From the NCBI GenBank assembly GCA_947454055.1, contig CANGIS010000015.1, positions 1 through 58,206 on the forward strand: a stretch of DNA of 58,206 bases, given 5' to 3'. How positions within the stretch are numbered: the stretch's first letter is position 1; every line of letters starts with the position of its first letter. Source of the DNA: Hyphomicrobiales bacterium. Its GTDB lineage: Bacteria > Pseudomonadota > Alphaproteobacteria > Rhizobiales > Beijerinckiaceae. Positions 1-58,206 of the stretch are shown here, in pieces. Under the pieces are notes generated by a model that made no database searches, had not been told where the DNA came from, and saw nothing but the letters and a program-made list of their open reading frames with translations. Position numbers and translations under genes: made by a program.

Positions 1-220
1 AATAACGGCGGAACTGCTTTTCCGAAATGTTGCCGTAATAGCCCTTGACCTTCTGCTTGGCGCGCAACTGCGTGCCGAAGTCGGACATTTTGCCCTTGCG
101 GCGCTGTCCGTGCTGGCCTGGGCCGTATTCGCGGCGATTAACAGGGCTCTTAGGACGGCCCCAGATGTTCTGACCAAGACGACGGTCAATTTTATGTTTA
201 GCGGCAATACGCTTGCTCAT
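1..220 (-). CDS. rpsD: 30S ribosomal protein S4, N-terminal part (cut by window edge)
   Basis: The minus-strand reading from the ATG at 218-220 gives a basic N-terminus starting [16 protein letters not shown] and containing NIWGRPKSP and [11 protein letters not shown], which is the signature N-terminal region of ribosomal protein S4. S4 binds 16S rRNA early in small-subunit assembly and can act as a translational repressor. About 73 codons are present; the rest lies beyond the left edge. Upstream on the minus strand the sequence reads AGAGGAACAGCG before the ATG, a usable ribosome binding site (GAGGAA). No stop or frameshift is seen in the visible part. Confidence 0.93.
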
Positions 221-336
221 CGCTGTTCCTCTTCAAAAGCGAAGTTACGAGGAACGCGCCCTCCTACTGCTGGATTTCTCCAGCCGACAGGTCGGATTTG
301 CATGCAAAGCCAACCACGGGTGCGTCAAAACGCCAA

Positions 337-355
337 GCGGGCCCAAAGGACCCGC
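337..355 (-). terminator. Stem-loop downstream of murI
   Basis: GCGGGCCC (337-344) and GGACCCGC (348-355) form an 8-bp stem with one G-T pair and a 3-nt loop, placed about 40 bp after the murI stop in the direction of transcription. A short T-run (TTTT, 327-330 read on the minus strand) follows a few bases later, so this is a weak or partial intrinsic terminator separating murI from rpsD. Confidence 0.5.
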
Positions 356-394
356 CCAACGCATGACGCTTGTTACTGAAAGTGGGTCGAGAAG

Positions 395-1243
395 TCAAAC
401 GCCAAAGCCTTTGGCAGGCACGTTTGGACCATCGGGAAGGGAGGCGTTAAGAAAGCGGTCCAGACCATAAGTCGCAAAGGCCTTTTCAAGCGCCGCAGTC
501 CAGCCGGATTCTTGGGTAAGGAGGGCTATTCCGGCCTTCGACGGCGCAGTATCGGTCTTCGATTCGCCGAGCAATTGAACGACGCGCCGAGCAATGGCAG
601 GCGCCGGGTCGATCCATTGGACCGGCCAAGGGGCCACACGCTCGAAGACATCCATCAAAAGCGGATAATGGGTACAGGCCAGCACGATGCAATCGGTCCT
701 TCGCTCGCCCTTTGTTACAAAGGCGGGGGCGATTTCCTTCAAGATCGCGGCATCCTCGACGTGCTCGCCGCGCAAGACCGCCTCCGCGTGACCAGCAAGA
801 AGACGGGCGCTGACAAGGGTGACGTCGCAATCGCTGGCGTAGTCGCGAATAAGACCCGCGGTGTAATCGCGCTTGACCGTGCCTTGGGTGGCCAACACCG
901 TCACGAGTTTGCTTTTTGATTGCTCGGCGGCGGGCTTGATCGCCGGCACGGTGCCGATGATCGGGATGGCGAGCCTCGACCGTAATTCCGGTAAGACCAA
1001 GGTCGAAGCGGTGTGGCAGGCAACCACGATCAGGTCGGGCTTGAAGCGGTCGGCCATCGCCGTGATGACGGCGGTGACGCGATCAATCAATTGTTGTTCG
1101 GGCAAGTCACCATAGGGGAAACAGGCCGTGTCGCCGACATAGACATAATCGGCATCGGGACGCGCTTGGCGGATGGGGGCCAACACCGTCAGCCCGCCGA
1201 CGCCTGAGTCGAAGACGAGGATGGTCGGCCGTTTGCCGCTCAT
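395..1243 (-). CDS. murI: Glutamate racemase
   Basis: A 282-residue protein of the aspartate/glutamate racemase family, which makes D-glutamate for peptidoglycan in the cytoplasm. Visible motifs are the N-terminal FDSGVGGLTV loop (residues 11-20), VYVGDTACFPYG (35-45), the first catalytic cysteine in VVACHTAS (Cys76) and the second in LACTHYPLL (Cys190, with His192). The residue after Cys76 is normally Asn in this family (ACNTAS); here the codon is CAC, giving His77. Everything else, including length, is normal. The start ATG overlaps the stop of the upstream methyltransferase gene by 4 nt (ATGA), so the two are translationally coupled in a pdxA-trmJ-murI unit. Confidence 0.93.
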   Translation of the reverse strand: MSGKRPTILVFDSGVGGLTVLAPIRQARPDADYVYVGDTACFPYGDLPEQQLIDRVTAVITAMADRFKPDLIVVACHTASTLVLPELRSRLAIPIIGTVPAIKPAAEQSKSKLVTVLATQGTVKRDYTAGLIRDYASDCDVTLVSARLLAGHAEAVLRGEHVEDAAILKEIAPAFVTKGERRTDCIVLACTHYPLLMDVFERVAPWPVQWIDPAPAIARRVVQLLGESKTDTAPSKAGIALLTQESGWTAALEKAFATYGLDRFLNASLPDGPNVPAKGFGV

Positions 1244-2043
1244 GTTTCATCGTCCGGATCGGAATCAGCCTTTGCTTTCTCTGCGGCCTTGAGCTTTTGC
1301 TGTTTGGAATAGGGCACCCGGGGGCCTTCGACGAGGCGCACAACCATGCCGCGCAGCGTCCGCAAATCCTGCTCATCCATGCCGATGCGCATCAAAATGT
1401 TGCGCAAATTGAGGCTCATACGGTCTTTTTTGCTTGCGGGACGGAAGAACCCGCGTTCTTCGAGCTTTTCTTCCAAAAAATCGAAGAAATTCAAAACGGC
1501 TAAACGCTCCGCTGGCGGCCAACGGTTTTTCTGGCCGAAGGGGAGTTGCGGTTCAGCCACCGCCGTGCGGTAGGCGTAACCCATCAAAAGAACGGCCTGC
1601 GAGAGATTGAGCGAGGAAAAGCTCGGGTCAATCGGATAGGTGCAAATGGCATCGGCCAGCGCGATGTCCGTATTTTCCAGCCCCGTCCGTTCGCGGCCAA
1701 ACAGAACGCCGGTTTTTTCGCTGCTTGAAGCGCGCGCCTTCAGATTGATTGCGGCATCCGACGGGCCATGCACGGGCTTACCCTGTCCGCGTTCGCGCGC
1801 TGTGGTGGCATACACAAAATGAAGATCGGCGACTGCATCTTTGACGCTGTCATAAAGGGTAACGCCATCGAGCACGAAGTCGGCCCCAGCGGCGGCGGCA
1901 TAGGTCTTCTGGTTGAGCCAGTTTTCGCGCGGGTTGACGATCCGCATGTCGTGCAGGCCGAAATTGGCCATGGCGCGGGCCGTCATGCCGATGTTTTCGC
2001 CAAGTTGAGGTTCGACCAGAATGATGATGGGACCGTTGCTCAT
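1240..2043 (-). CDS. trmJ: TrmJ/TrmH-family RNA 2'-O-methyltransferase
   Basis: A 267-residue SpoU-family (SPOUT fold) methyltransferase. The N-terminus IIILVEPQLGENIGMTARAM is the family's substrate-binding motif 1, GVLFGRERTGLENTDI (about 111-127) is motif 2 with the knotted SAM site, and YPIDPSFSSLNLSQAV (about 135-150) is motif 3. The C-terminal helical extension and this motif pattern match TrmJ, which methylates the 2'-OH of nucleotide 32 in tRNAs. The exact RNA target is inferred from family. The gene overlaps both pdxA upstream and murI downstream by 4 nt (ATGA each). Confidence 0.8.
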   Translation of the reverse strand: MSNGPIIILVEPQLGENIGMTARAMANFGLHDMRIVNPRENWLNQKTYAAAAGADFVLDGVTLYDSVKDAVADLHFVYATTARERGQGKPVHGPSDAAINLKARASSSEKTGVLFGRERTGLENTDIALADAICTYPIDPSFSSLNLSQAVLLMGYAYRTAVAEPQLPFGQKNRWPPAERLAVLNFFDFLEEKLEERGFFRPASKKDRMSLNLRNILMRIGMDEQDLRTLRGMVVRLVEGPRVPYSKQQKLKAAEKAKADSDPDDET

Positions 2044-3020
2044 GCCGTAGCGACCTTTTGCAAGAGACGCGCTTGTTCAAAGGCGTAGGCGAGGGAGGAT
2101 GCATCGGCCGTGCCCTGGCCCGCAATATCGAAAGCGGTTCCGTGATCGACACTGGTGCGGATAAAGGGCAGGCCAATCGTTACGTTCACGCCTTGCTCGA
2201 TGCCCATATATTTCACGGGAATAAGCCCCTGGTCATGATATTGCGCAACAACGATATCGAACTCGCCGCGGCGCGCGCGCATGAAGATCGTATCGCCGGC
2301 AAAGGGGCCTGAAACCTTCATGCCTTGGTTCAAAGCCTCTTTGATGGCCGGAATGATTTCGGCCTCTTCTTCATGGCCGAACAACCCACCTTCGCCGGCA
2401 TGGGGGTTGAGGCCCGCAACCGCGATGCGCGGCTCGGCGATGCCATAGGCGCGGCAGGCGGCGTGGGCGAGCGCGATGGTTTTCAAGACGCGGGCTTTTG
2501 TGATCAGATCGGGCACGCTTTTTAGCGAAACATGAATGGTGACGAGAATAACGCGCAACTCGTTATTGGCCAGCATCATGGCGAAATCCGAGGTGCCGGA
2601 CCGATCGGCCAGAATTTCGGTGTGGCCGGGGTAGGGGATACCCGCGGCCTTGAGCGCCTCTTTGTGGATGGGGGCCGTCACAATCCCAGCAATCTGGCCC
2701 GCAAGCGCCAAATCGATGGCAGTGGTGATGTAGTCATAGGCCGCCTGACCCGCGCGTGCATCAATCCGGCCAAGCGGCAAATCGGCAGGCAGGTTCGACC
2801 GTGCCAACACGTTCAGAACGCCGGACCGGTAGCGCGCCTCGGCGGGCGATTGAATGATTTCGAGCCGCACAGGAAGCGATTGCGCTTTGATCGCACGCTC
2901 GAGACAGCCCGCATCGCCAATGACGATCGCAGGCGCGCTGACGCCCGAGGCAAAAAACTTGGCGACAATTTCGGGACCGATACCGGCCGGGTCGCCCATG
3001 GTGATGGCAAGCGGTTGCAT
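2040..3020 (-). CDS. pdxA: 4-hydroxythreonine-4-phosphate dehydrogenase
   Basis: PdxA oxidises 4-phosphohydroxy-L-threonine in the DXP-dependent vitamin B6 pathway. The protein (326 residues from the chosen start) begins MQPLAITMGDPAGIGPE, the family hallmark, and carries VTAPIHKEALKAAGIPYPGHTE with a metal-ligand histidine, and VAQYHDQGLIPVKYMG with further ligands. The open frame reaches up to 3110, but that extension would overlap the upstream transporter gene and lacks family similarity, so the ATG at 3018-3020 is taken. The stop overlaps the next gene's ATG by 4 nt. In many proteobacteria pdxA sits beside surA and ksgA; here it is paired with an RNA methyltransferase and murI. Confidence 0.94.
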   Translation of the reverse strand: MQPLAITMGDPAGIGPEIVAKFFASGVSAPAIVIGDAGCLERAIKAQSLPVRLEIIQSPAEARYRSGVLNVLARSNLPADLPLGRIDARAGQAAYDYITTAIDLALAGQIAGIVTAPIHKEALKAAGIPYPGHTEILADRSGTSDFAMMLANNELRVILVTIHVSLKSVPDLITKARVLKTIALAHAACRAYGIAEPRIAVAGLNPHAGEGGLFGHEEEAEIIPAIKEALNQGMKVSGPFAGDTIFMRARRGEFDIVVAQYHDQGLIPVKYMGIEQGVNVTIGLPFIRTSVDHGTAFDIAGQGTADASSLAYAFEQARLLQKVATA

Positions 3021-3078
3021 GAAAAACCCGTAGCGAAAGAGTGTGGTGTCGGCAATCCCGAACCGATGCTGTGTGGGG

Positions 3079-3999
3079 TTAAGCCAGTGCTTCGGCGGAT
3101 TTGCGGGCACGTTCGGCGCGGGAATTGAGCCAAAGCGCTGAAAGAACCAAGGCGCCGCTCACGATCAGGCGTGCATCGATCGGCTCGCCGAACAAATAAT
3201 GCCCGAGCAGCACCGAGCTCATCGTCGAGAGGTTGACCGCTTGAACGGTCGATACCGGCCCGAAATTGCGGACCAGATTGAAGAAGGTGATGCGCTCGAC
3301 AACCCAGAGCAGTGTAACGGCGACCAGCGCGATAAAGGCCATTTGCGGAATCTCGACGGCCGCCTCGCCCTCGAAAAACAGCAGGAAAGGCAAGACCAGA
3401 ACGCCGCTCGAAATACTCTCGGCAATGCTGACGGCGCCTGTTTCAGCCCCTTTTGGCCAAAAATGCGAGGCAAAAATGTGGTAGAGGGCGTAGCACAGCG
3501 GCAGGGCAAAACAGGCCAGCGTATAAATATCAACAACCGGGATCAGATCGGCTCCAGTGGCGGCATCCGGATTGACAAGCAGCAAGGCGCTGCCGGCAAA
3601 GCCGCTGATAATTGCTAGAGCCCGCGATACCCCCATGCGCTCAACGCCGATGATCAGGGCGATGCCATAGCCGAAAAGCGGCGTTGTGGATGTGATGATC
3701 GAATAGGTGGCCACCGGAACGTGGCCGATGAGCACCAGACTTAGCCCAAAGGGTAGGTTCAGCAAAATGGCGCAACCGGTGCCGAACAACCACAACCGCC
3801 AACTGGCCAGTTCGACCTTGCCTAGTGAGCGCCAGACGATGAACAGGCCCAAGCCGACGCCAAAGCCAGAAAACGTGATCGTCATAAAGGGCGAGACGTG
3901 CATCATCGCCAGATATTTGGTGACAATGGGCGAAAGGCCCCAAAACACGCCGAGCCCCAAAAGGTTCGGAATGAGGCCAACGCGCGACAACGCGCTCAC
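3079..3999 (-). CDS. EamA/DMT-family transporter
   Basis: A 306-residue integral membrane protein with about ten hydrophobic segments arranged as two EamA halves, typical of the drug/metabolite transporter superfamily. The substrate cannot be told from the sequence. Translation most likely begins at a GTG (3997-3999): a strong GGGAGG Shine-Dalgarno lies 5 nt upstream, and the protein then starts MSALSRVGLIPNLLGLG, running directly into the first membrane segment. The gene ends 58 bp before the chosen pdxA start, so the two may be cotranscribed. Confidence 0.85.
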   Translation of the reverse strand: MSALSRVGLIPNLLGLGVFWGLSPIVTKYLAMMHVSPFMTITFSGFGVGLGLFIVWRSLGKVELASWRLWLFGTGCAILLNLPFGLSLVLIGHVPVATYSIITSTTPLFGYGIALIIGVERMGVSRALAIISGFAGSALLLVNPDAATGADLIPVVDIYTLACFALPLCYALYHIFASHFWPKGAETGAVSIAESISSGVLVLPFLLFFEGEAAVEIPQMAFIALVAVTLLWVVERITFFNLVRNFGPVSTVQAVNLSTMSSVLLGHYLFGEPIDARLIVSGALVLSALWLNSRAERARKSAEALA

Positions 4000-4031
4000 A
4001 AACGCCTCCCAGCGCTAATCAACATAATGGG

Positions 4032-4766
4032 TCAGACTTTCTTCTTAGCCGCGCGCCGAGAGAGCATGTTCAAGCCCTCAACGGCCGCAGAAAACGCCAT
4101 AGCCGTGTAGACATAGCCTTTCGGCACGTGAACACCAAATCCTTCGGCGATCAGCGTCATACCGATCATGATGAGGAACCCAAGCGCGAGCATCACGATG
4201 GTTGGATGCTGGCGGATGAAGCGCGAGAGCGGTTCGGCGGCAAACAGCATGGTGAGAACGGCAACGATCACCGCGACAACCATGATCGGCAAATGCGGCG
4301 TCATGCCGACGGCAGTGACGATGCTGTCGACCGAGAAGACGAGATCCAGCAGCAAGATCTGACCAACAGCCGCCGATAGCCCGCGCATGGTGGGCGCATC
4401 AAAAATGTCGGGCTCGTGCTTTTTGTCGACCGCGTGGTGAATTTCCTTGGTGGCTTTCCAGACGAGAAACAATCCGCCGGCAATCAGAATCAGATCGCGC
4501 CACGAGAAACTTTGGCCAAAGACCGAGACCACCGGTTCAATGAGATGGACAATAAACGCCAGCGTTCCAAGCAGGGCCAGCCGCAAGATCAGGGCCAGTG
4601 AAATCCCGATCCGGCGGGCTTTTTTCTGCTGCGCCCCCGGCAATTTATTGGTCAGGATCGAGATGAAGACGAGATTGTCGATACCGAGCACAATTTCCAT
4701 GGCAATGAGGGCCGCCAGCGCGACCCATGCGGCCGGATCAATCAGGAGAGCTAAAAGATAATCCAT
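4032..4766 (-). CDS. TerC-family integral membrane protein
   Basis: A 244-residue membrane protein of the TerC family. The segment [16 protein letters not shown] (about 23-38) with acidic residues inside the first helices and [16 protein letters not shown] in the second half are the two conserved TerC repeats. It has about seven hydrophobic segments and a basic C-terminus. Family members are linked to tellurite resistance and, more recently, to Mn2+ export and metal loading of secreted proteins; which applies here is not visible. It stands between an EamA transporter gene and a small unknown gene, all on the minus strand. Confidence 0.88.
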
Positions 4767-4854
4767 TGTGTCCCATCACGAGGCATCGGTTCACGTCAGG
4801 CCGACATAGTAGGTGATAATGGCCAGCGACGATAGGACTTCATCGTGTATAGGA

Positions 4855-5148
4855 TCAGACGTCAAAGACGCGGACGCGGCGGCGGGCACTGCGCTCAACA
4901 ACCACCGCAGGGCGCGTGCCGCCGCGCGAGATGGTAGCGACCCGCTCCGTCATTTTGCGTTGGGCCACCGATCGCATCACTTCTTTTTTCACGTCCTCGA
5001 CCGGCATGCCCATCAAGGCAGCGGCGATTTCGGCTTGGGCCGCAGGATCATCGGAAATATCACGGGCGGCCTCGATGGCTTCTTTCAGCTCGGGCGCAGC
5101 CTCTTTCACCTTGCGGTAGCCATATTTGGTTTTCCACACGCCGCTCAT
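4855..5148 (-). CDS. Small conserved-looking hypothetical protein
   Basis: A 97-residue, soluble-looking protein beginning MSGVWKTKYGYRKVKEAAP and containing DDPAAQAEIAAALMGMP followed by a basic, arginine-rich C-terminus (RSARRRVRVFDV). The ATG at 5146-5148 is chosen because GGGAG lies 8 nt upstream; an in-frame ATG at 5152-5154 is too close to that site. I do not recognise a named family, though short proteins with a similar MSGVWKT start seem familiar from alphaproteobacterial genomes. A palindrome and a possible promoter lie just upstream (5183-5204). No transmembrane segment, metal motif or signal peptide is seen. Confidence 0.65.
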   Translation of the reverse strand: MSGVWKTKYGYRKVKEAAPELKEAIEAARDISDDPAAQAEIAAALMGMPVEDVKKEVMRSVAQRKMTERVATISRGGTRPAVVVERSARRRVRVFDV

Positions 5149-5182
5149 CGCCATCGCTCCCGTTAAACTGTTATCTTTATGA

Positions 5183-5204
5183 GTGTAACACAATTATGTT
5201 GCAC
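5183..5204 (-). promoter_or_regulatory. Candidate operator/promoter upstream of the 97-aa gene
   Basis: GTGTAACA (5183-5190) and TGTTGCAC (5197-5204) form an inverted repeat (7 of 8 positions) with a 6-bp spacer. On the minus strand the same stretch offers TTGCAG, 16 bp, TACACT as a possible -35/-10 pair ending about 35 bp before the start codon at 5148. A repressor site overlapping a promoter would look like this; the regulator is unknown. Confidence 0.4.
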
Positions 5205-5240
5205 TGCAATATAATCCGGTATTGTTCGCTACCGTTTCGG

Positions 5241-6392
5241 TCATCTAGGCGAAGTTGACGGGTAGGCCAGGCCGTCAATCCAGACGCCTTTAACGGTTAA
5301 ATCATCGCCCAGATGAACGACACTTGAAGAGTAGCCGGGTGCGAGGCGGCCATAATGGTGATCAAGGCGTAGCATTCGGGCCGGTGTGAGGGTCGCCATC
5401 CGCAACGCCAGTGCGACGTCGATACCGATCTCCCGCACGAGATAGCGAACGGCGTCGAGCATGGTCAGGGTGGAGCCCGCCAGGGTGCCGTCGGGCAAGG
5501 TCAGCTTGGTGCCCATTCGGGAAGCCGTCCGGCCTTGCAGTTCAAAATGGGCGGGACCGCCGGCCGCCGGCGGCATGGCATCGGAAACCAACGCAATCCC
5601 GTCCGGCCCTTTGGCAGCAAGGGCAACGCGGATCGCCGTCGGGCTGACGTGATGGCCATCCGCGATCAGTCCCGCGATCACGCGCGGATCGGCCAGAGCC
5701 GCGCCGACCATTCCCGCCGATCGCTGGTTTAACGGGCTCATGGCATTATAAAGATGGGTGATGGCGGAGGCTCCCGCCTCGATGGCTGCAAAAGTTTCAT
5801 CATCACGCGCGTCCGAATGGCCGAGACTGACCACAATTCCGGCGGCCGTCAGATATGCAATCAGGGTGGGCGGGACGCTATTTGGCGCGAGAGTGACGAA
5901 CAAAACGCCGGCTTTGCCTTTGATCAATGCGTCGGCATCGGCCTTGGTCAACGGGCGGATAAGCTGGGGAGGATGGGCGCCTGCGCGCTTCGGATCGATA
6001 AAGGGGCCTTCGATGTGCAAGCCCAGATAACCGGGCACGAAACCCAAGGCCATTTTTCCGGCGGCCAAGGTTTCGGACAGGAGTGCGGGGGCATCGGTAA
6101 TCAAAGTCGGCAGCGCATGGGTAGTGCCAAAGCGGCGATGCGCTTCGAGAATGGTGCTGATGCCTTTTACCGTTGGCGTTTCGTTCAACAAAACGCCACC
6201 GCCGCCATTGATTTGCACGTCGATCAATCCGGGCGAAAGCAGGCCGCCGCCGAGATCGTGTTGAATTCCAGCGCGGGGCCGGTCAGCGACAGGCACGAGG
6301 CCAACGATAACGGGGCCATCGGTGATCAGTGCATGGTCGGCGATAAAGCTTTTTCCGTCAAAGATCTGCGCTCCGAAAAAGATCTGTTTCAT
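5241..6392 (-). CDS. nagA: N-acetylglucosamine-6-phosphate deacetylase
   Basis: A 383-residue amidohydrolase that removes acetate from GlcNAc-6-phosphate, feeding amino-sugar salvage. It shows GGLLSPGLIDVQINGGGGV, the metal-ligand glutamate in LHIEGPFIDPKRAGAH, the histidine of VSLGHSDA, THLYNAMSPLNQR with the second histidine, and the catalytic aspartate in ALVSDAMPPAAGG. The reading frame is open much further upstream, but the ATG at 6390-6392 begins MKQIFFGAQIFDGKSF, fits the family start, and overlaps the stop of the kinase gene by 4 nt. It is therefore translationally coupled to the GlcNAc kinase, which would supply its substrate. Confidence 0.92.
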   Translation of the reverse strand: MKQIFFGAQIFDGKSFIADHALITDGPVIVGLVPVADRPRAGIQHDLGGGLLSPGLIDVQINGGGGVLLNETPTVKGISTILEAHRRFGTTHALPTLITDAPALLSETLAAGKMALGFVPGYLGLHIEGPFIDPKRAGAHPPQLIRPLTKADADALIKGKAGVLFVTLAPNSVPPTLIAYLTAAGIVVSLGHSDARDDETFAAIEAGASAITHLYNAMSPLNQRSAGMVGAALADPRVIAGLIADGHHVSPTAIRVALAAKGPDGIALVSDAMPPAAGGPAHFELQGRTASRMGTKLTLPDGTLAGSTLTMLDAVRYLVREIGIDVALALRMATLTPARMLRLDHHYGRLAPGYSSSVVHLGDDLTVKGVWIDGLAYPSTSPR

Positions 6393-7282
6393 GGCATTTT
6401 TCCGCCTGCCATCAGGATGGCGCCATCGGCGGCGTCGCGAATGGCCGGAACAAAGAGAGGAAGGTCGGCGCTGTCGTGGTGTTCGAGCGCGAGCCAGGGG
6501 CGCAAAGGTTCGGCAAGCCCGCCGACAAGCGCTACCCGGGTGATACCCAACCGGAGAAGCGCTGCTCTCAGCGCCAAAATAGCATGGGCTGCCTGTTTGA
6601 TGATCGGCAGCGCGATGGCATCTCCCTTGGTCGCATGGTCGAAGACCATCGGGGCCAGCGCGCCATAATCGGAGGGACGGGCCGTTTTGGCCCATCGGGT
6701 GACGGCGATCGGATCAGAATCGAATTTTTTCATCATGTGAGCGGTCATTTTGGTGGACGCGATCAATCCATCGGCGGCCTGGATGGATTGCCGAAGGGCT
6801 TCCCAGCCGATGCGGGCTGCTGAACCTTCGTCGCTGATGGCAAAGCCGCGCCCGCCCAAGCCTGTCATCGTGCCGTTCATCCTTGCGAAGCCCGCTGAAC
6901 CGGTGCCGGCAATCACCAAGCCGCCATCGGCTCCGTTGTGGGCACCGAGGCAGGCGGCAGCGGCATCGCTTTCGGCTACGACATGGCCGAAGCCCTGAAA
7001 GCTGGTTCGTATGGCTTCGCCATCCGCCAGCGAGACGATGCCGGCAAGGCCTAAGCCCAGTGCAGTTGATTTTTGCTGATCAACGCCCAGTCCGGCGGAA
7101 TAGAACGCATGGTTGAGGGTGTCGACGATGGTCTCCAGAGCACCGGCCGGATCGGCATGGACATTGGCGCTGCCGCCCTCGGCAAAGGCGAGTTCCTTAC
7201 CCTCGATGGTCCGAAGTCTGACGCGGCATCGGGTGCCGCCGCCATCGACGCCTGCAACATACAGGCACGAAGGAGCCGTCAT
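6389..7282 (-). CDS. BadF/BadG-type N-acetylglucosamine kinase
   Basis: A 297-residue kinase of the BadF/BadG/BcrA/BcrD ATPase family (actin-like ASKHA fold). The phosphate-1 loop is GVDGGGTRCRVRL (about 11-23), a second glycine-rich loop is VIAGTGSAGFARMNG with GGRGFAISDEGSAARIG, and VALVGGLAEPLRPWL is the adenosine motif. Bacterial members phosphorylate GlcNAc or related amino sugars, and the 4-nt overlap with nagA downstream supports GlcNAc as substrate. Unusually, its own start also overlaps the stop of the Anbu protease gene upstream by 4 nt (ATGA, 7279-7282), tying sugar salvage to the Anbu cluster. Confidence 0.85.
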   Translation of the reverse strand: MTAPSCLYVAGVDGGGTRCRVRLRTIEGKELAFAEGGSANVHADPAGALETIVDTLNHAFYSAGLGVDQQKSTALGLGLAGIVSLADGEAIRTSFQGFGHVVAESDAAAACLGAHNGADGGLVIAGTGSAGFARMNGTMTGLGGRGFAISDEGSAARIGWEALRQSIQAADGLIASTKMTAHMMKKFDSDPIAVTRWAKTARPSDYGALAPMVFDHATKGDAIALPIIKQAAHAILALRAALLRLGITRVALVGGLAEPLRPWLALEHHDSADLPLFVPAIRDAADGAILMAGGKMP

Positions 7283-8073
7283 TTTGCTACCGGAAGATCA
7301 AGCGCCAACACCCGTTGGGTATCGTCCACACTGACCGACGGGTCACGATAATTGTCGATGTTCTTGAAAGCATCGCGAAGCGCGCCCGACCAGCCCTTCG
7401 ATAACATCTCGAAATAGGGGTCACTGGCGCCGATGCGGCGCTGATAGGTTACTTCGAGTGAATCGCGCTCATACATCAACAAATCAATCGGCATACCGAC
7501 CGAAAGATTGGAGCGCAGCGTCGAATCAAATGAAATCAGAATCACCTTGGTGCCTTCACCCATGGTCATGTCCGGACGGGCGACGCGGTCGAGTATCGGC
7601 TTGCCGTATTTATGCTCGCCGATCTGGAAGAAGGGCGTGTCCTTGGTGGCTTCGATGAAATTGCCTTCGGCATAAATCTGGAACATGCGCGGCGGCTCGC
7701 CATGAATTTGGCCGCCCAGAATAAAGGAGGCGGCAAAGACGCCATTGTTGAATTCCAGCGCCGGTCCATCGACGCGGCGAACTTCCCGCACCGCTTCCCC
7801 AATCAGACGGGCGGCCTGAAACATGGTCTGGACATTCAGAAGCGAGGCCTCGCCATTTTCGGCATTGGCGTCGATTTGCTCGTTCAAAAGCGATATAACG
7901 GCCTGCGTGACCGCCAGATTGCCGGCCGAGAGCAATACAATGACACGGTCGCCCTTGCGTTCCCAAACGTGCATTTTGCGAAACACGGCAATGTTGTCGA
8001 AGCCCGCATTGGTACGGGTATCGGACGCAAAGACGATGCCGTTATCGAGACGCAAACCTACGCAATAAGTCAT
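7279..8073 (-). CDS. Anbu, proteasome-type peptidase
   Basis: A 264-residue Ntn-hydrolase related to HslV and proteasome beta subunits. From the ATG at 8071-8073 the protein is MTYCVGLRLDNG; removal of Met exposes Thr1, and Asp17 (SDTRTNAG) and Lys32 follow at the usual proteasomal active-site distances. The start matters: an ATG two codons earlier has its GGA directly against it, whereas for this ATG the GGAA lies about 7 nt upstream. The length and the conserved neighbours (transglutaminase-like, alpha-E and ATP-grasp genes) mark it as Anbu rather than HslV. Anbu forms ring or helical assemblies in other bacteria; its natural substrate is not established. Confidence 0.9.
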   Translation of the reverse strand: MTYCVGLRLDNGIVFASDTRTNAGFDNIAVFRKMHVWERKGDRVIVLLSAGNLAVTQAVISLLNEQIDANAENGEASLLNVQTMFQAARLIGEAVREVRRVDGPALEFNNGVFAASFILGGQIHGEPPRMFQIYAEGNFIEATKDTPFFQIGEHKYGKPILDRVARPDMTMGEGTKVILISFDSTLRSNLSVGMPIDLLMYERDSLEVTYQRRIGASDPYFEMLSKGWSGALRDAFKNIDNYRDPSVSVDDTQRVLALDLPVAK

Positions 8074-8106
8074 GTTCATTTCCGCTTTGTGAGTGCGGCT
8101 ATCTTC

Positions 8107-8910
8107 TTACTGTTGACTGGCGCCGACGACAACCTCCACTGTCATCGCCTCGCCCTCCGCCCCCCGCATGGTGCCCTTGATCGGGGCGGCGCCGGCGGCG
8201 TCATAGCCGATGGCAAGGCGGACATAATATTCGGTGGGCGAGACATTATTGGCCGCATCAAAACCGACCCAGCCGATTTCCTCGACAAAGGCTTCCGCCC
8301 AAGCGTGGTGCGCGACGGCCGTGATGTCGTCCTCCATCAGCAGATAGCCTGTCACATAGCGGGCCGGAATCCCAAGGGTGCGCGCCGCGCCGATAAAGAT
8401 ATGCGCGTGATCCTGACACACACCGCGTTTGGTTTTGAAAGCGTCAATGGCGGTCGTTAGCGCATGGGTTGCGTTGGTATCATAAGCGACTGTTCCGTTG
8501 ATGGCGTTGAGCAGGGCGTGCAACGTGTCGAGGCGCCCCGGGCGGTGGCTGGCCTGTGCCAAACTCTCAATGCCGGGCGAGGTCGCGGTGAGGGCGGTTG
8601 GTCGGAGAAAGACGCCGGGCGGCACAGCCTCGCCGGTAAAGCCCACGACGCCGGCCGTATCCATCGTCTCGATCACGCCATGGGCCATAATTTCGAGGCT
8701 ATCGCTTGTACCCGGCGGCGTGACGAGATCCACATGGTTGCCAAACGCATCGACGTAATGGGCGGCGCGTTCAATACCTGTAATGTCGATCGTCCAGTCG
8801 ATGACGCGCTGGCTTTTGCCGTTGGGAGGCCTCAGCCGCAGCGATTGCACCGCATGGTTGAACGCGCGGGAATAGCGGTAGGCAGTGCGGTGGCGGATGG
8901 CAATCAGCAT
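8107..8910 (-). CDS. Transglutaminase-like cysteine protease of the Anbu cluster
   Basis: A 267-residue protein with an N-terminal beta-rich domain (begins MLIAIRHRTAYRYSRA) and a transglutaminase-fold core. The triad is visible: Cys165 in KRGVCQDHAH, His202 in VAHHAWAEAF and Asp218 in WVGFDAANN. Members of this COG1305 group travel with Anbu, alpha-E and circularly permuted ATP-grasp genes, and have been proposed to hydrolyse or form isopeptide bonds on a peptide tag. There is no signal peptide, so it should act in the cytoplasm. It ends 33 bp before the Anbu start and begins 12 bp after the alpha-E stop. Confidence 0.88.
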   Translation of the reverse strand: MLIAIRHRTAYRYSRAFNHAVQSLRLRPPNGKSQRVIDWTIDITGIERAAHYVDAFGNHVDLVTPPGTSDSLEIMAHGVIETMDTAGVVGFTGEAVPPGVFLRPTALTATSPGIESLAQASHRPGRLDTLHALLNAINGTVAYDTNATHALTTAIDAFKTKRGVCQDHAHIFIGAARTLGIPARYVTGYLLMEDDITAVAHHAWAEAFVEEIGWVGFDAANNVSPTEYYVRLAIGYDAAGAAPIKGTMRGAEGEAMTVEVVVGASQQ

Positions 8911-8922
8911 GTCGAAGTCCGC

Positions 8923-9870
8923 TTATGAGAGGAAGTGATAATCATCCGCGATATGAGCGGAAACCGTATTGTTGCGCTTGAGAAACTCGATCAGGAATTC
9001 ATGCAATCCGGACTGGAAAATGGCATCCATGTGGCCATTTTTGAGATCCTGCAAAATGCCTCTTGCCTCGAGCAGGCTCGGCATGGGTTTGCCGATCATG
9101 TCGGAAAGCCCCTCCAGCGAACGCTCGATCCAGCCATAGCAAAAGCAGAAGGAGCGTGGCATTTCCGGCCGGAGAATGAGGAATTCGGCCACATTCCATG
9201 GTCGATAGCGGTCTTTATAAACGTGTCGATACGAGCGGTGGGCCGATACCGAACGTAAAATCGTTTCCCACTGGAAGGCGTCAATGTCGCTGCCGACCGT
9301 TTCATTGGTCGGCAGCAGCACGTAGTATTTTACGTCCAAAATTCGGGCGGTATTATCGGCGCGTTCGATAAAGGCGCCGAGCTGGCTGAAATGAAAGCCC
9401 TCGTCGCGCAGCAAGGTGCCGAGCATCGAGCCGCGGAAAAGTGCCGAGCGCTGGCGAACCCAGTCGAGAAATTCCGGCAGCTTGCCGGAGCCGAGATCAG
9501 CCGGTTTGACGGAGGCAAAATCAATATAGGTGGAGTTCAACGCTTCCCACATTTCGCGCGTGAGGGCTGTCCGAACGGCGCGGGCATTGTTGCGTGCGGT
9601 CTCGAGGCAGGAACGGACCGAAGACGGATTATCCCTGTCAAACAACAAGAAATGCTTCACCTTTTCGGGTTTGATCTCGGTGTGGCGGGCGAGATAATCC
9701 TCGTAACAGCCTGCCGCGATCAAGGTCGATTTCCAGTCTTCTCGGTGACCAATGCCGATGTCGGGTGTCAGCGATATGCGATAGCCGACCTCGGCCAGGC
9801 GGGCGATGTTCTCCGCGCGTTCGATATAACGCGACATCCAGAAGAGGCTTGCGGCGGTGCGTCCGAGCAT
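8923..9870 (-). CDS. Alpha-E domain protein (COG2307)
   Basis: A 315-residue, mostly alpha-helical protein starting MLGRTAASLFWMSRYIERAENIARL, the characteristic alpha-E opening. The reading frame is open upstream to 10236, but that part is antisense-like shadow of the ATP-grasp gene; the ATG at 9868-9870 lies 2 nt after the ATP-grasp stop. Alpha-E proteins have no known enzymatic residues and are thought to be a scaffold or acceptor for products of the neighbouring ATP-grasp ligase. Arginine and aspartate pairs such as FIERADNTARILDVKY recur, suggesting an internal helical repeat (compare YIERAENIARL). Confidence 0.88.
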   Translation of the reverse strand: MLGRTAASLFWMSRYIERAENIARLAEVGYRISLTPDIGIGHREDWKSTLIAAGCYEDYLARHTEIKPEKVKHFLLFDRDNPSSVRSCLETARNNARAVRTALTREMWEALNSTYIDFASVKPADLGSGKLPEFLDWVRQRSALFRGSMLGTLLRDEGFHFSQLGAFIERADNTARILDVKYYVLLPTNETVGSDIDAFQWETILRSVSAHRSYRHVYKDRYRPWNVAEFLILRPEMPRSFCFCYGWIERSLEGLSDMIGKPMPSLLEARGILQDLKNGHMDAIFQSGLHEFLIEFLKRNNTVSAHIADDYHFLS

Positions 9871-9872
9871 CG

Positions 9873-11336
9873 TTAGTCCTCCAAGACCCAGGTATCTTTG
9901 GTGCCGCCACCTTGGCTTGAATTGACCACCAGCGAGCCTTTTTGCAGGGCAACACGGGTGAGGCCGCCGGGCGTAATGCGGATTTTGTCGCCAACGAGCA
10001 CGAACGGCCGAAGATCGACATGGCGGGGTGCCGAACCGGCGCCGACATTGGAAGGGCAGGTCGAGAGCGAAAGCGTCGGCTGGGCAATGTAATTGGACGG
10101 GTTCGCCTTGATTTTCTGCTCGAACGCCTTGAGCTGCGCCTTGGTCGAGTGCGGCCCGATCAGCATGCCATAGCCGCCCGAGCCGTGGACTTCCTTGACG
10201 ACGAGCTCCCCGAGATGGCCGAGCACATAGCCACATTCGTCGGGGATGGAGCAGCGATAGGTCGGCACATTGGAAAGAATGGGCTTTTCGCCCGTATAAA
10301 ACTCGATGATATCGGGAACATAAGCGTAAACGGCTTTGTCATCCGCAATACCGGTGCCCGGCGCGTTGACGATGGTAACCCCGCCGGCGCGATAGAGATC
10401 GAACAATCCGGGCACGCCCAGCGTCGAATCCGGCTGGAAGGCGAGAGGATCGAGATAATTGTCGTCGACGCGACGATAAAGAACGTCGATGCGTTCTTTG
10501 CCGGTAACGGTTCGCATATAGAGCGCACCATCCTCAATGAAGAGATCCGAGCCCTGCACGAGTTCGACGCCCATCTGGTCGGCCAGAAACGAATGCTCGA
10601 AATAGGCCGAATTGAAAATCCCCGGCGTAAGGACGGCCAGTGTCGGGTCGCTTTTGCAGGCGGGCGGGGCCACGCTTTCCAGCGTCTGGCGCAGCATTTC
10701 CGGATAACGCTCGACCGGGGCAACGCGGTGGGCGGCGAATAGTTCGGGAAAGAGATGCATCATCGCTTCCCGATCTTCCAGCATATAGGACACGCCCGAA
10801 GGCGTTCTGAGATTGTCCTCCAGCACGAAAAACGCATTCTCGCCGGTGCGCACGATGTCGGTGCCGACAATGTGGGAATACACCTTGCCGGGCGGGTCAA
10901 AGCCCATCATTTGCGGCAAAAACGCTTCATTGCCGATGATCAGATCGGCAGGAACACGACCAGCGCGGATGATTTCCTGCCGGTGGTAGATGTCATACAG
11001 AAATAAATTGAGCGCCCGGACGCGTTGCTCGATGCCGCGTTCCAGAAAACGCCATTCTTGCGCTGCGATGACGCGCGGGATCAGATCGAACGGGATCAAC
11101 CGTTCATTGGAGGCGGTATCGCCATAGACGGCGAATGTGATGCCCAGCCGACGGAAGATGGCGTCGGCTTCTTCTTGCTTTCTGGCCATCACGCCGCGGG
11201 TTTGCTGGGCCATCCAATCGGCGATTTTTTGATAGGCGGGTCGAACAGAACCATCGGCGGACCGCATCTCGTCAAAAAACGCCGGCGCCGGGGATTTGCT
11301 GCCTGTTTTTGCGGCACCTGCTTGCGTCTTCATCAT
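9873..11336 (-). CDS. Circularly permuted ATP-grasp type 2 protein (COG2308)
   Basis: A 487-residue circularly permuted ATP-grasp enzyme. Recognisable parts are LIPFDLIPRVIAAQEW, LRTPSGVSYMLEDREAM (about 150-167), YRRVDDNYLDPLAF, and the ATP-binding stretch VVKEVHGSGGYGMLIGPHS near 380-400. ATP-grasp enzymes ligate a carboxylate to an amine; this subgroup is proposed to make short peptides or amide tags together with alpha-E and transglutaminase-like partners. The ATG at 11334-11336 is chosen because GGGAA lies 8 nt upstream. It is the first gene of the tightly packed run, 120 bp after the serine hydrolase gene. Confidence 0.88.
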   Translation of the reverse strand: MMKTQAGAAKTGSKSPAPAFFDEMRSADGSVRPAYQKIADWMAQQTRGVMARKQEEADAIFRRLGITFAVYGDTASNERLIPFDLIPRVIAAQEWRFLERGIEQRVRALNLFLYDIYHRQEIIRAGRVPADLIIGNEAFLPQMMGFDPPGKVYSHIVGTDIVRTGENAFFVLEDNLRTPSGVSYMLEDREAMMHLFPELFAAHRVAPVERYPEMLRQTLESVAPPACKSDPTLAVLTPGIFNSAYFEHSFLADQMGVELVQGSDLFIEDGALYMRTVTGKERIDVLYRRVDDNYLDPLAFQPDSTLGVPGLFDLYRAGGVTIVNAPGTGIADDKAVYAYVPDIIEFYTGEKPILSNVPTYRCSIPDECGYVLGHLGELVVKEVHGSGGYGMLIGPHSTKAQLKAFEQKIKANPSNYIAQPTLSLSTCPSNVGAGSAPRHVDLRPFVLVGDKIRITPGGLTRVALQKGSLVVNSSQGGGTKDTWVLED

Positions 11337-11456
11337 CTTATCTATTCCCACGGCAAATAATCGCCACTCTGCCATGTCAGGAGCAAAAGCCAAGCCAGAA
11401 GATCGAAGGATGGCCCGACAATGTTCATTGGCGATCCATGGTCCACCATAGGAGGG

Positions 11457-12638
11457 TCAAAAATTGGCCGCCACATGGTCGATGGCGCTGATCGCGGTTT
11501 TCATTCTCGCGGGATCGGTGAAATCGGGCCAGCTCGACAGTTTGACCGCCACGAAATTCTTTTCCAGATCGATATAGATCAATTGGCCAAAGACACCGCG
11601 GCACAAAAGGACCTGACCTTTCGCCTGTTTAAGCCAGAACTGGTTGCGGTAGGCGCCCATGGGTAGAATATCGGTATAGGGCTGATGAAAGAGGGTTGCG
11701 TCGCCTGTTCGCGTCTCTTCTATCCAATTTTCCGATATTAGCCGTTTTCCGCTGGCCATTCCATGATTGGCCCAGAGCAGCCCGAAGCGCGCGAAATCCC
11801 TCAGGCACGCATTGAAGCCGCCGTCGCCCAGCGCAAAGCCCGTCCGGTCTATCGTAAAAGAAGCAATTGCCTCGGCCCCGATGGGTTGCCAGATTTCATC
11901 CGATATGATGTCGGCCAGCCGCTTTCCCGTCACCTTTTCCATCACCAGCGTGATGATGTCGGTCTCAATGGAGCGATACTCGAACTTCTCGCCATGCGAC
12001 CGAACGAGGGTTTTTAACGCAAGGATCAATTCGAGCATGGAAGCGGGCCATTGGCCGGGCAGGGTTGGCTGTTTCCATCCGCTGGCCACATCGATCCGGC
12101 CGGCGTCCGAATAGGGATCGATATAATTTTCGTCGAACCGCACGCCGCTGGTCATATCAAGCACATGGCGAAGCGTGGCATGGCGAAAAGCGGTGTCGGC
12201 TAACTCGGGAACAACATCCATCAGCGAGCGTTGCGGGTCGATCAGTCCACGGGAAACTAGAATACCGCACGCCGTGCCTGTGACCGATTTTGAAACCGAT
12301 TGGGCGAGGTGCAGGGTGGCCTGGTCCATGCCGTTGAAATAACGCTCATAGACAATCTCGTTTTTTGACAAAACGATAAAGCCATCCGTGAAACTGGTAT
12401 CGAGCCACTCGCCGACAGAGGTCGGTTTACCGGCATCGCGGAAAGCGATTGTTTCAATCTTTTGCAAGGATGTTGGCAGGGGAGAGATGCGATCGGGGTT
12501 ATTTCTTACCGGCGTGGTGGGTAAAATTTCACCGATATGTTGAAAGGTCCAGCGATTCCATGGGGCGCGATCCCACGCATCGGCCGGAAAATCCGGACGT
12601 TGGCTACCCGATATGACGCTTTCTGTTGGCTGGGTCAT
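11457..12638 (-). CDS. NylB-like serine hydrolase (beta-lactamase/DD-peptidase fold)
   Basis: A 393-residue serine hydrolase of the class C beta-lactamase/DD-peptidase fold. The catalytic SxxK is SVSK (Ser114, Lys117), the second conserved position is the tyrosine in FEYRSIETD (Tyr221), and NYIDPYSD supplies a tyrosine (Tyr172) resembling the one that helps amide cleavage in 6-aminohexanoate-dimer hydrolase (NylB). The overall layout, including GDGGFNACLRDFARFG, fits the NylB branch. No signal peptide is visible, so it is probably cytoplasmic. It stands directly upstream of, and in the same direction as, the ATP-grasp/Anbu genes, which suggests a role on amide-linked oligomers, but this link is inference. 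Confidence 0.82.
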   Translation of the reverse strand: MTQPTESVISGSQRPDFPADAWDRAPWNRWTFQHIGEILPTTPVRNNPDRISPLPTSLQKIETIAFRDAGKPTSVGEWLDTSFTDGFIVLSKNEIVYERYFNGMDQATLHLAQSVSKSVTGTACGILVSRGLIDPQRSLMDVVPELADTAFRHATLRHVLDMTSGVRFDENYIDPYSDAGRIDVASGWKQPTLPGQWPASMLELILALKTLVRSHGEKFEYRSIETDIITLVMEKVTGKRLADIISDEIWQPIGAEAIASFTIDRTGFALGDGGFNACLRDFARFGLLWANHGMASGKRLISENWIEETRTGDATLFHQPYTDILPMGAYRNQFWLKQAKGQVLLCRGVFGQLIYIDLEKNFVAVKLSSWPDFTDPARMKTAISAIDHVAANF

Positions 12639-12819
12639 TGCAGTCCATCTCTTGCCGCCCTACGAAGCGGGGGGGGACGATTTCTGTTCTATTTCCTTAC
12701 GCTATCAGGACACTGTAGAAGCACAAGCTGAGTGATAAAGTGGATTGAAGTCGGCGCCTTCTCCTGCTTTTCTGTCGATGCCGTTATGTAACCTTAAGCG
12801 ATGAAAAGGCGAGAGCGCC

Positions 12820-13701
12820 ATGGCCAGTCGAAACACCTCCCGCCGGGTCAGTATTGGCACGCGGCAATTTACCATACTGGGAGGGCGCCAAGCGACGTTC
12901 ATTGATCTTTATCACGACAGTCTGGCAATTTCCTGGCCTCGATTTTTCGTCGTGGTGGCGGGTGTTTTTGCCCTCACCAACATTGTTTTCGCGCTGCTAT
13001 ACTGGGCGGGCGGCGATGTGATCGCCAATACGCAGGGTGGCAATCTGGCGATGCTGTTTTTCTTCAGTGTCGAGGCGCTGTCGACCGTCGGCTTCGGCGA
13101 TATGCATCCGATGAATTATTATGGACATACGATTGCCAGCATCGAGAATTTTTTCGGCCTGTTGTTTGTAGCCGTTACAACGGGTGTGATGTTCACCCGC
13201 TTCGCGCGGGCGCGGGCCCGTTTTATGTTTGCCAAACATCCGGTTGTTTCGATGTTTAATGGCAAGCCGACCCTGATGATCCGCATCGCCAATGAGCGCC
13301 ACAACACGGTAAGCGACGCTTCGGCGCGGCTGTGGGTCTTGAAGGATGGCAAATCGGCAGAAGGTCAGAGCTTTCGCCGCTTTGTTGAATTGAAACTGGA
13401 GCGGGTAGAAAATCCTGTCTTCGTGCTGTCATGGACCCTGTTTCATGTCGTGGACGACACCTCGCCACTCTACCATGTGCGCGACGCGAAAGAGCCCAAT
13501 GTGTCGACCCTGATCGTGTCGATTTCAGGCTATGACGAGAATATGGCGCAAGAAGTGAGGGCACGGCACTGGTACAATGTGCACGATATTCGATGGGATC
13601 ATCGCTATGCCGACATTTTGGAGTCGGGTCCGGACGGGGATACACAATTGAATTATGATCACTTCCATGAATCACATCCTGACTTGACCGCAACACGCTG
13701 A
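12820..13701 (+). CDS. Inward-rectifier-type potassium channel (KirBac-like)
   Basis: A 293-residue ion channel. It has a short cytoplasmic N-terminus, a slide helix region (FIDLYHDSLAISWPRFF), membrane helix 1 (about 42-62), a pore loop with selectivity filter TVGFGD (89-94), membrane helix 2 (about 105-126) and a C-terminal immunoglobulin-like Kir domain (RIANERHNTVSDASARLW onward). This layout is that of prokaryotic KirBac channels, which conduct K+ across the inner membrane. The filter is GFG rather than GYG, as in several Kir proteins. It starts 181 bp from the divergent serine hydrolase gene and is followed 11 bp later by the aldehyde dehydrogenase gene. Confidence 0.9.
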   Translation: MASRNTSRRVSIGTRQFTILGGRQATFIDLYHDSLAISWPRFFVVVAGVFALTNIVFALLYWAGGDVIANTQGGNLAMLFFFSVEALSTVGFGDMHPMNYYGHTIASIENFFGLLFVAVTTGVMFTRFARARARFMFAKHPVVSMFNGKPTLMIRIANERHNTVSDASARLWVLKDGKSAEGQSFRRFVELKLERVENPVFVLSWTLFHVVDDTSPLYHVRDAKEPNVSTLIVSISGYDENMAQEVRARHWYNVHDIRWDHRYADILESGPDGDTQLNYDHFHESHPDLTATR

Positions 13702-13712
13702 AGGAGCCAACC

Positions 13713-15137
13713 ATGACCGATCATTTCAAGTTTTATATCGACGGCGCTTGGGTCGATCCGGCCGCACTTCAGCCGTTCGACGTCATCAATCCGTCGAATG
13801 AGGAAGTTTGCGCACGGATTTCGCTCGGCTCGGTTGCCGATGTCGATCGGGCGGTGGCGGCTGCACGGACAGCTTTCGAAACCTTTTCCCAGACCACCCG
13901 CGAGGAGCGGATCGCTCTCTTGTCACGGGTGCTGGAGGTTTATAAACGTCGCGAGCAGAATGTCGCCGATGCGATGACGCTGGAGATGGGCGCGCCGAAG
14001 GAATTTGCCATGGTGTGGCAGGCAGGCTCCGGTACCGCCCATCTTGAATCAACCATCGAAGTGCTCAAATCCTACGAATTCGAGCGGTTGCAGGGCTCCA
14101 CACTGGTGGTTCATGAAGGCATTGGGGTGGTCGGTATGATCACGCCATGGAATTGGCCGATCAACCAGATCGTTTGCAAGGTGGCGCCTGCCTTGGCTGC
14201 CGGTTGCACCATGGTGCTGAAACCATCCGAAATTGCGCCGCTTTCCGGCATTGTGTGGGCCGAAATCATGCATGAGGCGGGCGTGCCGAAGGGCGTGTTC
14301 AACCTTGTGCAGGGCGATGGGCCAACGGTTGGGGCGGCGATTGCGGCCCATCCGGGCATTGATATGGTGTCGTTCACCGGCTCGACGCGGGGCGGCATTG
14401 CGGTGGCCAAGGCGGCGGCCGATACGGTAAAGCGGGTGGCACAGGAGCTTGGCGGCAATTCGGCCAATATTCTGCTCGATGATGCCGATTTTGAAACGGC
14501 GGTCACCAATGGCGTGGCCGGTTGCTATCTGAATTCGGGCGAGAGCTGCGATAGCCCGCAGCGCATGCTGGTGCCGCATCACCGCATGGACGAGGCGATG
14601 GCGATAGCCAAGAAGGCGGCGGAATCCTATGTCGTCGGCGATCCGAATGATCCCAAGACGACGCTCGGACCGTTGATCTCCAAGCCGCATTGGGAAAAGG
14701 TTCAGGGCCTCATCAAAATGGGCATCGAGGACGGTGCGACATTGGTGACCGGCGGTCTTGGCCGGCCTGAAGTGCTCAATCGCGGCTATTTTGCGCGCCC
14801 TACCATTTTCGGCAAGGTTACGCCCGCGATGCGGATTGCCAATCTCGAAGTGTTCGGCATGACCATGATGATCATCGGCTATAAGGATGAGGATGAGGCG
14901 GTCAAGATTGCCAACGATACCGAATATGGCCTCGCCGGCTATGTGCAATCGGGCAATCTCGAGCACGCGCGTCGGGTCGCTCGCCGTCTGCGTGTCGGGG
15001 CGGTGCAGATCAATTATCCGGCGTTTGACCCTTATTCGGCGTTTGGCGGCTACAAACAATCAGGCAATGGCCGCGAATATGGCGCATTTGGTCTGCATGA
15101 TTATCTCGAAACGAAATGTTTGATTGGCTACAACTGA
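13713..15137 (+). CDS. NAD(P)-dependent aldehyde dehydrogenase
   Basis: A 474-residue aldehyde dehydrogenase oxidising an aldehyde to its acid with NAD(P). The oxyanion Asn is in ITPWNWP (Asn147), the cofactor loop is FTGSTRGG (221-228), the general base is Glu245 in QELGGN, and the nucleophile is Cys279 in NSGESCDSP, where most relatives have GQ-x-C. The C-terminal YSAFGGYKQSG motif is present. The substrate is not predictable. A GGAG site precedes the ATG, and only 22 bp separate its stop from argC, so the K+ channel, this gene and argC may be one transcript. Confidence 0.92.
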   Translation: MTDHFKFYIDGAWVDPAALQPFDVINPSNEEVCARISLGSVADVDRAVAAARTAFETFSQTTREERIALLSRVLEVYKRREQNVADAMTLEMGAPKEFAMVWQAGSGTAHLESTIEVLKSYEFERLQGSTLVVHEGIGVVGMITPWNWPINQIVCKVAPALAAGCTMVLKPSEIAPLSGIVWAEIMHEAGVPKGVFNLVQGDGPTVGAAIAAHPGIDMVSFTGSTRGGIAVAKAAADTVKRVAQELGGNSANILLDDADFETAVTNGVAGCYLNSGESCDSPQRMLVPHHRMDEAMAIAKKAAESYVVGDPNDPKTTLGPLISKPHWEKVQGLIKMGIEDGATLVTGGLGRPEVLNRGYFARPTIFGKVTPAMRIANLEVFGMTMMIIGYKDEDEAVKIANDTEYGLAGYVQSGNLEHARRVARRLRVGAVQINYPAFDPYSAFGGYKQSGNGREYGAFGLHDYLETKCLIGYN

Positions 15138-15159
15138 GCCAACCCAAAGGAAAACGACC

Positions 15160-16092
15160 ATGAGCAAGGCAACGGTCTTTATCGACGGTGAAGCGGGCAC
15201 CACAGGGTTGGGCATCGCCGAGCGTCTCGCGCATGTCGCTGGCATCGAGGTGAAAAGCATCGATCCGGCGCATCGCAAGGACCCGAAGGCGCGTCAGGCA
15301 TTGATGGCGGAGGTGGATGCCATCGTGCTTTGCCTGCCCGATGACGCGGCGATCGAGGCCGTTGCCTTGGCTCAGGAACTGGGTGCCAATGCGCCGCGCA
15401 TTCTCGATGCGTCCACTGCGCATCGGGTAGCGCCCGGTTGGGTCTATGGCTTTGCCGAATTGCATCCAACCCAGCGCGATATGATCGAGGGGGCGCATTT
15501 TGTGACCAATCCGGGGTGCTATCCGACCGGCGGCATCGCCCTGATCCGTCCCTTGGTGGATGCAGGTTTTATCCTCGTCGATTATCCGATCACGGTGAAT
15601 GCCGTTTCCGGCTATTCGGGTGGGGGCAAGGCTATGATCGAGGCTTATGAGGCGGGTAAAGCGCCGAATTTCGAGCTTTACGGCTTGGGCCTTGCGCATA
15701 AGCACGTACCTGAGCTGCAAACCTACGCCAACCTCGAGCAACGGCCGATTTTTGTGCCCTCGGTCGGCAATTTCCGGCAGGGCATGCTGGTGAGCGTTCC
15801 GCTGCATCTTGATGCGTTGGATGGCAAGCCAACGGGCGCTGATCTTCATGCTGCCTTGGTGGAGCGCTATGAAGGCTGCGAGCTGGTGCGCGTGGTGCCG
15901 ATGGATGATCCGAGCGTTGAGGCGGGGCGGCTTGAGGCTGAATCGTTGAACAATACGGATAGGCTTGAGTTGCGCGTTTATGCGAACGAAAGCGCGCGGC
16001 AGGCGGTGCTGGTGGCCAAGCTCGATAATTTGGGCAAGGGCGCTTCAGGTGCAGCGGTGCAGAATTTGAAGTTGATGTTGGGGGTTGAATAG
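15160..16092 (+). CDS. argC: N-acetyl-gamma-glutamyl-phosphate reductase, type 2
   Basis: A 310-residue enzyme of the short (type 2) ArgC family, which reduces N-acetylglutamyl-phosphate in arginine synthesis. The N-terminal nucleotide-binding start is MSKATVFIDGEAGTTGLGI, the middle has LDASTAHRV and WVYGFAELHP, and the catalytic cysteine is Cys120 in NPGCYPTGG. The C-terminal FRQGMLVSVPLHL with a histidine base is present. The ATG at 15160 is favoured over an in-frame upstream one because AAGGA lies 8 nt before it and the upstream one lies inside the ALDH gene. It ends in a gap containing the heptamer repeat. Confidence 0.92.
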   Translation: MSKATVFIDGEAGTTGLGIAERLAHVAGIEVKSIDPAHRKDPKARQALMAEVDAIVLCLPDDAAIEAVALAQELGANAPRILDASTAHRVAPGWVYGFAELHPTQRDMIEGAHFVTNPGCYPTGGIALIRPLVDAGFILVDYPITVNAVSGYSGGGKAMIEAYEAGKAPNFELYGLGLAHKHVPELQTYANLEQRPIFVPSVGNFRQGMLVSVPLHLDALDGKPTGADLHAALVERYEGCELVRVVPMDDPSVEAGRLEAESLNNTDRLELRVYANESARQAVLVAKLDNLGKGASGAAVQNLKLMLGVE

Positions 16093-16099
16093 GGGGTCC

Positions 16100-16230
16100 G
16101 CAGTTGGCAGTCGGTAGTTGGAGTTCAGTAACTTTGTTGCGTTGAAGTTTTATTGAATTGGTTGCACGCCATGAGGTTATGAGATGACGACCGCCGACCG
16201 CCGACCGCCGACCGCCGACCGCCGACCGCC
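16100..16230. repeat. Heptamer tandem repeat with inverted arms, locus 1
   Basis: Six perfect copies of GACCGCC run from 16189 to 16230. About 70 bp earlier (16100-16120) are three degenerate heptamers of the opposite orientation (GCAGTTG, GCAGTCG, GTAGTTG), which match the reverse complement unit GCGGTCG at 5 to 6 of 7 positions. The two arms could fold into a long imperfect hairpin between the convergent genes argC and glpX. The same period and architecture recur at 23224-23278. Confidence 0.8.
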
Positions 16231-16237
16231 AATCTTA

Positions 16238-17242
16238 TCAATCCAACCTAAACTTTGATAACTCGCGATGCTCGCCGTGAATCCGGCGCACCGTCCCAGT
16301 AATCGAACGATAAACAATCGTTTCAGTTTCAATCACTTCGCGGTGAAACCTCACGCCGTGCATGAGCGCGCCATCGGTAACGCCCGTGGCGGAAACGATG
16401 ACGTCATCGGATGCCAATTCTTCCATGTCGTATTTGCGCTTCGGATCGGTGATGCCCATGCCGCGGGCGCGTTCGATCTTGGCTTGCGTGTCGAGTACGA
16501 GCCGTCCCTGCATCTGGCCGCCGACGCAGCGTAGGGCGGCTGCTGCCAAAACGCCTTCCGGCGCGCCGCCGCTGCCAAGATAAAGATCGATGCCGGTAAA
16601 CGATTGCATGGCGGTGAAGATGACGCCGGCCACATCGCCATCGGTGATCAGCCGGACGGACGCGCCCGTGCTGCGCACCGCTTCAATCAACCCTGCGTGG
16701 CGGGGACGATCCAGGATCAGCACATTCAATTCATGCGGCTTGACGCCTTTGGCTTTGGCAAGCGCATGGACATTGTCGACCGGCGTTGCATCGAGATCGA
16801 CGACGCCTTTGGCATAGCCGGGACCAATAGCGATTTTGTCCATATAGACGTCGGGCGCGTAGAGCAGGGAGCCGGCAGGCGCCATCGCCATGACCGCGAT
16901 CGCGCCCGGCATGTCCTTGGCGCACAATGTGGTGCCCTCGAGCGGATCAACAGCAATATCGACCTTTGGGCCGGTGCCGTTGCCGACTTTTTCGCCGATG
17001 AACAGCATGGGCGCTTCGTCGCGCTCGCCTTCGCCGATCACGATACGGCCATCAATGGGAAGCTTGTTCAATTCGCGGCGCATGGCATCGACGGCTGCCT
17101 GATCGGCGGCCTTTTCATCGCCACGACCACGCCAGCGGGCGGCGGAAACGGCGGCCCTCTCGGTCACGCGGACCAATTCCATCGACAAGATGCGTTCGAT
17201 GACCTCTTTCGGGTGGACATGAATATCGCTGTCTTGACTCAC
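16238..17242 (-). CDS. glpX: Class II fructose-1,6-bisphosphatase (GlpX)
   Basis: A 334-residue phosphatase of gluconeogenesis. It shows the GlpX N-terminus (MELVRVTERAAVSAARW), IVIGEGERDEAPMLFIGEKVG, and the metal-binding VDIAVDPLEGTTLCAK. The frame is open to a TTG at 17255-17257 without a ribosome binding site; a GTG at 17240-17242 has GGAG 9 nt upstream and is preferred (protein starts with MSQDSDIHVHP). Some alphaproteobacterial GlpX proteins also act on sedoheptulose bisphosphate. It lies 38 bp downstream of hom, a gene order familiar in alphaproteobacteria. Confidence 0.92.
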   Translation of the reverse strand: MSQDSDIHVHPKEVIERILSMELVRVTERAAVSAARWRGRGDEKAADQAAVDAMRRELNKLPIDGRIVIGEGERDEAPMLFIGEKVGNGTGPKVDIAVDPLEGTTLCAKDMPGAIAVMAMAPAGSLLYAPDVYMDKIAIGPGYAKGVVDLDATPVDNVHALAKAKGVKPHELNVLILDRPRHAGLIEAVRSTGASVRLITDGDVAGVIFTAMQSFTGIDLYLGSGGAPEGVLAAAALRCVGGQMQGRLVLDTQAKIERARGMGITDPKRKYDMEELASDDVIVSATGVTDGALMHGVRFHREVIETETIVYRSITGTVRRIHGEHRELSKFRLD

Positions 17243-17280
17243 GGTCTTGGTCTCCAATGCTGGGGGATGCAGAATATGAC

Positions 17281-18603
17281 TTAACCCCGTTCGATGCGGA
17301 TCAGTTGCGGTGGTTCTGCTATATGGCCGTCGGCGATCATCGCGTCCAGCGCTTTGCGGATCGCCTCTTCCGTCGTGGCATAGGTAATTAGAACGACAGG
17401 AACGGGCGCGCCCGATTTTCCAGCCGGATCGGCCGCGCGTGACGCCGGTGGGCGCTTTTGCACGATGCTTTCAAGCGAAATAGCCTGTTCAGCCATGCGG
17501 GTGGCGATGCCGGCGGCGGCACCCGGCCTGTCGCGGGCGGCGAGCCGGATATAATAGCCGCCCTCATGGCGTTGCATCGGCGCGCGCTCAAGAACGGCCA
17601 GCGCCGAGGAAGCCATACCAAGGGGCGGCAAGATGATGCCACGCGCAATGTCGACGAGATCGGAGAGTACCGACGATGCCGTAGCATTGCCGCCGGCGCC
17701 AGGGCCTACCAAAGTCAGCTCACCCACAATATCGGCGGCGACATTGACGGCATTGGTGACACCCATCACCTGCGCGATGGCCCAGCTTTTTGGTACCATC
17801 GTCGGGTGAACGCGCTGCTCGATACCGGTTTGGGTCCGCTCGGCCACCCCCAACAGCTTGATGCGGTAGCCCAACTCATCCGCCATGATGAGATCCAGCG
17901 GCGTGATCGATGCGATGCCTTCGACATAAACGGCATCGGCGTCAATTTCGGCACCAAAAGCGAGGCTCGCGAGAATGGACAGTTTGTGGGCCGTATCAAA
18001 CCCACCGACATCGAAGGTCGGGTCGGCTTCGGCATAACCAAGGCGCTGGGCATCAGCAAGGCAGGCATCGAAGGTGAGACCTTCAAGCTCCATCCGCGAA
18101 AGAATGTAATTGCAGGTGCCGTTCAAAATACCCGATACGCGCGTGACCTGATTGCCGGCAAGTGACTCACGCAGCGTTTTGACAATCGGGATGCCACCGG
18201 CCACGGCAGCCTCGAAATTCAACGTGGCGTTGTGCTTTTCAGCCAAAGCAACAAGCGATGAACCGTGCTTGGCCAATAGCGCTTTATTGGCCGTGACCAC
18301 GTGTTTGCCCTTTGCAAGCGCGGCTTCAACTGCCGATTTGGCCATTCCATCGGCGCCGCCGATTAGTTCGACAACACAATCGACCGTGTCCGACGCGGCA
18401 AGCGCCAGCGGATCATCAAACCACGCGACGCCAGTCAGATCGATGCCGCGATCGCGTATTTTGTCACGCGCAGAGACGGCGGTCACGGTGACAGGTCGCC
18501 CGCTGCGATTGGCAATGGAAGAGGTGTGACGGAGCAGGGCCTGATAGACGGCAGCGCCGACGGTGCCGAGGCCGAGGATACCAACGCGAAGGGGAGCGGT
18601 CAT
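17281..18603 (-). CDS. hom: Homoserine dehydrogenase
   Basis: A 440-residue enzyme reducing aspartate semialdehyde to homoserine for threonine and methionine. The N-terminal Rossmann motif is VGILGLGTVGAAVY, the middle domain has GILNGTCNYILSRM, and YAEADPTFDVGGFDTAHKLSILA holds the catalytic lysine/aspartate region. The last 80 residues (GGYYIRLAARDRPGAAAGIA) form an ACT domain, implying amino-acid feedback. It is 38 bp downstream of the aminotransferase gene and 38 bp upstream of glpX, all on the same strand. Confidence 0.94.
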   Translation of the reverse strand: MTAPLRVGILGLGTVGAAVYQALLRHTSSIANRSGRPVTVTAVSARDKIRDRGIDLTGVAWFDDPLALAASDTVDCVVELIGGADGMAKSAVEAALAKGKHVVTANKALLAKHGSSLVALAEKHNATLNFEAAVAGGIPIVKTLRESLAGNQVTRVSGILNGTCNYILSRMELEGLTFDACLADAQRLGYAEADPTFDVGGFDTAHKLSILASLAFGAEIDADAVYVEGIASITPLDLIMADELGYRIKLLGVAERTQTGIEQRVHPTMVPKSWAIAQVMGVTNAVNVAADIVGELTLVGPGAGGNATASSVLSDLVDIARGIILPPLGMASSALAVLERAPMQRHEGGYYIRLAARDRPGAAAGIATRMAEQAISLESIVQKRPPASRAADPAGKSGAPVPVVLITYATTEEAIRKALDAMIADGHIAEPPQLIRIERG

Positions 18604-18641
18604 AAAGAGATCCAGAAAAAGATGGGTTGTGATGGCAGGAT

Positions 18642-19850
18642 TTATCGCGGAAGCGAATTGTGCAGGGTTTGGTCAGCCGTTTCAAGAAAACGTCTGATGT
18701 TACGAGCGGCTTGGCGGATGCGTTGCTCGTTTTCGACAATCGCGATGCGCACGTGATCGTCCCCATATTCGCCGAAGCCGATGCCTGGCGCTACGGCGAC
18801 ATCGGCCTTTTCGACCAAGAGCTTGGAAAATTCAAGGCTGCCCATGCTGGTGAAAGGCTCGGGGATTTTAACCCATGCGAACATTGAGGCGCTCGGCGGA
18901 TCAATGTCCCAACCTGCGTGGCCAAAGCTTTCAACCAGCGCGTCACGACGGTTTTTGTAGGTCGCACGCATCTCGCGGATGCAGTCTTCGGGGCCATTCA
19001 AGGCAGCGGTCGCAGCCACTTGAATGGGAGCAAATGCCCCATAGTCGAGATAGGATTTCACGCGGGCAAGCGCCGCGATCAGTTTTTCATTGCCGACCGC
19101 AAAGCCCATGCGCCAGCCTGCCATCGAGAAGGTTTTGGACATCGAGGTAAATTCGACCGTCACATCCATGGCCCCAGGGACTTGTAGAACCGACGGTGGC
19201 GGGTTGGTGTCGTCGAAATAGACTTCGGCATAGGCCAAATCAGAGAGCAGAATCAGCTCATGCTTTTTCGCAAAGGCCACCAGATCGCGATAAAAATCGA
19301 GCGAGGCGATAAAGGCCGTCGGATTGGCAGGATAGCACGTCACCAACGCGATGGGCTTGGGGATCGAATGGGCGACAGCCCGCTCCAATTGGCGGAAGAA
19401 ATCCTCGTTTGGCTCGGCCGGAACCGAGCGAATCACGCCGCCCGCCATCAAAAAGCCGAAGGCATGGATCGGGTAGGAGGGATTGGGCACGAGCACAACA
19501 TCGCCCGGTGCGGTAATGGCCTGCGCCATATTGGCGAAGCCCTCCTTCGAGCCCAGCGTTGCGATGACCTGCGTGTCGGGATTGAGGGTGACGCCGAAAC
19601 GGCGCTCGTAATAGGCGGCTTGGGCTTTTCGCAAGCCCGGAATGCCGCGCGAGGCGGAATATCGGTCGGTTCGCGGCTTGCCGACGGTTTCGACGAGCTT
19701 TTCCAAAACGTGTTTGGGGGCGGGCAGATCGGGATTGCCCATGCCGAGGTCGATAATATCGGCGCCCCGGTTGCGGGCTGCGGCCTTGATTCGGTTGACC
19801 TGTTCGAACACATAGGGCGGAAGGCGTTTGATGCGGTGAAAATCGGCCAT
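18642..19850 (-). CDS. AlaC-like class I/II aminotransferase
   Basis: A 402-residue PLP aminotransferase. The N-terminus RIKRLPPYVFEQVNRIK and DIIDLGMGNPDLP match AlaC-type glutamate-pyruvate transaminases, often labelled LL-diaminopimelate aminotransferase in databases. PLP contacts include NPSYPIHAFGF and the Schiff-base lysine Lys239 in TSMSKTFSMAGWRMG. The frame extends to a GTG at 19889, but the ATG at 19848-19850 gives the family's usual start (MADFHRIKR). Position before hom suggests a role in amino-acid metabolism of the aspartate or alanine families; the true substrate pair needs biochemistry. Confidence 0.88.
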   Translation of the reverse strand: MADFHRIKRLPPYVFEQVNRIKAAARNRGADIIDLGMGNPDLPAPKHVLEKLVETVGKPRTDRYSASRGIPGLRKAQAAYYERRFGVTLNPDTQVIATLGSKEGFANMAQAITAPGDVVLVPNPSYPIHAFGFLMAGGVIRSVPAEPNEDFFRQLERAVAHSIPKPIALVTCYPANPTAFIASLDFYRDLVAFAKKHELILLSDLAYAEVYFDDTNPPPSVLQVPGAMDVTVEFTSMSKTFSMAGWRMGFAVGNEKLIAALARVKSYLDYGAFAPIQVAATAALNGPEDCIREMRATYKNRRDALVESFGHAGWDIDPPSASMFAWVKIPEPFTSMGSLEFSKLLVEKADVAVAPGIGFGEYGDDHVRIAIVENEQRIRQAARNIRRFLETADQTLHNSLPR

Positions 19851-19963
19851 GGCTGCAACCGTCTGGGTAAAGTGGAAAGGGCAAGTCACGTCCGCTTAAC
19901 ACGGCTTCGCGTCGGGTTCACGCTAGTTTTTGACGGATCAGCAATAAAAAGCGTCGGGTTGGC

Positions 19964-20296
19964 CTATGGCGTGACGCCTGCTGCTTCGGCGTTTTTCAAC
20001 CGCGTGGCTTCCAATTCGTCCTCAAGAGCCTTCAATTCCAGGGGCGTCAGCTTTTTTGCCTTATCCTTTGACGAGGCAGGTGTTACGCCAACGGGCATAT
20101 AGTCGAGCTTGCCCTGCGGACGGGAGGCTTGGACAAAATCGGCGGCCTGATCCGGATTGGTGGCAATGCCCGCCCATACCGCAAAGCCATGCAAAGGTGA
20201 ATCAGTCTGCGAGGTGTCCGCATGGCCGGTTGTCGCGCACGCTGCCAAAAACGGCGAAGCCATCGCCAAGAGCCAAAATTTCAGACGCATTCTCAT
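19964..20296 (-). CDS. Small putative lipoprotein
   Basis: A 110-residue protein with a lipoprotein signal: basic MRMRLK, a hydrophobic stretch and the lipobox FLAAC, so Cys20 would be lipidated. The mature part is polar and ends in a charged helix (LTPLELKALEDELEATRLKN). I do not recognise the family. Two ATGs are possible (20294-20296 and 20288-20290), both with purine-rich sites. It is transcribed divergently from phaC, with 146 bp between the starts, and is separated from the aminotransferase gene by 113 bp. Confidence 0.7.
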   Translation of the reverse strand: MRMRLKFWLLAMASPFLAACATTGHADTSQTDSPLHGFAVWAGIATNPDQAADFVQASRPQGKLDYMPVGVTPASSKDKAKKLTPLELKALEDELEATRLKNAEAAGVTP

Positions 20297-20442
20297 CCTA
20301 TGTCCGCCTTGCGATGCCATTTCATCGTTCTTTTTTCTATACGACTATTTTCTTTGCTCGACGAGCCTTCTTTCCGCGTTAGAGTGTCTGGCGAGGGTCG
20401 CGCTGTGGCGGCGGGATGCGTTCTTTTTGGCTGGGGAAACCG

Positions 20443-22245
20443 ATGGCGTCTAAGATTGAAAAGCCTGTAGCTGGCTTGCCGCTTCCAAATTACGAGGCCC
20501 TGGCGAGCAATACGGCCCGTTTGATGGAAGAGCTCGGCCATGCAACGGCTGCATCGCTCAAGCCGATCGAGGAGGGGCGCGCCAAAGCGGGAATGTCCGA
20601 CGAAGTGAGCGATGTCGTCAAAACACTCGGTCAAGTCGTTGAAAACATTGCATCCGATCCCCAACGCCTCGTCATGGCGCAAACGGCGCTGACCAAAGGC
20701 TTTCTTGACCTTTGGGCCAATAATCTGCGCCGCGTGCAAGGCGAAACCGTTGCCCCGATCGCCGAGCCGGAAGCCAATGACAAGCGCTTTCGTGATCCGG
20801 AATGGACCGAAAATCCGGTCTTTGATTTTGTCAAACAGGCCTATCTGATTACGACGCGGTGGGCGGATGATCTGGTGCAACAGGCCGATCATGTGGATGA
20901 GCATACCAAGCACAAGGCACAATTTTATGTGCGCCAGCTCGCCAGCGCGCTCTCGCCGACCAATTTTGTTGCGACCAATCCCGAGCTTTTGCGGACGACC
21001 TTGGAGCAGAACGGCGAAAATCTCGTCCGTGGCATGCATATGATGGTCGAGGATATCAAAGCGGGTAAGGGGACGCTTAAGCTCAGACAGACCGAGCCGG
21101 GCGATTTCAAAGTCGGCGTCAATTTGGCCACCACGCCCGGCAAGGTCGTGTTTCGCAACGATTTGATCGAGCTTCTGCAATATGCGCCGACAACGGAAAC
21201 CGTCTATAAACGTCCGCTGCTGATTGTGCCGCCTTGGATCAATAAATTCTATATTCTCGATCTTAATCCGGACAAGAGCTTCATCCGCTGGGCCGTTTCG
21301 CAAGGTTTGACCGTTTTCGTGATTTCGTGGGTCAATCCGGATGCCAAGCAGGCCGAAAAGAGCTTCGAAGATTATATGCGCGAGGGCATTTTTGCGGCGC
21401 TTGATGCTGTTGAAAAATCAACGGGCGAGAAAAATGTTACCGCGATGGGATATTGCGTCGGGGGCACATTATTGTCCGTGGCACTGGCCTATATGGCGGC
21501 GGTTGGCGACAAGCGGATTTCGAGCACCACGCTTTTAACAACGCAAGTCGATTTTAAAAATGCCGGCGACCTTAAAGTGTTTGTGGATGAGGAGCAGGTC
21601 AAGCAACTCGAAGAAAAAATGGATGTGCGGGGCTATCTGGAAGGCACCAGCATGGCGTCGGCGTTTAACATGCTAAGGCCCAATGACCTGATCTGGCCTT
21701 ATGTGGTCAATGTCTATTTGAAGGGCGAGCATCCGTTCCCGTTTGATCTTTTGTATTGGAATTCGGATTCCACGCGAATGCCGGCGGCCAACCATTCCTT
21801 CTATTTGCGCAATTGTTACCTCGACAACAAATTGTCGGCGGGTCAGATCACGATGGGCAATGTGCGGCTCGATTTGAAGCGCGTGACGATGCCTATCTAT
21901 AATCTCGCGGCGAAAGAGGACCATATCGCTCCGGCCAAATCAGTTTTTGTCGGGTCCAAATATTTCGGCGACAATGTCACATATGTGATGGGCGGATCAG
22001 GGCATATTGCCGGCGTTATCAATCCGGCGGGCAAGCCGAAATACCAGTTCTGGACGGGTGGGCCTCCCAAAGGCGCGTTTGAAGACTGGGTGGCCAAGGC
22101 CAAAGAAACGCCGGGTTCCTGGTGGCCGCATTGGATGCAATGGGTCATCGATCAGGCGCCTGAAAAGGTGAAAGCCCGCAAGCCCGGTGGTCGGCACAAG
22201 ACGCTTTGCGACGCGCCCGGCACCTTCGTTCTGGAGCGGGCCTGA
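20443..22245 (+). CDS. phaC: Class I polyhydroxyalkanoate synthase
   Basis: A 600-residue synthase that polymerises (R)-3-hydroxyacyl-CoA into PHA granules. The lipase-like box is GYCVGG with nucleophile Cys338, the aspartate is Asp493 (AKEDHIAP) and the histidine is His521 (GGSGHIAG). The N-terminal PhaC domain and C-terminal alpha/beta-hydrolase domain are both complete, as expected for class I. The ATG at 20443 has GGGGA about 6 nt upstream; an earlier in-frame ATG at 20416 lacks one. No phasin, phaR, phaA or phaB gene lies nearby. Confidence 0.95.
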   Translation: MASKIEKPVAGLPLPNYEALASNTARLMEELGHATAASLKPIEEGRAKAGMSDEVSDVVKTLGQVVENIASDPQRLVMAQTALTKGFLDLWANNLRRVQGETVAPIAEPEANDKRFRDPEWTENPVFDFVKQAYLITTRWADDLVQQADHVDEHTKHKAQFYVRQLASALSPTNFVATNPELLRTTLEQNGENLVRGMHMMVEDIKAGKGTLKLRQTEPGDFKVGVNLATTPGKVVFRNDLIELLQYAPTTETVYKRPLLIVPPWINKFYILDLNPDKSFIRWAVSQGLTVFVISWVNPDAKQAEKSFEDYMREGIFAALDAVEKSTGEKNVTAMGYCVGGTLLSVALAYMAAVGDKRISSTTLLTTQVDFKNAGDLKVFVDEEQVKQLEEKMDVRGYLEGTSMASAFNMLRPNDLIWPYVVNVYLKGEHPFPFDLLYWNSDSTRMPAANHSFYLRNCYLDNKLSAGQITMGNVRLDLKRVTMPIYNLAAKEDHIAPAKSVFVGSKYFGDNVTYVMGGSGHIAGVINPAGKPKYQFWTGGPPKGAFEDWVAKAKETPGSWWPHWMQWVIDQAPEKVKARKPGGRHKTLCDAPGTFVLERA

Positions 22246-22359
22246 CGCCATCCCAACTTGCACATCTGGTGCCCGCTCGAAGGGGCTTGCCCTGATGCAA
22301 TCAAACCGTCAGATTGGCTTGGAACCAATAACCACAACACTTTATCGAGGAAACGACCG

Positions 22360-23208
22360 ATGAAATTAGTTCGCTTTGGCGCGATGGGCCATGAGAAGCC
22401 CGGTATGGTGGATGCCGATGGCACGATCCGCGACCTCTCAGCCCATATTTCCGACATCAATGGTACCACGATTTCGCCGGCCTCGCTGGCAAAGTTGAAG
22501 GCGATTGATCCCAAGAGCCTGCCTGCGGCGCCTGCCGGTGCGCGAATGGGTTCTTGCGTGGCGCGTCCGGGGAATTTCATTGCGGTGGGTTTGAACTATG
22601 CCGACCATGCAGCGGAATCCAATCTTCCGGTTCCTGAGCAGCCCATTCTCTTCAACAAGGCACCCAACTGCGTGCAGGGTCCCGACGACGTAATCGTCAT
22701 TCCAAAAGGCTCGGAAAAGACCGATTGGGAAGTCGAGCTTGCGATCGTCATCGGCAAGACCGCGCTTTATATCGACGAGAAGGATGCGCTGGATTATGTC
22801 GCGGGCTTCTGCGTCTGCAACGATATTTCCGAGCGTGCCTTCCAGACCGAGCGTGGCGGCCAATGGATGAAGGGCAAGGGCTCTCCCACCTTCGGCCCCA
22901 TCGGCCCTTGGCTGGTGACCACGGACGAGGTCAAGGATGTGCAGAATTTGCATATGTATCTCGATCTCAACGGCAAGCGGGTGCAGAACGGCAACACGAA
23001 AACCATGGTGTTCGGCGCTGCCCACATCGTCGCCTATATTTCGCAATTCATGCAGCTTGATCCGGGCGATGTCATCACCACCGGCACGCCTCCCGGCGTC
23101 GGCATGGGCATGAAGCCACCGGTTTATCTGAAGGCAGGCGATACAATGGTCGTCGGCATTGAAGGTTTGGGCGAGCAGCACCAGACGGTGGAAGCCTATA
23201 AGGGCTGA
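22360..23208 (+). CDS. Fumarylacetoacetate hydrolase-family protein
   Basis: A 282-residue enzyme of the FAH superfamily. After the N-terminal domain (starts MKLVRFGAMGHEKPGMV) the core has FIAVGLNYADHAAES, PILFNKAPNCVQGP, the metal-binding DWEVELAIVIGK and ITTGTPPGVGMG near the end. Members hydrolyse or decarboxylate 2-keto acids, acylpyruvates or ureidoglycolate; the substrate is not clear here. The ATG at 22360 has GAGGAAA 8 nt upstream. The gene is 114 bp after phaC on the same strand. Confidence 0.88.
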   Translation: MKLVRFGAMGHEKPGMVDADGTIRDLSAHISDINGTTISPASLAKLKAIDPKSLPAAPAGARMGSCVARPGNFIAVGLNYADHAAESNLPVPEQPILFNKAPNCVQGPDDVIVIPKGSEKTDWEVELAIVIGKTALYIDEKDALDYVAGFCVCNDISERAFQTERGGQWMKGKGSPTFGPIGPWLVTTDEVKDVQNLHMYLDLNGKRVQNGNTKTMVFGAAHIVAYISQFMQLDPGDVITTGTPPGVGMGMKPPVYLKAGDTMVVGIEGLGEQHQTVEAYKG

Positions 23209-23223
23209 ATTTAAGTCAATGGG

Positions 23224-23278
23224 AGTAGCGAAGAGGGGCTTCAAATCCCACTTCGCTATTCGCTATTCGCTATTCGCC
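23224..23278. repeat. Heptamer tandem repeat with inverted arm, locus 2
   Basis: Four consecutive heptamers of the form NTTCGCY occupy 23251-23278 (CTTCGCT, ATTCGCT, ATTCGCT, ATTCGCC). An upstream arm AGTAGCGAAG (23224-23233) matches the reverse complement AATAGCGAAG of the first repeats at 9 of 10 positions with a 17-bp spacer, so a hairpin can form. It lies between the FAH-family gene and recJ and repeats the period-7 design of 16100-16230 with a different unit. Confidence 0.8.
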
Positions 23279-23305
23279 TTCTCTTGGGTCGGTTAAACTC
23301 GCCAA

Positions 23306-25102
23306 ATGAGTCGACCCTTTCTTGGTATTGAACGCTCCGTGACCGATCGCCTGTGGCGCGACCGGTTGGATGATGCTGGCCGGGCAACGGCCTTGGCTTT
23401 TGTGCAGGAATATGGCCTCGACGACATGCTGGCCCGCGTGCTTGTCGGGCGCGGTGTGGTTGCCTCCGATTTGCCGGCCTATCTGGAACCCCGATTGCGT
23501 GATCTGATGCCCGATCCCTCCTCACTGGTCGGGATGGATGCAGCAGCCGAACGTTTGGCCGATGCCATTATCGCCCAGCAGAAAATAGCGATCTTTGGCG
23601 ATTATGATGTCGACGGCGCGTGTTCATCCGCCTTGCTCGCGGGATACCTCGATGCCGTTGGTGTGGCCCGCATCATCCATATTCCGGACCGGCTGATCGA
23701 GGGCTATGGCCCCAATAGCGAGGCGATCCGCTCGCTGCACGCGGCGGGCGCTCAGTTGCTCGTCACGGTGGATTGCGGCACCACCAGCCATGAGCCGATC
23801 GAGGAGGCCACGCGCCTTGGCATGGATACACTGGTTCTCGATCACCATCAGGCACCGGTGGATCTTCCCCGTGCTTTGGCCATTGTTAATCCGAACCGGC
23901 AGGATGACCTTTCGGGCCTTGGGCATCTGTGTGCGGCGGGCGTGGTGTTTATGACGCTGATTGCGGTGAGCCGTGTCTTGCGTCGGCGCGGCTATTGGGC
24001 GGGCAGGGCAGCCGAGCCCGATCTTATGGCCAGCCTCGATCTTGTTGCCTTAGGCACGGTGGCGGATGTGGTGCCGTTGAAAGGGCTTAACCGTGCCTTT
24101 GTTCGCCAGGGGCTTCAGGTAACGCGGGCGCGTTCGAGGCCGGGCCTGCGGGCGCTGGCGGATATTGCGCGGCTGGATGGCCCCATGACGCCGTTTCACC
24201 TTGGATTTCTGATTGGTCCCCGCATCAATGCCGGCGGACGAATCGGCGACGCGGCCTTGGGCGCGCGGTTGTTGCTGACCCACGACGATGGCGAGGCTGT
24301 AGCCATTGCGACGCGGCTCGATGGCCTTAACAAAGACCGGCAAGCGATTGAGCAGGTCATGGTGGCTGAAGCCGAGGCCGAGGCGCTGGCCATGCTGGGA
24401 ATTGACGAGGCCAATGGCAATGTCATCGTCACCGCGTCAACGGCGTGGCATCCGGGCGTTGTCGGTTTGGTGGCATCGCGGCTGAAGGAACGGTTTCGCA
24501 GGCCTGCTTTTGCGATTGCATTGGACGGGCGCGGCACCGGAACGGGCTCCGCTCGCTCGGTTGCTGGGGTCGATCTTGGCCGCGCGGTTCGCGCTGCGGT
24601 GGATGCGGGGCTTGCGATCAAAGGCGGCGGACATGCCATGGCCGCCGGTGTCACGATCGAGGAAAACAAAATCGACGCCTTGCGCGCATTTTTGGAGACC
24701 CGACTTGGAACTGCTTCCGCCGAGGCGCGCGAGGAAAACGGGCTCGACATTGATGGCTCCATAAGCGCCGGCGGCGTTAGAGCCGCCTTGATTTCGGAAA
24801 TTGAAAAGGCGGGTCCGTTTGGCTCGTCCCAACCGGAACCGCTTTTTGTGCTGCCATCGCATATCGTCGTCGATGCGGCGCTCGTGGGCACCAGCCATGT
24901 GCGGGCACGGTTTAAATCGCCCGATGGCACGGTCATCGGCGGCATCGCCTTTCGCGCGGCAGATGGCCCGATTGGCGAGGCTTTGCTCAAGGGGCGCGGT
25001 TCAGCGCTCCATATTGCGGGACATTTGGCGATTGATCGCTATGGCGGCGGCGAGCGGCCGCAAATCCGGATTGTGGATGTGGCTAGGCCAGTGCGCGCCT
25101 GA
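23306..25102 (+). CDS. recJ: Single-stranded-DNA-specific exonuclease RecJ
   Basis: A 598-residue 5'-3' exonuclease used in RecF-pathway recombination and mismatch repair. It has the DHH phosphoesterase motifs FGDYDVDG (97-104), VDCGTT (155-160), and DHH (179-181), then the DHHA1 domain with IKGGGHAMAAGVTI and a C-terminal OB-like region. Length is typical. In many alphaproteobacteria recJ follows glpX; here the phaC/FAH block lies between and recJ points away. Its 3' end overlaps the convergent EamA transporter gene by 20 bp. Confidence 0.94.
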   Translation: MSRPFLGIERSVTDRLWRDRLDDAGRATALAFVQEYGLDDMLARVLVGRGVVASDLPAYLEPRLRDLMPDPSSLVGMDAAAERLADAIIAQQKIAIFGDYDVDGACSSALLAGYLDAVGVARIIHIPDRLIEGYGPNSEAIRSLHAAGAQLLVTVDCGTTSHEPIEEATRLGMDTLVLDHHQAPVDLPRALAIVNPNRQDDLSGLGHLCAAGVVFMTLIAVSRVLRRRGYWAGRAAEPDLMASLDLVALGTVADVVPLKGLNRAFVRQGLQVTRARSRPGLRALADIARLDGPMTPFHLGFLIGPRINAGGRIGDAALGARLLLTHDDGEAVAIATRLDGLNKDRQAIEQVMVAEAEAEALAMLGIDEANGNVIVTASTAWHPGVVGLVASRLKERFRRPAFAIALDGRGTGTGSARSVAGVDLGRAVRAAVDAGLAIKGGGHAMAAGVTIEENKIDALRAFLETRLGTASAEAREENGLDIDGSISAGGVRAALISEIEKAGPFGSSQPEPLFVLPSHIVVDAALVGTSHVRARFKSPDGTVIGGIAFRAADGPIGEALLKGRGSALHIAGHLAIDRYGGGERPQIRIVDVARPVRA

Positions 25103-26084
25103 GCTTGGCGGCTTGTGTCTGCTCACGGAAGAAGATGAACAGGCCGGCTGCCACAATAATACCGGAACCCGCGAGCATTGTATTGTCCGGCCAATCGCCA
25201 AACACGAGATAGCCTAACAAGACGGCCCAGATGATTTGCGAATATTGATACGGCATCACGACCGAGGCAGGCGCTACTTTGAGCGCGCGATTGACCGAAA
25301 TATGCGCGATTGTGGAAACGACGCCAAGTAAAGCCAAAAGGATGAAATCGCGCGGCGTGGGCTGCACCCATCCCAGCGGGGCCGTAAGGACGCCGAAGAT
25401 CAGCGCGCCGCCGGCTTGCCAGCTGACCAGTACAAGGCCCTTGGTGCCCCGCAAATGGCGCGTGATGATCATGATCAAAGCGAACAGGAAACAGCCCGTG
25501 ATGGCGACCAGCGCAGGCAGCGAAAAACTCGCGCTGGTCGGACGCATGGCCAATACCACGCCGCCAAAGCCGACAAGGACTGCGAAAGCCCGCGGCGCGT
25601 CGATTTTTTCGCCGAGCAATGGCCATGCCAGCGCGGTGACAAAAATGGGGGCAGCCATGTAAAAGGTGACAAGGTCTGCGAGCGGAAGATAGCCGACGGA
25701 CCAATAAAAACAGGCAACTTCGGCCGTCGTCAGAACCGTCCGCAACAGGTTCATCTTCCAGTCGGGCGGAGAGAGAATCGTGTGCCAGCCCTCGCGCCAA
25801 ACCGACGGCGACAGTAGAATGAGCCCTGCTATCGAGCGGATCAGAAGCACCTGGCCGACGGAGTAGGTCGAAACCAACCATTTTCCCATCACATCATTGC
25901 TGACATACATAAATATGGCGAGCATCATCAACGCAATGCCAACGGGAATGTTCTGAACGACGGTGCCGGTGCGTGATTCGGGCTCCAAATCCTCGCCCGT
26001 ACCGGAGGATGGTTCGATCAGCGCCGTATGCGGCTCGGGTGGAATCGGCGCGGGTGAGGGTGGCGTGTTCGAAGATGACGTCAT
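25083..26084 (-). CDS. EamA/DMT-family transporter with long N-terminal tail
   Basis: A 333-residue membrane protein with ten predicted helices in two EamA halves. The first 45 or so residues are a proline-, serine- and acid-rich cytoplasmic tail (MTSSSNTPPSPAPIPPEPH onward) before the first helix (IPVGIALMMLAIFMYVS). The substrate is unknown. The start ATG at 26082-26084 has GGAG about 11 nt upstream. The 3' end overlaps recJ by 20 bp in convergent orientation, so transcripts of the two genes must be antisense at their ends. Confidence 0.85.
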   Translation of the reverse strand: MTSSSNTPPSPAPIPPEPHTALIEPSSGTGEDLEPESRTGTVVQNIPVGIALMMLAIFMYVSNDVMGKWLVSTYSVGQVLLIRSIAGLILLSPSVWREGWHTILSPPDWKMNLLRTVLTTAEVACFYWSVGYLPLADLVTFYMAAPIFVTALAWPLLGEKIDAPRAFAVLVGFGGVVLAMRPTSASFSLPALVAITGCFLFALIMIITRHLRGTKGLVLVSWQAGGALIFGVLTAPLGWVQPTPRDFILLALLGVVSTIAHISVNRALKVAPASVVMPYQYSQIIWAVLLGYLVFGDWPDNTMLAGSGIIVAAGLFIFFREQTQAAKLRRALA

Positions 26085-26211
26085 TAACAGCGATGCTCCC
26101 GACCCGATTTAGAAGGTCATTTTACGTTTATTGGTTGAATTTGGGTATCGCGCGCTTGAATGCGCTTGTCGAGTGGCGATTGTTCGCCTATAAGCGCCCC
26201 AACTTGAGCCA

Positions 26212-26287
26212 GCGCCCTTCGTCTAGCGGTCTAGGACGTCGCCCTTTCACGGCGAAAACACGGGTTCGATTCCCGTAGGGCGCGCCA
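26212..26287 (+). tRNA. tRNA-Glu (anticodon TTC)
   Basis: A complete cloverleaf with encoded CCA. The acceptor arms GCGCCCT (26212-26218) and AGGGCGC (26277-26283) pair perfectly, the anticodon arm is CGCC/GGCG with loop CTTTCAC (anticodon TTC), and the T arm is ACGGG-TTCGATT-CCCGT. Discriminator base is G, followed by CCA at 26285-26287. An inverted repeat (TTTTCAA at 26293-26299, TTGAAAA at 26313-26319) just downstream could help termination. Confidence 0.97.
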
Positions 26288-26843
26288 AGGATTTTTCAAT
26301 TAAATCAATGAGTTGAAAATTAAACGGCTTTGCGAGAAGTCGATTTTGTGGGTTTTTGGGAAGAATTTAGGGAGAAAGCGGGTTTCGGCTGGCTAGAAAT
26401 TCCTCCTCATCCGGCGCCCGCGCGTACTTCTGCCGAAACTCGAATTTACCCCTTACCCGCGCGCGCCACCTAACGCCTATGATGCGGCTCTAATTAACAA
26501 TGAGCTTTATCCAAAGATGCACCGAAATTGAACTACTAGGCTAATCTTTTTATAGTCCCGCATAATCCGAACCGATTTGTTTTATTTTTGTTTTTAAAGG
26601 CCGGATCGCTAGGTGCGTCGCGCTATAATGGCTCAACTTTAGGGGGCTATTACAATGGTTCTGTTGCTTGGCGGTGGGGTGGCTATTACGGCTATAATTG
26701 CGATAGAGGCGCTGAAATATTTGGCATTCTTGGTATCGTCTTTATCGCCATGATTATTTTGCGACTGTTCCGAGTCGTAGGGTAACGCCACCCCCAATAA
26801 CAGACACGTGCGTAAATGATTCAACTCGCGAAAGGATAGCGAC
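26288..26843. other. Gene-poor, AT-richer stretch after tRNA-Glu
   Basis: This 556-bp interval has no confident gene. It contains a possible terminator stem just after the tRNA, a stretch of unremarkable sequence, and one small open frame (26588-26785) that looks like a glycine/tyrosine-rich membrane peptide without a convincing start. It ends with the ribosome binding site of the broken CsbD gene. The region looks like decaying sequence; no integrase or att repeat of useful length was found. Confidence 0.5.
26588..26785 (+). CDS. Possible small membrane peptide (doubtful)
   Basis: An open frame of 65 codons beginning with TTG. Its second half encodes repeated GGYYNG / GGYYGYN-like segments followed by a clear hydrophobic helix (IFGILGIVFIAMIILRLF) and a stop, which is the kind of composition seen in small alphaproteobacterial membrane proteins near CsbD genes. 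There is no ribosome binding site before the TTG, and no ATG or GTG in a suitable place, so the gene may be truncated at its 5' end, a pseudogene, or not a gene. Confidence 0.25.
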   Translation: MFLKAGSLGASRYNGSTLGGYYNGSVAWRWGGYYGYNCDRGAEIFGILGIVFIAMIILRLFRVVG

Positions 26844-27026
26844 ATGGACAAGGATCGTATCGCCGGAGCTGCAAAACAGGCCAAGAGTTCCATTAAAGTG
26901 GCAGTCGGTAAGGCCTTTGGTGACAATAAACTGGTCACCGAAGGAAAAAGCGACAAGGTCGAAGGAAAGGTTTAGAATGCCATAGGCGGAATTAAAGATT
27001 CGGTCAGGGATGCCCTTAAGGATTAA
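26844..27026 (+). pseudogene. CsbD-family stress protein gene interrupted by an amber codon
   Basis: The ATG at 26844 (AAAGGA 8 nt upstream) starts a frame reading MDKDRIAGAAKQAKSS and later KSDKVEGKV, the CsbD pattern. Codon 44 (26973-26975) is TAG where the family usually has CAG (Gln in EGKVQNA). Beyond it the same frame continues with NAIGGIKDSVRDALKD and a TAA at 27024-27026, exactly the expected CsbD ending. A single C-to-T change therefore explains the break. CsbD proteins are small, charged, general-stress-induced proteins of unclear function. The truncated product would be 43 residues; readthrough or a sequencing error are alternatives. Confidence 0.8.
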
Positions 27027-27036
27027 ACTGCAATCA

Positions 27037-28002
27037 TTATTTGTGTTCCTGTCGTCGTCTTTCTAAACCGCTAAGATAAACAGCCATAGCATTGGCCCGC
27101 CTTCTCGTCAGTTCTACTGCTGCTTGCGGCAAGATTGACTTGAATCTGACTTCGTCATGCGGCCGATTTTGGCAAAAGCCATCGACATCATCGGCGATGA
27201 TCGTTGCTATTTTGGGATATCCGCCGGTCGTTTGGTGATCGGCCAACAACACGGTTGCCGTCCCGTCGCCCGATACCTGAATGGATCCGCGCAAAATGGC
27301 TTCGGACGGGATGCTGAGCGCCGCTTTTGGTATCAGGCTCGGTCCTCGAAGGCGTACCCCCATGCGATCATAGGCGTCGGTCAGTCGGAAGGGCTGCCGG
27401 AGTAGGGCATCGAAGGCCGCCTCATCGAAAAACCGATCCTGAGGGCCCGCTACAATGTGTATCTCATGCCGCGGGCGCGCCCAGACTGGGCAGGGGATCG
27501 TACCCTCGCAGTTGGGAAGGATCTTGGCGGATTGGACGACGATCTGGCCGCCGGAGACGAGTTTGCCACCACCTTGGCCGGATTGCGAGTGCGTCGCCGC
27601 GCTGCCAAGCCAAGGCGTGGCGTCGAGCTGGCCGGCAAAGGCAAGATAGCTCCAACTGCCCCAAGGACCAGGCTTGATCGTGAGCTTTTGCCCGGCTTTG
27701 ACCGTCAATACGGTCCAGGAACCCAGCCTCTGATCGCCGGCCTCGACGATAAATCCGCCGCCGACCACGGCTAAGGTGACGGCCCCCTTGATACATTCGA
27801 GCGAGAGGCCGGCTGTCGACAGTTCAATGCAGGGCGAATTCGCCGCGTTGCCCAGTGCGGCATTGGCGATCGCGAAGGATTTTTGATCCATGGGACCCGA
27901 CCGGGGAACACCGTAGCGCATGAGGTTCGGGCGGCCCAAATCCTGAACCGAGACCAAGGGGCCGGCATGGATAATGTTGAAAACAGCTTCGACCATCGTC
28001 AT
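27037..28002 (-). CDS. pxpC: 5-oxoprolinase subunit C (biotin-dependent carboxyltransferase-like)
   Basis: A 321-residue protein of the KipA/PxpC family. The N-terminus reads VEAVFNIIHAGPLVSVQDLGRPNLMRYGVPRSGPMD, split here by memory of the family as IIHAGP...VQDLGR...GVPRSGPMD motifs; later come GGFIVEAGD, DAYDRMGVRLRGP and LADHQTTGGYPKIA. With PxpA and PxpB it forms the prokaryotic ATP-dependent 5-oxoprolinase that opens pyroglutamate to glutamate. Its ATG overlaps the pxpB stop by 4 nt. Confidence 0.92.
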   Translation of the reverse strand: MTMVEAVFNIIHAGPLVSVQDLGRPNLMRYGVPRSGPMDQKSFAIANAALGNAANSPCIELSTAGLSLECIKGAVTLAVVGGGFIVEAGDQRLGSWTVLTVKAGQKLTIKPGPWGSWSYLAFAGQLDATPWLGSAATHSQSGQGGGKLVSGGQIVVQSAKILPNCEGTIPCPVWARPRHEIHIVAGPQDRFFDEAAFDALLRQPFRLTDAYDRMGVRLRGPSLIPKAALSIPSEAILRGSIQVSGDGTATVLLADHQTTGGYPKIATIIADDVDGFCQNRPHDEVRFKSILPQAAVELTRRRANAMAVYLSGLERRRQEHK

Positions 28003-28679
28003 TGCGCCTTTGCTGCCTCATATTCGGCAAGCGAAATACGCCGGAAGGTGATGTGGTCGCCTACATCGAACAAGAACGGCTGGTGCGGATTATCCGTCAG
28101 GATGCGGGTCGGAGACCGACCGAGCACCCACCAACCTGTCGGCATCGTCAGTGTGGTGACGAGGCATTGGGCGCCGGCGATGATCACGCTTCCGGCCTCG
28201 ATGCCCCTGACAGGACTGGGTTTACGCGCGAGTTGGATGGATTTAGGGGTGCCTGCCATATAAGCGTATCCGGGGGCAAATCCGTACATATAGATTTTAT
28301 AATCGCCTGCCAGATGGGCGTTGATGACGGCCTCTTGGCTCAATCCCGTGTGATGGGCAATCGCTGCGAGGTCTTTGGCAAACAGGTCCTCGTAGCACAC
28401 CAGCACCTCGCGGTGTTGGCTTTGGCTTTGTTCGGAGGCCGGTAGGCGCATAAGATGGCGAAGGGCTGTCTCGACCGTTGAGTGGTCGGTAAGCAGCGGG
28501 TCGAAGTCGACCAGAAGATTAACAAAGGCGGGAATGGCCTCCTTGAAGCCTGTAAACGGGGCCGAGCTTAGGGCGCGGTCAAGGTTTAGCACATGGGCGT
28601 GGGCGTCATCGGTGATGTCCTCGCCGAATTCCACCAGAACGGCATGGTCGGCAACGGGCCTGAAGATTGGGAATTCCAT
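27999..28679 (-). CDS. pxpB: 5-oxoprolinase subunit B
   Basis: A 226-residue KipI/PxpB protein. It has DHAVLVEFGEDI near the N-terminus, and the conserved FAPGYAYMAGTP and LARKPSPVRGIEAGSVIIAG segments in the second half; PTGWWVLGRSP follows. The ATG at 28677-28679 is chosen since it starts 1 nt after the pxpA stop; the frame's upstream extension lies within pxpA. PxpB binds PxpC in the 5-oxoprolinase complex and the order pxpA-pxpB-pxpC is the standard one. Confidence 0.92.
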   Translation of the reverse strand: MEFPIFRPVADHAVLVEFGEDITDDAHAHVLNLDRALSSAPFTGFKEAIPAFVNLLVDFDPLLTDHSTVETALRHLMRLPASEQSQSQHREVLVCYEDLFAKDLAAIAHHTGLSQEAVINAHLAGDYKIYMYGFAPGYAYMAGTPKSIQLARKPSPVRGIEAGSVIIAGAQCLVTTLTMPTGWWVLGRSPTRILTDNPHQPFLFDVGDHITFRRISLAEYEAAKAQ

Positions 28680-28680
28680 G

Positions 28681-29448
28681 TTATGTCCCGATAAAGGGGG
28701 CGAGGGTGACGCCCGCGGCGCCAAGCCGTTTCCGGATGGTTCGGGTCATATCGACCGCGCTTGGGTTGTCACCATGCACGCAGATGGAATGGGCTGCTAG
28801 CGGAATGGGTGGGCCGTCGATGACCGGCATCAAGCCTGTTTCCAGAAAGCCCAGAAGGCGATCGGCGGCCTCGTCGGCATCATGAATAACGGAACCCGAG
28901 CGCGAGCGCGGAACAAGCTGGCCATTCGATAAATAGGCCCGATCGGCAAAAATTTCGGAATAGACCGTCATCTGCGCTGCGCGGGCGGCGTGTTCCAGTT
29001 CCGTGCCGGAAATGGCAAGAATGGCGAGTTCAGGCGAAATTTGGCGCACGGCCGTGGCGATCGCGTTGGCGACTGTTCGGTCGGCTGCGGCCAGATTGCC
29101 GAGCGCACCATGCGGTTTGACATAGGCGACACTGACCGGAACAAGGGTTGCGACACCGATCAAGGCACCGATCTGGGCCGCAACCATCCGCCCGATCTCG
29201 TCAGGTGACATGGGAATGATCCGTCGACCAAAGCCCTCGCGATCTTGATAGCCTGGGTGAGCACCGACTTTGACGCCGTGTTTGGCCGCAAGGGTCAGGG
29301 TCGTAAACATTGTTTCCGGATCGCTCGCGTGACCGCCGCATGCGATATTGGCGCTGTTGACGAGCGATAACATGGTGGCGTCATCGCCCATCGACCAGGG
29401 GCCAAAGCCCTCGCCAAGATCGGAATTCAGATCGATGATCCGGTTCAT
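28681..29448 (-). CDS. pxpA: 5-oxoprolinase subunit A (LamB/YcsF family)
   Basis: A 255-residue LamB/YcsF protein. The start MNRIIDLNSDLGEGFGPW, SANIACGGHASDPETM, VGAHPGYQDREGFGRR and VKPHGALGN are the family motifs, with histidines and aspartates that likely bind metal. It provides the hydrolase part of 5-oxoprolinase. The ATG at 29446-29448 is used; the frame's 9-codon extension lacks similarity. The 204-bp gap to the divergent EF-hand gene should hold the operon promoter, but I see no clear regulator site. Confidence 0.93.
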   Translation of the reverse strand: MNRIIDLNSDLGEGFGPWSMGDDATMLSLVNSANIACGGHASDPETMFTTLTLAAKHGVKVGAHPGYQDREGFGRRIIPMSPDEIGRMVAAQIGALIGVATLVPVSVAYVKPHGALGNLAAADRTVANAIATAVRQISPELAILAISGTELEHAARAAQMTVYSEIFADRAYLSNGQLVPRSRSGSVIHDADEAADRLLGFLETGLMPVIDGPPIPLAAHSICVHGDNPSAVDMTRTIRKRLGAAGVTLAPFIGT

Positions 29449-29652
29449 TGTCTCTGTTCTCCACCGATACGGCATCGTTATGTACCGATCGACCTGGGAT
29501 TATATCCGCCAATTGGCCACTGGAATCGCCTGTATCATCGTCGCGGTCAATGGTTAGTCCAAAAGCACGGCCTTGGGTAGCAGGGCGAGCGTGTGGCCCG
29601 AAACTTGCTGAGATTGTTGAACTTTTTAATCCGCGATAACGAGTATTTAAGA

Positions 29653-31095
29653 ATGGCCGACGTCACATCAGCCTCAGCGACCACGCCGGCGACGGCTGCC
29701 AGCCGGGCTGCAACCGCGGCCAAGATTTTTGGTGTGTTGGATCCAAAAAACACTGGAAACATTCAAAAAAGTGACTTTTTACAGCTTTATTCGCTATTAG
29801 GCGGCGGACAAAGCGCTGCCGAAACCGATTCATTCGGCATAACCGCCACCAGCTACAATGTAGCCCCGACAACCTATCAGTCTGTCGCCGCAAGCTTCGT
29901 TGCCCCCGAACTGTTTCTTCAAACCAGTTCGGCCGCCACTCTTCATGCGTCGAATGTCTTCGGAACGCTGGATACGGATAAATCTGGCATCCTCTCGAAA
30001 GCGGAATTCATGGCCGGGCTTGGTGTTCCTGCACCACCACCGGATCCGACAACCAAAACGCCGATAACGGATACGCCGGATACCACGTCTTCTTCCGCGT
30101 CCGATGCACTCGTGGCGGACGCGACCGCACAGGCCGATAAGGCCCTGGCGCTGTTCGATACCGGGGGCAAGGGCTATTTTGATGAGGCCGATGTTGTTGC
30201 CGCATTCACTGCCGATCCAGCCTTGGGTGATCCTTCAACCGCATCCCAAACCGTATCCGCCTGGGATGATGATGGGGATGGCAAAGTGACCAGTGACGAA
30301 TTGATCAGTGGATATACCACGATGAATTTGGCCGATTCACTGATGAATCAGCTCGATCCGACGGGCCTCGGCTATATTGAGACCGCGCAGCTCAACTCCG
30401 TTTCCCTGCCGAGCTTGCCCAATGCTGCGGCAACGATTGCCGCGTGGGATACTGACAAGAATGGGCAGGTTAGCCGTCAGGAAGTGATTGATGGATTTCA
30501 TGCGCTCAAATCCGCCGCATCGGCGGTTAAGCCAAGTACCGATGATCCTAATGCGCTGTTTAGTTCCTATGACACGAATAGTGATGACGCCATTGAACTT
30601 TCTGAAATAACGGCAGCGACAGGAAATGATCCGGCCAATACGACCGACCCTGCAACAACGCTCAATGCTTGGGATTCAAACAAAGATGGATCGGTTTCTT
30701 TAACCGAATTTACCGACGGTCTTGCGATGATCAAACAGGCAACCGGCATTATTGCGCAGTATGATACCGCTGGAAAAGGCTATTTTGATCAGGCCGACCT
30801 GCAAGCTTCGCTTGATTCCGGTGCTACGATCATTAGTGGCGCAACCGTCGAGAGTATGATGGCGTTTTGGGATTCCAATGGAGACGGCAAGGTCACGGTT
30901 CCCGAAGTGTTGGCGGGCCTTGCGACCAACGCGATTGCCTCCTCATCGCCCGAAAACGCTGTCCCCGATGTCACCAGCTTGCTTTCGGCATATGGATATT
31001 CGGCCACCGCGACCAATACGGACACCGATACTGTCGCTTCCATATCCCCTGTTGCCGATACCCCGTCGACGCAAGGTGCCATCGTTTCGGCCTAA
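29653..31095 (+). CDS. Protein with about ten EF-hand loops
   Basis: A 480-residue acidic, alanine- and threonine-rich protein. I count ten EF-hand-like loops at about residues 30, 107, 169, 205, 235, 266, 307, 341, 371 and 407. Five are canonical (DTDKSGILSKAE, DDDGDGKVTSDE, DTDKNGQVSRQE, DSNKDGSVSLTE, DSNGDGKVTVPE) and alternate with degenerate partners (DTGGKGYFDEAD, DPTGLGYIETAQ, DTAGKGYFDQAD), as in paired EF hands. There is no signal peptide or membrane segment, so it is a cytoplasmic calcium buffer/sensor or is exported by an unknown route. The ATG at 29653 is the best start, with only GAG about 9 nt upstream. Function is otherwise unknown. Confidence 0.85.
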   Translation: MADVTSASATTPATAASRAATAAKIFGVLDPKNTGNIQKSDFLQLYSLLGGGQSAAETDSFGITATSYNVAPTTYQSVAASFVAPELFLQTSSAATLHASNVFGTLDTDKSGILSKAEFMAGLGVPAPPPDPTTKTPITDTPDTTSSSASDALVADATAQADKALALFDTGGKGYFDEADVVAAFTADPALGDPSTASQTVSAWDDDGDGKVTSDELISGYTTMNLADSLMNQLDPTGLGYIETAQLNSVSLPSLPNAAATIAAWDTDKNGQVSRQEVIDGFHALKSAASAVKPSTDDPNALFSSYDTNSDDAIELSEITAATGNDPANTTDPATTLNAWDSNKDGSVSLTEFTDGLAMIKQATGIIAQYDTAGKGYFDQADLQASLDSGATIISGATVESMMAFWDSNGDGKVTVPEVLAGLATNAIASSSPENAVPDVTSLLSAYGYSATATNTDTDTVASISPVADTPSTQGAIVSA

Positions 31096-31209
31096 CACCT
31101 TGCAGATGATGCAAAATTTCTCTCTTTCCGGACGGCTTCGGCTGTGAAACACTGAGTGCTTAACTGTCTTATGGGATTGGCGGGATTTCAGAGTTTTGGG
31201 GGAAAGTAC

Positions 31210-32202
31210 ATGAAGCCGGTGAGATGGGGAATATTGTCGACCGCGAATATCGGCGTCGAAAAAGTTATTCCCGGAATGCTAAAAAGCAAGCAGATCGAAA
31301 TCGTGGCGATTGCATCGCGCAATAAAAAGCGGGGTGATGCTGCGGCAAAAAAGCTAGGTATTCCAAAAGCCTACGGATCTTATGAGGAATTACTTTCCGA
31401 CCCCACCATCGAGGCGATTTATAATCCATTGCCTAACCATCTGCATGTGCCGCTCACCTTGCTGGCGGCGAAGGCTGGCAAGCATGTCCTGTGCGAGAAA
31501 CCGATCGCGCTAACGGCGAAGGAAGCCAAAAAGCTCCTGAAAGTACCGTCCAATGTGATCATTCAGGAAGCGTTTATGGTACGTCACAACCCGCAATGGA
31601 TCGATATTCGCAGGCGTATCGATAAAGGGGAGATTGGTCGCGTCCTGTCGGTTCATATGATGTTTTCATATCATCTGGTCGACCCCGACAATGTCCGGAA
31701 TTTACCCGATATCGGGGGTGGCGGCCTGCTGGATATCGGATGCTATCCGATTACGCTGTCGCGCTATGTTTTCGGGGCTGAGCCCAAACGGGTAACCGGT
31801 ACGTTTGATCGTGACCCCGTCTTCAAGACAGATCGGTTGATGAGCGGCTTGGCTGATTTTGGCGACGGGCGGCATCTGTCCTTCGTCGTCTCGACGCAGG
31901 GCGCGTCGTTTCAACGTACCGTGATCCTTGGCGAGTTTGGAACAATCGAGGTTGATATTCCTGTCAACGCCCCGCCGGACCAGCCCAACGTCTATACCAT
32001 AAAAGTGACAGGCAAAAAGCCGAAGCGCATCGAAATGCCGGTGACGGATCAATACCAGCTTCAGGCCGAGGATTTTGGCCGCGCGATTCGCAAGAAAACC
32101 AGCGCTCCTTACGGTGTGGCCGATGCGGTTCAGAATATGGCCATTCTGGATGCGTTTTTCCGCGCCGAATCTTCGGGAAAGTGGGAGAAGGTGAAAAAAT
32201 AA
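31210..32202 (+). CDS. Gfo/Idh/MocA-family oxidoreductase
   Basis: A 330-residue NAD(P)-dependent sugar-type dehydrogenase. The Rossmann start is WGILSTANIGVEKVIPG, the conserved lysine motif is CEKP (Glu96-Lys97-Pro98), QEAFMVRHNPQW follows, and GGLLDIGCYPIT carries the catalytic His/Asp-equivalent region (here DIGCY). The family oxidises diverse cyclitols and sugars; the substrate is not predictable. The ATG at 31210 has GGGGGAAA about 6 nt upstream. mgtE begins 26 bp later, so they may share a transcript. Confidence 0.9.
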   Translation: MKPVRWGILSTANIGVEKVIPGMLKSKQIEIVAIASRNKKRGDAAAKKLGIPKAYGSYEELLSDPTIEAIYNPLPNHLHVPLTLLAAKAGKHVLCEKPIALTAKEAKKLLKVPSNVIIQEAFMVRHNPQWIDIRRRIDKGEIGRVLSVHMMFSYHLVDPDNVRNLPDIGGGGLLDIGCYPITLSRYVFGAEPKRVTGTFDRDPVFKTDRLMSGLADFGDGRHLSFVVSTQGASFQRTVILGEFGTIEVDIPVNAPPDQPNVYTIKVTGKKPKRIEMPVTDQYQLQAEDFGRAIRKKTSAPYGVADAVQNMAILDAFFRAESSGKWEKVKK

Positions 32203-32228
32203 CCTCCCCATCCCATTTCAGGGGCGCC

Positions 32229-33641
32229 ATGACGGACCAAAAGAGCCACTCGTCGGACGAGATCGGGCACGCTGCTGCCTTTAGCGACAGCGACGGCGCG
32301 CCTGATCGTGACTTTGTGGCTCAGGTTGAATCCGCCATTGCCGCCGATGACGAGGCAGAGCTTGGCGCCTTGGTCGAGGGGTTGCATGAAGCCGATCAGG
32401 CCAGTCTGCTGGAAGCCCTGGATCATGACTCTCGCCCCAAGCTGATTGAACTGCTCGGCTCGCGCTTTGACTTTGCCGCGTTAACGGAAGTCGATGATGC
32501 TGTCCGTGACGATATTTTGGACGAGCTTGATCCTGAAACCGTTGTCGAAGGTATGCTCGAACTCGAGAGCGACGACGCCGTCTATATCCTCGAGCATCTC
32601 GACGAGGCCGAACAAGCCGAGATTTTGGACGCGCTCCCTGCATTCGATCGGGCACAGCTGCAAAAGAGTCTCGATTACAAAGAAGGCTCCGCCGCCCGCC
32701 TGATGCAAACGCATCTGATCGCGGTGCCGCCCTTCTGGACGGTGGGGCAAGTTATCGATCATTTGGCCGATGCCCCCAATTTGCCGGACAGTTTTTTCGA
32801 AGTCTTTGTGGTCGACCCCGGCTATCATTTGCTGGGCAATGCTTTTCTCGACCGGTTGGTCAGAGCGCGCCGGAGCGCCCCGATCGAAACTCTGATGAAT
32901 GCCGATCGTCGTCGCATCAGGGCAGGGGACGAGCAGGAAGATGTTGCCCGCCTTTTCCAGCGCTATAATCTGGTATCGGCGCCCGTGGTGGATGAAGCGG
33001 GGCGGCTAATCGGCGTGATCACCATCGATGATATCGTCGATGTCATTCAGGAAGAAGCCGACGACGAGATCAAGGCGCTGGGCGGCGTGAAGGCGGGCGA
33101 AGAGCTTTCCGACTCGGTTTTTTCGACCACGCGCAACAGGTTCGGGTGGCTGTTTGTCAATTTGCTTACGGCCTTTTTGGCATCATCGGTTCTGGGGCTG
33201 TTTGAAGCGGAGCTGTCCAAAATGGTTGCATTGGCGGTGCTTGCGCCCATCGTCGCCAGCCAAGGGGGCAATGCTGCAACGCAGACCATGACCGTTGCCG
33301 TGCGGGCTCTGGCGACGCGGGAGTTGGGGCCCGCCAATGCCTTCCGGATCACGTTTCGCGAAACGGCGGCGGGCCTGTTGAACGGTCTGGCCTTTGGTAT
33401 GATCACCGGATTGATGGCGACCCTTTGGTTCCATGATTGGAATATCGGAATCGTGATTGCGTTGGCCATGACGGTCAATCTCGTGGCCGGAGCGTTGGGT
33501 GGCATTCTGGTGCCGATGACGCTGGAACGGTTTCGCACCGATCCGGCCGTCTCATCGGGCGTCTTTGTCACGACGATTACGGATGTCGTCGGCTTCTTTG
33601 CCTTTCTCGGCATTGCCACCATGTGGTTTCATCTGCGCTGA
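32229..33641 (+). CDS. mgtE: Magnesium transporter MgtE
   Basis: A 470-residue MgtE channel. The cytoplasmic N domain (acidic, superhelical, about 40-165) is followed by two CBS domains (LMNADRRRIRAGDE and LIGVITIDDIVDVIQEEA), a plug helix, and five membrane helices from about residue 305 (RFGWLFVNLLTAFLASS, then VLAPIVASQGGNAATQ, the conserved Mg2+ pore motif). It admits Mg2+ and is closed by Mg2+ bound between the N and CBS domains. No M-box riboswitch is seen in the 26-bp gap upstream. Confidence 0.94.
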   Translation: MTDQKSHSSDEIGHAAAFSDSDGAPDRDFVAQVESAIAADDEAELGALVEGLHEADQASLLEALDHDSRPKLIELLGSRFDFAALTEVDDAVRDDILDELDPETVVEGMLELESDDAVYILEHLDEAEQAEILDALPAFDRAQLQKSLDYKEGSAARLMQTHLIAVPPFWTVGQVIDHLADAPNLPDSFFEVFVVDPGYHLLGNAFLDRLVRARRSAPIETLMNADRRRIRAGDEQEDVARLFQRYNLVSAPVVDEAGRLIGVITIDDIVDVIQEEADDEIKALGGVKAGEELSDSVFSTTRNRFGWLFVNLLTAFLASSVLGLFEAELSKMVALAVLAPIVASQGGNAATQTMTVAVRALATRELGPANAFRITFRETAAGLLNGLAFGMITGLMATLWFHDWNIGIVIALAMTVNLVAGALGGILVPMTLERFRTDPAVSSGVFVTTITDVVGFFAFLGIATMWFHLR

Positions 33642-33725
33642 GCGGGCATCTGTTACCGGTTTATTAAAATTTCCCTGATATCCGCACTCTTCTGTTCGAT
33701 GGGGTTCAATGGGTGCAGGATGATG

Positions 33726-34577
33726 ATGTGTGATGGGTTCGCGACGGCCAAGCAGTCTTTGGCACTTGGGTTTATGGCCCTGTCCTTGGCGGCGTGTTCT
33801 ACAATGACGGCCGAGAGGATGCCGAAGCCCGGCTCATCGGCTGCCATGATTCCTGCGGCGCAGACCTATGCGGTTCACGGCGTCGACGTGTCGCGCTATC
33901 AGGGGCAGGTCAACTGGCGCGAAGCGCGGGCGGCCGGAACGCGGTTTGCCTATATCAAGGCGACCGAAGGCGGCGACCATGCCGACGAGAATTTTATGCC
34001 GCAATGGCTGGCCGCGCGCGATGCCGGCGTGCAGCGCGGGGCCTATCATTTCTATTATTGGTGCCGTCCGGTGAAAGACCAGATCAAATGGTTCTTCCGC
34101 AACGTGCCGGTCGAACGCGATGCGCTGCCACCTGTGTTGGATGTCGAATGGTACGGTGCGGCCAGCGAAAAATGCCCGAAAAAAGTGCCGAAGACCGAGG
34201 CGCTTGCCAATATGAAGCTTTTTCTGGACGCCGTCGAAAAGCACTATGGCAAGCGGCCCATGATCTATACGAGCATCGATTTCTACCGTGATATTCTGGT
34301 GGGTGAATTGCAGGACTACCCGCTCTGGGTGCGTACTGTTAACGCCCAGCCGAATGAACGCTATGGCGATCGCCGTTGGGTGATGTGGCAATATACCGAT
34401 ATGGGGCGTGTGCCAGGGATCAAGGGCAATGTCGATCGCAATGCTTTTGCCGGTACCGAGGAGGATTGGGCGCGGTTTGCCGGCCAATCCACGATGCGGG
34501 TAGCGGAGGCGGAACCTGATATGCCGGTTGTCGTTATGCCGGTGCCGCGTCCCAGGGGTTTGATCGCACGGAATTGA
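33726..34577 (+). CDS. GH25-family lysozyme, lipoprotein
   Basis: A 283-residue protein with a lipobox (LSLAAC, Cys24) and a glycoside hydrolase family 25 domain. The domain starts VHGVDVSRYQGQVNW with Asp54, continues with FAYIKATEGGDHAD and has the catalytic DVEWYG (Asp139, Glu141) and VMWQYTD near its end. It should cleave the glycan strands of peptidoglycan at the outer membrane or periplasm. Three consecutive ATGs occur at 33720-33728; the third has AGG 6 nt upstream. Placement beside the flagellin gene might suggest peptidoglycan opening for the flagellum, but the orientation is convergent and this is speculation. Confidence 0.87.
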   Translation: MCDGFATAKQSLALGFMALSLAACSTMTAERMPKPGSSAAMIPAAQTYAVHGVDVSRYQGQVNWREARAAGTRFAYIKATEGGDHADENFMPQWLAARDAGVQRGAYHFYYWCRPVKDQIKWFFRNVPVERDALPPVLDVEWYGAASEKCPKKVPKTEALANMKLFLDAVEKHYGKRPMIYTSIDFYRDILVGELQDYPLWVRTVNAQPNERYGDRRWVMWQYTDMGRVPGIKGNVDRNAFAGTEEDWARFAGQSTMRVAEAEPDMPVVVMPVPRPRGLIARN

Positions 34578-34626
34578 AGATATTTTTTCTTCGTCTTTCG
34601 GAGAACTAATTTTATTTCTTGAATAA

Positions 34627-34653
34627 AAAAGCGGGGCTTGAGGCCCCGCTTTT
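34627..34653. terminator. Bidirectional intrinsic terminator
   Basis: AAAAGCGGGGC (34627-34637), loop TTGAG, GCCCCGCTTTT (34643-34653): an 11-bp perfect stem with A-tract on one side and T-tract on the other, between the convergent GH25 lysozyme and flagellin genes. It can terminate both transcripts. Confidence 0.92.
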
Positions 34654-34675
34654 CTGTTTGGTGAACTCCGAGAGA

Positions 34676-36217
34676 TTAGCGGAGCAATTGCAACATCGAT
34701 TGGTCCGACTGCTTCGTGGCCGAGAGAATGGCCTGAGCGAAGCTCTGCTGAACCTGCAACGCCGCTGTCTTCGCGCTGACTTCCGTCATATCGGCAGCGG
34801 TTAGGTTGTTGGCGGTATCGTTGAGGAGGCTGACAAGCGAAGTGTTGAAGTCAACCCGGTTCTGAACGGTGGTCTGGAACTGGGCGACTTGCGCTACGCC
34901 TGTCTGCATCGTGGTCTGCGCATTTGTCAGTTTGGAAATCGCGGCCTGCAAACCGGTGAGCGAATTTCCGTTTGCATCGACGGTGTCATTGTTGGTTGCA
35001 AAATTATTTGCATAATCCTGTGCACCGACGGCATTGGTGAGGCCTAGGCCAACAGAGCCGAAACTTGCCGCGGCACCCGCATTGTTCTGAAGTTGAAGTG
35101 TGGTGGATGTGCCTTTTTCGTTAAAGGTCGCTAGCAGCGCATCACCGTTGAGCAAATTAACACCCGAAATCGACGCGTCTTTCAAAAACTGGTCGATCTG
35201 GTTGAGTGCCAATTTATACGAAACCGCAGCTGCCGCACGTTTAGCGTCGGCCGCAACAGCACCCACGCCAGCGGTGTAGTTGTTTTTCTGGCCCGACAAG
35301 GTTGCCGTCTGCCCAACACCGGCCGCGCCGCCAACGGTTTGAGTGTCGACGGAATAAGTCGCATTGGCCTGTGCAACATTTCGAACGCCGACAAGCATCT
35401 GGGATGCGTTGTTTGCGACGCCTGCTGCAAGAGCCGATATGCCGATACCGAACGTTGTATTCGATGAACCATCGGCGTTAATGGCGTTGTTGACGGTCAC
35501 GTTCAACGTCAATTGATTGCCTGCAGCGTTTGCGACTGCGTTAGTGGCAATATAGCCCGCACTGTTAGCTTGTGCGCCAACAGCGTTCATGCCGTTGATG
35601 AGGTTTTGAACATCACCAATCGTTGTCACGTTTTGTGGGTCATTTGCCGTTGTACCATTGCCTGCTCCAACTTTTTGATCGGCTGCAGCAGAAATTTTGA
35701 AGAATTTGGTCGTACCACCCGAGGAGAATGAGTAAACATTGCCTTGCGCAAGTCTCTGGCCACCCATTGTGACGTAATTGTTATTCGCATTGACGAAGGC
35801 TGTATTGGCGTTCGTGGCAGCGTAACCGCCTGCTGCGGTGAGCGCCCCAAAAACCATACTGCCTTGCGTGATGGTATCAGCCGAGGTTGAAAACGTTCCG
35901 CCAGTACCCACAACCTGTGACTGAGTTTGAGATGCGGCTTTGAGCACGTCCAGCGTATCGCTAATCGTCTTGCTGATGGATGTAAGACCTTGGCTTGCGG
36001 CTTTGATGGTCGACATATTCTGATTGAGCGTTGAGTTGATGCTCATGAGTCGGCTTGCGCGATCCGAATAGGTCTGCGAGCTAAGATAAGCGGCAAGGCC
36101 ATCTGACGAGCTGTTGACCTTCTTGCCTGAGAGCGCTTGAGCCTGATAATCCTGTAGATTGTTGTTGATGCTGATAAGGGCATTCATACCAGCAGCCATT
36201 GCCATGGACATAGACAT
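34676..36217 (-). CDS. Flagellin
   Basis: A 513-residue flagellin. The conserved ends are recognisable: the N-terminal coil with NALISINNNLQDYQAQALSG and SDGLAAYLSSQTYSDRAS, and the C-terminal AQFQTTVQNRVDFNTSLV through ADMTEVSAKTAALQVQQSF to QSMLQLLR. The middle (about 130-390) is glycine-, alanine- and asparagine-rich and variable. The N-terminus is divergent from the common MSSILTNxxAM type. AAGGA lies 9 nt before the ATG. No flagellin modification or chaperone gene except the FlaG-like gene upstream is nearby. Confidence 0.88.
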   Translation of the reverse strand: MSMSMAMAAGMNALISINNNLQDYQAQALSGKKVNSSSDGLAAYLSSQTYSDRASRLMSINSTLNQNMSTIKAASQGLTSISKTISDTLDVLKAASQTQSQVVGTGGTFSTSADTITQGSMVFGALTAAGGYAATNANTAFVNANNNYVTMGGQRLAQGNVYSFSSGGTTKFFKISAAADQKVGAGNGTTANDPQNVTTIGDVQNLINGMNAVGAQANSAGYIATNAVANAAGNQLTLNVTVNNAINADGSSNTTFGIGISALAAGVANNASQMLVGVRNVAQANATYSVDTQTVGGAAGVGQTATLSGQKNNYTAGVGAVAADAKRAAAAVSYKLALNQIDQFLKDASISGVNLLNGDALLATFNEKGTSTTLQLQNNAGAAASFGSVGLGLTNAVGAQDYANNFATNNDTVDANGNSLTGLQAAISKLTNAQTTMQTGVAQVAQFQTTVQNRVDFNTSLVSLLNDTANNLTAADMTEVSAKTAALQVQQSFAQAILSATKQSDQSMLQLLR

Positions 36218-36457
36218 TGGGATTCATCCTTCTGATGAGAAACCGTCTTCGCGTGATTGCAAAAATGGACGTCATTTTCTTTGACGTGTTCGAAGGATGA
36301 GGGGTGGCGGAGGTCTCAGAAATAGCGAAGACCAACTCAACGAAATTGTGGTTAATTTGTGCCCAAATTTAAATCGATGATTGAAAATTCATTTGTTGCA
36401 ACCGGTTTAGATCATATCAAAAATTATAATTATTCAGCCCTACAACCAGTAAGAGTG

Positions 36458-36472
36458 TTAACAAATCGTTAA
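36458..36472. promoter_or_regulatory. CtrA-like box upstream of flagellin
   Basis: TTAA-CAAATCG-TTAA is an exact TTAA-N7-TTAA, the CtrA consensus. It sits in the 267-bp gap between the FlaG-like gene and flagellin, about 240 bp before the flagellin ATG, which is far for direct activation; it could serve an unseen promoter or be fortuitous. Confidence 0.4.
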
Positions 36473-36484
36473 TCATGACTCGAA

Positions 36485-36832
36485 TTAACTTTTGATGGTT
36501 GTCGTACCTGGATGGGCGGCGTCCATCTGCCGGGCATAGGCTCGAATGCGCAGCATCGCTTCATCGGGCGATTGCGAGACTTGCTGGCCCGAATGGGTGT
36601 CGATGACGTGCAGGACGAGCTCGCCGGTTGTTTGGTCGATCGTGGTCCGGCGGGAGGTGGCCGGTGTCTGGCGGACAGCTTCGGGGGCTGGCTTGACGGG
36701 AGGTCGCGCGACAGCTGGGGCAGCTGTCGACGAGGGGGCAGCGAGGGCGGACGCCGAGATCGGCTGCTGCGTCGTTGTTTCCCGTTCGATGGGTAACGGG
36801 GCGAGGCGATTAAGGTTGGGGCTAATAGCCAT
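36485..36832 (-). CDS. FlaG-like protein
   Basis: A 115-residue protein with a low-complexity Pro/Ala/Thr-rich first half and a C-terminal segment TGELVLHVIDTHSGQQV followed by DEAMLRIRAYARQMD, which resembles the FlaG pattern (two short strands, then a helix containing LRLR-like residues). FlaG proteins influence filament length. AAGGAG lies 8 nt before the ATG. The gene is followed by flagellin on the same strand and preceded by a candidate sigma-54 promoter. Family assignment is tentative. Confidence 0.6.
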   Translation of the reverse strand: MAISPNLNRLAPLPIERETTTQQPISASALAAPSSTAAPAVARPPVKPAPEAVRQTPATSRRTTIDQTTGELVLHVIDTHSGQQVSQSPDEAMLRIRAYARQMDAAHPGTTTIKS

Positions 36833-36895
36833 GACCTGCTCCTTCTGGATTAATGTCAGAAGGGTAGAATAGCAGGCCGAACTTTATAAACTGTC

Positions 36896-36911
36896 GCGAA
36901 ATTAGCGCCAA
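36896..36911 (-). promoter_or_regulatory. Candidate sigma-54 promoter of the flaG-like gene
   Basis: On the minus strand: TTGGCGCTAATTTCGC, with GG and GC separated by exactly 10 bp, as required for RpoN. The predicted start of transcription is about 50 bp before the ATG at 36832. Confidence 0.45.
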
Positions 36912-36943
36912 ATTTGTTAAAATGTGACGGATGTTTCAGGTGC

Positions 36944-37417
36944 TCAAAATTTTCCCGAAACCATCAGGGCTGTCGAACGCGACGGGCGGTGTTGTGCCGA
37001 CATCGTGCCGCTTTGGCCATAGGTGGAAAGCGAACGGGTAGCCGCGACTTCGCTGGCGACCCCGCGCAAGAGGTTTTCAGAAACCGTGCGCAGCGTCTGG
37101 AGCGTGCGCAAATTGGCTTCGAGGCTCGCCTGTAACGCGCCTTGTCGCATTTTGATACGGTCAAGGCCAGAGGGTTTGAATCGTGCCAAGGCGATTGAAT
37201 TATCGCGGAATGCGGACAGGCCACGCTCATAGGAGCGGACTTCCAACGCTTTCCGCTCATGCAAGGCAAACGCGTCGGCTAGGCGTGCTGTAGCGAGGTG
37301 GTCGGTTTCCTCACGGATCACGGCTTCCACCGAATTAAGCCGGGCTTCCAGCAGGTCGATGAGGGCTTCGGCCTCGTCACGCGTGCGGACGGGAGGGTAA
37401 AGTGGCGTAGCGGTCAT
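36944..37417 (-). CDS. FlgN/FlbY-like flagellar protein
   Basis: A 157-residue, largely helical protein (DEAEALIDLLEARLNSVEAVIREE; ASLEANLRTLQTLRTVSENLLRGV) with a disordered serine-rich C-terminus. Its helical-hairpin composition resembles FlgN-type export chaperones. In Caulobacter the gene after flgI and cheL is flbY, and this protein occupies that place here. The ATG overlaps the stop of the rod-binding gene by 4 nt. Sequence similarity to FlbY could not be tested, so the name is by position and fold type. Confidence 0.6.
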   Translation of the reverse strand: MTATPLYPPVRTRDEAEALIDLLEARLNSVEAVIREETDHLATARLADAFALHERKALEVRSYERGLSAFRDNSIALARFKPSGLDRIKMRQGALQASLEANLRTLQTLRTVSENLLRGVASEVAATRSLSTYGQSGTMSAQHRPSRSTALMVSGKF

Positions 37418-37728
37418 GCGGAGGCTCCATGGTTGGCTTGCAGCCGAATGAGTTCGGAATAGATTGAAGGGGCAATGCCGACGCCACCCGATTTGGCAAC
37501 GCTTTTTCCCAGTTCGTCCGTCAGCATGCCACGCCAGGCATCGCCGCCTGTGCCTTGGCCACCCAAGGGACCATCGCCCGAGAGTTGTTTCGTCATTTCG
37601 CCAAACATCGATCCCAAAAACACGGACTCAAAATCCTCGGCGATTTTCCAAAGTTTTTTGTCTTTGGCGGCGACGGATGATGCGGGGCCGGAGATTGTCG
37701 ATGGGATAGTATGGAGGGTCGGTGTCAT
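37414..37728 (-). CDS. Rod-binding (CheL/FlgJ N-terminal-like) protein
   Basis: A 104-residue protein matching the rod-binding domain of FlgJ: KLWKIAEDFESVFLGSMFGEMTKQL, then GGDAWRGMLTDELGKSVAKSGGVGIA. It lacks the muramidase domain, as is usual in alphaproteobacteria, where it is called CheL or FlgJ-like. It would cap or scaffold the growing rod in the periplasm. Starts are GTG (37731) or ATG (37728); the ATG overlaps the flgI stop as TGATG. It is the middle gene of flgI-cheL-flbY. Confidence 0.82.
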   Translation of the reverse strand: MTPTLHTIPSTISGPASSVAAKDKKLWKIAEDFESVFLGSMFGEMTKQLSGDGPLGGQGTGGDAWRGMLTDELGKSVAKSGGVGIAPSIYSELIRLQANHGASA

Positions 37729-38843
37729 CACATCACCACAATATCGGCTTGGAGGGCGCCTGCGGCCTTGATCGCCTGCAGGATGGAAATGATGTCGCGG
37801 GGGCCAATACCGAGCGCGTTCAGCCCGTCCACCAGCTCCTTCAGCGTCACGCTTTCTTTCAACACGGCAAGTTTGTTATTGCCGCCTTGGTCAACCTGAA
37901 TGGTCGTGCGCGGCACCACAACGGTTTGTCCATTGCTGAACGGATCAGGCTGGCTGACCGCGGGCTGTTCGTTGACCGAGATAGTGAGATTGCCCTGCGC
38001 GATGGCGACCGTTGATACGCGCACATCCTTGCCCATTACAATCACGCCCGAGCGCTCATCGACCACGACGCGGGCGACCTGATCGGGGTCCACGCGCAAT
38101 TGTTCAATCTCGGTCAGCAATTGCACCATATTGCCCTTGAAGCTCTTCGGAATGGTGAGGTTGACGGTCGAGGGATCGGTCGGCTCCGCGGTATTGGTCG
38201 CCAAATATTCGTTGATGGCACTAGCGATGCGTTTGCCTGTGGTCAGATCCGGATTGCGCAGAGCGAGATGGACCGAGCGTGTATCTTTGAACTGGAAGTC
38301 GATTTCTTGCTCAATGAGGGCTCCGTTGGCGATGCGGCCGACGGTGGGGACGCCGCGGGTCAGGGTGGCTGCGGCCCCTTCGGCTTGAAATCCGGCGATG
38401 GCAACGGAGCCTTGGGCGACCGCGTAGATCTCGCCGGACGCGCCCATCAGCGGGGTGACGAGCAAGGTGCCGCCTTGTAGGCTCTTGGCATCGCCGAGCG
38501 CCGAGACGGTTACATCGATGCGCGACCCGCGGCGGCCAAAGGCGGGCAGATCGGCGGTTACCATGACGGCTGCGACATTGGCGGTGCGCAAATTGGCGCC
38601 GCGGGTGTTCACGCCCAGCCGTTCGAGCATTGCGGTTAGGCTTTGCTTCGTGAAGGGGGCATTGTTCAGCGTGTCGCCGGAGCCGTTAAGGCCGACTACA
38701 AGGCCATAACCGACCAGCTGGTTCTGCCGCACCCCCTCGATGGAGGCCAAATCCTTGATACGCGAAGTTTCTGCCCGCGCACCTTGTGCGGAGTACCCGA
38801 GGGCAAGGAGGGTGGTGAGGATCAGCGTTTTCATCAGGCGCAT
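37728..38843 (-). CDS. flgI: Flagellar P-ring protein FlgI
   Basis: A 371-residue secreted protein forming the P ring around the rod in the peptidoglycan layer. A signal peptide (MRLMKTLILTTLLALGYSA, cleavage after GARA) is followed by RIKDLASIEGVRQNQLVGYG and GLNGSGDTL, the family hallmark, and the C-terminal LKELVDGLNALGIGPRDIISILQAIKAAGAL. The frame begins with a GTG at 38852, but the ATG at 38841-38843 has AGAGAAG at better spacing (8 nt). A candidate sigma-54 promoter lies about 40 bp upstream. Confidence 0.94.
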   Translation of the reverse strand: MRLMKTLILTTLLALGYSAQGARAETSRIKDLASIEGVRQNQLVGYGLVVGLNGSGDTLNNAPFTKQSLTAMLERLGVNTRGANLRTANVAAVMVTADLPAFGRRGSRIDVTVSALGDAKSLQGGTLLVTPLMGASGEIYAVAQGSVAIAGFQAEGAAATLTRGVPTVGRIANGALIEQEIDFQFKDTRSVHLALRNPDLTTGKRIASAINEYLATNTAEPTDPSTVNLTIPKSFKGNMVQLLTEIEQLRVDPDQVARVVVDERSGVIVMGKDVRVSTVAIAQGNLTISVNEQPAVSQPDPFSNGQTVVVPRTTIQVDQGGNNKLAVLKESVTLKELVDGLNALGIGPRDIISILQAIKAAGALQADIVVM

Positions 38844-38890
38844 GGCATTCACTTCTCTGTGTTACCTCGATCGGCAACGTGCCTTAAGGT

Positions 38891-38907
38891 AAGCGAAGTC
38901 TATGCCA
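38891..38907 (-). promoter_or_regulatory. Candidate sigma-54 promoter of flgI
   Basis: Minus strand TGGCATAGACTTCGCTT has TGGCA, then GC exactly 10 bp after GG. The implied transcription start is about 38 bp before the flgI ATG. Caulobacter flgI belongs to the sigma-54-dependent late class. Confidence 0.5.
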
Positions 38908-39022
38908 CCCTAAATTTCCTGATAACTGTCTGAAAGGACAGTAATAATTTTAATGAATGGTACGATTTATCGGGCGAGAAATGGAAATTTATGATCGGTC
39001 GGGGCACGAATTTCCTAGTAAA

Positions 39023-39038
39023 TTTAGGATTTGTTAAC
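39023..39038 (+). promoter_or_regulatory. CtrA-like box upstream of fliX
   Basis: TTTA-GGATTTG-TTAAC is one base from the TTAA-N7-TTAAC consensus and lies 52 bp before the fliX ATG. Caulobacter fliX is a CtrA-controlled class II gene. Confidence 0.5.
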
Positions 39039-39089
39039 GCTAAATTTCTAGAAATGGATTGGCTTTTTGTGGATATCTGGAGGTGCGGC

Positions 39090-39506
39090 ATGCGGATTGC
39101 GGGGCAATCTCCGACGGGTTTGACCGTTCAGACCGGGCGAACTTCTTCGACCAAGGGAGCAGACGGTTTTCGGATCGAATTGGGGGCAGATGGCGCGCAT
39201 CAGGCCAAAGCAGTTCCGGCAAGCCTTGGTATCGGCTCGTTACAAGGTCTCATGGCCTTGCAAGAAGAGGTCGAGACCCCGCTTGTCCGGCGGCATCGAG
39301 CTGCCCGCCGCGGCTTTTCCTTGCTCGATACCCTTGGCACGTTGAAAGCCGGTTTATTGGCAGGCGTGCTCGATCAAAAGGCCCTGAGCACGCTGCAAGC
39401 GGGACTTGAGAGCCGGCGCGAGGCCGACCAGGACCCCGCTTTACGGGCAGCTTTGGACGCTATCGAGATTAGGACAGCGGTCGAATTGGCCAAATTGGGT
39501 CGATAA
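39090..39506 (+). CDS. fliX: Flagellar assembly regulator FliX
   Basis: A 138-residue protein beginning MRIAGQSPTGLTVQTG and containing RRGFSLLDTLGTLKAGLLAG and a C-terminal helix AALDAIEIRTAVELAKLGR, the FliX pattern. FliX couples early basal-body completion to the sigma-54 activator FlbD. The ATG at 39090 has GGAGG 7 nt upstream. It is transcribed divergently from flgI, as in Caulobacter. No flbD is in this window. Confidence 0.9.
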   Translation: MRIAGQSPTGLTVQTGRTSSTKGADGFRIELGADGAHQAKAVPASLGIGSLQGLMALQEEVETPLVRRHRAARRGFSLLDTLGTLKAGLLAGVLDQKALSTLQAGLESRREADQDPALRAALDAIEIRTAVELAKLGR

Positions 39507-39648
39507 CCTCCCGATCCGTTGGATTGTCGTAGCATCGTCATCAAAATCGCGCTAACAGACTGCCCGTGAATGGGTCCGTTGAGACCGGAGGTGCGGCGCA
39601 TTTGCCGCATGTCCGACCAAACGGTGGACACGACCAACAGGTAGAATG

Positions 39649-40071
39649 ATGAGCATCGCAGAAACGCTTGAACCTTCCTACAGGCCCTCGGAAGAGGAGT
39701 CTTTCATGAATGAACGGCAGCGGGACTATTTCCGCAAGAAGCTGCTGGACTGGAAAGATGACATTCTCAAAGAATCGCGTGAAACGCTGGCCAATCTTCA
39801 AAACGACAGCGAAAACCATCCCGATATTGCCGACCGCGCCTCGTCCGAAACGGATCGGTCGATCGAGTTGCGGTCACGCGACCGGCAACGCAAGCTGATT
39901 TCAAAGATCGACGCCGCATTGGCGCGGATCGAGGAAGGCACATACGGCTTCTGCGAGGAGACTGGCGAGCCGATCTCGATCAAGCGTCTGGATGCGCGGC
40001 CGATTGCTACCCTCTCGATCGAGGCGCAGGAACGCCACGAACGTAACGAGCGTGTTCACCGCGACGATTAA
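39649..40071 (+). CDS. dksA: DksA-type RNA polymerase-binding factor
   Basis: A 140-residue DksA/TraR-family protein that binds the RNA polymerase secondary channel and works with ppGpp. A coiled coil (FMNERQRDYFRKKLLDWKD; ADRASSETDRSIELRSRDR with the tip aspartate/alanine of the DksA type) precedes the finger region, which reads FCEETGEPISIKRLDARP and SIEAQERHERN. Only one of the four zinc cysteines remains, a form common in alphaproteobacteria. Adjacent ATGs at 39646 and 39649 follow an AGG site; the second has better spacing (7 nt). Confidence 0.92.
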   Translation: MSIAETLEPSYRPSEEESFMNERQRDYFRKKLLDWKDDILKESRETLANLQNDSENHPDIADRASSETDRSIELRSRDRQRKLISKIDAALARIEEGTYGFCEETGEPISIKRLDARPIATLSIEAQERHERNERVHRDD

Positions 40072-40103
40072 GCGGGGGCACATGGGCGTAAGCCTAAAAG
40101 AGA

Positions 40104-40130
40104 CGCCTCCCGCGGGAGAAACGAGAGGCG
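40104..40130. terminator. Possible stem-loop between dksA and flgH
   Basis: CGCCTC (40104-40109) and GAGGCG (40125-40130) flank an inner CCCGCGGG palindrome in the convergent dksA/flgH gap. There is no T-tract, so this may be only a transcript-stabilising hairpin or a rho-independent terminator in weak form. Confidence 0.3.
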
Positions 40131-40182
40131 CGCGGTCGGGCCGGCGATGGCTTGGGGAGCAGCCGGCGACGTCAATTCAGGA

Positions 40183-40932
40183 TTAAAACGGCAGGATGAC
40201 GTCCATCACCTGCTGGCCGTAACGGGGCTGTTGGACATCGCTGATCTGCCCCCGCCCGCCATAGGCCAAACGGGCCTCGGCGATTTTGGTCGAATCGATC
40301 GTGTTGTCGTTTTCGATGTCCTCGGGGCGAATGACGCCGCCCACGATGAGTTCGCGCACTTCGAAATTGACGCGGACCTCTTGCTTGCCTTCCAACACCA
40401 TATTGCCGTTGGGCAAAATCTGGGTGACGATGGCCGCCACATTGGTGGTGAGCGTTTCCGCCCGCTTGACCGATCCAACACCGTCGCTGGAGGTGGCAGA
40501 TGTGGCATTGACCAGCGAGCCTGCATTGGCGCCCGCGAACACCTGCTGGGTCTGGGTCTCAAGACCGAAAAGGTTCGGCACACCCATCGAATCGGAATTG
40601 GATCGGGCCCGTTTGGTTTCGTTGGCAATGTCCGCACTATCTTTGAAATTGACCTTGACCGTGACAATGTCGCCGATCTGGCGGGCGCGCTGATCTTTGA
40701 AAAAACTGCGCGAGCCTTGTTGCCAAAGCGAATTGGCGGCGTGGTTGACGGGAACTGGATCGGGCATTGGCATCCGGACCGGCTTATAATCGGGGCTGGC
40801 CGTCGGGTCATCAATGGCAGAAAGGGCTGGCGCACGGCCGACCGAGGCCAGACGTTCTGCCGTATTACAACCCGCCATGCTGAGGGTCAGCAGCAACAGG
40901 CCGAGTTTCAGGGTTTGCGATTGAAGATCCAT
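40183..40932 (-). CDS. flgH: Flagellar L-ring protein FlgH
   Basis: A 249-residue outer-membrane lipoprotein forming the L ring. The signal ends in the lipobox SMAGC (Cys22). Family motifs are NSLWQQGSRSFFKDQRARQIGDIVTV, NVAAIVTQILPNGNMVLEGKQEV, VRELIVGGVIRPEDI and ARLAYGGRGQISDVQQPRYGQQ at the C-terminus. The ATG at 40930-40932 has GAGGA 7 nt upstream. It is the last gene of flgF-flgG-flgA-flgH, 10 bp after flgA. Confidence 0.95.
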   Translation of the reverse strand: MDLQSQTLKLGLLLLTLSMAGCNTAERLASVGRAPALSAIDDPTASPDYKPVRMPMPDPVPVNHAANSLWQQGSRSFFKDQRARQIGDIVTVKVNFKDSADIANETKRARSNSDSMGVPNLFGLETQTQQVFAGANAGSLVNATSATSSDGVGSVKRAETLTTNVAAIVTQILPNGNMVLEGKQEVRVNFEVRELIVGGVIRPEDIENDNTIDSTKIAEARLAYGGRGQISDVQQPRYGQQVMDVILPF

Positions 40933-40942
40933 TATCATTTCC

Positions 40943-41935
40943 TCACTGGACCGTGTTGGCGGCTTGGCGACTGGACAGCGAAGCCTGAGGCTCGGCAGCA
41001 ACGGCCACCGTGCCCGGTCCTGTCACCGTGGCGAAAATCAGTTTTTTCGACTGGGGATTTAGGACCGAGATCATATCGCCGAGCGCACCGGATTCATTGG
41101 CTTTACCGCGCAGCGTCAGATGAAGTCCGCCCACCGCATAGGTCACGCTGACGGCCATCGCTTTTTCGACCAGAACCGGCTTCATCACGAGATCTTCGGT
41201 AATGATCGAACCGGTCGTGATGCCCGTTCGGGCAGCTTGACCGCTAAGCTGGGAAGGGCGAACCGGTACGATGCCAGCCAGTGATTTGCGGTCGTGCTTT
41301 TCAATACGGATATCGCTTTGTGCAAACACATCATTTTTCCCCAAAGCGCGGGTGGTGATGGGCACCTCAACGATATCGGCGATGTGGCCTTCGACCTTGA
41401 GCGGCGCATTTGCCAAGCTCGCGCTGCCCGGTACAGTGATGGTGGCTATAAAATGCAGCGTTGCACGGTCAATGTTCAATTCGGCGATGACGGGGGCGCC
41501 CGCGACGCCATCCTCGACATAGAGGTCGGGAAGGGGCGCATTGGTGTCCAGTGTATAGTCGGGCTGATCGAAAGCGCCTTTGGTCATCATGGCTTGTTTG
41601 AGGCTGGCATCGAGTTCGGCCGCGGCGATGCGGCGGCCATGGCGGGTGACGGTGACGCCGCCGGTCACATCGCCGAGCATTTGCCTGATACCGAGCCGTT
41701 GCGCCGCCTCGATGATCCGCGTGCTGCGGATGGTGCCGGTCTGGCCAGGCGAGGGGGCGAGGAAAATGCCGACGGTTGGCAGGTTGGGGCCGTCGATCAA
41801 GTCCGCCAAAGAGATGGTGGGACCTGACACCATGACGAAGGGTTTGAGCACAGGGGTGCTGCCCTCCGAGGCCATGCCGGGTGAAACGGCTAGCAGGCTG
41901 GCGGAGGCAAGTGAAAGGATGATGCATTTCATCAT
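40943..41935 (-). CDS. flgA: P-ring assembly chaperone FlgA
   Basis: A 330-residue periplasmic protein with a signal peptide (MMKCIILSLASASLLAVSPGMA). The C-terminal half carries an SAF-type domain and the typical VPITTRALGKNDVFAQSDI, GQAARTGITTGSIITEDLV and VEKAMAVSVTYAVGGLHLTLRGKA segments of FlgA, which helps FlgI subunits assemble the P ring. The N-terminal part is longer than in enteric FlgA, as in other alphaproteobacteria. It starts 5 bp after the flgG stop. Confidence 0.9.
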   Translation of the reverse strand: MMKCIILSLASASLLAVSPGMASEGSTPVLKPFVMVSGPTISLADLIDGPNLPTVGIFLAPSPGQTGTIRSTRIIEAAQRLGIRQMLGDVTGGVTVTRHGRRIAAAELDASLKQAMMTKGAFDQPDYTLDTNAPLPDLYVEDGVAGAPVIAELNIDRATLHFIATITVPGSASLANAPLKVEGHIADIVEVPITTRALGKNDVFAQSDIRIEKHDRKSLAGIVPVRPSQLSGQAARTGITTGSIITEDLVMKPVLVEKAMAVSVTYAVGGLHLTLRGKANESGALGDMISVLNPQSKKLIFATVTGPGTVAVAAEPQASLSSRQAANTVQ

Positions 41936-41940
41936 GGCTT

Positions 41941-42732
41941 TTACCCTTTGAACATTTGAGTGGTCGTCTGCTGCATTTGATCGGCAGCCGTGACGACGCG
42001 GGAATTCATTTCGTAGGAGCGTTGGGCGGTAATCAGCGACGAGATTTCGCTCACGGCATTGACGTTGGCTTCCTCGAGGTAGCCCTGCTGCAATTCGCCC
42101 AGACCATCGGTACCCGGATCGGCGGTGACCGGATCGCCCGATGCGGCGGTTTGGGCAAACAGATTGTCGCCGGTCGCCTCCAGTCCCGTTTCATTGGCAA
42201 AATGGGTGAGCTGGATCTTGCCGACATCCTGCGGTGTTGCCTGAGCCGGCAATTTGACCTGCACCAGCCCAGCGGCACTGATCGAGATGCTCATCGCGGT
42301 GGGGGGGATGGTGATGCCCGGATCCACGACATAGCCCTTACTCGTCACCAATTGCCCTTGGGCATCGGTGGTAAACGAGCCATCCCGTGTATATCCGATC
42401 GTGCCATCGGAGCGTTGAATGCGGAAATAGCCATTACCGCTAATGGCGATATCCAGATTGCGGTCCGATGCCGTGATCGAGCCCTGCGACATGGTGCGAA
42501 CAGTTGAAACCAGACGAACGCCCGTGCCGATTTCGATGCCTGCGGGTAGCATAGTGCCGGAGCCCGAGGAGCTTGATCCTGCGCGGGTGTTGATCTCGTA
42601 TAGAAGATCCTGAAACTGGGCGCTTTGGCGTTTGTAGCCCGTGGTTTTGGTGTTGGCGATGTTGTTCGAGATGACCTCGACATTTTTTTCCATCGCCGCC
42701 ATGCCGGAGGCGGCCGTATAGAGAGCGAGCAT
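41941..42732 (-). CDS. flgG: Distal rod protein FlgG
   Basis: A 263-residue axial protein. The N-terminal motif ISNNIANTKTTGYKRQSAQF, the core GNGYFRIQRSDGTIGYTRDGSF, and the C-terminal QGYLEEANVNAVSEISSLI / AQRSYEMNSRVV are all characteristic; the distal rod specificity segment (about 45-65, serine-rich) is present. It is exported by the flagellar type III system. It lies 11 bp after flgF. Confidence 0.95.
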   Translation of the reverse strand: MLALYTAASGMAAMEKNVEVISNNIANTKTTGYKRQSAQFQDLLYEINTRAGSSSSGSGTMLPAGIEIGTGVRLVSTVRTMSQGSITASDRNLDIAISGNGYFRIQRSDGTIGYTRDGSFTTDAQGQLVTSKGYVVDPGITIPPTAMSISISAAGLVQVKLPAQATPQDVGKIQLTHFANETGLEATGDNLFAQTAASGDPVTADPGTDGLGELQQGYLEEANVNAVSEISSLITAQRSYEMNSRVVTAADQMQQTTTQMFKG

Positions 42733-42743
42733 CGGTATTCTCC

Positions 42744-43484
42744 TTAAGCCGGAACAGTAGCCAAGCGCTCAAGCGCGTTTTTCTGGGTATCGTCGAGGCG
42801 TTGCATCGAGGTGGCGAGAGCGGAATAGGCGCGGGTAACCTCCAAGAGGCGACTCATTGCCATGACCGGCTGGACGTTTGATTTTTCCAAGGCACCGACG
42901 GCTATTTCTGGCGATTTTGTAGCAGGCAGCGGTGTTTTAGCGCTGTACAGATTGCCACCGGCATTGGTCAGGACGGAGAGATCCGAAACATCAACAATTT
43001 TGAGCCGGTCCAGAGGCCCGCTGCGGTTAGCGATCATCCCATCAGGGGTAATTTCGAGCTTGCCATCCGAAGGGTCGACAATAATCGGCCCTCCGCTTCC
43101 TAAAACCGGATTGCCATCGCTGGTGACAATCTCGCCTTTGGCGTTCAGGCCTAGCGCACCATTACGGGTATAGCGTTCACCCGATGGTGTTTTGACCGCC
43201 AGAAGCGTTTGGCCGCGAAGCGCAATATCGGTGGCGTTTCCCGTATGCTCGACCGGTCCGTCGGAAAAATCGAGCGGAGCACCACGGTCAACAACGAAGG
43301 AGACGGTACGGGCATCTCCCCGATAGCCGTCCGACTTCGCGCGCGGCATCAAAAATTCGCCAAACTGCATGTCGCGACCCTTGAAGCCGGTCGTCGCCGA
43401 GTTTGCGATATTGTTCGCCAAAATATCGAGTTGCCGTTGTAACGTCTGCAATCGCGAATGAGCGACAAGCTGGGCATTATCCAT
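42744..43484 (-). CDS. flgF: Proximal rod protein FlgF
   Basis: A 246-residue rod protein. It has LDILANNIANSATTGFKG at the N-terminus, ERYTRNGALGLNAKGEIVTSDGNPVLG, and a C-terminal LEKSNVQPVMAMSRLLEVTRAY. The ATG at 43482-43484 has GGGAG 7 nt upstream; an earlier ATG 7 codons upstream is less likely. It heads the flgF-flgG-flgA-flgH operon, with a good sigma-54 promoter about 100 bp upstream. Confidence 0.93.
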   Translation of the reverse strand: MDNAQLVAHSRLQTLQRQLDILANNIANSATTGFKGRDMQFGEFLMPRAKSDGYRGDARTVSFVVDRGAPLDFSDGPVEHTGNATDIALRGQTLLAVKTPSGERYTRNGALGLNAKGEIVTSDGNPVLGSGGPIIVDPSDGKLEITPDGMIANRSGPLDRLKIVDVSDLSVLTNAGGNLYSAKTPLPATKSPEIAVGALEKSNVQPVMAMSRLLEVTRAYSALATSMQRLDDTQKNALERLATVPA

Positions 43485-43581
43485 TGTAGAGCTCCCGTGT
43501 TCCATGTTCAGTCAAACCCGAAGGATCTGTCCGAGGCAGTCTTGCCAGCTCCCCAGCGGCAGGACTTTCCACACCAGCAAA

Positions 43582-43598
43582 TGCAGTCGATATGCCAA
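43582..43598 (-). promoter_or_regulatory. Sigma-54 promoter of the flgF operon
   Basis: Minus strand TTGGCATATCGACTGCA matches YTGGCAC-N5-TTGCW closely, with GG and GC exactly 10 bp apart. The predicted start is about 87 bp before the flgF ATG. This is the best RpoN match seen in the window. Confidence 0.6.
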
Positions 43599-43723
43599 CG
43601 AGATAATTTTCATAAAATGCAATAAATTCAGATGGTTAGTAAAATTTAAGTGCGGAGCATTTCTGATTTGACTGTTACCTTTTGCCGTAGAGGAAGGCAA
43701 ATAATGCCACCTAAATCGTGATA

Positions 43724-43739
43724 TTAGGAAATTGTTAAC
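43724..43739 (+). promoter_or_regulatory. CtrA-like box upstream of fliL
   Basis: TTAG-GAAATTG-TTAAC differs by one base from TTAA-N7-TTAAC and lies about 68 bp before the fliL ATG. Caulobacter fliLM is CtrA-activated. Confidence 0.5.
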
Positions 43740-43806
43740 GTTAAAAAGCCATGCCTTGTCTCATGCAGATCGAATCGAAGGCGTTGATCTGCCGCTTGGG
43801 AATGGG

Positions 43807-44304
43807 ATGACAATGGCAGAAGCAACGGAAGCGGTAGCGGGTGAGGCAGCGCCTGCTCGATCCAAAGGTAAATTGCTAATCATCGTGGCAGCGCTGCTGG
43901 TGCTGGCGGGCGGCGGAGGCGGCTATTTCTTTTTCTTCGTGGCCAAGAAAGACAAGGCCGAGCATGTTGAGGCCGAAAAGAAGGCGGTAGCCTTTCTCGA
44001 CATTAAAGACATGATGATCGGCATCAGCCCGGATAATGCGCAAGCAACCATCAGCGGGCCGCGCATGATGAAATTGCACGTTGCGCTTGAAATTGCGGAT
44101 GCGAAGGAATTGCCGGCCATTCAAGCCCTGCAACCGCGCATCGAAGACATATTTATGGTGTATCTGCGGGAAATGCGCCCTGTCGACCTTCAGGGGTCGG
44201 CGGCCATCCTTCGTTTGAAGGACGAATTGTTGCGAAGGGTCAATCTGGCGGTGCAGCCGAAAAAGATCGAGGCGGTTCTGATCAAGGAGTTGCTGGTTCA
44301 ATGA
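43807..44304 (+). CDS. fliL: Flagellar stator-associated protein FliL
   Basis: A 165-residue inner-membrane protein. A short cytoplasmic N-terminus precedes one membrane helix (LLIIVAALLVLAGGGGGYFFFF, about 20-41), then a periplasmic stomatin-like FliL domain with KLHVALEIADAKELPAI and LRRVNLAVQPKKIEAVLIKEL. It stabilises the stator around the motor. Two ATGs (43807 and 43813) follow GGGA sites; either is possible. It overlaps fliM by 4 nt. Confidence 0.9.
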   Translation: MTMAEATEAVAGEAAPARSKGKLLIIVAALLVLAGGGGGYFFFFVAKKDKAEHVEAEKKAVAFLDIKDMMIGISPDNAQATISGPRMMKLHVALEIADAKELPAIQALQPRIEDIFMVYLREMRPVDLQGSAAILRLKDELLRRVNLAVQPKKIEAVLIKELLVQ

Positions 44305-45365
44305 CGGATGAAGCGATCAAGGTCGATGGCGGCCGGGCGGATGCCGATCCGTGGTTGACGATGCTGGACGAACTCTCGCATGGCTCGCCGCCTTTGGCAT
44401 CCGATGGAGTGCTGGACGACGATGCGATTGACCGGTTGATGGGGCTTTCAACGGGCAGCGATCGGCGCACGGGCAAGGAAGCGGTTGCAGATACCGCTGC
44501 GGTGTCAAACGGCCTGTCGCCTGCGATGCGGGTGGTTGCCGAAACCTTTGTCGACACGCTGGCGCGGCGGATGCGGCAAAATGTGGCGGGGGTTATCGAC
44601 GTGACCTTGGTCGATTTGTCCCTGACGCGGCTTTCGAACGGATTGGGCCGGCTGCCTTTGCCGTCCTTGATGTCGGTGATGCACTCGAAAGCTCTGGGTG
44701 GTTCGGGGCTGGCTGTGATTGACGGGCAATTGGCTGCGACGTTTTTCGATATGTTGATGGGGGGAGGGCAGGCGCAGCCGCGCGAAGGATATTCGCTACG
44801 CCCGTTTTCGTCGCTCGAAATCAAATTGTTCGAGCGGCTGGCAGGGTCGGTCGCTCAGGCCTTTGCGGAAGCGTTTAGCGAGGTTTCCAACGCCGATTTT
44901 GGTGTCGAGCGGATCGAGACAAATCCGCGCTTCGTCAATCTGGGCAAAGCCACCGACCCTGCCATTCGGCTCAGAGTGCAGATCCTGTTTGGGCGGCGCG
45001 GCGGAATGCTTGATCTTTTGCTGCCTGTGGGGATGTTTGGACCGGTCGAGCATCTGATCCGCCAGAAGGACGAGCAGCCCTCACTGGCCGATGATACCCG
45101 TTGGCGCCAACATCTCGTGCGGTCGGTTGCCCGATCGGGCATCGAGCTGGAGGTTGTCTTGACCGAGTTTCGATTGCCTTTGCGTGCCGTGCTTGGCATG
45201 GCCGTGGGCCAGACCATTCCGCTGGATGTCGATTCAGGGTCGATTGTGGACTTGCGCAGCAATGGAATTCGCCTTGGTTCGGGGATGATGGGGCGTTCCC
45301 ACAACCATCTGGCCTTGCGTCTAAATGGACCTGTTATCCGCTCAAACCGAATGAGGCCAGCATGA
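44301..45365 (+). CDS. fliM: Flagellar motor switch protein FliM
   Basis: A 354-residue switch protein. The middle CheC-like domain has LAATFFDMLMGGG followed by RPFSSLEIKLFERL, and NPRFVNLGKATDPAIRL; the C-terminal FliN-like (SpoA) domain has ELEVVLTEFRLPLRAVLGMAVGQTIPLD. The N-terminal CheY-binding peptide is not of the classic LSQxEIDALL type; instead a DDAIDRLMG segment near residues 40-48 may play that role. It overlaps fliL and the next gene by 4 nt each. Confidence 0.93.
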   Translation: MTDEAIKVDGGRADADPWLTMLDELSHGSPPLASDGVLDDDAIDRLMGLSTGSDRRTGKEAVADTAAVSNGLSPAMRVVAETFVDTLARRMRQNVAGVIDVTLVDLSLTRLSNGLGRLPLPSLMSVMHSKALGGSGLAVIDGQLAATFFDMLMGGGQAQPREGYSLRPFSSLEIKLFERLAGSVAQAFAEAFSEVSNADFGVERIETNPRFVNLGKATDPAIRLRVQILFGRRGGMLDLLLPVGMFGPVEHLIRQKDEQPSLADDTRWRQHLVRSVARSGIELEVVLTEFRLPLRAVLGMAVGQTIPLDVDSGSIVDLRSNGIRLGSGMMGRSHNHLALRLNGPVIRSNRMRPA

Positions 45366-45730
45366 ATTTGACCGCACTTCTCACCGTGATGACCGATGTT
45401 TTGATCGGGGTTACCCTCATTTATTGCATCGTTCTCGAGCGCCGGATCAGGGCCTTCCGGCAGCAGGAAACGACGTTTCGGTCGCTGATGGGCGATGTCG
45501 CGGAATCAACCCGCGAGGCGCATGGCGCGGTATCGTCATTACGACGTTTGCTTGATGAAGTGGGCAACCGTAAGGTCCAACCGCTCGCCGAGACGCGGGG
45601 TTCGTTCTCCGCTACCGGTCAGTCGCCGTCGGCGCATGCGAGCGCTGCATCCGCCGAACATTCGCACTTTCAAAATCCAGTTTCGGCGCTTGCCTTGCGG
45701 TTGGCAGCGCTTCGGCAGACTCAGGCGTAA
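45362..45730 (+). CDS. PflI-like bitopic protein of the fliL operon (DUF6468-type)
   Basis: A 122-residue protein with one N-terminal membrane helix (TVMTDVLIGVTLIYCIVL) followed by a basic, helical segment (ERRIRAFRQQETTFRSLMGDV, ESTREAHGAVSSLRRLLDEV) and a disordered tail. Its place after fliM and before a MotE-like gene matches a family called DUF6468, which I believe includes the Caulobacter flagellar positioning protein PflI. The ATG overlaps the fliM stop (ATGA). Assignment is by position, size and topology. Confidence 0.6.
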   Translation: MNLTALLTVMTDVLIGVTLIYCIVLERRIRAFRQQETTFRSLMGDVAESTREAHGAVSSLRRLLDEVGNRKVQPLAETRGSFSATGQSPSAHASAASAEHSHFQNPVSALALRLAALRQTQA

Positions 45731-45735
45731 GGCGC

Positions 45736-46482
45736 ATGCGGATATATGGCCTTCGCCTTTTTCCGATGGCTGCGATTGCGCTGGCGCTTTTGCTCGCGCT
45801 TGATCTGTCGAACCGCCTGAGGCTCGCTGACGGGATGTTTCGGCGGCTTGACCTGGCAATGTCCGATGATGTGTTGGGAACCCGAATTGCACAGACTATC
45901 TTTGCCAGACGGACGGACTCAAAACGCGTTGACACGATTATAACGGGTGCGACCGATAAGCCGCCAGCGGGCGAGGCGGAGAAGCCTCAGGCGGGTTCAG
46001 AGGCGGCTCCCAATCTTCCCGAGATCGAGAATGCCGATCGCACGGTGTTGGAGCGCCTGTCGGAGCGGCGCGCCCTCCTCGACAAGCGCGACAAGGACCT
46101 TGGCGAACGCGAGCAGATTTTGGCGGCGGCCGAAAAGCAGCTTGAAGCACGAATGGCCGAATTGAAGGCGCTGGATGAGGCAGTGAAGGCCGACATGGCC
46201 CGCAAAGAGACCGATGTGGCCACGCTTAAGCCCCTCGTCGTAATGTATGAAGCGATGAAACCAAAGGATGCCGCGCGGATTTTCGAGAAACTAGATCTGA
46301 AAGCCGTCTTGCCGATTGCCAGCAGCATGAACCCTAAAAAATTCTCCGAAGTCTTGGCCCAGATCGACCCTGTGATTGCGGGTAAATTGACGGTCGGTCT
46401 AGCGGCGGCATCATCGTCGGCAGGTTCAGGCAAGGGCGATTTGCCGGAATTGCCTGACGTTGTATCATCCAAGACCCCTTGA
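45736..46482 (+). CDS. motE: MotE-like flagellar protein
   Basis: A 248-residue protein with an N-terminal signal anchor (LFPMAAIALALLLALDL), a proline/alanine linker, a strong coiled coil (about 100-165, RTVLERLSERRALLDKRDKDL onward) and a C-terminal MgtE_N-like domain (YEAMKPKDAARIFEKLDLKAVLPIASSMNPKK). This is the MotE layout; in rhizobia MotE is a periplasmic chaperone for MotC. It starts 5 bp after the PflI-like gene and ends the fliL operon or continues into the TPR gene. Confidence 0.78.
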   Translation: MRIYGLRLFPMAAIALALLLALDLSNRLRLADGMFRRLDLAMSDDVLGTRIAQTIFARRTDSKRVDTIITGATDKPPAGEAEKPQAGSEAAPNLPEIENADRTVLERLSERRALLDKRDKDLGEREQILAAAEKQLEARMAELKALDEAVKADMARKETDVATLKPLVVMYEAMKPKDAARIFEKLDLKAVLPIASSMNPKKFSEVLAQIDPVIAGKLTVGLAAASSSAGSGKGDLPELPDVVSSKTP

Positions 46483-46578
46483 TCGCCGCTATGGTCGTAA
46501 AAGCCGCGCTAGTCATTCTTTAATATATATCCGTTATCTTCCGTTGCGGAATATAAAGGATTGGGCACGGGTATCAGA

Positions 46579-49500
46579 ATGGCGCGCTTTATCGCATCCG
46601 GAGACGGATGGCGTACGACAGTGAAGACGCTGGCGCTTGGCGCGGCGTTATGGGCTATCACCGGGTGGAATGCGGGACAAAGTCCGGTTTTTGCCGAGGA
46701 AGGGGTTAGTCCCGCGCACCTTCACGCCACCGATTTGCAGGGCTATGCCCGGATCGTGTTTTCATTTGATCGGTTACCAACGGTCGAAATCAGCCAGACG
46801 AACGGGGTGATGGTGTTGAATTTCGACCGGCCCTTATCGATTGACACTTCCCGTCTTGGTCTTGAAATTCCGACCTATGTCTCGGCTGCCCGCAGCGATC
46901 CGGATAAGCGCGCCGTTCGCTTGGCCCTTACCAAAGCGGTTCGGGCCAATCTGACCGAGGCGGGCAACGATCTCTATGTCGACCTTTTGCCGGTGGGGTG
47001 GAAAGGCCCCTTGCCGCCTCTACCGGCTGATGTGGTTCAGACCTTGTCCCGAAAGGCAAGGTTGGCCGATGCCATGGCCGCTTCGGGGCAGAGCGAAGAG
47101 CGGCGTACGCTTCTGGTTGATACGGCATCGTCGAACCGGCTGTCGCGGCTATTGTTTCGGGGCGCCGTGTCAGGTGACGTTTATATCGTAAAGCAGGAGA
47201 ACACGGCGGAGCTCCGTTTTGCTGGGCGCTGGACGTTCGATCTCGCCCGGCTCCGGGCCGAATTGCCCCGGGGTTTTGCCTCGATTGCCGCTGAAACACG
47301 CGATGGCGCCCTTGTCGTAACGGTGGTTTGCGTCGAGGGGGTTAGGCTGGATGCCCGTATCGAGGACGGAAATGTTGTTGTCGATGCGGCCTTCAAAGGC
47401 GTCGGGGCCGTTACACCGGATCAAGAGGCGGCCACAATCATCACCGGAGCAACATTGCTTGAGCCTACGCCGGCGCGCAGCCGCGATGCCGTTGTGGATG
47501 CCAAAGAGGCAGCTCCGCTGGCGGATGAAGCCGCCAATCTTGCGGTGTCGGCCCAAGATCATGGTGTCGCCTTTAAAGTTCGGGGATTCGGTAAAATTGC
47601 CGTTGCCGCCTTTGTCCGGGCCAATGCCGTTTGGGTCGTTCTCGATACGAAGAGCGATCCTATCCTTCCAACCCCCCTCAAGCTCGGGCGCGAGGACGCT
47701 CTGGATGTTCGTACCGGTCGGCGGGGCCCGCTCTTCTTTATCCGGATCGAGGGCAGCACGCCCTTGTATCCCTCTGTCCAAACCGAGGATGACGGGCTGA
47801 ATATCACTTTAAACCATGAACCCATTCCAGTAGGCGCCGGAATTGCTTTGACGCCTGTTCCGGGCCCTGCCGGTGTTTATCATCTGAATGCCGGTCTGAC
47901 GGCGCTTGGCCATGTGGCCGAACTCGATGATCCGGTTGTCGGTGATCGTATCATGGTGACGCCCACTTTGCTTTCGGGAGTGGGGGTCGGTGTTGAACGC
48001 TTGTTTCCCGAATTCGAGATACTTCCTTCATTTCAGGGGCTGGCGGTCGTGCCCTCGGCCGATGATCTGGAGATGCACGCGACGGCGGAGGGAGTGGTTG
48101 TCAGCCGTCCTGACGGACTGGCGTTGACCGATGGCAATACAGACAATGCCCCCGAACATATCGCGCGAACCGTTATCAATCGGGCCCGCTGGGAGCGGGA
48201 CAAGACCGACAATGTGCTCGAGCGGCAAAACCAGCTGATGGATGGTCAAGCCAACGCAACCCATAATGAGCGCAAACAGCGCCGGTTGGAACTCGCCCGC
48301 TTCCTGGCCTCCAACGGACTCTATCGCGAGGCGGCAGCGGGCTTTATCAGCGCATTCGATAGCCGGATTGAAACCATCGACGAGCCCAGAGATAGGCTAG
48401 AACTCGGCATTTTCGAGGCTTTAGGGTCCGATTGGCGGGCTTCGTGGGATAATTTGTCCGATATCCGCTTGGCTGGCAATGACGAGGCAGCCCTATGGCG
48501 AGCCTATTTGGCCGCCCATAGCGGGCGGTTTGCCGAAGCACTCGATGATTATCGGCATGCGGGGGATATTGTTGGCCTTTATCCTGACGAGGTGCAAACC
48601 ACGCTCCGACTGGCCTTTGCCGAGGCGGCGATCGAGGGCGGCGACTGGGGGCTGGCCAATGATATGGAAAAAGCACTGCGGGCCACCCACAAGGGAACGG
48701 CAAACGAGATGCTGGACTATTATCGCGCGCGGATCGAGGAGGCATCGGGAGCATTAGAGGAAGCGCACAAAGCTTACGAAGGTCTCGTCAACAGCCCCGT
48801 GCGCGGGATCGAGGTGCGGGCAGTCGTGGCTTTGACGGCGCTCGACCTGAGGCTGGCCCAGCTCGACCCAGCCAAGGCACTTTCGACTTATGAAAACCTG
48901 GCCGTATTCTGGCGCGGTGATTTTCTCGAAGCAAAGCTTCTGGCAAGGGCAGCCCGTGTCGCGCTCGACAGCAAGAAATGGCGCAATGCCTTTCTCGCCG
49001 TACAACGTCTCAATCGACTGTATGCGGATACGGATGGCGTGAGGCCGTTGCTGGAAGAAGTCACTCTGCGCTTTGATGGCTTGATCGGTGGCGATCAGCC
49101 CGATTCGATGGCGCCTGTGGATGCGGTGGCGCTGTTCATGGAGTTTCGCGAATTTATGCCGACGGGGCGACGGGCCGACGAGCTGATCCGAAAATATATC
49201 GAACGTCTGGTGGACCTCGATCTTATGGCGCAGGCCACAGAATTACTGCGCTACCAGATCGAATACCGCTTGGAGGGGACGCCACGCGCAGCGGCAGCGG
49301 TTCGGCTGGCCAGCCTGTATCTGATCGACCATAAAGCGATCGAAGCCGTCAGGGCGATTTCCGAGACCCGCTCCAACGGTTTGCCGGAGGAATTGCGGAT
49401 TGCGCGTCGTCTGATCGAGGCACGCGCCCGTTCCGATCTGGGCGAAATCACCGCTGCGAGCGAGTTGCTCGAAGGACTTGATAGTCGTGAAGCCAATATC

Positions 49501-49911
49501 GTGCGGGCCGACATCTATTGGAAGACGAAGAATTGGACACTGGCAGGTGAAAATTATGAGGCTGCCCTTGGGGATGGCTGGCGTAAGGACGAGGCGCTTT
49601 TGCCGGATGACCTAAAGATAGCCCTTCGTGCGGCTGCGTCTTATGTCCTGGCAGGAGATGCTCTGGCTCGGGAACGGTTTCGCGGCCGGTATCGGACGAA
49701 GCTTGAGGCCACGGAGGAATCGGGTGTGTTTCGGCTGTTGACAGCACCGGCCAATGTTCAAAAGCCGATCGCCGTGGCGGTATCTGCTGAAAAAGGGGAT
49801 CCAGGACTGCTCAACGCGTTCTTGAAATCCTATCGCGCACATTACGGCTTGGGCGGTGATGGCGAGGCGGCCCAAGATACACAGCCGGCAACGCCAAAGC
49901 CCGCAGGTTGA
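46579..49911 (+). CDS. Large periplasmic TPR-type protein of the flagellar region
   Basis: A 1110-residue protein with a signal sequence (TVKTLALGAALWAITGW, cleavage near VFA-EEG). Residues about 45-110 resemble an AMIN-like beta domain (ATDLQGYARIVFSFDRLPTV), and a second such segment occurs near 330-410 (VAFKVRGFGKIAVAAFV). From about residue 555 to the end it is helical and TPR-like (QRRLELARFLASNGLYREAAAGF; LKIALRAAASYVLAGDAL). The ATG at 46579 is the best start, with only a weak site; the frame continues to a TTG at 46561. A similar large TPR gene occurs near fliL/motE in other alphaproteobacteria; its role is unknown, possibly periplasmic scaffolding of the motor. Confidence 0.8.
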   Translation: MARFIASGDGWRTTVKTLALGAALWAITGWNAGQSPVFAEEGVSPAHLHATDLQGYARIVFSFDRLPTVEISQTNGVMVLNFDRPLSIDTSRLGLEIPTYVSAARSDPDKRAVRLALTKAVRANLTEAGNDLYVDLLPVGWKGPLPPLPADVVQTLSRKARLADAMAASGQSEERRTLLVDTASSNRLSRLLFRGAVSGDVYIVKQENTAELRFAGRWTFDLARLRAELPRGFASIAAETRDGALVVTVVCVEGVRLDARIEDGNVVVDAAFKGVGAVTPDQEAATIITGATLLEPTPARSRDAVVDAKEAAPLADEAANLAVSAQDHGVAFKVRGFGKIAVAAFVRANAVWVVLDTKSDPILPTPLKLGREDALDVRTGRRGPLFFIRIEGSTPLYPSVQTEDDGLNITLNHEPIPVGAGIALTPVPGPAGVYHLNAGLTALGHVAELDDPVVGDRIMVTPTLLSGVGVGVERLFPEFEILPSFQGLAVVPSADDLEMHATAEGVVVSRPDGLALTDGNTDNAPEHIARTVINRARWERDKTDNVLERQNQLMDGQANATHNERKQRRLELARFLASNGLYREAAAGFISAFDSRIETIDEPRDRLELGIFEALGSDWRASWDNLSDIRLAGNDEAALWRAYLAAHSGRFAEALDDYRHAGDIVGLYPDEVQTTLRLAFAEAAIEGGDWGLANDMEKALRATHKGTANEMLDYYRARIEEASGALEEAHKAYEGLVNSPVRGIEVRAVVALTALDLRLAQLDPAKALSTYENLAVFWRGDFLEAKLLARAARVALDSKKWRNAFLAVQRLNRLYADTDGVRPLLEEVTLRFDGLIGGDQPDSMAPVDAVALFMEFREFMPTGRRADELIRKYIERLVDLDLMAQATELLRYQIEYRLEGTPRAAAAVRLASLYLIDHKAIEAVRAISETRSNGLPEELRIARRLIEARARSDLGEITAASELLEGLDSREANIVRADIYWKTKNWTLAGENYEAALGDGWRKDEALLPDDLKIALRAAASYVLAGDALARERFRGRYRTKLEATEESGVFRLLTAPANVQKPIAVAVSAEKGDPGLLNAFLKSYRAHYGLGGDGEAAQDTQPATPKPAG

Positions 49912-49914
49912 AGG

Positions 49915-50667
49915 TTAAGGCCCAAAGCTTTGAACCAGTGACCCTGCAATCAACGCCCAGCCATCAACGAGAACGAAGAAAATCAGTTTGAAGGGAAGCG
50001 ATACGGTGGTCGGCGGCAGCATCATCATGCCCACCGACATCAGAATGGAGGCCACGACAAGGTCGATCACGAGAAATGGCATAAAGAGCAGAAAGCCGAT
50101 TTCGAAGGCGCGCCGCAATTCTGAGATCATGAACGCCGGAATGAGGCTCGTCAGTGGCGTTGCCTCCGGCTCCTGCGGCAGAGGCGCTTTGGCGATATCG
50201 AGAAACAGGTTCAAATCTTTTTCGCGGACATGTTTGAGCATGAAGGTGCGCACCGGGCCGGTACCGCGCTCAAATGCGATGTCGGCGGTGATGGTGCCCG
50301 CCAACAAAGGCGAGACGGCATTGGCGTAAACTTCCTTGGCTGTCGGTGCCATGATGAAGGCCGTCAGGAACAGGGCTAGGCTGATAATCACCGTATTTGG
50401 TGGCGCCGATGCCGTGCCAATGGCGGAGCGCAGCAAGGACAGCACAACCACAAGGCGCGTGAACGACGTCACCATGACCAATATTGCCGGTGCAATCGAC
50501 AGAATGGTGATGAGCGCAATCAGTTGCAGCGCGCGTTCCGTTGTCCCCCCGCTAGGTCCCAGATCAAGGCTCAGGGTCTGCGCTTGAGCGGTAAAGGGGG
50601 CCATGACGAGGAGGAACATCGCTGGCAGAAGAGTGAGATTGGATGTGATTCGTCCCATGCGAACCAT
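49915..50667 (-). CDS. fliP: Flagellar export gate protein FliP
   Basis: A 250-residue membrane protein of the type III export gate. A cleavable signal (MRKx-type, here LTLLPAMFLLVMAPFTAQA) precedes four membrane helices. Signatures are MVTSFTRLVVVLSLLRSAIG, APPNTVIISLALFLTAFIM, LIPAFMISELRRAFEIGFLL and VASILMSVGMMMLPP. AAGG lies 9 nt before the ATG. It ends 3 bp from the convergent TPR gene and follows fliO by 99 bp. Confidence 0.95.
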   Translation of the reverse strand: MVRMGRITSNLTLLPAMFLLVMAPFTAQAQTLSLDLGPSGGTTERALQLIALITILSIAPAILVMVTSFTRLVVVLSLLRSAIGTASAPPNTVIISLALFLTAFIMAPTAKEVYANAVSPLLAGTITADIAFERGTGPVRTFMLKHVREKDLNLFLDIAKAPLPQEPEATPLTSLIPAFMISELRRAFEIGFLLFMPFLVIDLVVASILMSVGMMMLPPTTVSLPFKLIFFVLVDGWALIAGSLVQSFGP

Positions 50668-50766
50668 CTAGCCGAGCCTTGCGATGGCGCTCTAGATAAA
50701 TTACGTTAGGTGAGCTATATCACTTGCAAAAGATGTGGATAGCCAAGCCGGTAGTCCCCACACGGC

Positions 50767-51579
50767 TCACTGTTCGCGCGTCCGGCCCAATAATTGACGA
50801 AGGGTGTCATTCAGCGACCCTATATCCCGCACTTCCGGAATTGTCGGATGAGCACTCGCGGCCCGTTCGACGGCTGGAATGATGGGCTCGTCTTCGGATG
50901 GTGTCTTCGGAACGGCATCGTCTTCAAGAACGGTAGCAATCGTCTGCAAAGCTGGAAAAGCGCTCACAGGCAGGGTCGCCGTAGCCGGAGGTGGCTCCCT
51001 CTCTGCAATCAGCGGTGAAACCGGTGTATTTTGAAACCGTTGGGCAATTTCGGTCAGATCAGATGAACGAGGGACCGGGATAACTTTCGGCAATGGTACA
51101 AGGTGCGATTGGACGGGCGGTGTTGGCAAGGGTGTGCTTGTGGGCATAGGCGCAGGCGCCATAGGCTCCCTGGGCTCCGAGGCAAAGGATAGTTCGGCCA
51201 TTCCGCTCGGGCGGGCATTGCCGATGCCACTTGATACATTAAAGGGTTTTGTAGCTGCCGCAGGCTCTCTCGCCGGTGTCGTTGTCATTGCCCGAACAAT
51301 ATTGCTCTCGATGAGCAAATCGGTGGTTCCGCCAAGCAAGAGCAAATGCTCGACCGAATCGCGCCGGACGATCACCAGTTGCCGCTGACGATCAATCGCA
51401 AAGGTGTCGACGATGCCCAAGCGCGGTTGCCGCCCGCGTGAACCCGTCTGATCCTGCCGATTGGCGCCGACAATCCGGCGCAAAACCCAGGCAAAAATAG
51501 CCAATAGCAGCAGGATTACCGCGAAAGCCGCGATATAAATCATGGGCTGGGAAAGTTGAAGGCCAAAAAGGGATTGCAA
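50767..51579 (-). CDS. fliO: Flagellar biosynthesis protein FliO
   Basis: A 270-residue protein with one N-terminal membrane helix (MIYIAAFAVILLLLAIFAWVL) and a FliO domain (QPRLGIVDTFAIDRQRQLVIVRRD, VEHLLLLGGTTDLLIE), then a long proline/alanine-rich cytoplasmic tail. The start is a TTG at 51577-51579: AGGAG lies 8 nt upstream, whereas the first ATG (codon 13) has none. FliO helps assemble the FliP ring, and fliO-fliP pairing fits. Confidence 0.87.
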   Translation of the reverse strand: MQSLFGLQLSQPMIYIAAFAVILLLLAIFAWVLRRIVGANRQDQTGSRGRQPRLGIVDTFAIDRQRQLVIVRRDSVEHLLLLGGTTDLLIESNIVRAMTTTPAREPAAATKPFNVSSGIGNARPSGMAELSFASEPREPMAPAPMPTSTPLPTPPVQSHLVPLPKVIPVPRSSDLTEIAQRFQNTPVSPLIAEREPPPATATLPVSAFPALQTIATVLEDDAVPKTPSEDEPIIPAVERAASAHPTIPEVRDIGSLNDTLRQLLGRTREQ

Positions 51580-51604
51580 AGGACGTACTCCTGCCTTCGG
51601 CGTC

Positions 51605-51620
51605 TTAATGAATATTTAAC
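51605..51620 (+). promoter_or_regulatory. CtrA box upstream of the flgB operon
   Basis: TTAA-TGAATAT-TTAAC is an exact CtrA consensus, 46 bp before the flgB ATG, between the divergent fliO and flgB genes. The operon it heads ends with cckA, the kinase that feeds phosphate to CtrA. Confidence 0.6.
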
Positions 51621-51665
51621 CATAATAATCCAGCGTAGCCAGATGGAACGCGGGAGAAAATGTCG

Positions 51666-52040
51666 ATGTCCTTATCTCTGATGGACGGCTTGAAGGCAAG
51701 GTTGCAATGGTTGCAAGCGCGCCAAAGTCTGGTTTCCTCCAACATTGCCAACGCGAATTCGCCGGGCTTCAAGCCGCTAGACCTTCAGCCTTTCAAGGGG
51801 GGTGGCGCGTCGGGGCTGGCTTTGGCTGCTACCAATGCGAGCCATTTGAGCCAGAGTAGTAACGCGGCAATGCCAGACAGTCGTCAGGCCATGCTGTTTG
51901 AGACCAAACCGTCGGGTAATGCGGTATCGCTTGAAGACGAGATGACCAAGCTCGCGGACATCCAGATTGATTACCAGATGGCCTCCCAACTTTACACGAA
52001 AAGCCTGGGTCTTTTGAAAATTGCGATCGGCAAGAGGTAA
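51666..52040 (+). CDS. flgB: Flagellar basal-body rod protein FlgB
   Basis: A 124-residue rod protein with SLVSSNIANANSPGFKPLDL near the N-terminus and a C-terminal coil (DIQIDYQMASQLYTKSLGLLKIAIG) typical of FlgB. Two ATGs (51660, 51666) follow GGGAG; the second has better spacing (9 nt). First gene of the flgB-flgC-fliE-fliQ-fliR-flhB-cckA operon. Confidence 0.92.
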   Translation: MSLSLMDGLKARLQWLQARQSLVSSNIANANSPGFKPLDLQPFKGGGASGLALAATNASHLSQSSNAAMPDSRQAMLFETKPSGNAVSLEDEMTKLADIQIDYQMASQLYTKSLGLLKIAIGKR

Positions 52041-52043
52041 ACC

Positions 52044-52454
52044 ATGGATTTCAGCGGCATATTATCAATTGCGACGGGTGGCCTCAAAGTTCAGGCCAAG
52101 CGCATGGAAGTCATTTCCGAAAACATCGCCAACGCTGATTCAACAGCATCCAAGCCCGGTGGTGATCCCTATCGTCGCAAGGTTCCGATCTTTCGCGTCT
52201 CCGTCGAACCGCATAGCCAGCAGACGGCGGTTGTCTTTGCCGGCGTCAAACGCGATCAGCGTGCCTTCGGCACCCGACTTGAGCCGGGCAATCCGGCGGC
52301 TGACCCGAGTGGTGTAGTCAAAGTTCCTAATATTGATCCGCTGGTCGAGCAGATGGATATGCGCGACGCCCAGCGCAGCTATGAGGCCAATCTGAATGTG
52401 ATTTCGGCGACGCGGCGGCTTTTAGCCCGCACCATCGATATTTTACGAGCTTGA
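52044..52454 (+). CDS. flgC: Flagellar basal-body rod protein FlgC
   Basis: A 136-residue rod protein. It has KRMEVISENIANADSTASKPGGDPYRRK-type motifs (ENIANADST, DPYRRKVPIF), VPNIDPLVEQMDMRDAQRSYEANL and a C-terminal ARTIDILRA. It starts 3 bp after flgB. Confidence 0.95.
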   Translation: MDFSGILSIATGGLKVQAKRMEVISENIANADSTASKPGGDPYRRKVPIFRVSVEPHSQQTAVVFAGVKRDQRAFGTRLEPGNPAADPSGVVKVPNIDPLVEQMDMRDAQRSYEANLNVISATRRLLARTIDILRA

Positions 52455-52469
52455 TGAGGAGATAACGCC

Positions 52470-52766
52470 ATGGCAGTTCCATCGATCGCGGCGGGATCTT
52501 ATGCCGCCACTCAGAAACTGAGCGATTTGAGTGGCAGTGACGCATCGTCTTCGGGCTTTGGCGATCTGGTGAAAGAAAGTCTCGCTTCCTTTCAAGGTCA
52601 GGCCAAAGCCGTCGATCAGCAAGTCTCTGCCGCCATCGCCGGGCGTGCCGACTATGTGAGCGTCGCAACATCGGTAGCTGAAAGCGAGACGGCGATCGAG
52701 ACCTTGGTGGCTGTACGGGACAAAGTGCTGGCCGCCTATGACGAGATCATGCGGATGACCGTTTGA
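52470..52766 (+). CDS. fliE: Flagellar hook-basal body protein FliE
   Basis: A 98-residue protein linking the MS ring to the rod. The C-terminal half is conserved FliE (YVSVATSVAESETAIETLVA, RDKVLAAYDEIMRMTV). GAGGAG lies 8 nt before the ATG. It follows flgC by 15 bp in the usual flgB-flgC-fliE order. Confidence 0.93.
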   Translation: MAVPSIAAGSYAATQKLSDLSGSDASSSGFGDLVKESLASFQGQAKAVDQQVSAAIAGRADYVSVATSVAESETAIETLVAVRDKVLAAYDEIMRMTV

Positions 52767-52778
52767 GGGATAGGGTCC

Positions 52779-53045
52779 ATGACGGGAGCTGAACTTATCG
52801 ACATCGCGCGGGACGGATTGATTACCTATGCGCGTGCGGCCGGGCCGCTGATGATTATTATTTTGCTGGTCGGCGTGCTGATTTCTTTTCTGCAGGCGGT
52901 TACCCAGATTCAGGAACAAACGCTCACCTTTGTACCCAAAATGGTGTTGGCCGGCCTCACCCTGTTTTTTCTGCTGCCATATATCGGCGATGCGTTGTCC
53001 GGGTATATGGCGCGACTGGCTTCCCGAATCGCGCAAGGCGGGTAG
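52779..53045 (+). CDS. fliQ: Flagellar export gate protein FliQ
   Basis: An 88-residue protein with two membrane helices and the FliQ signature GPLMIIILLVGVLISFLQAVTQIQEQTL, seen here as GPLMIIILLVGVLISFLQA and QIQEQTLTFVPK. Together with FliP and FliR it forms the export gate. It starts 12 bp after fliE. Confidence 0.95.
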   Translation: MTGAELIDIARDGLITYARAAGPLMIIILLVGVLISFLQAVTQIQEQTLTFVPKMVLAGLTLFFLLPYIGDALSGYMARLASRIAQGG

Positions 53046-53078
53046 GGTGGACGTTACGTAACCTAAAATCGAATTTTG

Positions 53079-53840
53079 ATGAATCTGCACCTGCCTGTCG
53101 AGTTTGCCATCTCCTTTCTGCTGGTTTTTGCGCGCACCGGCGGCATGCTGATGTTGATGCCCATGATTGGCGAGCGGTTTGTTCCGGTGCGGGTACGTCT
53201 CGTGTTTGCGCTCTTTTTGTCCATGGTGCTGCTTTTGCCGCTCAAGCCGGTTTTGTCACAGGCCGCCATCATCGGGCCGGGCGTGTTTGGCGTTCTGTTT
53301 ATGGAATTGTTGATAGGGGTGGGGATTGGATTGATGGTCCGAATGCTGTTGGTCGCCGCCGATCTGGCGAGCCAATTCATTGCCCAATCGCTTGGTTTGT
53401 CGCTGGGCGAGATTTTGAACCCGTCTTACGATTCGCAAACGACGTCGCTTGGTCTGTTTATGTCGCTACTTCTTGTCACGTTCTTGTTTTTGACCGATGC
53501 GCATCAGGCGGTCATCAACGCGATTGCGGGCAGTTATCATGCGTTGCCGCCGGGTGGAGGGTTTGAGACAGGCGATGTCGCGCAATTGGCGATTGAAGCG
53601 GCGGGCCATGGCATGACGTTGGCCATCAAGGTTGCCGCACCGTTTTTTGCGTTCGGAATGTTGATGAATGCCGGTTTGGGGATGGTATCGAAATTGATGC
53701 CGCAAATTCAGGTGACGTTTCTCGCGGTACCGCTTTCAGTTTTGGCGGGATTCGGATTGCTGATTATTACTCTCGGCGCGTTGATAAACCGCCTTTCCTC
53801 GGACGTGTTGGGCATTTTGGCCCGGTTGACCGGAGGATAA
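53079..53840 (+). CDS. fliR: Flagellar export gate protein FliR
   Basis: A 253-residue membrane protein with about six helices. FARTGGMLMLMPMIGERFVP, ELLIGVGIGLMVRMLLV and the GLSLGEILNPSYDSQTTSLG segment are FliR motifs, and APFFAFGMLMNAGLGMVSKLMPQIQ follows. The ATG at 53079 lacks a clear ribosome binding site. It precedes flhB by 6 bp. Confidence 0.94.
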   Translation: MNLHLPVEFAISFLLVFARTGGMLMLMPMIGERFVPVRVRLVFALFLSMVLLLPLKPVLSQAAIIGPGVFGVLFMELLIGVGIGLMVRMLLVAADLASQFIAQSLGLSLGEILNPSYDSQTTSLGLFMSLLLVTFLFLTDAHQAVINAIAGSYHALPPGGGFETGDVAQLAIEAAGHGMTLAIKVAAPFFAFGMLMNAGLGMVSKLMPQIQVTFLAVPLSVLAGFGLLIITLGALINRLSSDVLGILARLTGG

Positions 53841-53846
53841 GCCGCG

Positions 53847-54941
53847 ATGGCTGAGGATTCCGACGATGATAAAACCGAAGTCCCCAGTCAAAAACGGATC
53901 GATGATGCGAGGGAAAAGGGCGATGTCCCGCGAAGTCCCGAAATCAATTCCTGGTTCATTTTGGCCGGAGCCGCATTGACCCTGTCGATGATCGGGCATG
54001 GGTACGCCAGTGGCGGTCCGAGGCTTGCGGGCTTTATCGACCAGGCGGGGCAGTTTTCAGCTACGCCAGCGCAGATGACACGGTTGAGCGGGCAGTTTTT
54101 TCTCATTCTTGGAACCTATCTGGCGGTACCTTTTGGCGTGGCGATTGCCGCGGCGTTGCTTGGTCCAGTCCTGCAGCATTTTCCGACGCCTTCGATCGAA
54201 AATCTGATGCCGAAGCTGTCGCGTGTGTCGCCGGCAGCAGGACTTGCGCGTCTTTTGGGCAAGGAGGCCCTGGCGCAGGCCGTCAAAAGTCTGGCCAAGC
54301 TTGTGATCATCGGCGGCGTTGTATCGGTAGCCATGTGGGGGGAGCGCGCCAAACTTGCCGCTTTGCCGGATATGGAAATGTCCGCCATTTTCGATTTTGC
54401 CCGCACGGCGCTGATGCATATTCTGATCGCGGTGTTATCGATTCACGCCTTTGTGGCGGGCGGAGATTATCTGTTTCAATGGTTTAGCTGGCAAAAACGA
54501 TTGATGATGACACGCCAGGAGATGAAGGACGAATATAAGCAGCAAGAAGGCAATCCGGAGGTAAAAAACAAGCTTCGGCAATTGCGCCGCAATTTCGCCC
54601 GCCGGATCACGGCGGGTAATGTGAAGAAAGCCACGGTTGTGATTGCCAATCCAACGCATTTTGCGGTTGCGCTCCAGTATAAGGAGGGTATGCAAGCCCC
54701 GATCTGCGTTGCGAAAGGCGTCGATGTACTTGCTCTCCGCATCCGCAAACTGGCGGAGGATCAGGATATACCAGTGGTGGAGGATCGGCCTTTGGCACGG
54801 TCGCTTTACCGTCTTGTTGAGGTTGATACGGAAATTCCGCTTGAACTGTATAAGCCAGTGGCCGAAATCATCGGCTATGTCATGCGTCTGCGGCAGCGGC
54901 GCCTTGCCCCGAGATATGAAAGACCGATGAGACAGCCATGA
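53847..54941 (+). CDS. flhB: Flagellar export switch protein FlhB
   Basis: A 364-residue protein with four membrane helices and a cytoplasmic domain. The N-terminus EVPSQKRIDDAREKGDVPRS is typical, as is the autocleavage motif NPTH (268-271), which switches export from rod/hook to filament proteins, followed by ALQYKEGMQAPICVAKGVD. GGAGG lies upstream. Its stop overlaps the cckA ATG (ATGA). Confidence 0.95.
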   Translation: MAEDSDDDKTEVPSQKRIDDAREKGDVPRSPEINSWFILAGAALTLSMIGHGYASGGPRLAGFIDQAGQFSATPAQMTRLSGQFFLILGTYLAVPFGVAIAAALLGPVLQHFPTPSIENLMPKLSRVSPAAGLARLLGKEALAQAVKSLAKLVIIGGVVSVAMWGERAKLAALPDMEMSAIFDFARTALMHILIAVLSIHAFVAGGDYLFQWFSWQKRLMMTRQEMKDEYKQQEGNPEVKNKLRQLRRNFARRITAGNVKKATVVIANPTHFAVALQYKEGMQAPICVAKGVDVLALRIRKLAEDQDIPVVEDRPLARSLYRLVEVDTEIPLELYKPVAEIIGYVMRLRQRRLAPRYERPMRQP

Positions 54942-57469
54942 TGGATCGCCCGATATTGGCTTCAGCCGCCCGCCGACCGATGGCCCGCCGTGGAAGCGCG
55001 CTTCTAGCCGTGCTTGCCTTTGCCTTTCTTATGGTTGGTGCCGGATTGGTTTTGACGGCGCGGGACCATTCCGGCCTCTTTATCCTGATCTTGCTCGCGG
55101 TTTTGGCGGCGTTTGGATTGATGGCGTTGCTGGCTTTGGCGCTCGGTCTTATCGATTGGCGTCCTCGCTCGACTGACGGGTCGATTACCGAGTGGATTGC
55201 CGATAAAGCCGGCGAGGGGTTTTTGGTCGCCGAATACCCCGGCAACCGTATTATTTACGCCAATGGCGCCTATCTCGCGCTGTCGGGCGCGCAGGATCTG
55301 CGCGATGCGCCTGGTATTGACCGCTTGTTTGGCGCGGCGGTTGAAGCCTCCGATGTGCTTTTCAGGTTGGTGAAGGCGGCAAAACAGGGCGACGAAGCGC
55401 AGGAAGATGTAAGGCTCGTCAAAAGCCTGACCGGAACAGCGCCTGCCTGGTATCGGATCAGAACCGCGCCGATGCCGGTGATGGGCGGCCATCGTCTGGC
55501 CTTGTGGAGTGTGGTCGATATCACGCGCGAGCGCGAGCGGCAGGAAAACGTGTTCCAAGAGCTACAATATGCGATCGATTATCTTGATCACGCACCGGCT
55601 GGCTTTTTGTCGCTCAACCCCGATGGCGAAGTGGTCTATCTCAACGCCACCCTGGCGCATTGGCTGGGGCGGGATCTTGCGGAATTTGGCACGGGCGGAT
55701 TAAAGCTGTCCGATCTTGTCACCGCCAATGGTGATATTCTGATCAAATCCTTGCAGGGAAATCCCGGCGAAACGCATCTGGAAATCATCGATACCGATTT
55801 TCGCGGTGCCGCGGACCGGCTGTTGCCGGTGCGGTTGTTCCATCAGGTGTCGTTTGATGCGAACGGCATTTCCGGTGCCAGTCGTACGCTCGTGCTTGAC
55901 CGATCAACCGGCGAACCGGCAGGCGAGGGCCAAAGGGTGGCCGAAATTCGGTTTGCCCGCTTCTTTAACAATTCGCCCTTCGGTATCGCGACGGTGGCCG
56001 CCGATGGTCGCATTATGCGGATGAATGCATCGTTCGCGCGCTTGTTGCCGCTTGCCGGCAATCTCCAAAGCCCCACCGAGGCTCCCATGATCGGAGCGAT
56101 GTTGGCCGATGCGGATCGGGATACGCTGGTAAGACGCATTGCAATGGCGGTGGCCGGCAAAGGCGACCAGCCGCCAATGGATCTGCAATTGGCGCTCGAC
56201 GCTCGTTCGGCCCGAATTTACGTTACCGGCATGGATGGTGGGAACGAAGAGGGCGATGCCGCGATTGTCTATGTGCTCGACACCACGGACCAGCGGGCTC
56301 TCGAGGCTCAATTTGCCCAAGCGCAAAAGATGCAGGCGGTCGGCGAATTAGCCGGCAGCATCGCGCATGACTTTAACAATGTTTTGCAAGGTATTCTAGG
56401 ATATGCGGATTTATTGTTGGCCAATCATCGGCCGACCGATCCGTCATTCCAAGATATTATGCAGATCAAGCAGAACGCCAATCGGGCTGCGGGGCTTGTT
56501 CGGCATTTGCTCGCCTTCTCGCGGCGACAGACGTTAAGGCCCGTTGTAATTCAATTTACCGAGGTCTTGTCGGATATTTCGACGCTGCTCAAACGCTTGC
56601 TGGGGCAACGCATCGAGTTCGACGTTCACCATGAGCGCGACCTGTGGCTGGTAAAGGCGGACCCGACCCAATTCGAGCAAGTCATCATCAACCTCGCCAT
56701 GAATGCGCGAGACGCTATGCCGGATGTCGGAAGGCTGACCATCCGCACGTCGAATGTTGGAGCTGAGGCGATCGGTTCGCTGGGTGACCAGTCGATTCCA
56801 GCAGCCGATTATGTGATGGTTGAAATAGAGGATACGGGCACCGGCATCGCGCCCGATGTGCTTGAAAAAATCTTCGAGCCTTTTTTTACTACGAAGGAAG
56901 TTGGCAAGGGCACGGGGCTCGGGCTCTCGATGGTCTATGGTTTCGTCAAACAATCGGGCGGCTATATTCTGTGTGACAGCGTTGTGGGCGAGGGTACGCG
57001 TTTTCGGATTCTGCTGCCGCGTCACAGCGTTACAGCGCAAGAGGCAAGCGCCGCTTTGGCCGAGGCTGCGCCGCAGCCTAAACCGGTGGCCGTCGATCTC
57101 TCGGGGCAAGGAACAATCTTGCTTGTCGAGGATGAAGAGGCGGTTCGGGCGTTTGCCGCCCGTGCGCTGGTTCAACGCGGCTACAAAGTGCTGGAGGCAG
57201 CATCCGGCATCGAGGCTTTGGACATTCTGGAGGATGTCAATGGCGTGGTTGATTTGATTGTATCCGATGTTGTGATGCCCGAAATGGATGGCCCGACGCT
57301 GTTGCGAGAAGCGCGCGCGCGTGGTGTCACGGCGCGGATCATCTTTGCTTCCGGCTATGCCGAGGAAGCCTTCAGCAAGAACCTTCCCGAGGGCGAGGAA
57401 TTCGGATTTCTGCCCAAGCCCTTCTCGCTGAAGCAGCTGATCGAGACAGTGAAAGCCGCGATCGGATAG
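54938..57469 (+). CDS. cckA: Cell-cycle hybrid histidine kinase CckA
   Basis: An 843-residue hybrid kinase. Two membrane helices (about 20-40 and 47-72) with a very short periplasmic loop are followed by three PAS-like regions (about 85-195, 210-320, 340-450), a HisKA domain with His477 (GSIAHDFNNVLQGILGY), an HATPase domain (NLAMNARDAMP, EIEDTGTGIAPD, GKGTGLGLSMVYGFV) and a C-terminal receiver with phosphoacceptor Asp777 (VSDVVMPEMDG). This is the CckA architecture: it feeds phosphate through ChpT to CtrA. The ATG overlaps the flhB stop by 4 nt, so it is cotranslated with flagellar export genes. Confidence 0.93.
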   Translation: MMDRPILASAARRPMARRGSALLAVLAFAFLMVGAGLVLTARDHSGLFILILLAVLAAFGLMALLALALGLIDWRPRSTDGSITEWIADKAGEGFLVAEYPGNRIIYANGAYLALSGAQDLRDAPGIDRLFGAAVEASDVLFRLVKAAKQGDEAQEDVRLVKSLTGTAPAWYRIRTAPMPVMGGHRLALWSVVDITRERERQENVFQELQYAIDYLDHAPAGFLSLNPDGEVVYLNATLAHWLGRDLAEFGTGGLKLSDLVTANGDILIKSLQGNPGETHLEIIDTDFRGAADRLLPVRLFHQVSFDANGISGASRTLVLDRSTGEPAGEGQRVAEIRFARFFNNSPFGIATVAADGRIMRMNASFARLLPLAGNLQSPTEAPMIGAMLADADRDTLVRRIAMAVAGKGDQPPMDLQLALDARSARIYVTGMDGGNEEGDAAIVYVLDTTDQRALEAQFAQAQKMQAVGELAGSIAHDFNNVLQGILGYADLLLANHRPTDPSFQDIMQIKQNANRAAGLVRHLLAFSRRQTLRPVVIQFTEVLSDISTLLKRLLGQRIEFDVHHERDLWLVKADPTQFEQVIINLAMNARDAMPDVGRLTIRTSNVGAEAIGSLGDQSIPAADYVMVEIEDTGTGIAPDVLEKIFEPFFTTKEVGKGTGLGLSMVYGFVKQSGGYILCDSVVGEGTRFRILLPRHSVTAQEASAALAEAAPQPKPVAVDLSGQGTILLVEDEEAVRAFAARALVQRGYKVLEAASGIEALDILEDVNGVVDLIVSDVVMPEMDGPTLLREARARGVTARIIFASGYAEEAFSKNLPEGEEFGFLPKPFSLKQLIETVKAAIG

Positions 57470-57504
57470 GCGTGAACACATGATTTTTCGGTTGTATGGC
57501 ATGA

Positions 57505-57519
57505 GAACAAAAATAGAAC
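57505..57519. promoter_or_regulatory. LexA (SOS) box upstream of recA
   Basis: GAAC-AAAAATA-GAAC is an exact GAAC-N7-GAAC (GTTC-N7-GTTC on the other strand), the alphaproteobacterial LexA site, about 87 bp before the recA ATG. A further GAAC at 57530-57533 lies 10 bp on and does not keep the spacing. Confidence 0.8.
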
Positions 57520-57605
57520 TTGCGTGTGAGAACAAAACGTGATCAATAATTTTTCAAGCTTACGCTTTGAGACTCATAATTGGCTCTGTCATAAGGACAC
57601 ATATA

Positions 57606-58206
57606 ATGTCGCAACCCTCCCTCCGTCTCGTTGAAGGTCAATCCATGGATAAGTCTAAAGCGCTTGATGCCGCTCTCTCGCAGATCGAAAGGGCCTTTGG
57701 TAAAGGCTCGATCATGCGGCTGGGCAAGAATGAAAAATCGGTTGAGATCGAGACTGTATCGACAGGATCGATTGGGCTTGATATCGCGCTGGGTGTTGGT
57801 GGTTTGCCGCGCGGTCGCGTGATCGAGATTTACGGTCCGGAATCCTCGGGTAAGACAACCTTGGCGCTCCATACGGTGGCGGAGGCGCAGAAAAAGGGCG
57901 GTGTGTGCGGCTTTATCGACGCCGAGCATGCGCTTGATCCGATTTATGCAAAGAAATTGGGCGTTAATCTCGAAGATCTTCTGATTTCTCAGCCCGACAC
58001 GGGTGAGCAGGCGCTTGAAATTTGCGACACGCTGGTGCGCTCCGGTGCAATCGATGTGTTGGTGATCGATTCGGTTGCCGCCTTGGTTCCGCGTGCTGAA
58101 ATCGAAGGCGAGATGGGCGATGTACAGCCGGGCCTTCAGGCGCGTTTGATGAGCCAAGCCTTGCGCAAGCTGACGGCCTCGATCTCGCGTTCGAACTGCA
58201 TGGTTA
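57606..58206 (+). CDS. recA: Recombinase RecA, N-terminal part (cut by window edge)
   Basis: The first 200 codons of RecA. After a short N-terminal extension ([18 protein letters not shown]) come [15 protein letters not shown], the Walker A motif [19 protein letters not shown], the Walker B strand [12 protein letters not shown] and LMSQALRKL. RecA drives homologous recombination and triggers LexA self-cleavage. AAGGAC lies about 8 nt before the ATG at 57606. A second in-frame ATG (57645) is a possible alternative start. The gene runs past the right edge. Confidence 0.97.

Follow-up and report, generated by a model that had tools for sequence, protein, structure and literature searches.

A four-gene Anbu operon followed by nagK and nagA in one Beijerinckiaceae-like genus: probably a shared transcript rather than a shared substrate

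The bacterial Anbu operon, as described in the available portions of two papers (PMC5666114, PMC6376114), encodes a circularly permuted ATP-grasp ligase, an Alpha-E protein, a transglutaminase-like protein and Anbu, the last carrying Thr1, Asp17 and Lys32. The same portions report that Anbu is raised under nitrogen limitation in Pseudomonas putida. According to the excerpts of PMC6376114, activity towards 20S-type substrates was not above background in published tests, and amino-sugar amides, discussed in the same text, are cleaved by some Ntn hydrolases. A ring or lock-washer particle and any hydrolase activity are the biochemical criteria for Anbu. A genome in which Anbu is hard-wired to the salvage of amino sugars could help to point to the substrate of the operon. 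Neither the accessible parts of the Anbu literature nor the matches listed in literature searches describe Anbu together with nagK or nagA. Amino-sugar salvage itself is described for peptidoglycan recycling in Caulobacter and Agrobacterium, where the GlcNAc branch in Caulobacter runs through NagK and then NagA (PMC13046382, in the portion available), and for the proteobacterial nag operon of GlcNAc utilization.

The window analyzed here (58,206 nucleotides from a Hyphomicrobiales bacterium) contains all four Anbu genes in the published order on one strand. It departs from the described operon in that, in this genus, two salvage genes follow Anbu, joined by ATGA overlaps. An ORF check together with Pfam, NCBIfam and PDB matches confirmed the seven minus-strand genes of the original prediction in their order and names, the name of the kinase holding at family level only. 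The first gene (11457–12638) encodes a NylB-like serine hydrolase of the beta-lactamase family (PF00144; PDB entry 2zm0, a 6-aminohexanoate-dimer hydrolase, E 1e-62). Its likeness to 2zm0 is one of sequence similarity, which does not justify calling it a nylon hydrolase. The Anbu core follows: the circularly permuted ATP-grasp ligase (9873–11336; CP_ATPgrasp_2, PF14403, 549 bits; 3n6x, E 6e-197), the Alpha-E protein (8923–9870; PF04168, 323 bits), the transglutaminase-like protein (8107–8910; Bact_transglu_N and Transglut_core, PF08379 and PF01841) and the proteasome-related Anbu (7279–8073; PDB entry 5nyj, E 4e-99). Thr1, Asp17 and Lys32(33) are all present in Anbu, as read by eye from an alignment of 11 Anbu proteins.

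The kinase gene nagK (6389–7282; PDB entry 1zc6, E 6e-33) encodes a product that passes the BcrAD/BadFG ATPase-kinase family model PF01869 (117.7 bits, cut-off 31.5) and falls below the cut-off of the NCBIfam GlcNAc-kinase equivalog NF046058 (NagK_SO3507; 195.5 bits, cut-off 370). It is probably a BadF-family member that is NagK-like in action; given the equivalog score, the name GlcNAc kinase applies at the level of the family only. The product of nagA (5241–6392; PDB entry 3egj, E 1e-69), a predicted GlcNAc-6-phosphate deacetylase, passes the NagA model TIGR00221 (271.3 bits, cut-off 225.65) and does not pass the stricter PRK11170 (277, cut-off 483). Among the eight amidohydrolase loci compared, it is the sole NagA-like one. 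For a small ORF 3′ of nagA, the label DUF1476 is supported by neither Pfam nor NCBIfam.

The predicted gaps of 120, 2, 12 and 33 bp between the first five genes are right if the ATP-grasp gene starts at the ATG at 11336 and Anbu at its second ATG (8073). The longest-ORF starts (11393, a TTG, and 8079, respectively) give gaps of 63 and 27 instead. Genus homologs align to the long ATP-grasp ORF from about residue 12–21, mostly 17–21, and the match that begins at residue 12, from the distant genus member G140, includes two stops. Among the 11 aligned Anbu proteins, N-termini with an intact start read M/V-TYC, and two have extra residues ahead. On these alignments, 11336 and 8073 are the better starts. 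The two ATGA stop/start overlaps on the minus strand, Anbu/nagK at 7279–7282 and nagK/nagA at 6389–6392, are exactly as predicted.

Conservation was surveyed in 12 genomes of the genus, of which 11 carry Anbu, the exception being G068. All 11 share the Anbu-nagK-nagA arrangement with both 4-nt overlaps, so that the linkage, whose failure to recur had been named as grounds for reading it as chance adjacency, does recur. Since the arrangement is kept despite NagK identities down to about 50%, cotranscription of Anbu with nagK-nagA, apparent in the original prediction, is likely. A single chance pairing would not call for such strict retention of both overlaps over this divergence, though general colinearity explains much of it: over about 25 kb round the locus (window positions 395 to 26,084), the window genes found in G140, unrelated ones included, are colinear in order and orientation. 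(In that comparison the mechanically picked ORFs over the alpha-E, transglutaminase and Anbu genes are opposite-strand shadows, and the real order was taken from a separate locus comparison.) All six genes of the Anbu core and the nagK-nagA pair are under purifying selection, with omega values of 0.08–0.19 for nagK and nagA and 0.01–0.09 for the four core genes; these come from five genome pairs, several with dS above 1, and are rough.

The NylB-like gene is a different case. It is missing from the otherwise colinear G140 region, and of the eight genus genomes with a readable junction it is present in three and absent in five (the count leaves out G097, G120 and G154, whose contigs end before the gene, and G068, which has no match). 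It is therefore an optional neighbor and not a conserved member, and its proposed part as a further amide-cleaving partner is rejected.

G068 also stands apart. Its 98% complete assembly contains nagK-nagA adjoining argC, and neither Anbu nor the ATP-grasp gene found a match in it. There nagK and nagA are separated by 76 nt, compared with the 4-nt overlap in the 11 Anbu-bearing genomes. G068 may have either lost the core or diverged ahead of the fusion: the NagK tree places it outside the other 11 genus members (90/92), and the NagA tree differs, placing it beside six of them (93/91).

A scan for regulatory signals returned 5 promoter-like matches against a shuffle mean of 5.0, and 13 terminator-like matches against 11.2; as the promoter-like count equals the shuffle mean, the scan is without signal either way. 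An 11-nt palindrome, TTGCACTGCAA (5199–5209, no strand assigned), lies between nagA and the next gene, with one match and none in 100 shuffles. It may serve to regulate the transcript that follows, in which case it may mark the end of the Anbu-nagK-nagA operon. That a separate promoter within the Anbu gene instead drives nagK-nagA, the overlap being accidental, appears improbable. The pair stands without Anbu in G068, so a separate promoter is possible, and one of the promoter-like matches falls near the Anbu start; that match belongs to a count at shuffle level, and with an ATGA overlap at both junctions the genes have no intergenic space between them.

Beyond the genus the two modules occur apart. 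Among genomes with both Anbu and nagK, the two were adjacent in 0 of 29 others of the family and 0 of 24 of the class (G001 was counted in both samples). Outside the genus, Anbu is most similar in the genera g30 and g5 (about 76–83% identical), which include eight Anbu-bearing genomes without a NagK match, and in the stretches compared their 14 Anbu loci have only the core genes in common with the window. Across the family sample, 60 of the 94 Anbu genomes gave no NagK match, and the two genes show no association (34 co-occurrences, 30.3 expected, p 0.21). The class sample has an excess of co-occurrence (25 genomes where 12.7 are expected; Fisher p 6e-5, with genome size and phylogeny uncontrolled). 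Some Anbu matches in the class sample are weak (30–38% identity over about 200 residues) and perhaps represent another Anbu subtype.

The gene that follows Anbu varies among lineages. A survey of 107 loci was reduced to 96 by dropping 11 (duplicates; L070 and L154, which are pieces of a single genome; and L097, which belongs to the genus itself). Three of the 96 end too soon after Anbu and the mechanical picks include shadow ORFs, and only ten scanned followers were used; no amino-sugar gene was identified among these ten. Anbu also sits tightly against unrelated genes: if the longest ORFs are taken, it shares an ATGA overlap with a sua5-type gene in L055, it overlaps the gene of an HPP membrane protein in L051, and a dehydroquinase gene lies 12 nt from it in L124. 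In the samples searched, fusion to nagK-nagA is confined to one genus.

The salvage pair can be placed in a pathway with some plausibility. The same genome encodes NagZ (NF003740, 223 bits, cut-off 207), AnmK (NF007141, 468 bits, cut-off 352) and GlmS (754 bits, cut-off 418). NagZ and AnmK make a role in cell-wall turnover plausible for NagK-NagA, whose standard job is plausibly the GlcNAc branch of peptidoglycan recycling. Within the genus, AnmK (PF03702) was found in all 12 genomes and a GH3 domain in 11, and no MurQ exceeded the TIGR00274 cut-off (302 bits) in any of the 12. This resembles the recycling set tabulated for Caulobacter in the portion of PMC13046382 available, with NagZ, AnmK, NagK and NagA and no MurQ; the difference is the placement of nagK-nagA behind Anbu. 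G097, the one genome without a GH3 match, has nagK-nagA and two MurQ-like matches of 203–207 bits, under the cut-off, so its pathway may differ. NagK and NagA also belong to the same families as those of the proteobacterial nag operon. In G027, that operon runs nagK, a GntR-UTRA regulator, a NagB-II-like SIS protein (323 bits, short of the 430-bit cut-off) and nagA, and genes for a sugar ABC transporter lie divergent to it, whereas the locus described here has no deaminase, regulator or transporter gene attached.

The arrangement is therefore best regarded, with reasonable confidence, as the known four-gene Anbu operon with nagK-nagA fused to its 3′ end within one Beijerinckiaceae-like genus, sharing a transcript and not a substrate. 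Because the modules occur apart in other bacteria, it is probably transcription, and not a pathway, that they have in common. A single mRNA would begin upstream of the ATP-grasp gene and extend to the end of nagA, and ribosomes ending Anbu would use the overlaps to begin nagK, and then nagA. Judging from the protein families and the known pathway, NagZ would free GlcNAc from GlcNAc-anhydroMurNAc fragments, NagK would phosphorylate it, and NagA would deacetylate GlcNAc-6-P to GlcN-6-P, the product of GlmS, which would rejoin UDP-GlcNAc synthesis. The Anbu core would carry out a separate amide chemistry of its own.

Other accounts share some of this evidence. Selection might keep one transcript where Anbu and NagK-NagA are needed in the same state, such as nitrogen starvation or slow growth, with no shared chemistry. 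The overlaps kept in all 11 genomes, the class-wide excess and the response to nitrogen limitation in P. putida, which amino-sugar salvage would fit, speak for such co-regulation. It is nonetheless rather unlikely, given the unaccompanied nagK-nagA of G068, the lack of an excess in the family sample, the absence of adjacency outside the genus in the samples searched and the colinearity of the whole region with G140. A functional coupling, with the core forming or cutting an amide bond on a muropeptide or amino sugar and NagK-NagA acting on the sugar set free, would draw on the same overlaps and class-wide excess, on NagZ and AnmK, and on the amino-sugar amidase activity of some Ntn hydrolases. 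We regard it as very unlikely, since NagK found no match in most family-sample Anbu genomes, including the eight whose Anbu is closest outside the genus, nagK-nagA occurs in G068 unaccompanied by Anbu, and the NylB-like gene is optional. Its most specific form is likewise very unlikely: here the ATP-grasp and transglutaminase proteins would install an amide on an amino sugar derived from the cell wall, Anbu would take it off, and NagK-NagA would use the sugar so freed, making Anbu a muropeptide or amino-sugar amidase and not a protease. Of the amino-sugar coupling originally proposed, the part that places the kinase and NagA plausibly in cell-wall turnover stands; the use of gene layout as a guide to the Anbu substrate is not supported by the comparison with g30, g5, G068, the ten scanned followers and the wider family and class.

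As a clue to that substrate the locus is thus weak: the fusion is seen in one genus among the samples searched, the modules are apart elsewhere, and the Anbu follower varies. In view of this survey, a role in the cell wall should not be extended to Anbu. The genus also provides a natural test case for cotranscription, with 11 fused genomes and one that has nagK-nagA and no Anbu match.

Seven genes run along the minus strand of the window from 12638 to 5241: a NylB-like gene, the four-gene Anbu core (ATP-grasp, alpha-E, transglutaminase-like and Anbu), nagK and nagA. The names assigned in the original prediction were each upheld by family and structure-database searches, with two qualifications. 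The kinase is a BadF-family member whose best solved relative in the structure-database search is 1zc6, a probable GlcNAc kinase, but its score falls short of the cut-off for the NCBIfam GlcNAc-kinase model; the NylB-like protein is a beta-lactamase-family serine hydrolase, its sequence not giving its substrate. The predicted gaps hold given an ATP-grasp start at 11336 and an Anbu start at 8073, both backed by homologues, and the two ATGA overlaps, of Anbu with nagK and of nagK with nagA, proved exact.

The window genome comprises 2.67 Mb in 64 contigs. The most similar Anbu records are metagenome assemblies labelled Beijerinckiaceae, Rhizobiales, Hyphomicrobiales or Alphaproteobacteria, many of them apparently from lakes by our reading of the isolate names. 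Within the window genome's own genus the predicted Anbu–kinase linkage recurs: the kinase is present in all 12 genomes examined and Anbu in 11, and all 11 have the order Anbu, nagK, nagA, with an overlap of exactly 4 nt at both junctions. Across the genus, identity to the window's proteins falls to about 48–50% for NagK and is still 86–92% for Anbu. Pairwise omega values for five genome pairs (nagK, 0.09–0.19; nagA, 0.08–0.13; the four core genes, 0.01–0.09), although rough because dS exceeds 1 in several pairs, indicate that all are under purifying selection. Alignment of NagK and NagA (truncated at a contig end in G150) reveals conserved blocks retained genus-wide, which we take to belong to the active sites.

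Outside the genus, neither nagK nor nagA was matched (tblastn, E 1e-6) in 106 Anbu loci, which reduce to 97 once nine fetched twice are removed and some of which end at a contig edge soon after Anbu. A family sample of 149 genomes contains Anbu in 94, a kinase homologue in 48 and both in 34; none of the 29 outside-genus genomes with both has them on one contig within about 160 kb. In a class sample of 385 (Anbu in 111, kinase in 44, both in 25) the pair is adjacent in the window's genome only. The two samples overlap in some genomes, G001 being a shared one among those counted. The genera with the most similar Anbu outside the genus (g30 and g5, about 76–83%) have no NagK match in any of eight genomes, and their loci share only the core genes with the window within the stretches examined.

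The converse arrangement is found in G068, a 98% complete member of the same genus, in which neither Anbu nor the ATP-grasp was matched genome-wide, alpha-E and transglutaminase being sought at this locus only. Its contig is unbroken across the site, reading eamA, terC, a small ORF, nagA, nagK (76 nt from nagA) and then presumably argC, a name given by reading. What separates nagK from argC in the window, namely the core and the genes for an inward-rectifier-like channel and an aldehyde dehydrogenase, is absent here. Since G068 has nagK-nagA without Anbu and other genomes have Anbu without NagK, each module persists without the other.

Downstream of nagA, the palindrome TTGCACTGCAA (5199–5209) lies directly upstream of a small gene between nagA and terC (4855–5154). 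The palindrome matches once in the window and never in 100 shuffles, and TTGCA(C/G)TGCAA follows nagA in 8 of the 12 genus genomes examined, the G150 contig stopping short of the site. It looks like a regulator box, a candidate that we presume to be PhaR-like. The small gene, without a match in Pfam and NCBIfam searches, occurs in 10 of the 12 genomes, including G068; the G149 and G150 contigs stop before it. Divergent from the operon, a gene at 12820–13701 encodes an inward-rectifier K+ channel-like protein (IRK_C and Ion_trans_2), present in all eight genus genomes with sequence there and not at the G068 locus.

Adjacency within the genus is weak evidence of shared function, because the region as a whole is colinear with that of G140, unrelated genes included. 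Window genes from 395 to 26,084 with a counterpart in G140, whose NagK is one of the most divergent in the genus, keep the same order and orientation, and most are unrelated: murI, pdxA, a DMT transporter, terC, aldehyde dehydrogenase, glpX and homoserine dehydrogenase are among them (names outside the profile scan are our assumption by reading). The nylB-like gene is absent from the G140 region. Unrelated genes also abut Anbu elsewhere as tightly as nagK does here. With longest-ORF starts, Anbu and a Sua5-type gene overlap by ATGA in locus L055; in L051 Anbu overlaps the gene of an HPP-family membrane protein, and in L124 only 12 nt separate it from the gene of a type II dehydroquinase. The four-gene core lies upstream in L051; in L055 the stretch examined contains no core gene besides Anbu. 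The remaining followers among ten scanned, several of them 50–230 nt off, are two glycosyltransferases, an FGGY carbohydrate kinase, a GGDEF-EAL protein, an outer-membrane efflux protein, a fructose bisphosphatase and a UDP-glucose/GDP-mannose dehydrogenase.

In L047, L052, L054, L055 and L056 the other three core genes were not found within about 5 kb on either side, and such solitary Anbu may merit a survey. In L102 and L108 these three genes are divergent from Anbu rather than upstream on the same strand, and a glycosyltransferase gene follows Anbu in both. G120 and G151 have 37 nt between the transglutaminase gene and Anbu; in G029 and G153 (L086 8637–9000; L084 8634–9000) this spacer is roughly 365 nt long and holds a 68-codon ORF with a hydrophobic stretch at the C-terminus.

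NagZ, AnmK and GlmS were each detected in the window genome above curated cut-offs. Across the genus, a GH3 domain is present in 11 of 12 genomes, AnmK in all 12 and MurQ over cut-off in none. G097, unlike its 11 relatives, has no GH3 (NagZ) match, and has two MurQ-like matches below cut-off. The window's locus alone gives a NagA match among the eight amidohydrolase loci of its genome compared, two weaker amidohydrolase matches lying outside that comparison. Elsewhere in this genome, a gene for a serine hydrolase of the beta-lactamase family shares an overlap with the end of anmK (L228 4372–5382). In G027, from another genus of the family, nagK and nagA have sugar transporter genes as neighbours, along with genes for a GntR regulator and a NagB-II-like protein. 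A Caulobacter study describes how NagK phosphorylates the GlcNAc that NagZ frees and NagA then deacetylates it, with anhydroMurNAc passing through AnmK and the MurU route, and no MurQ homologue in its table (PMC13046382); a report on Agrobacterium wall recycling also describes the use of NagZ (PMC9790009). By analogy, nagK-nagA probably serve GlcNAc salvage after NagZ; their role would be as in Caulobacter peptidoglycan recycling, with no new chemistry required.

For the Anbu core, two reports describe the four-gene operon, propose peptide tagging or synthesis, find purified Anbu inactive on the 20S-type substrates tried, and record raised expression under nitrogen limitation (PMC5666114, PMC6376114). 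A rival possibility is that one physiological state calls for both modules. The class-wide excess of genomes with both Anbu and the kinase (25 against 12.7 expected, p 6e-5), with genome size and phylogeny uncontrolled, gives this mild support, whereas the family sample has no such excess (34 against 30.3, p 0.21). The window adds nothing on what the Anbu core does. The extension of the operon is real and genus-wide, and most simply it is two unrelated units fused on one transcript.
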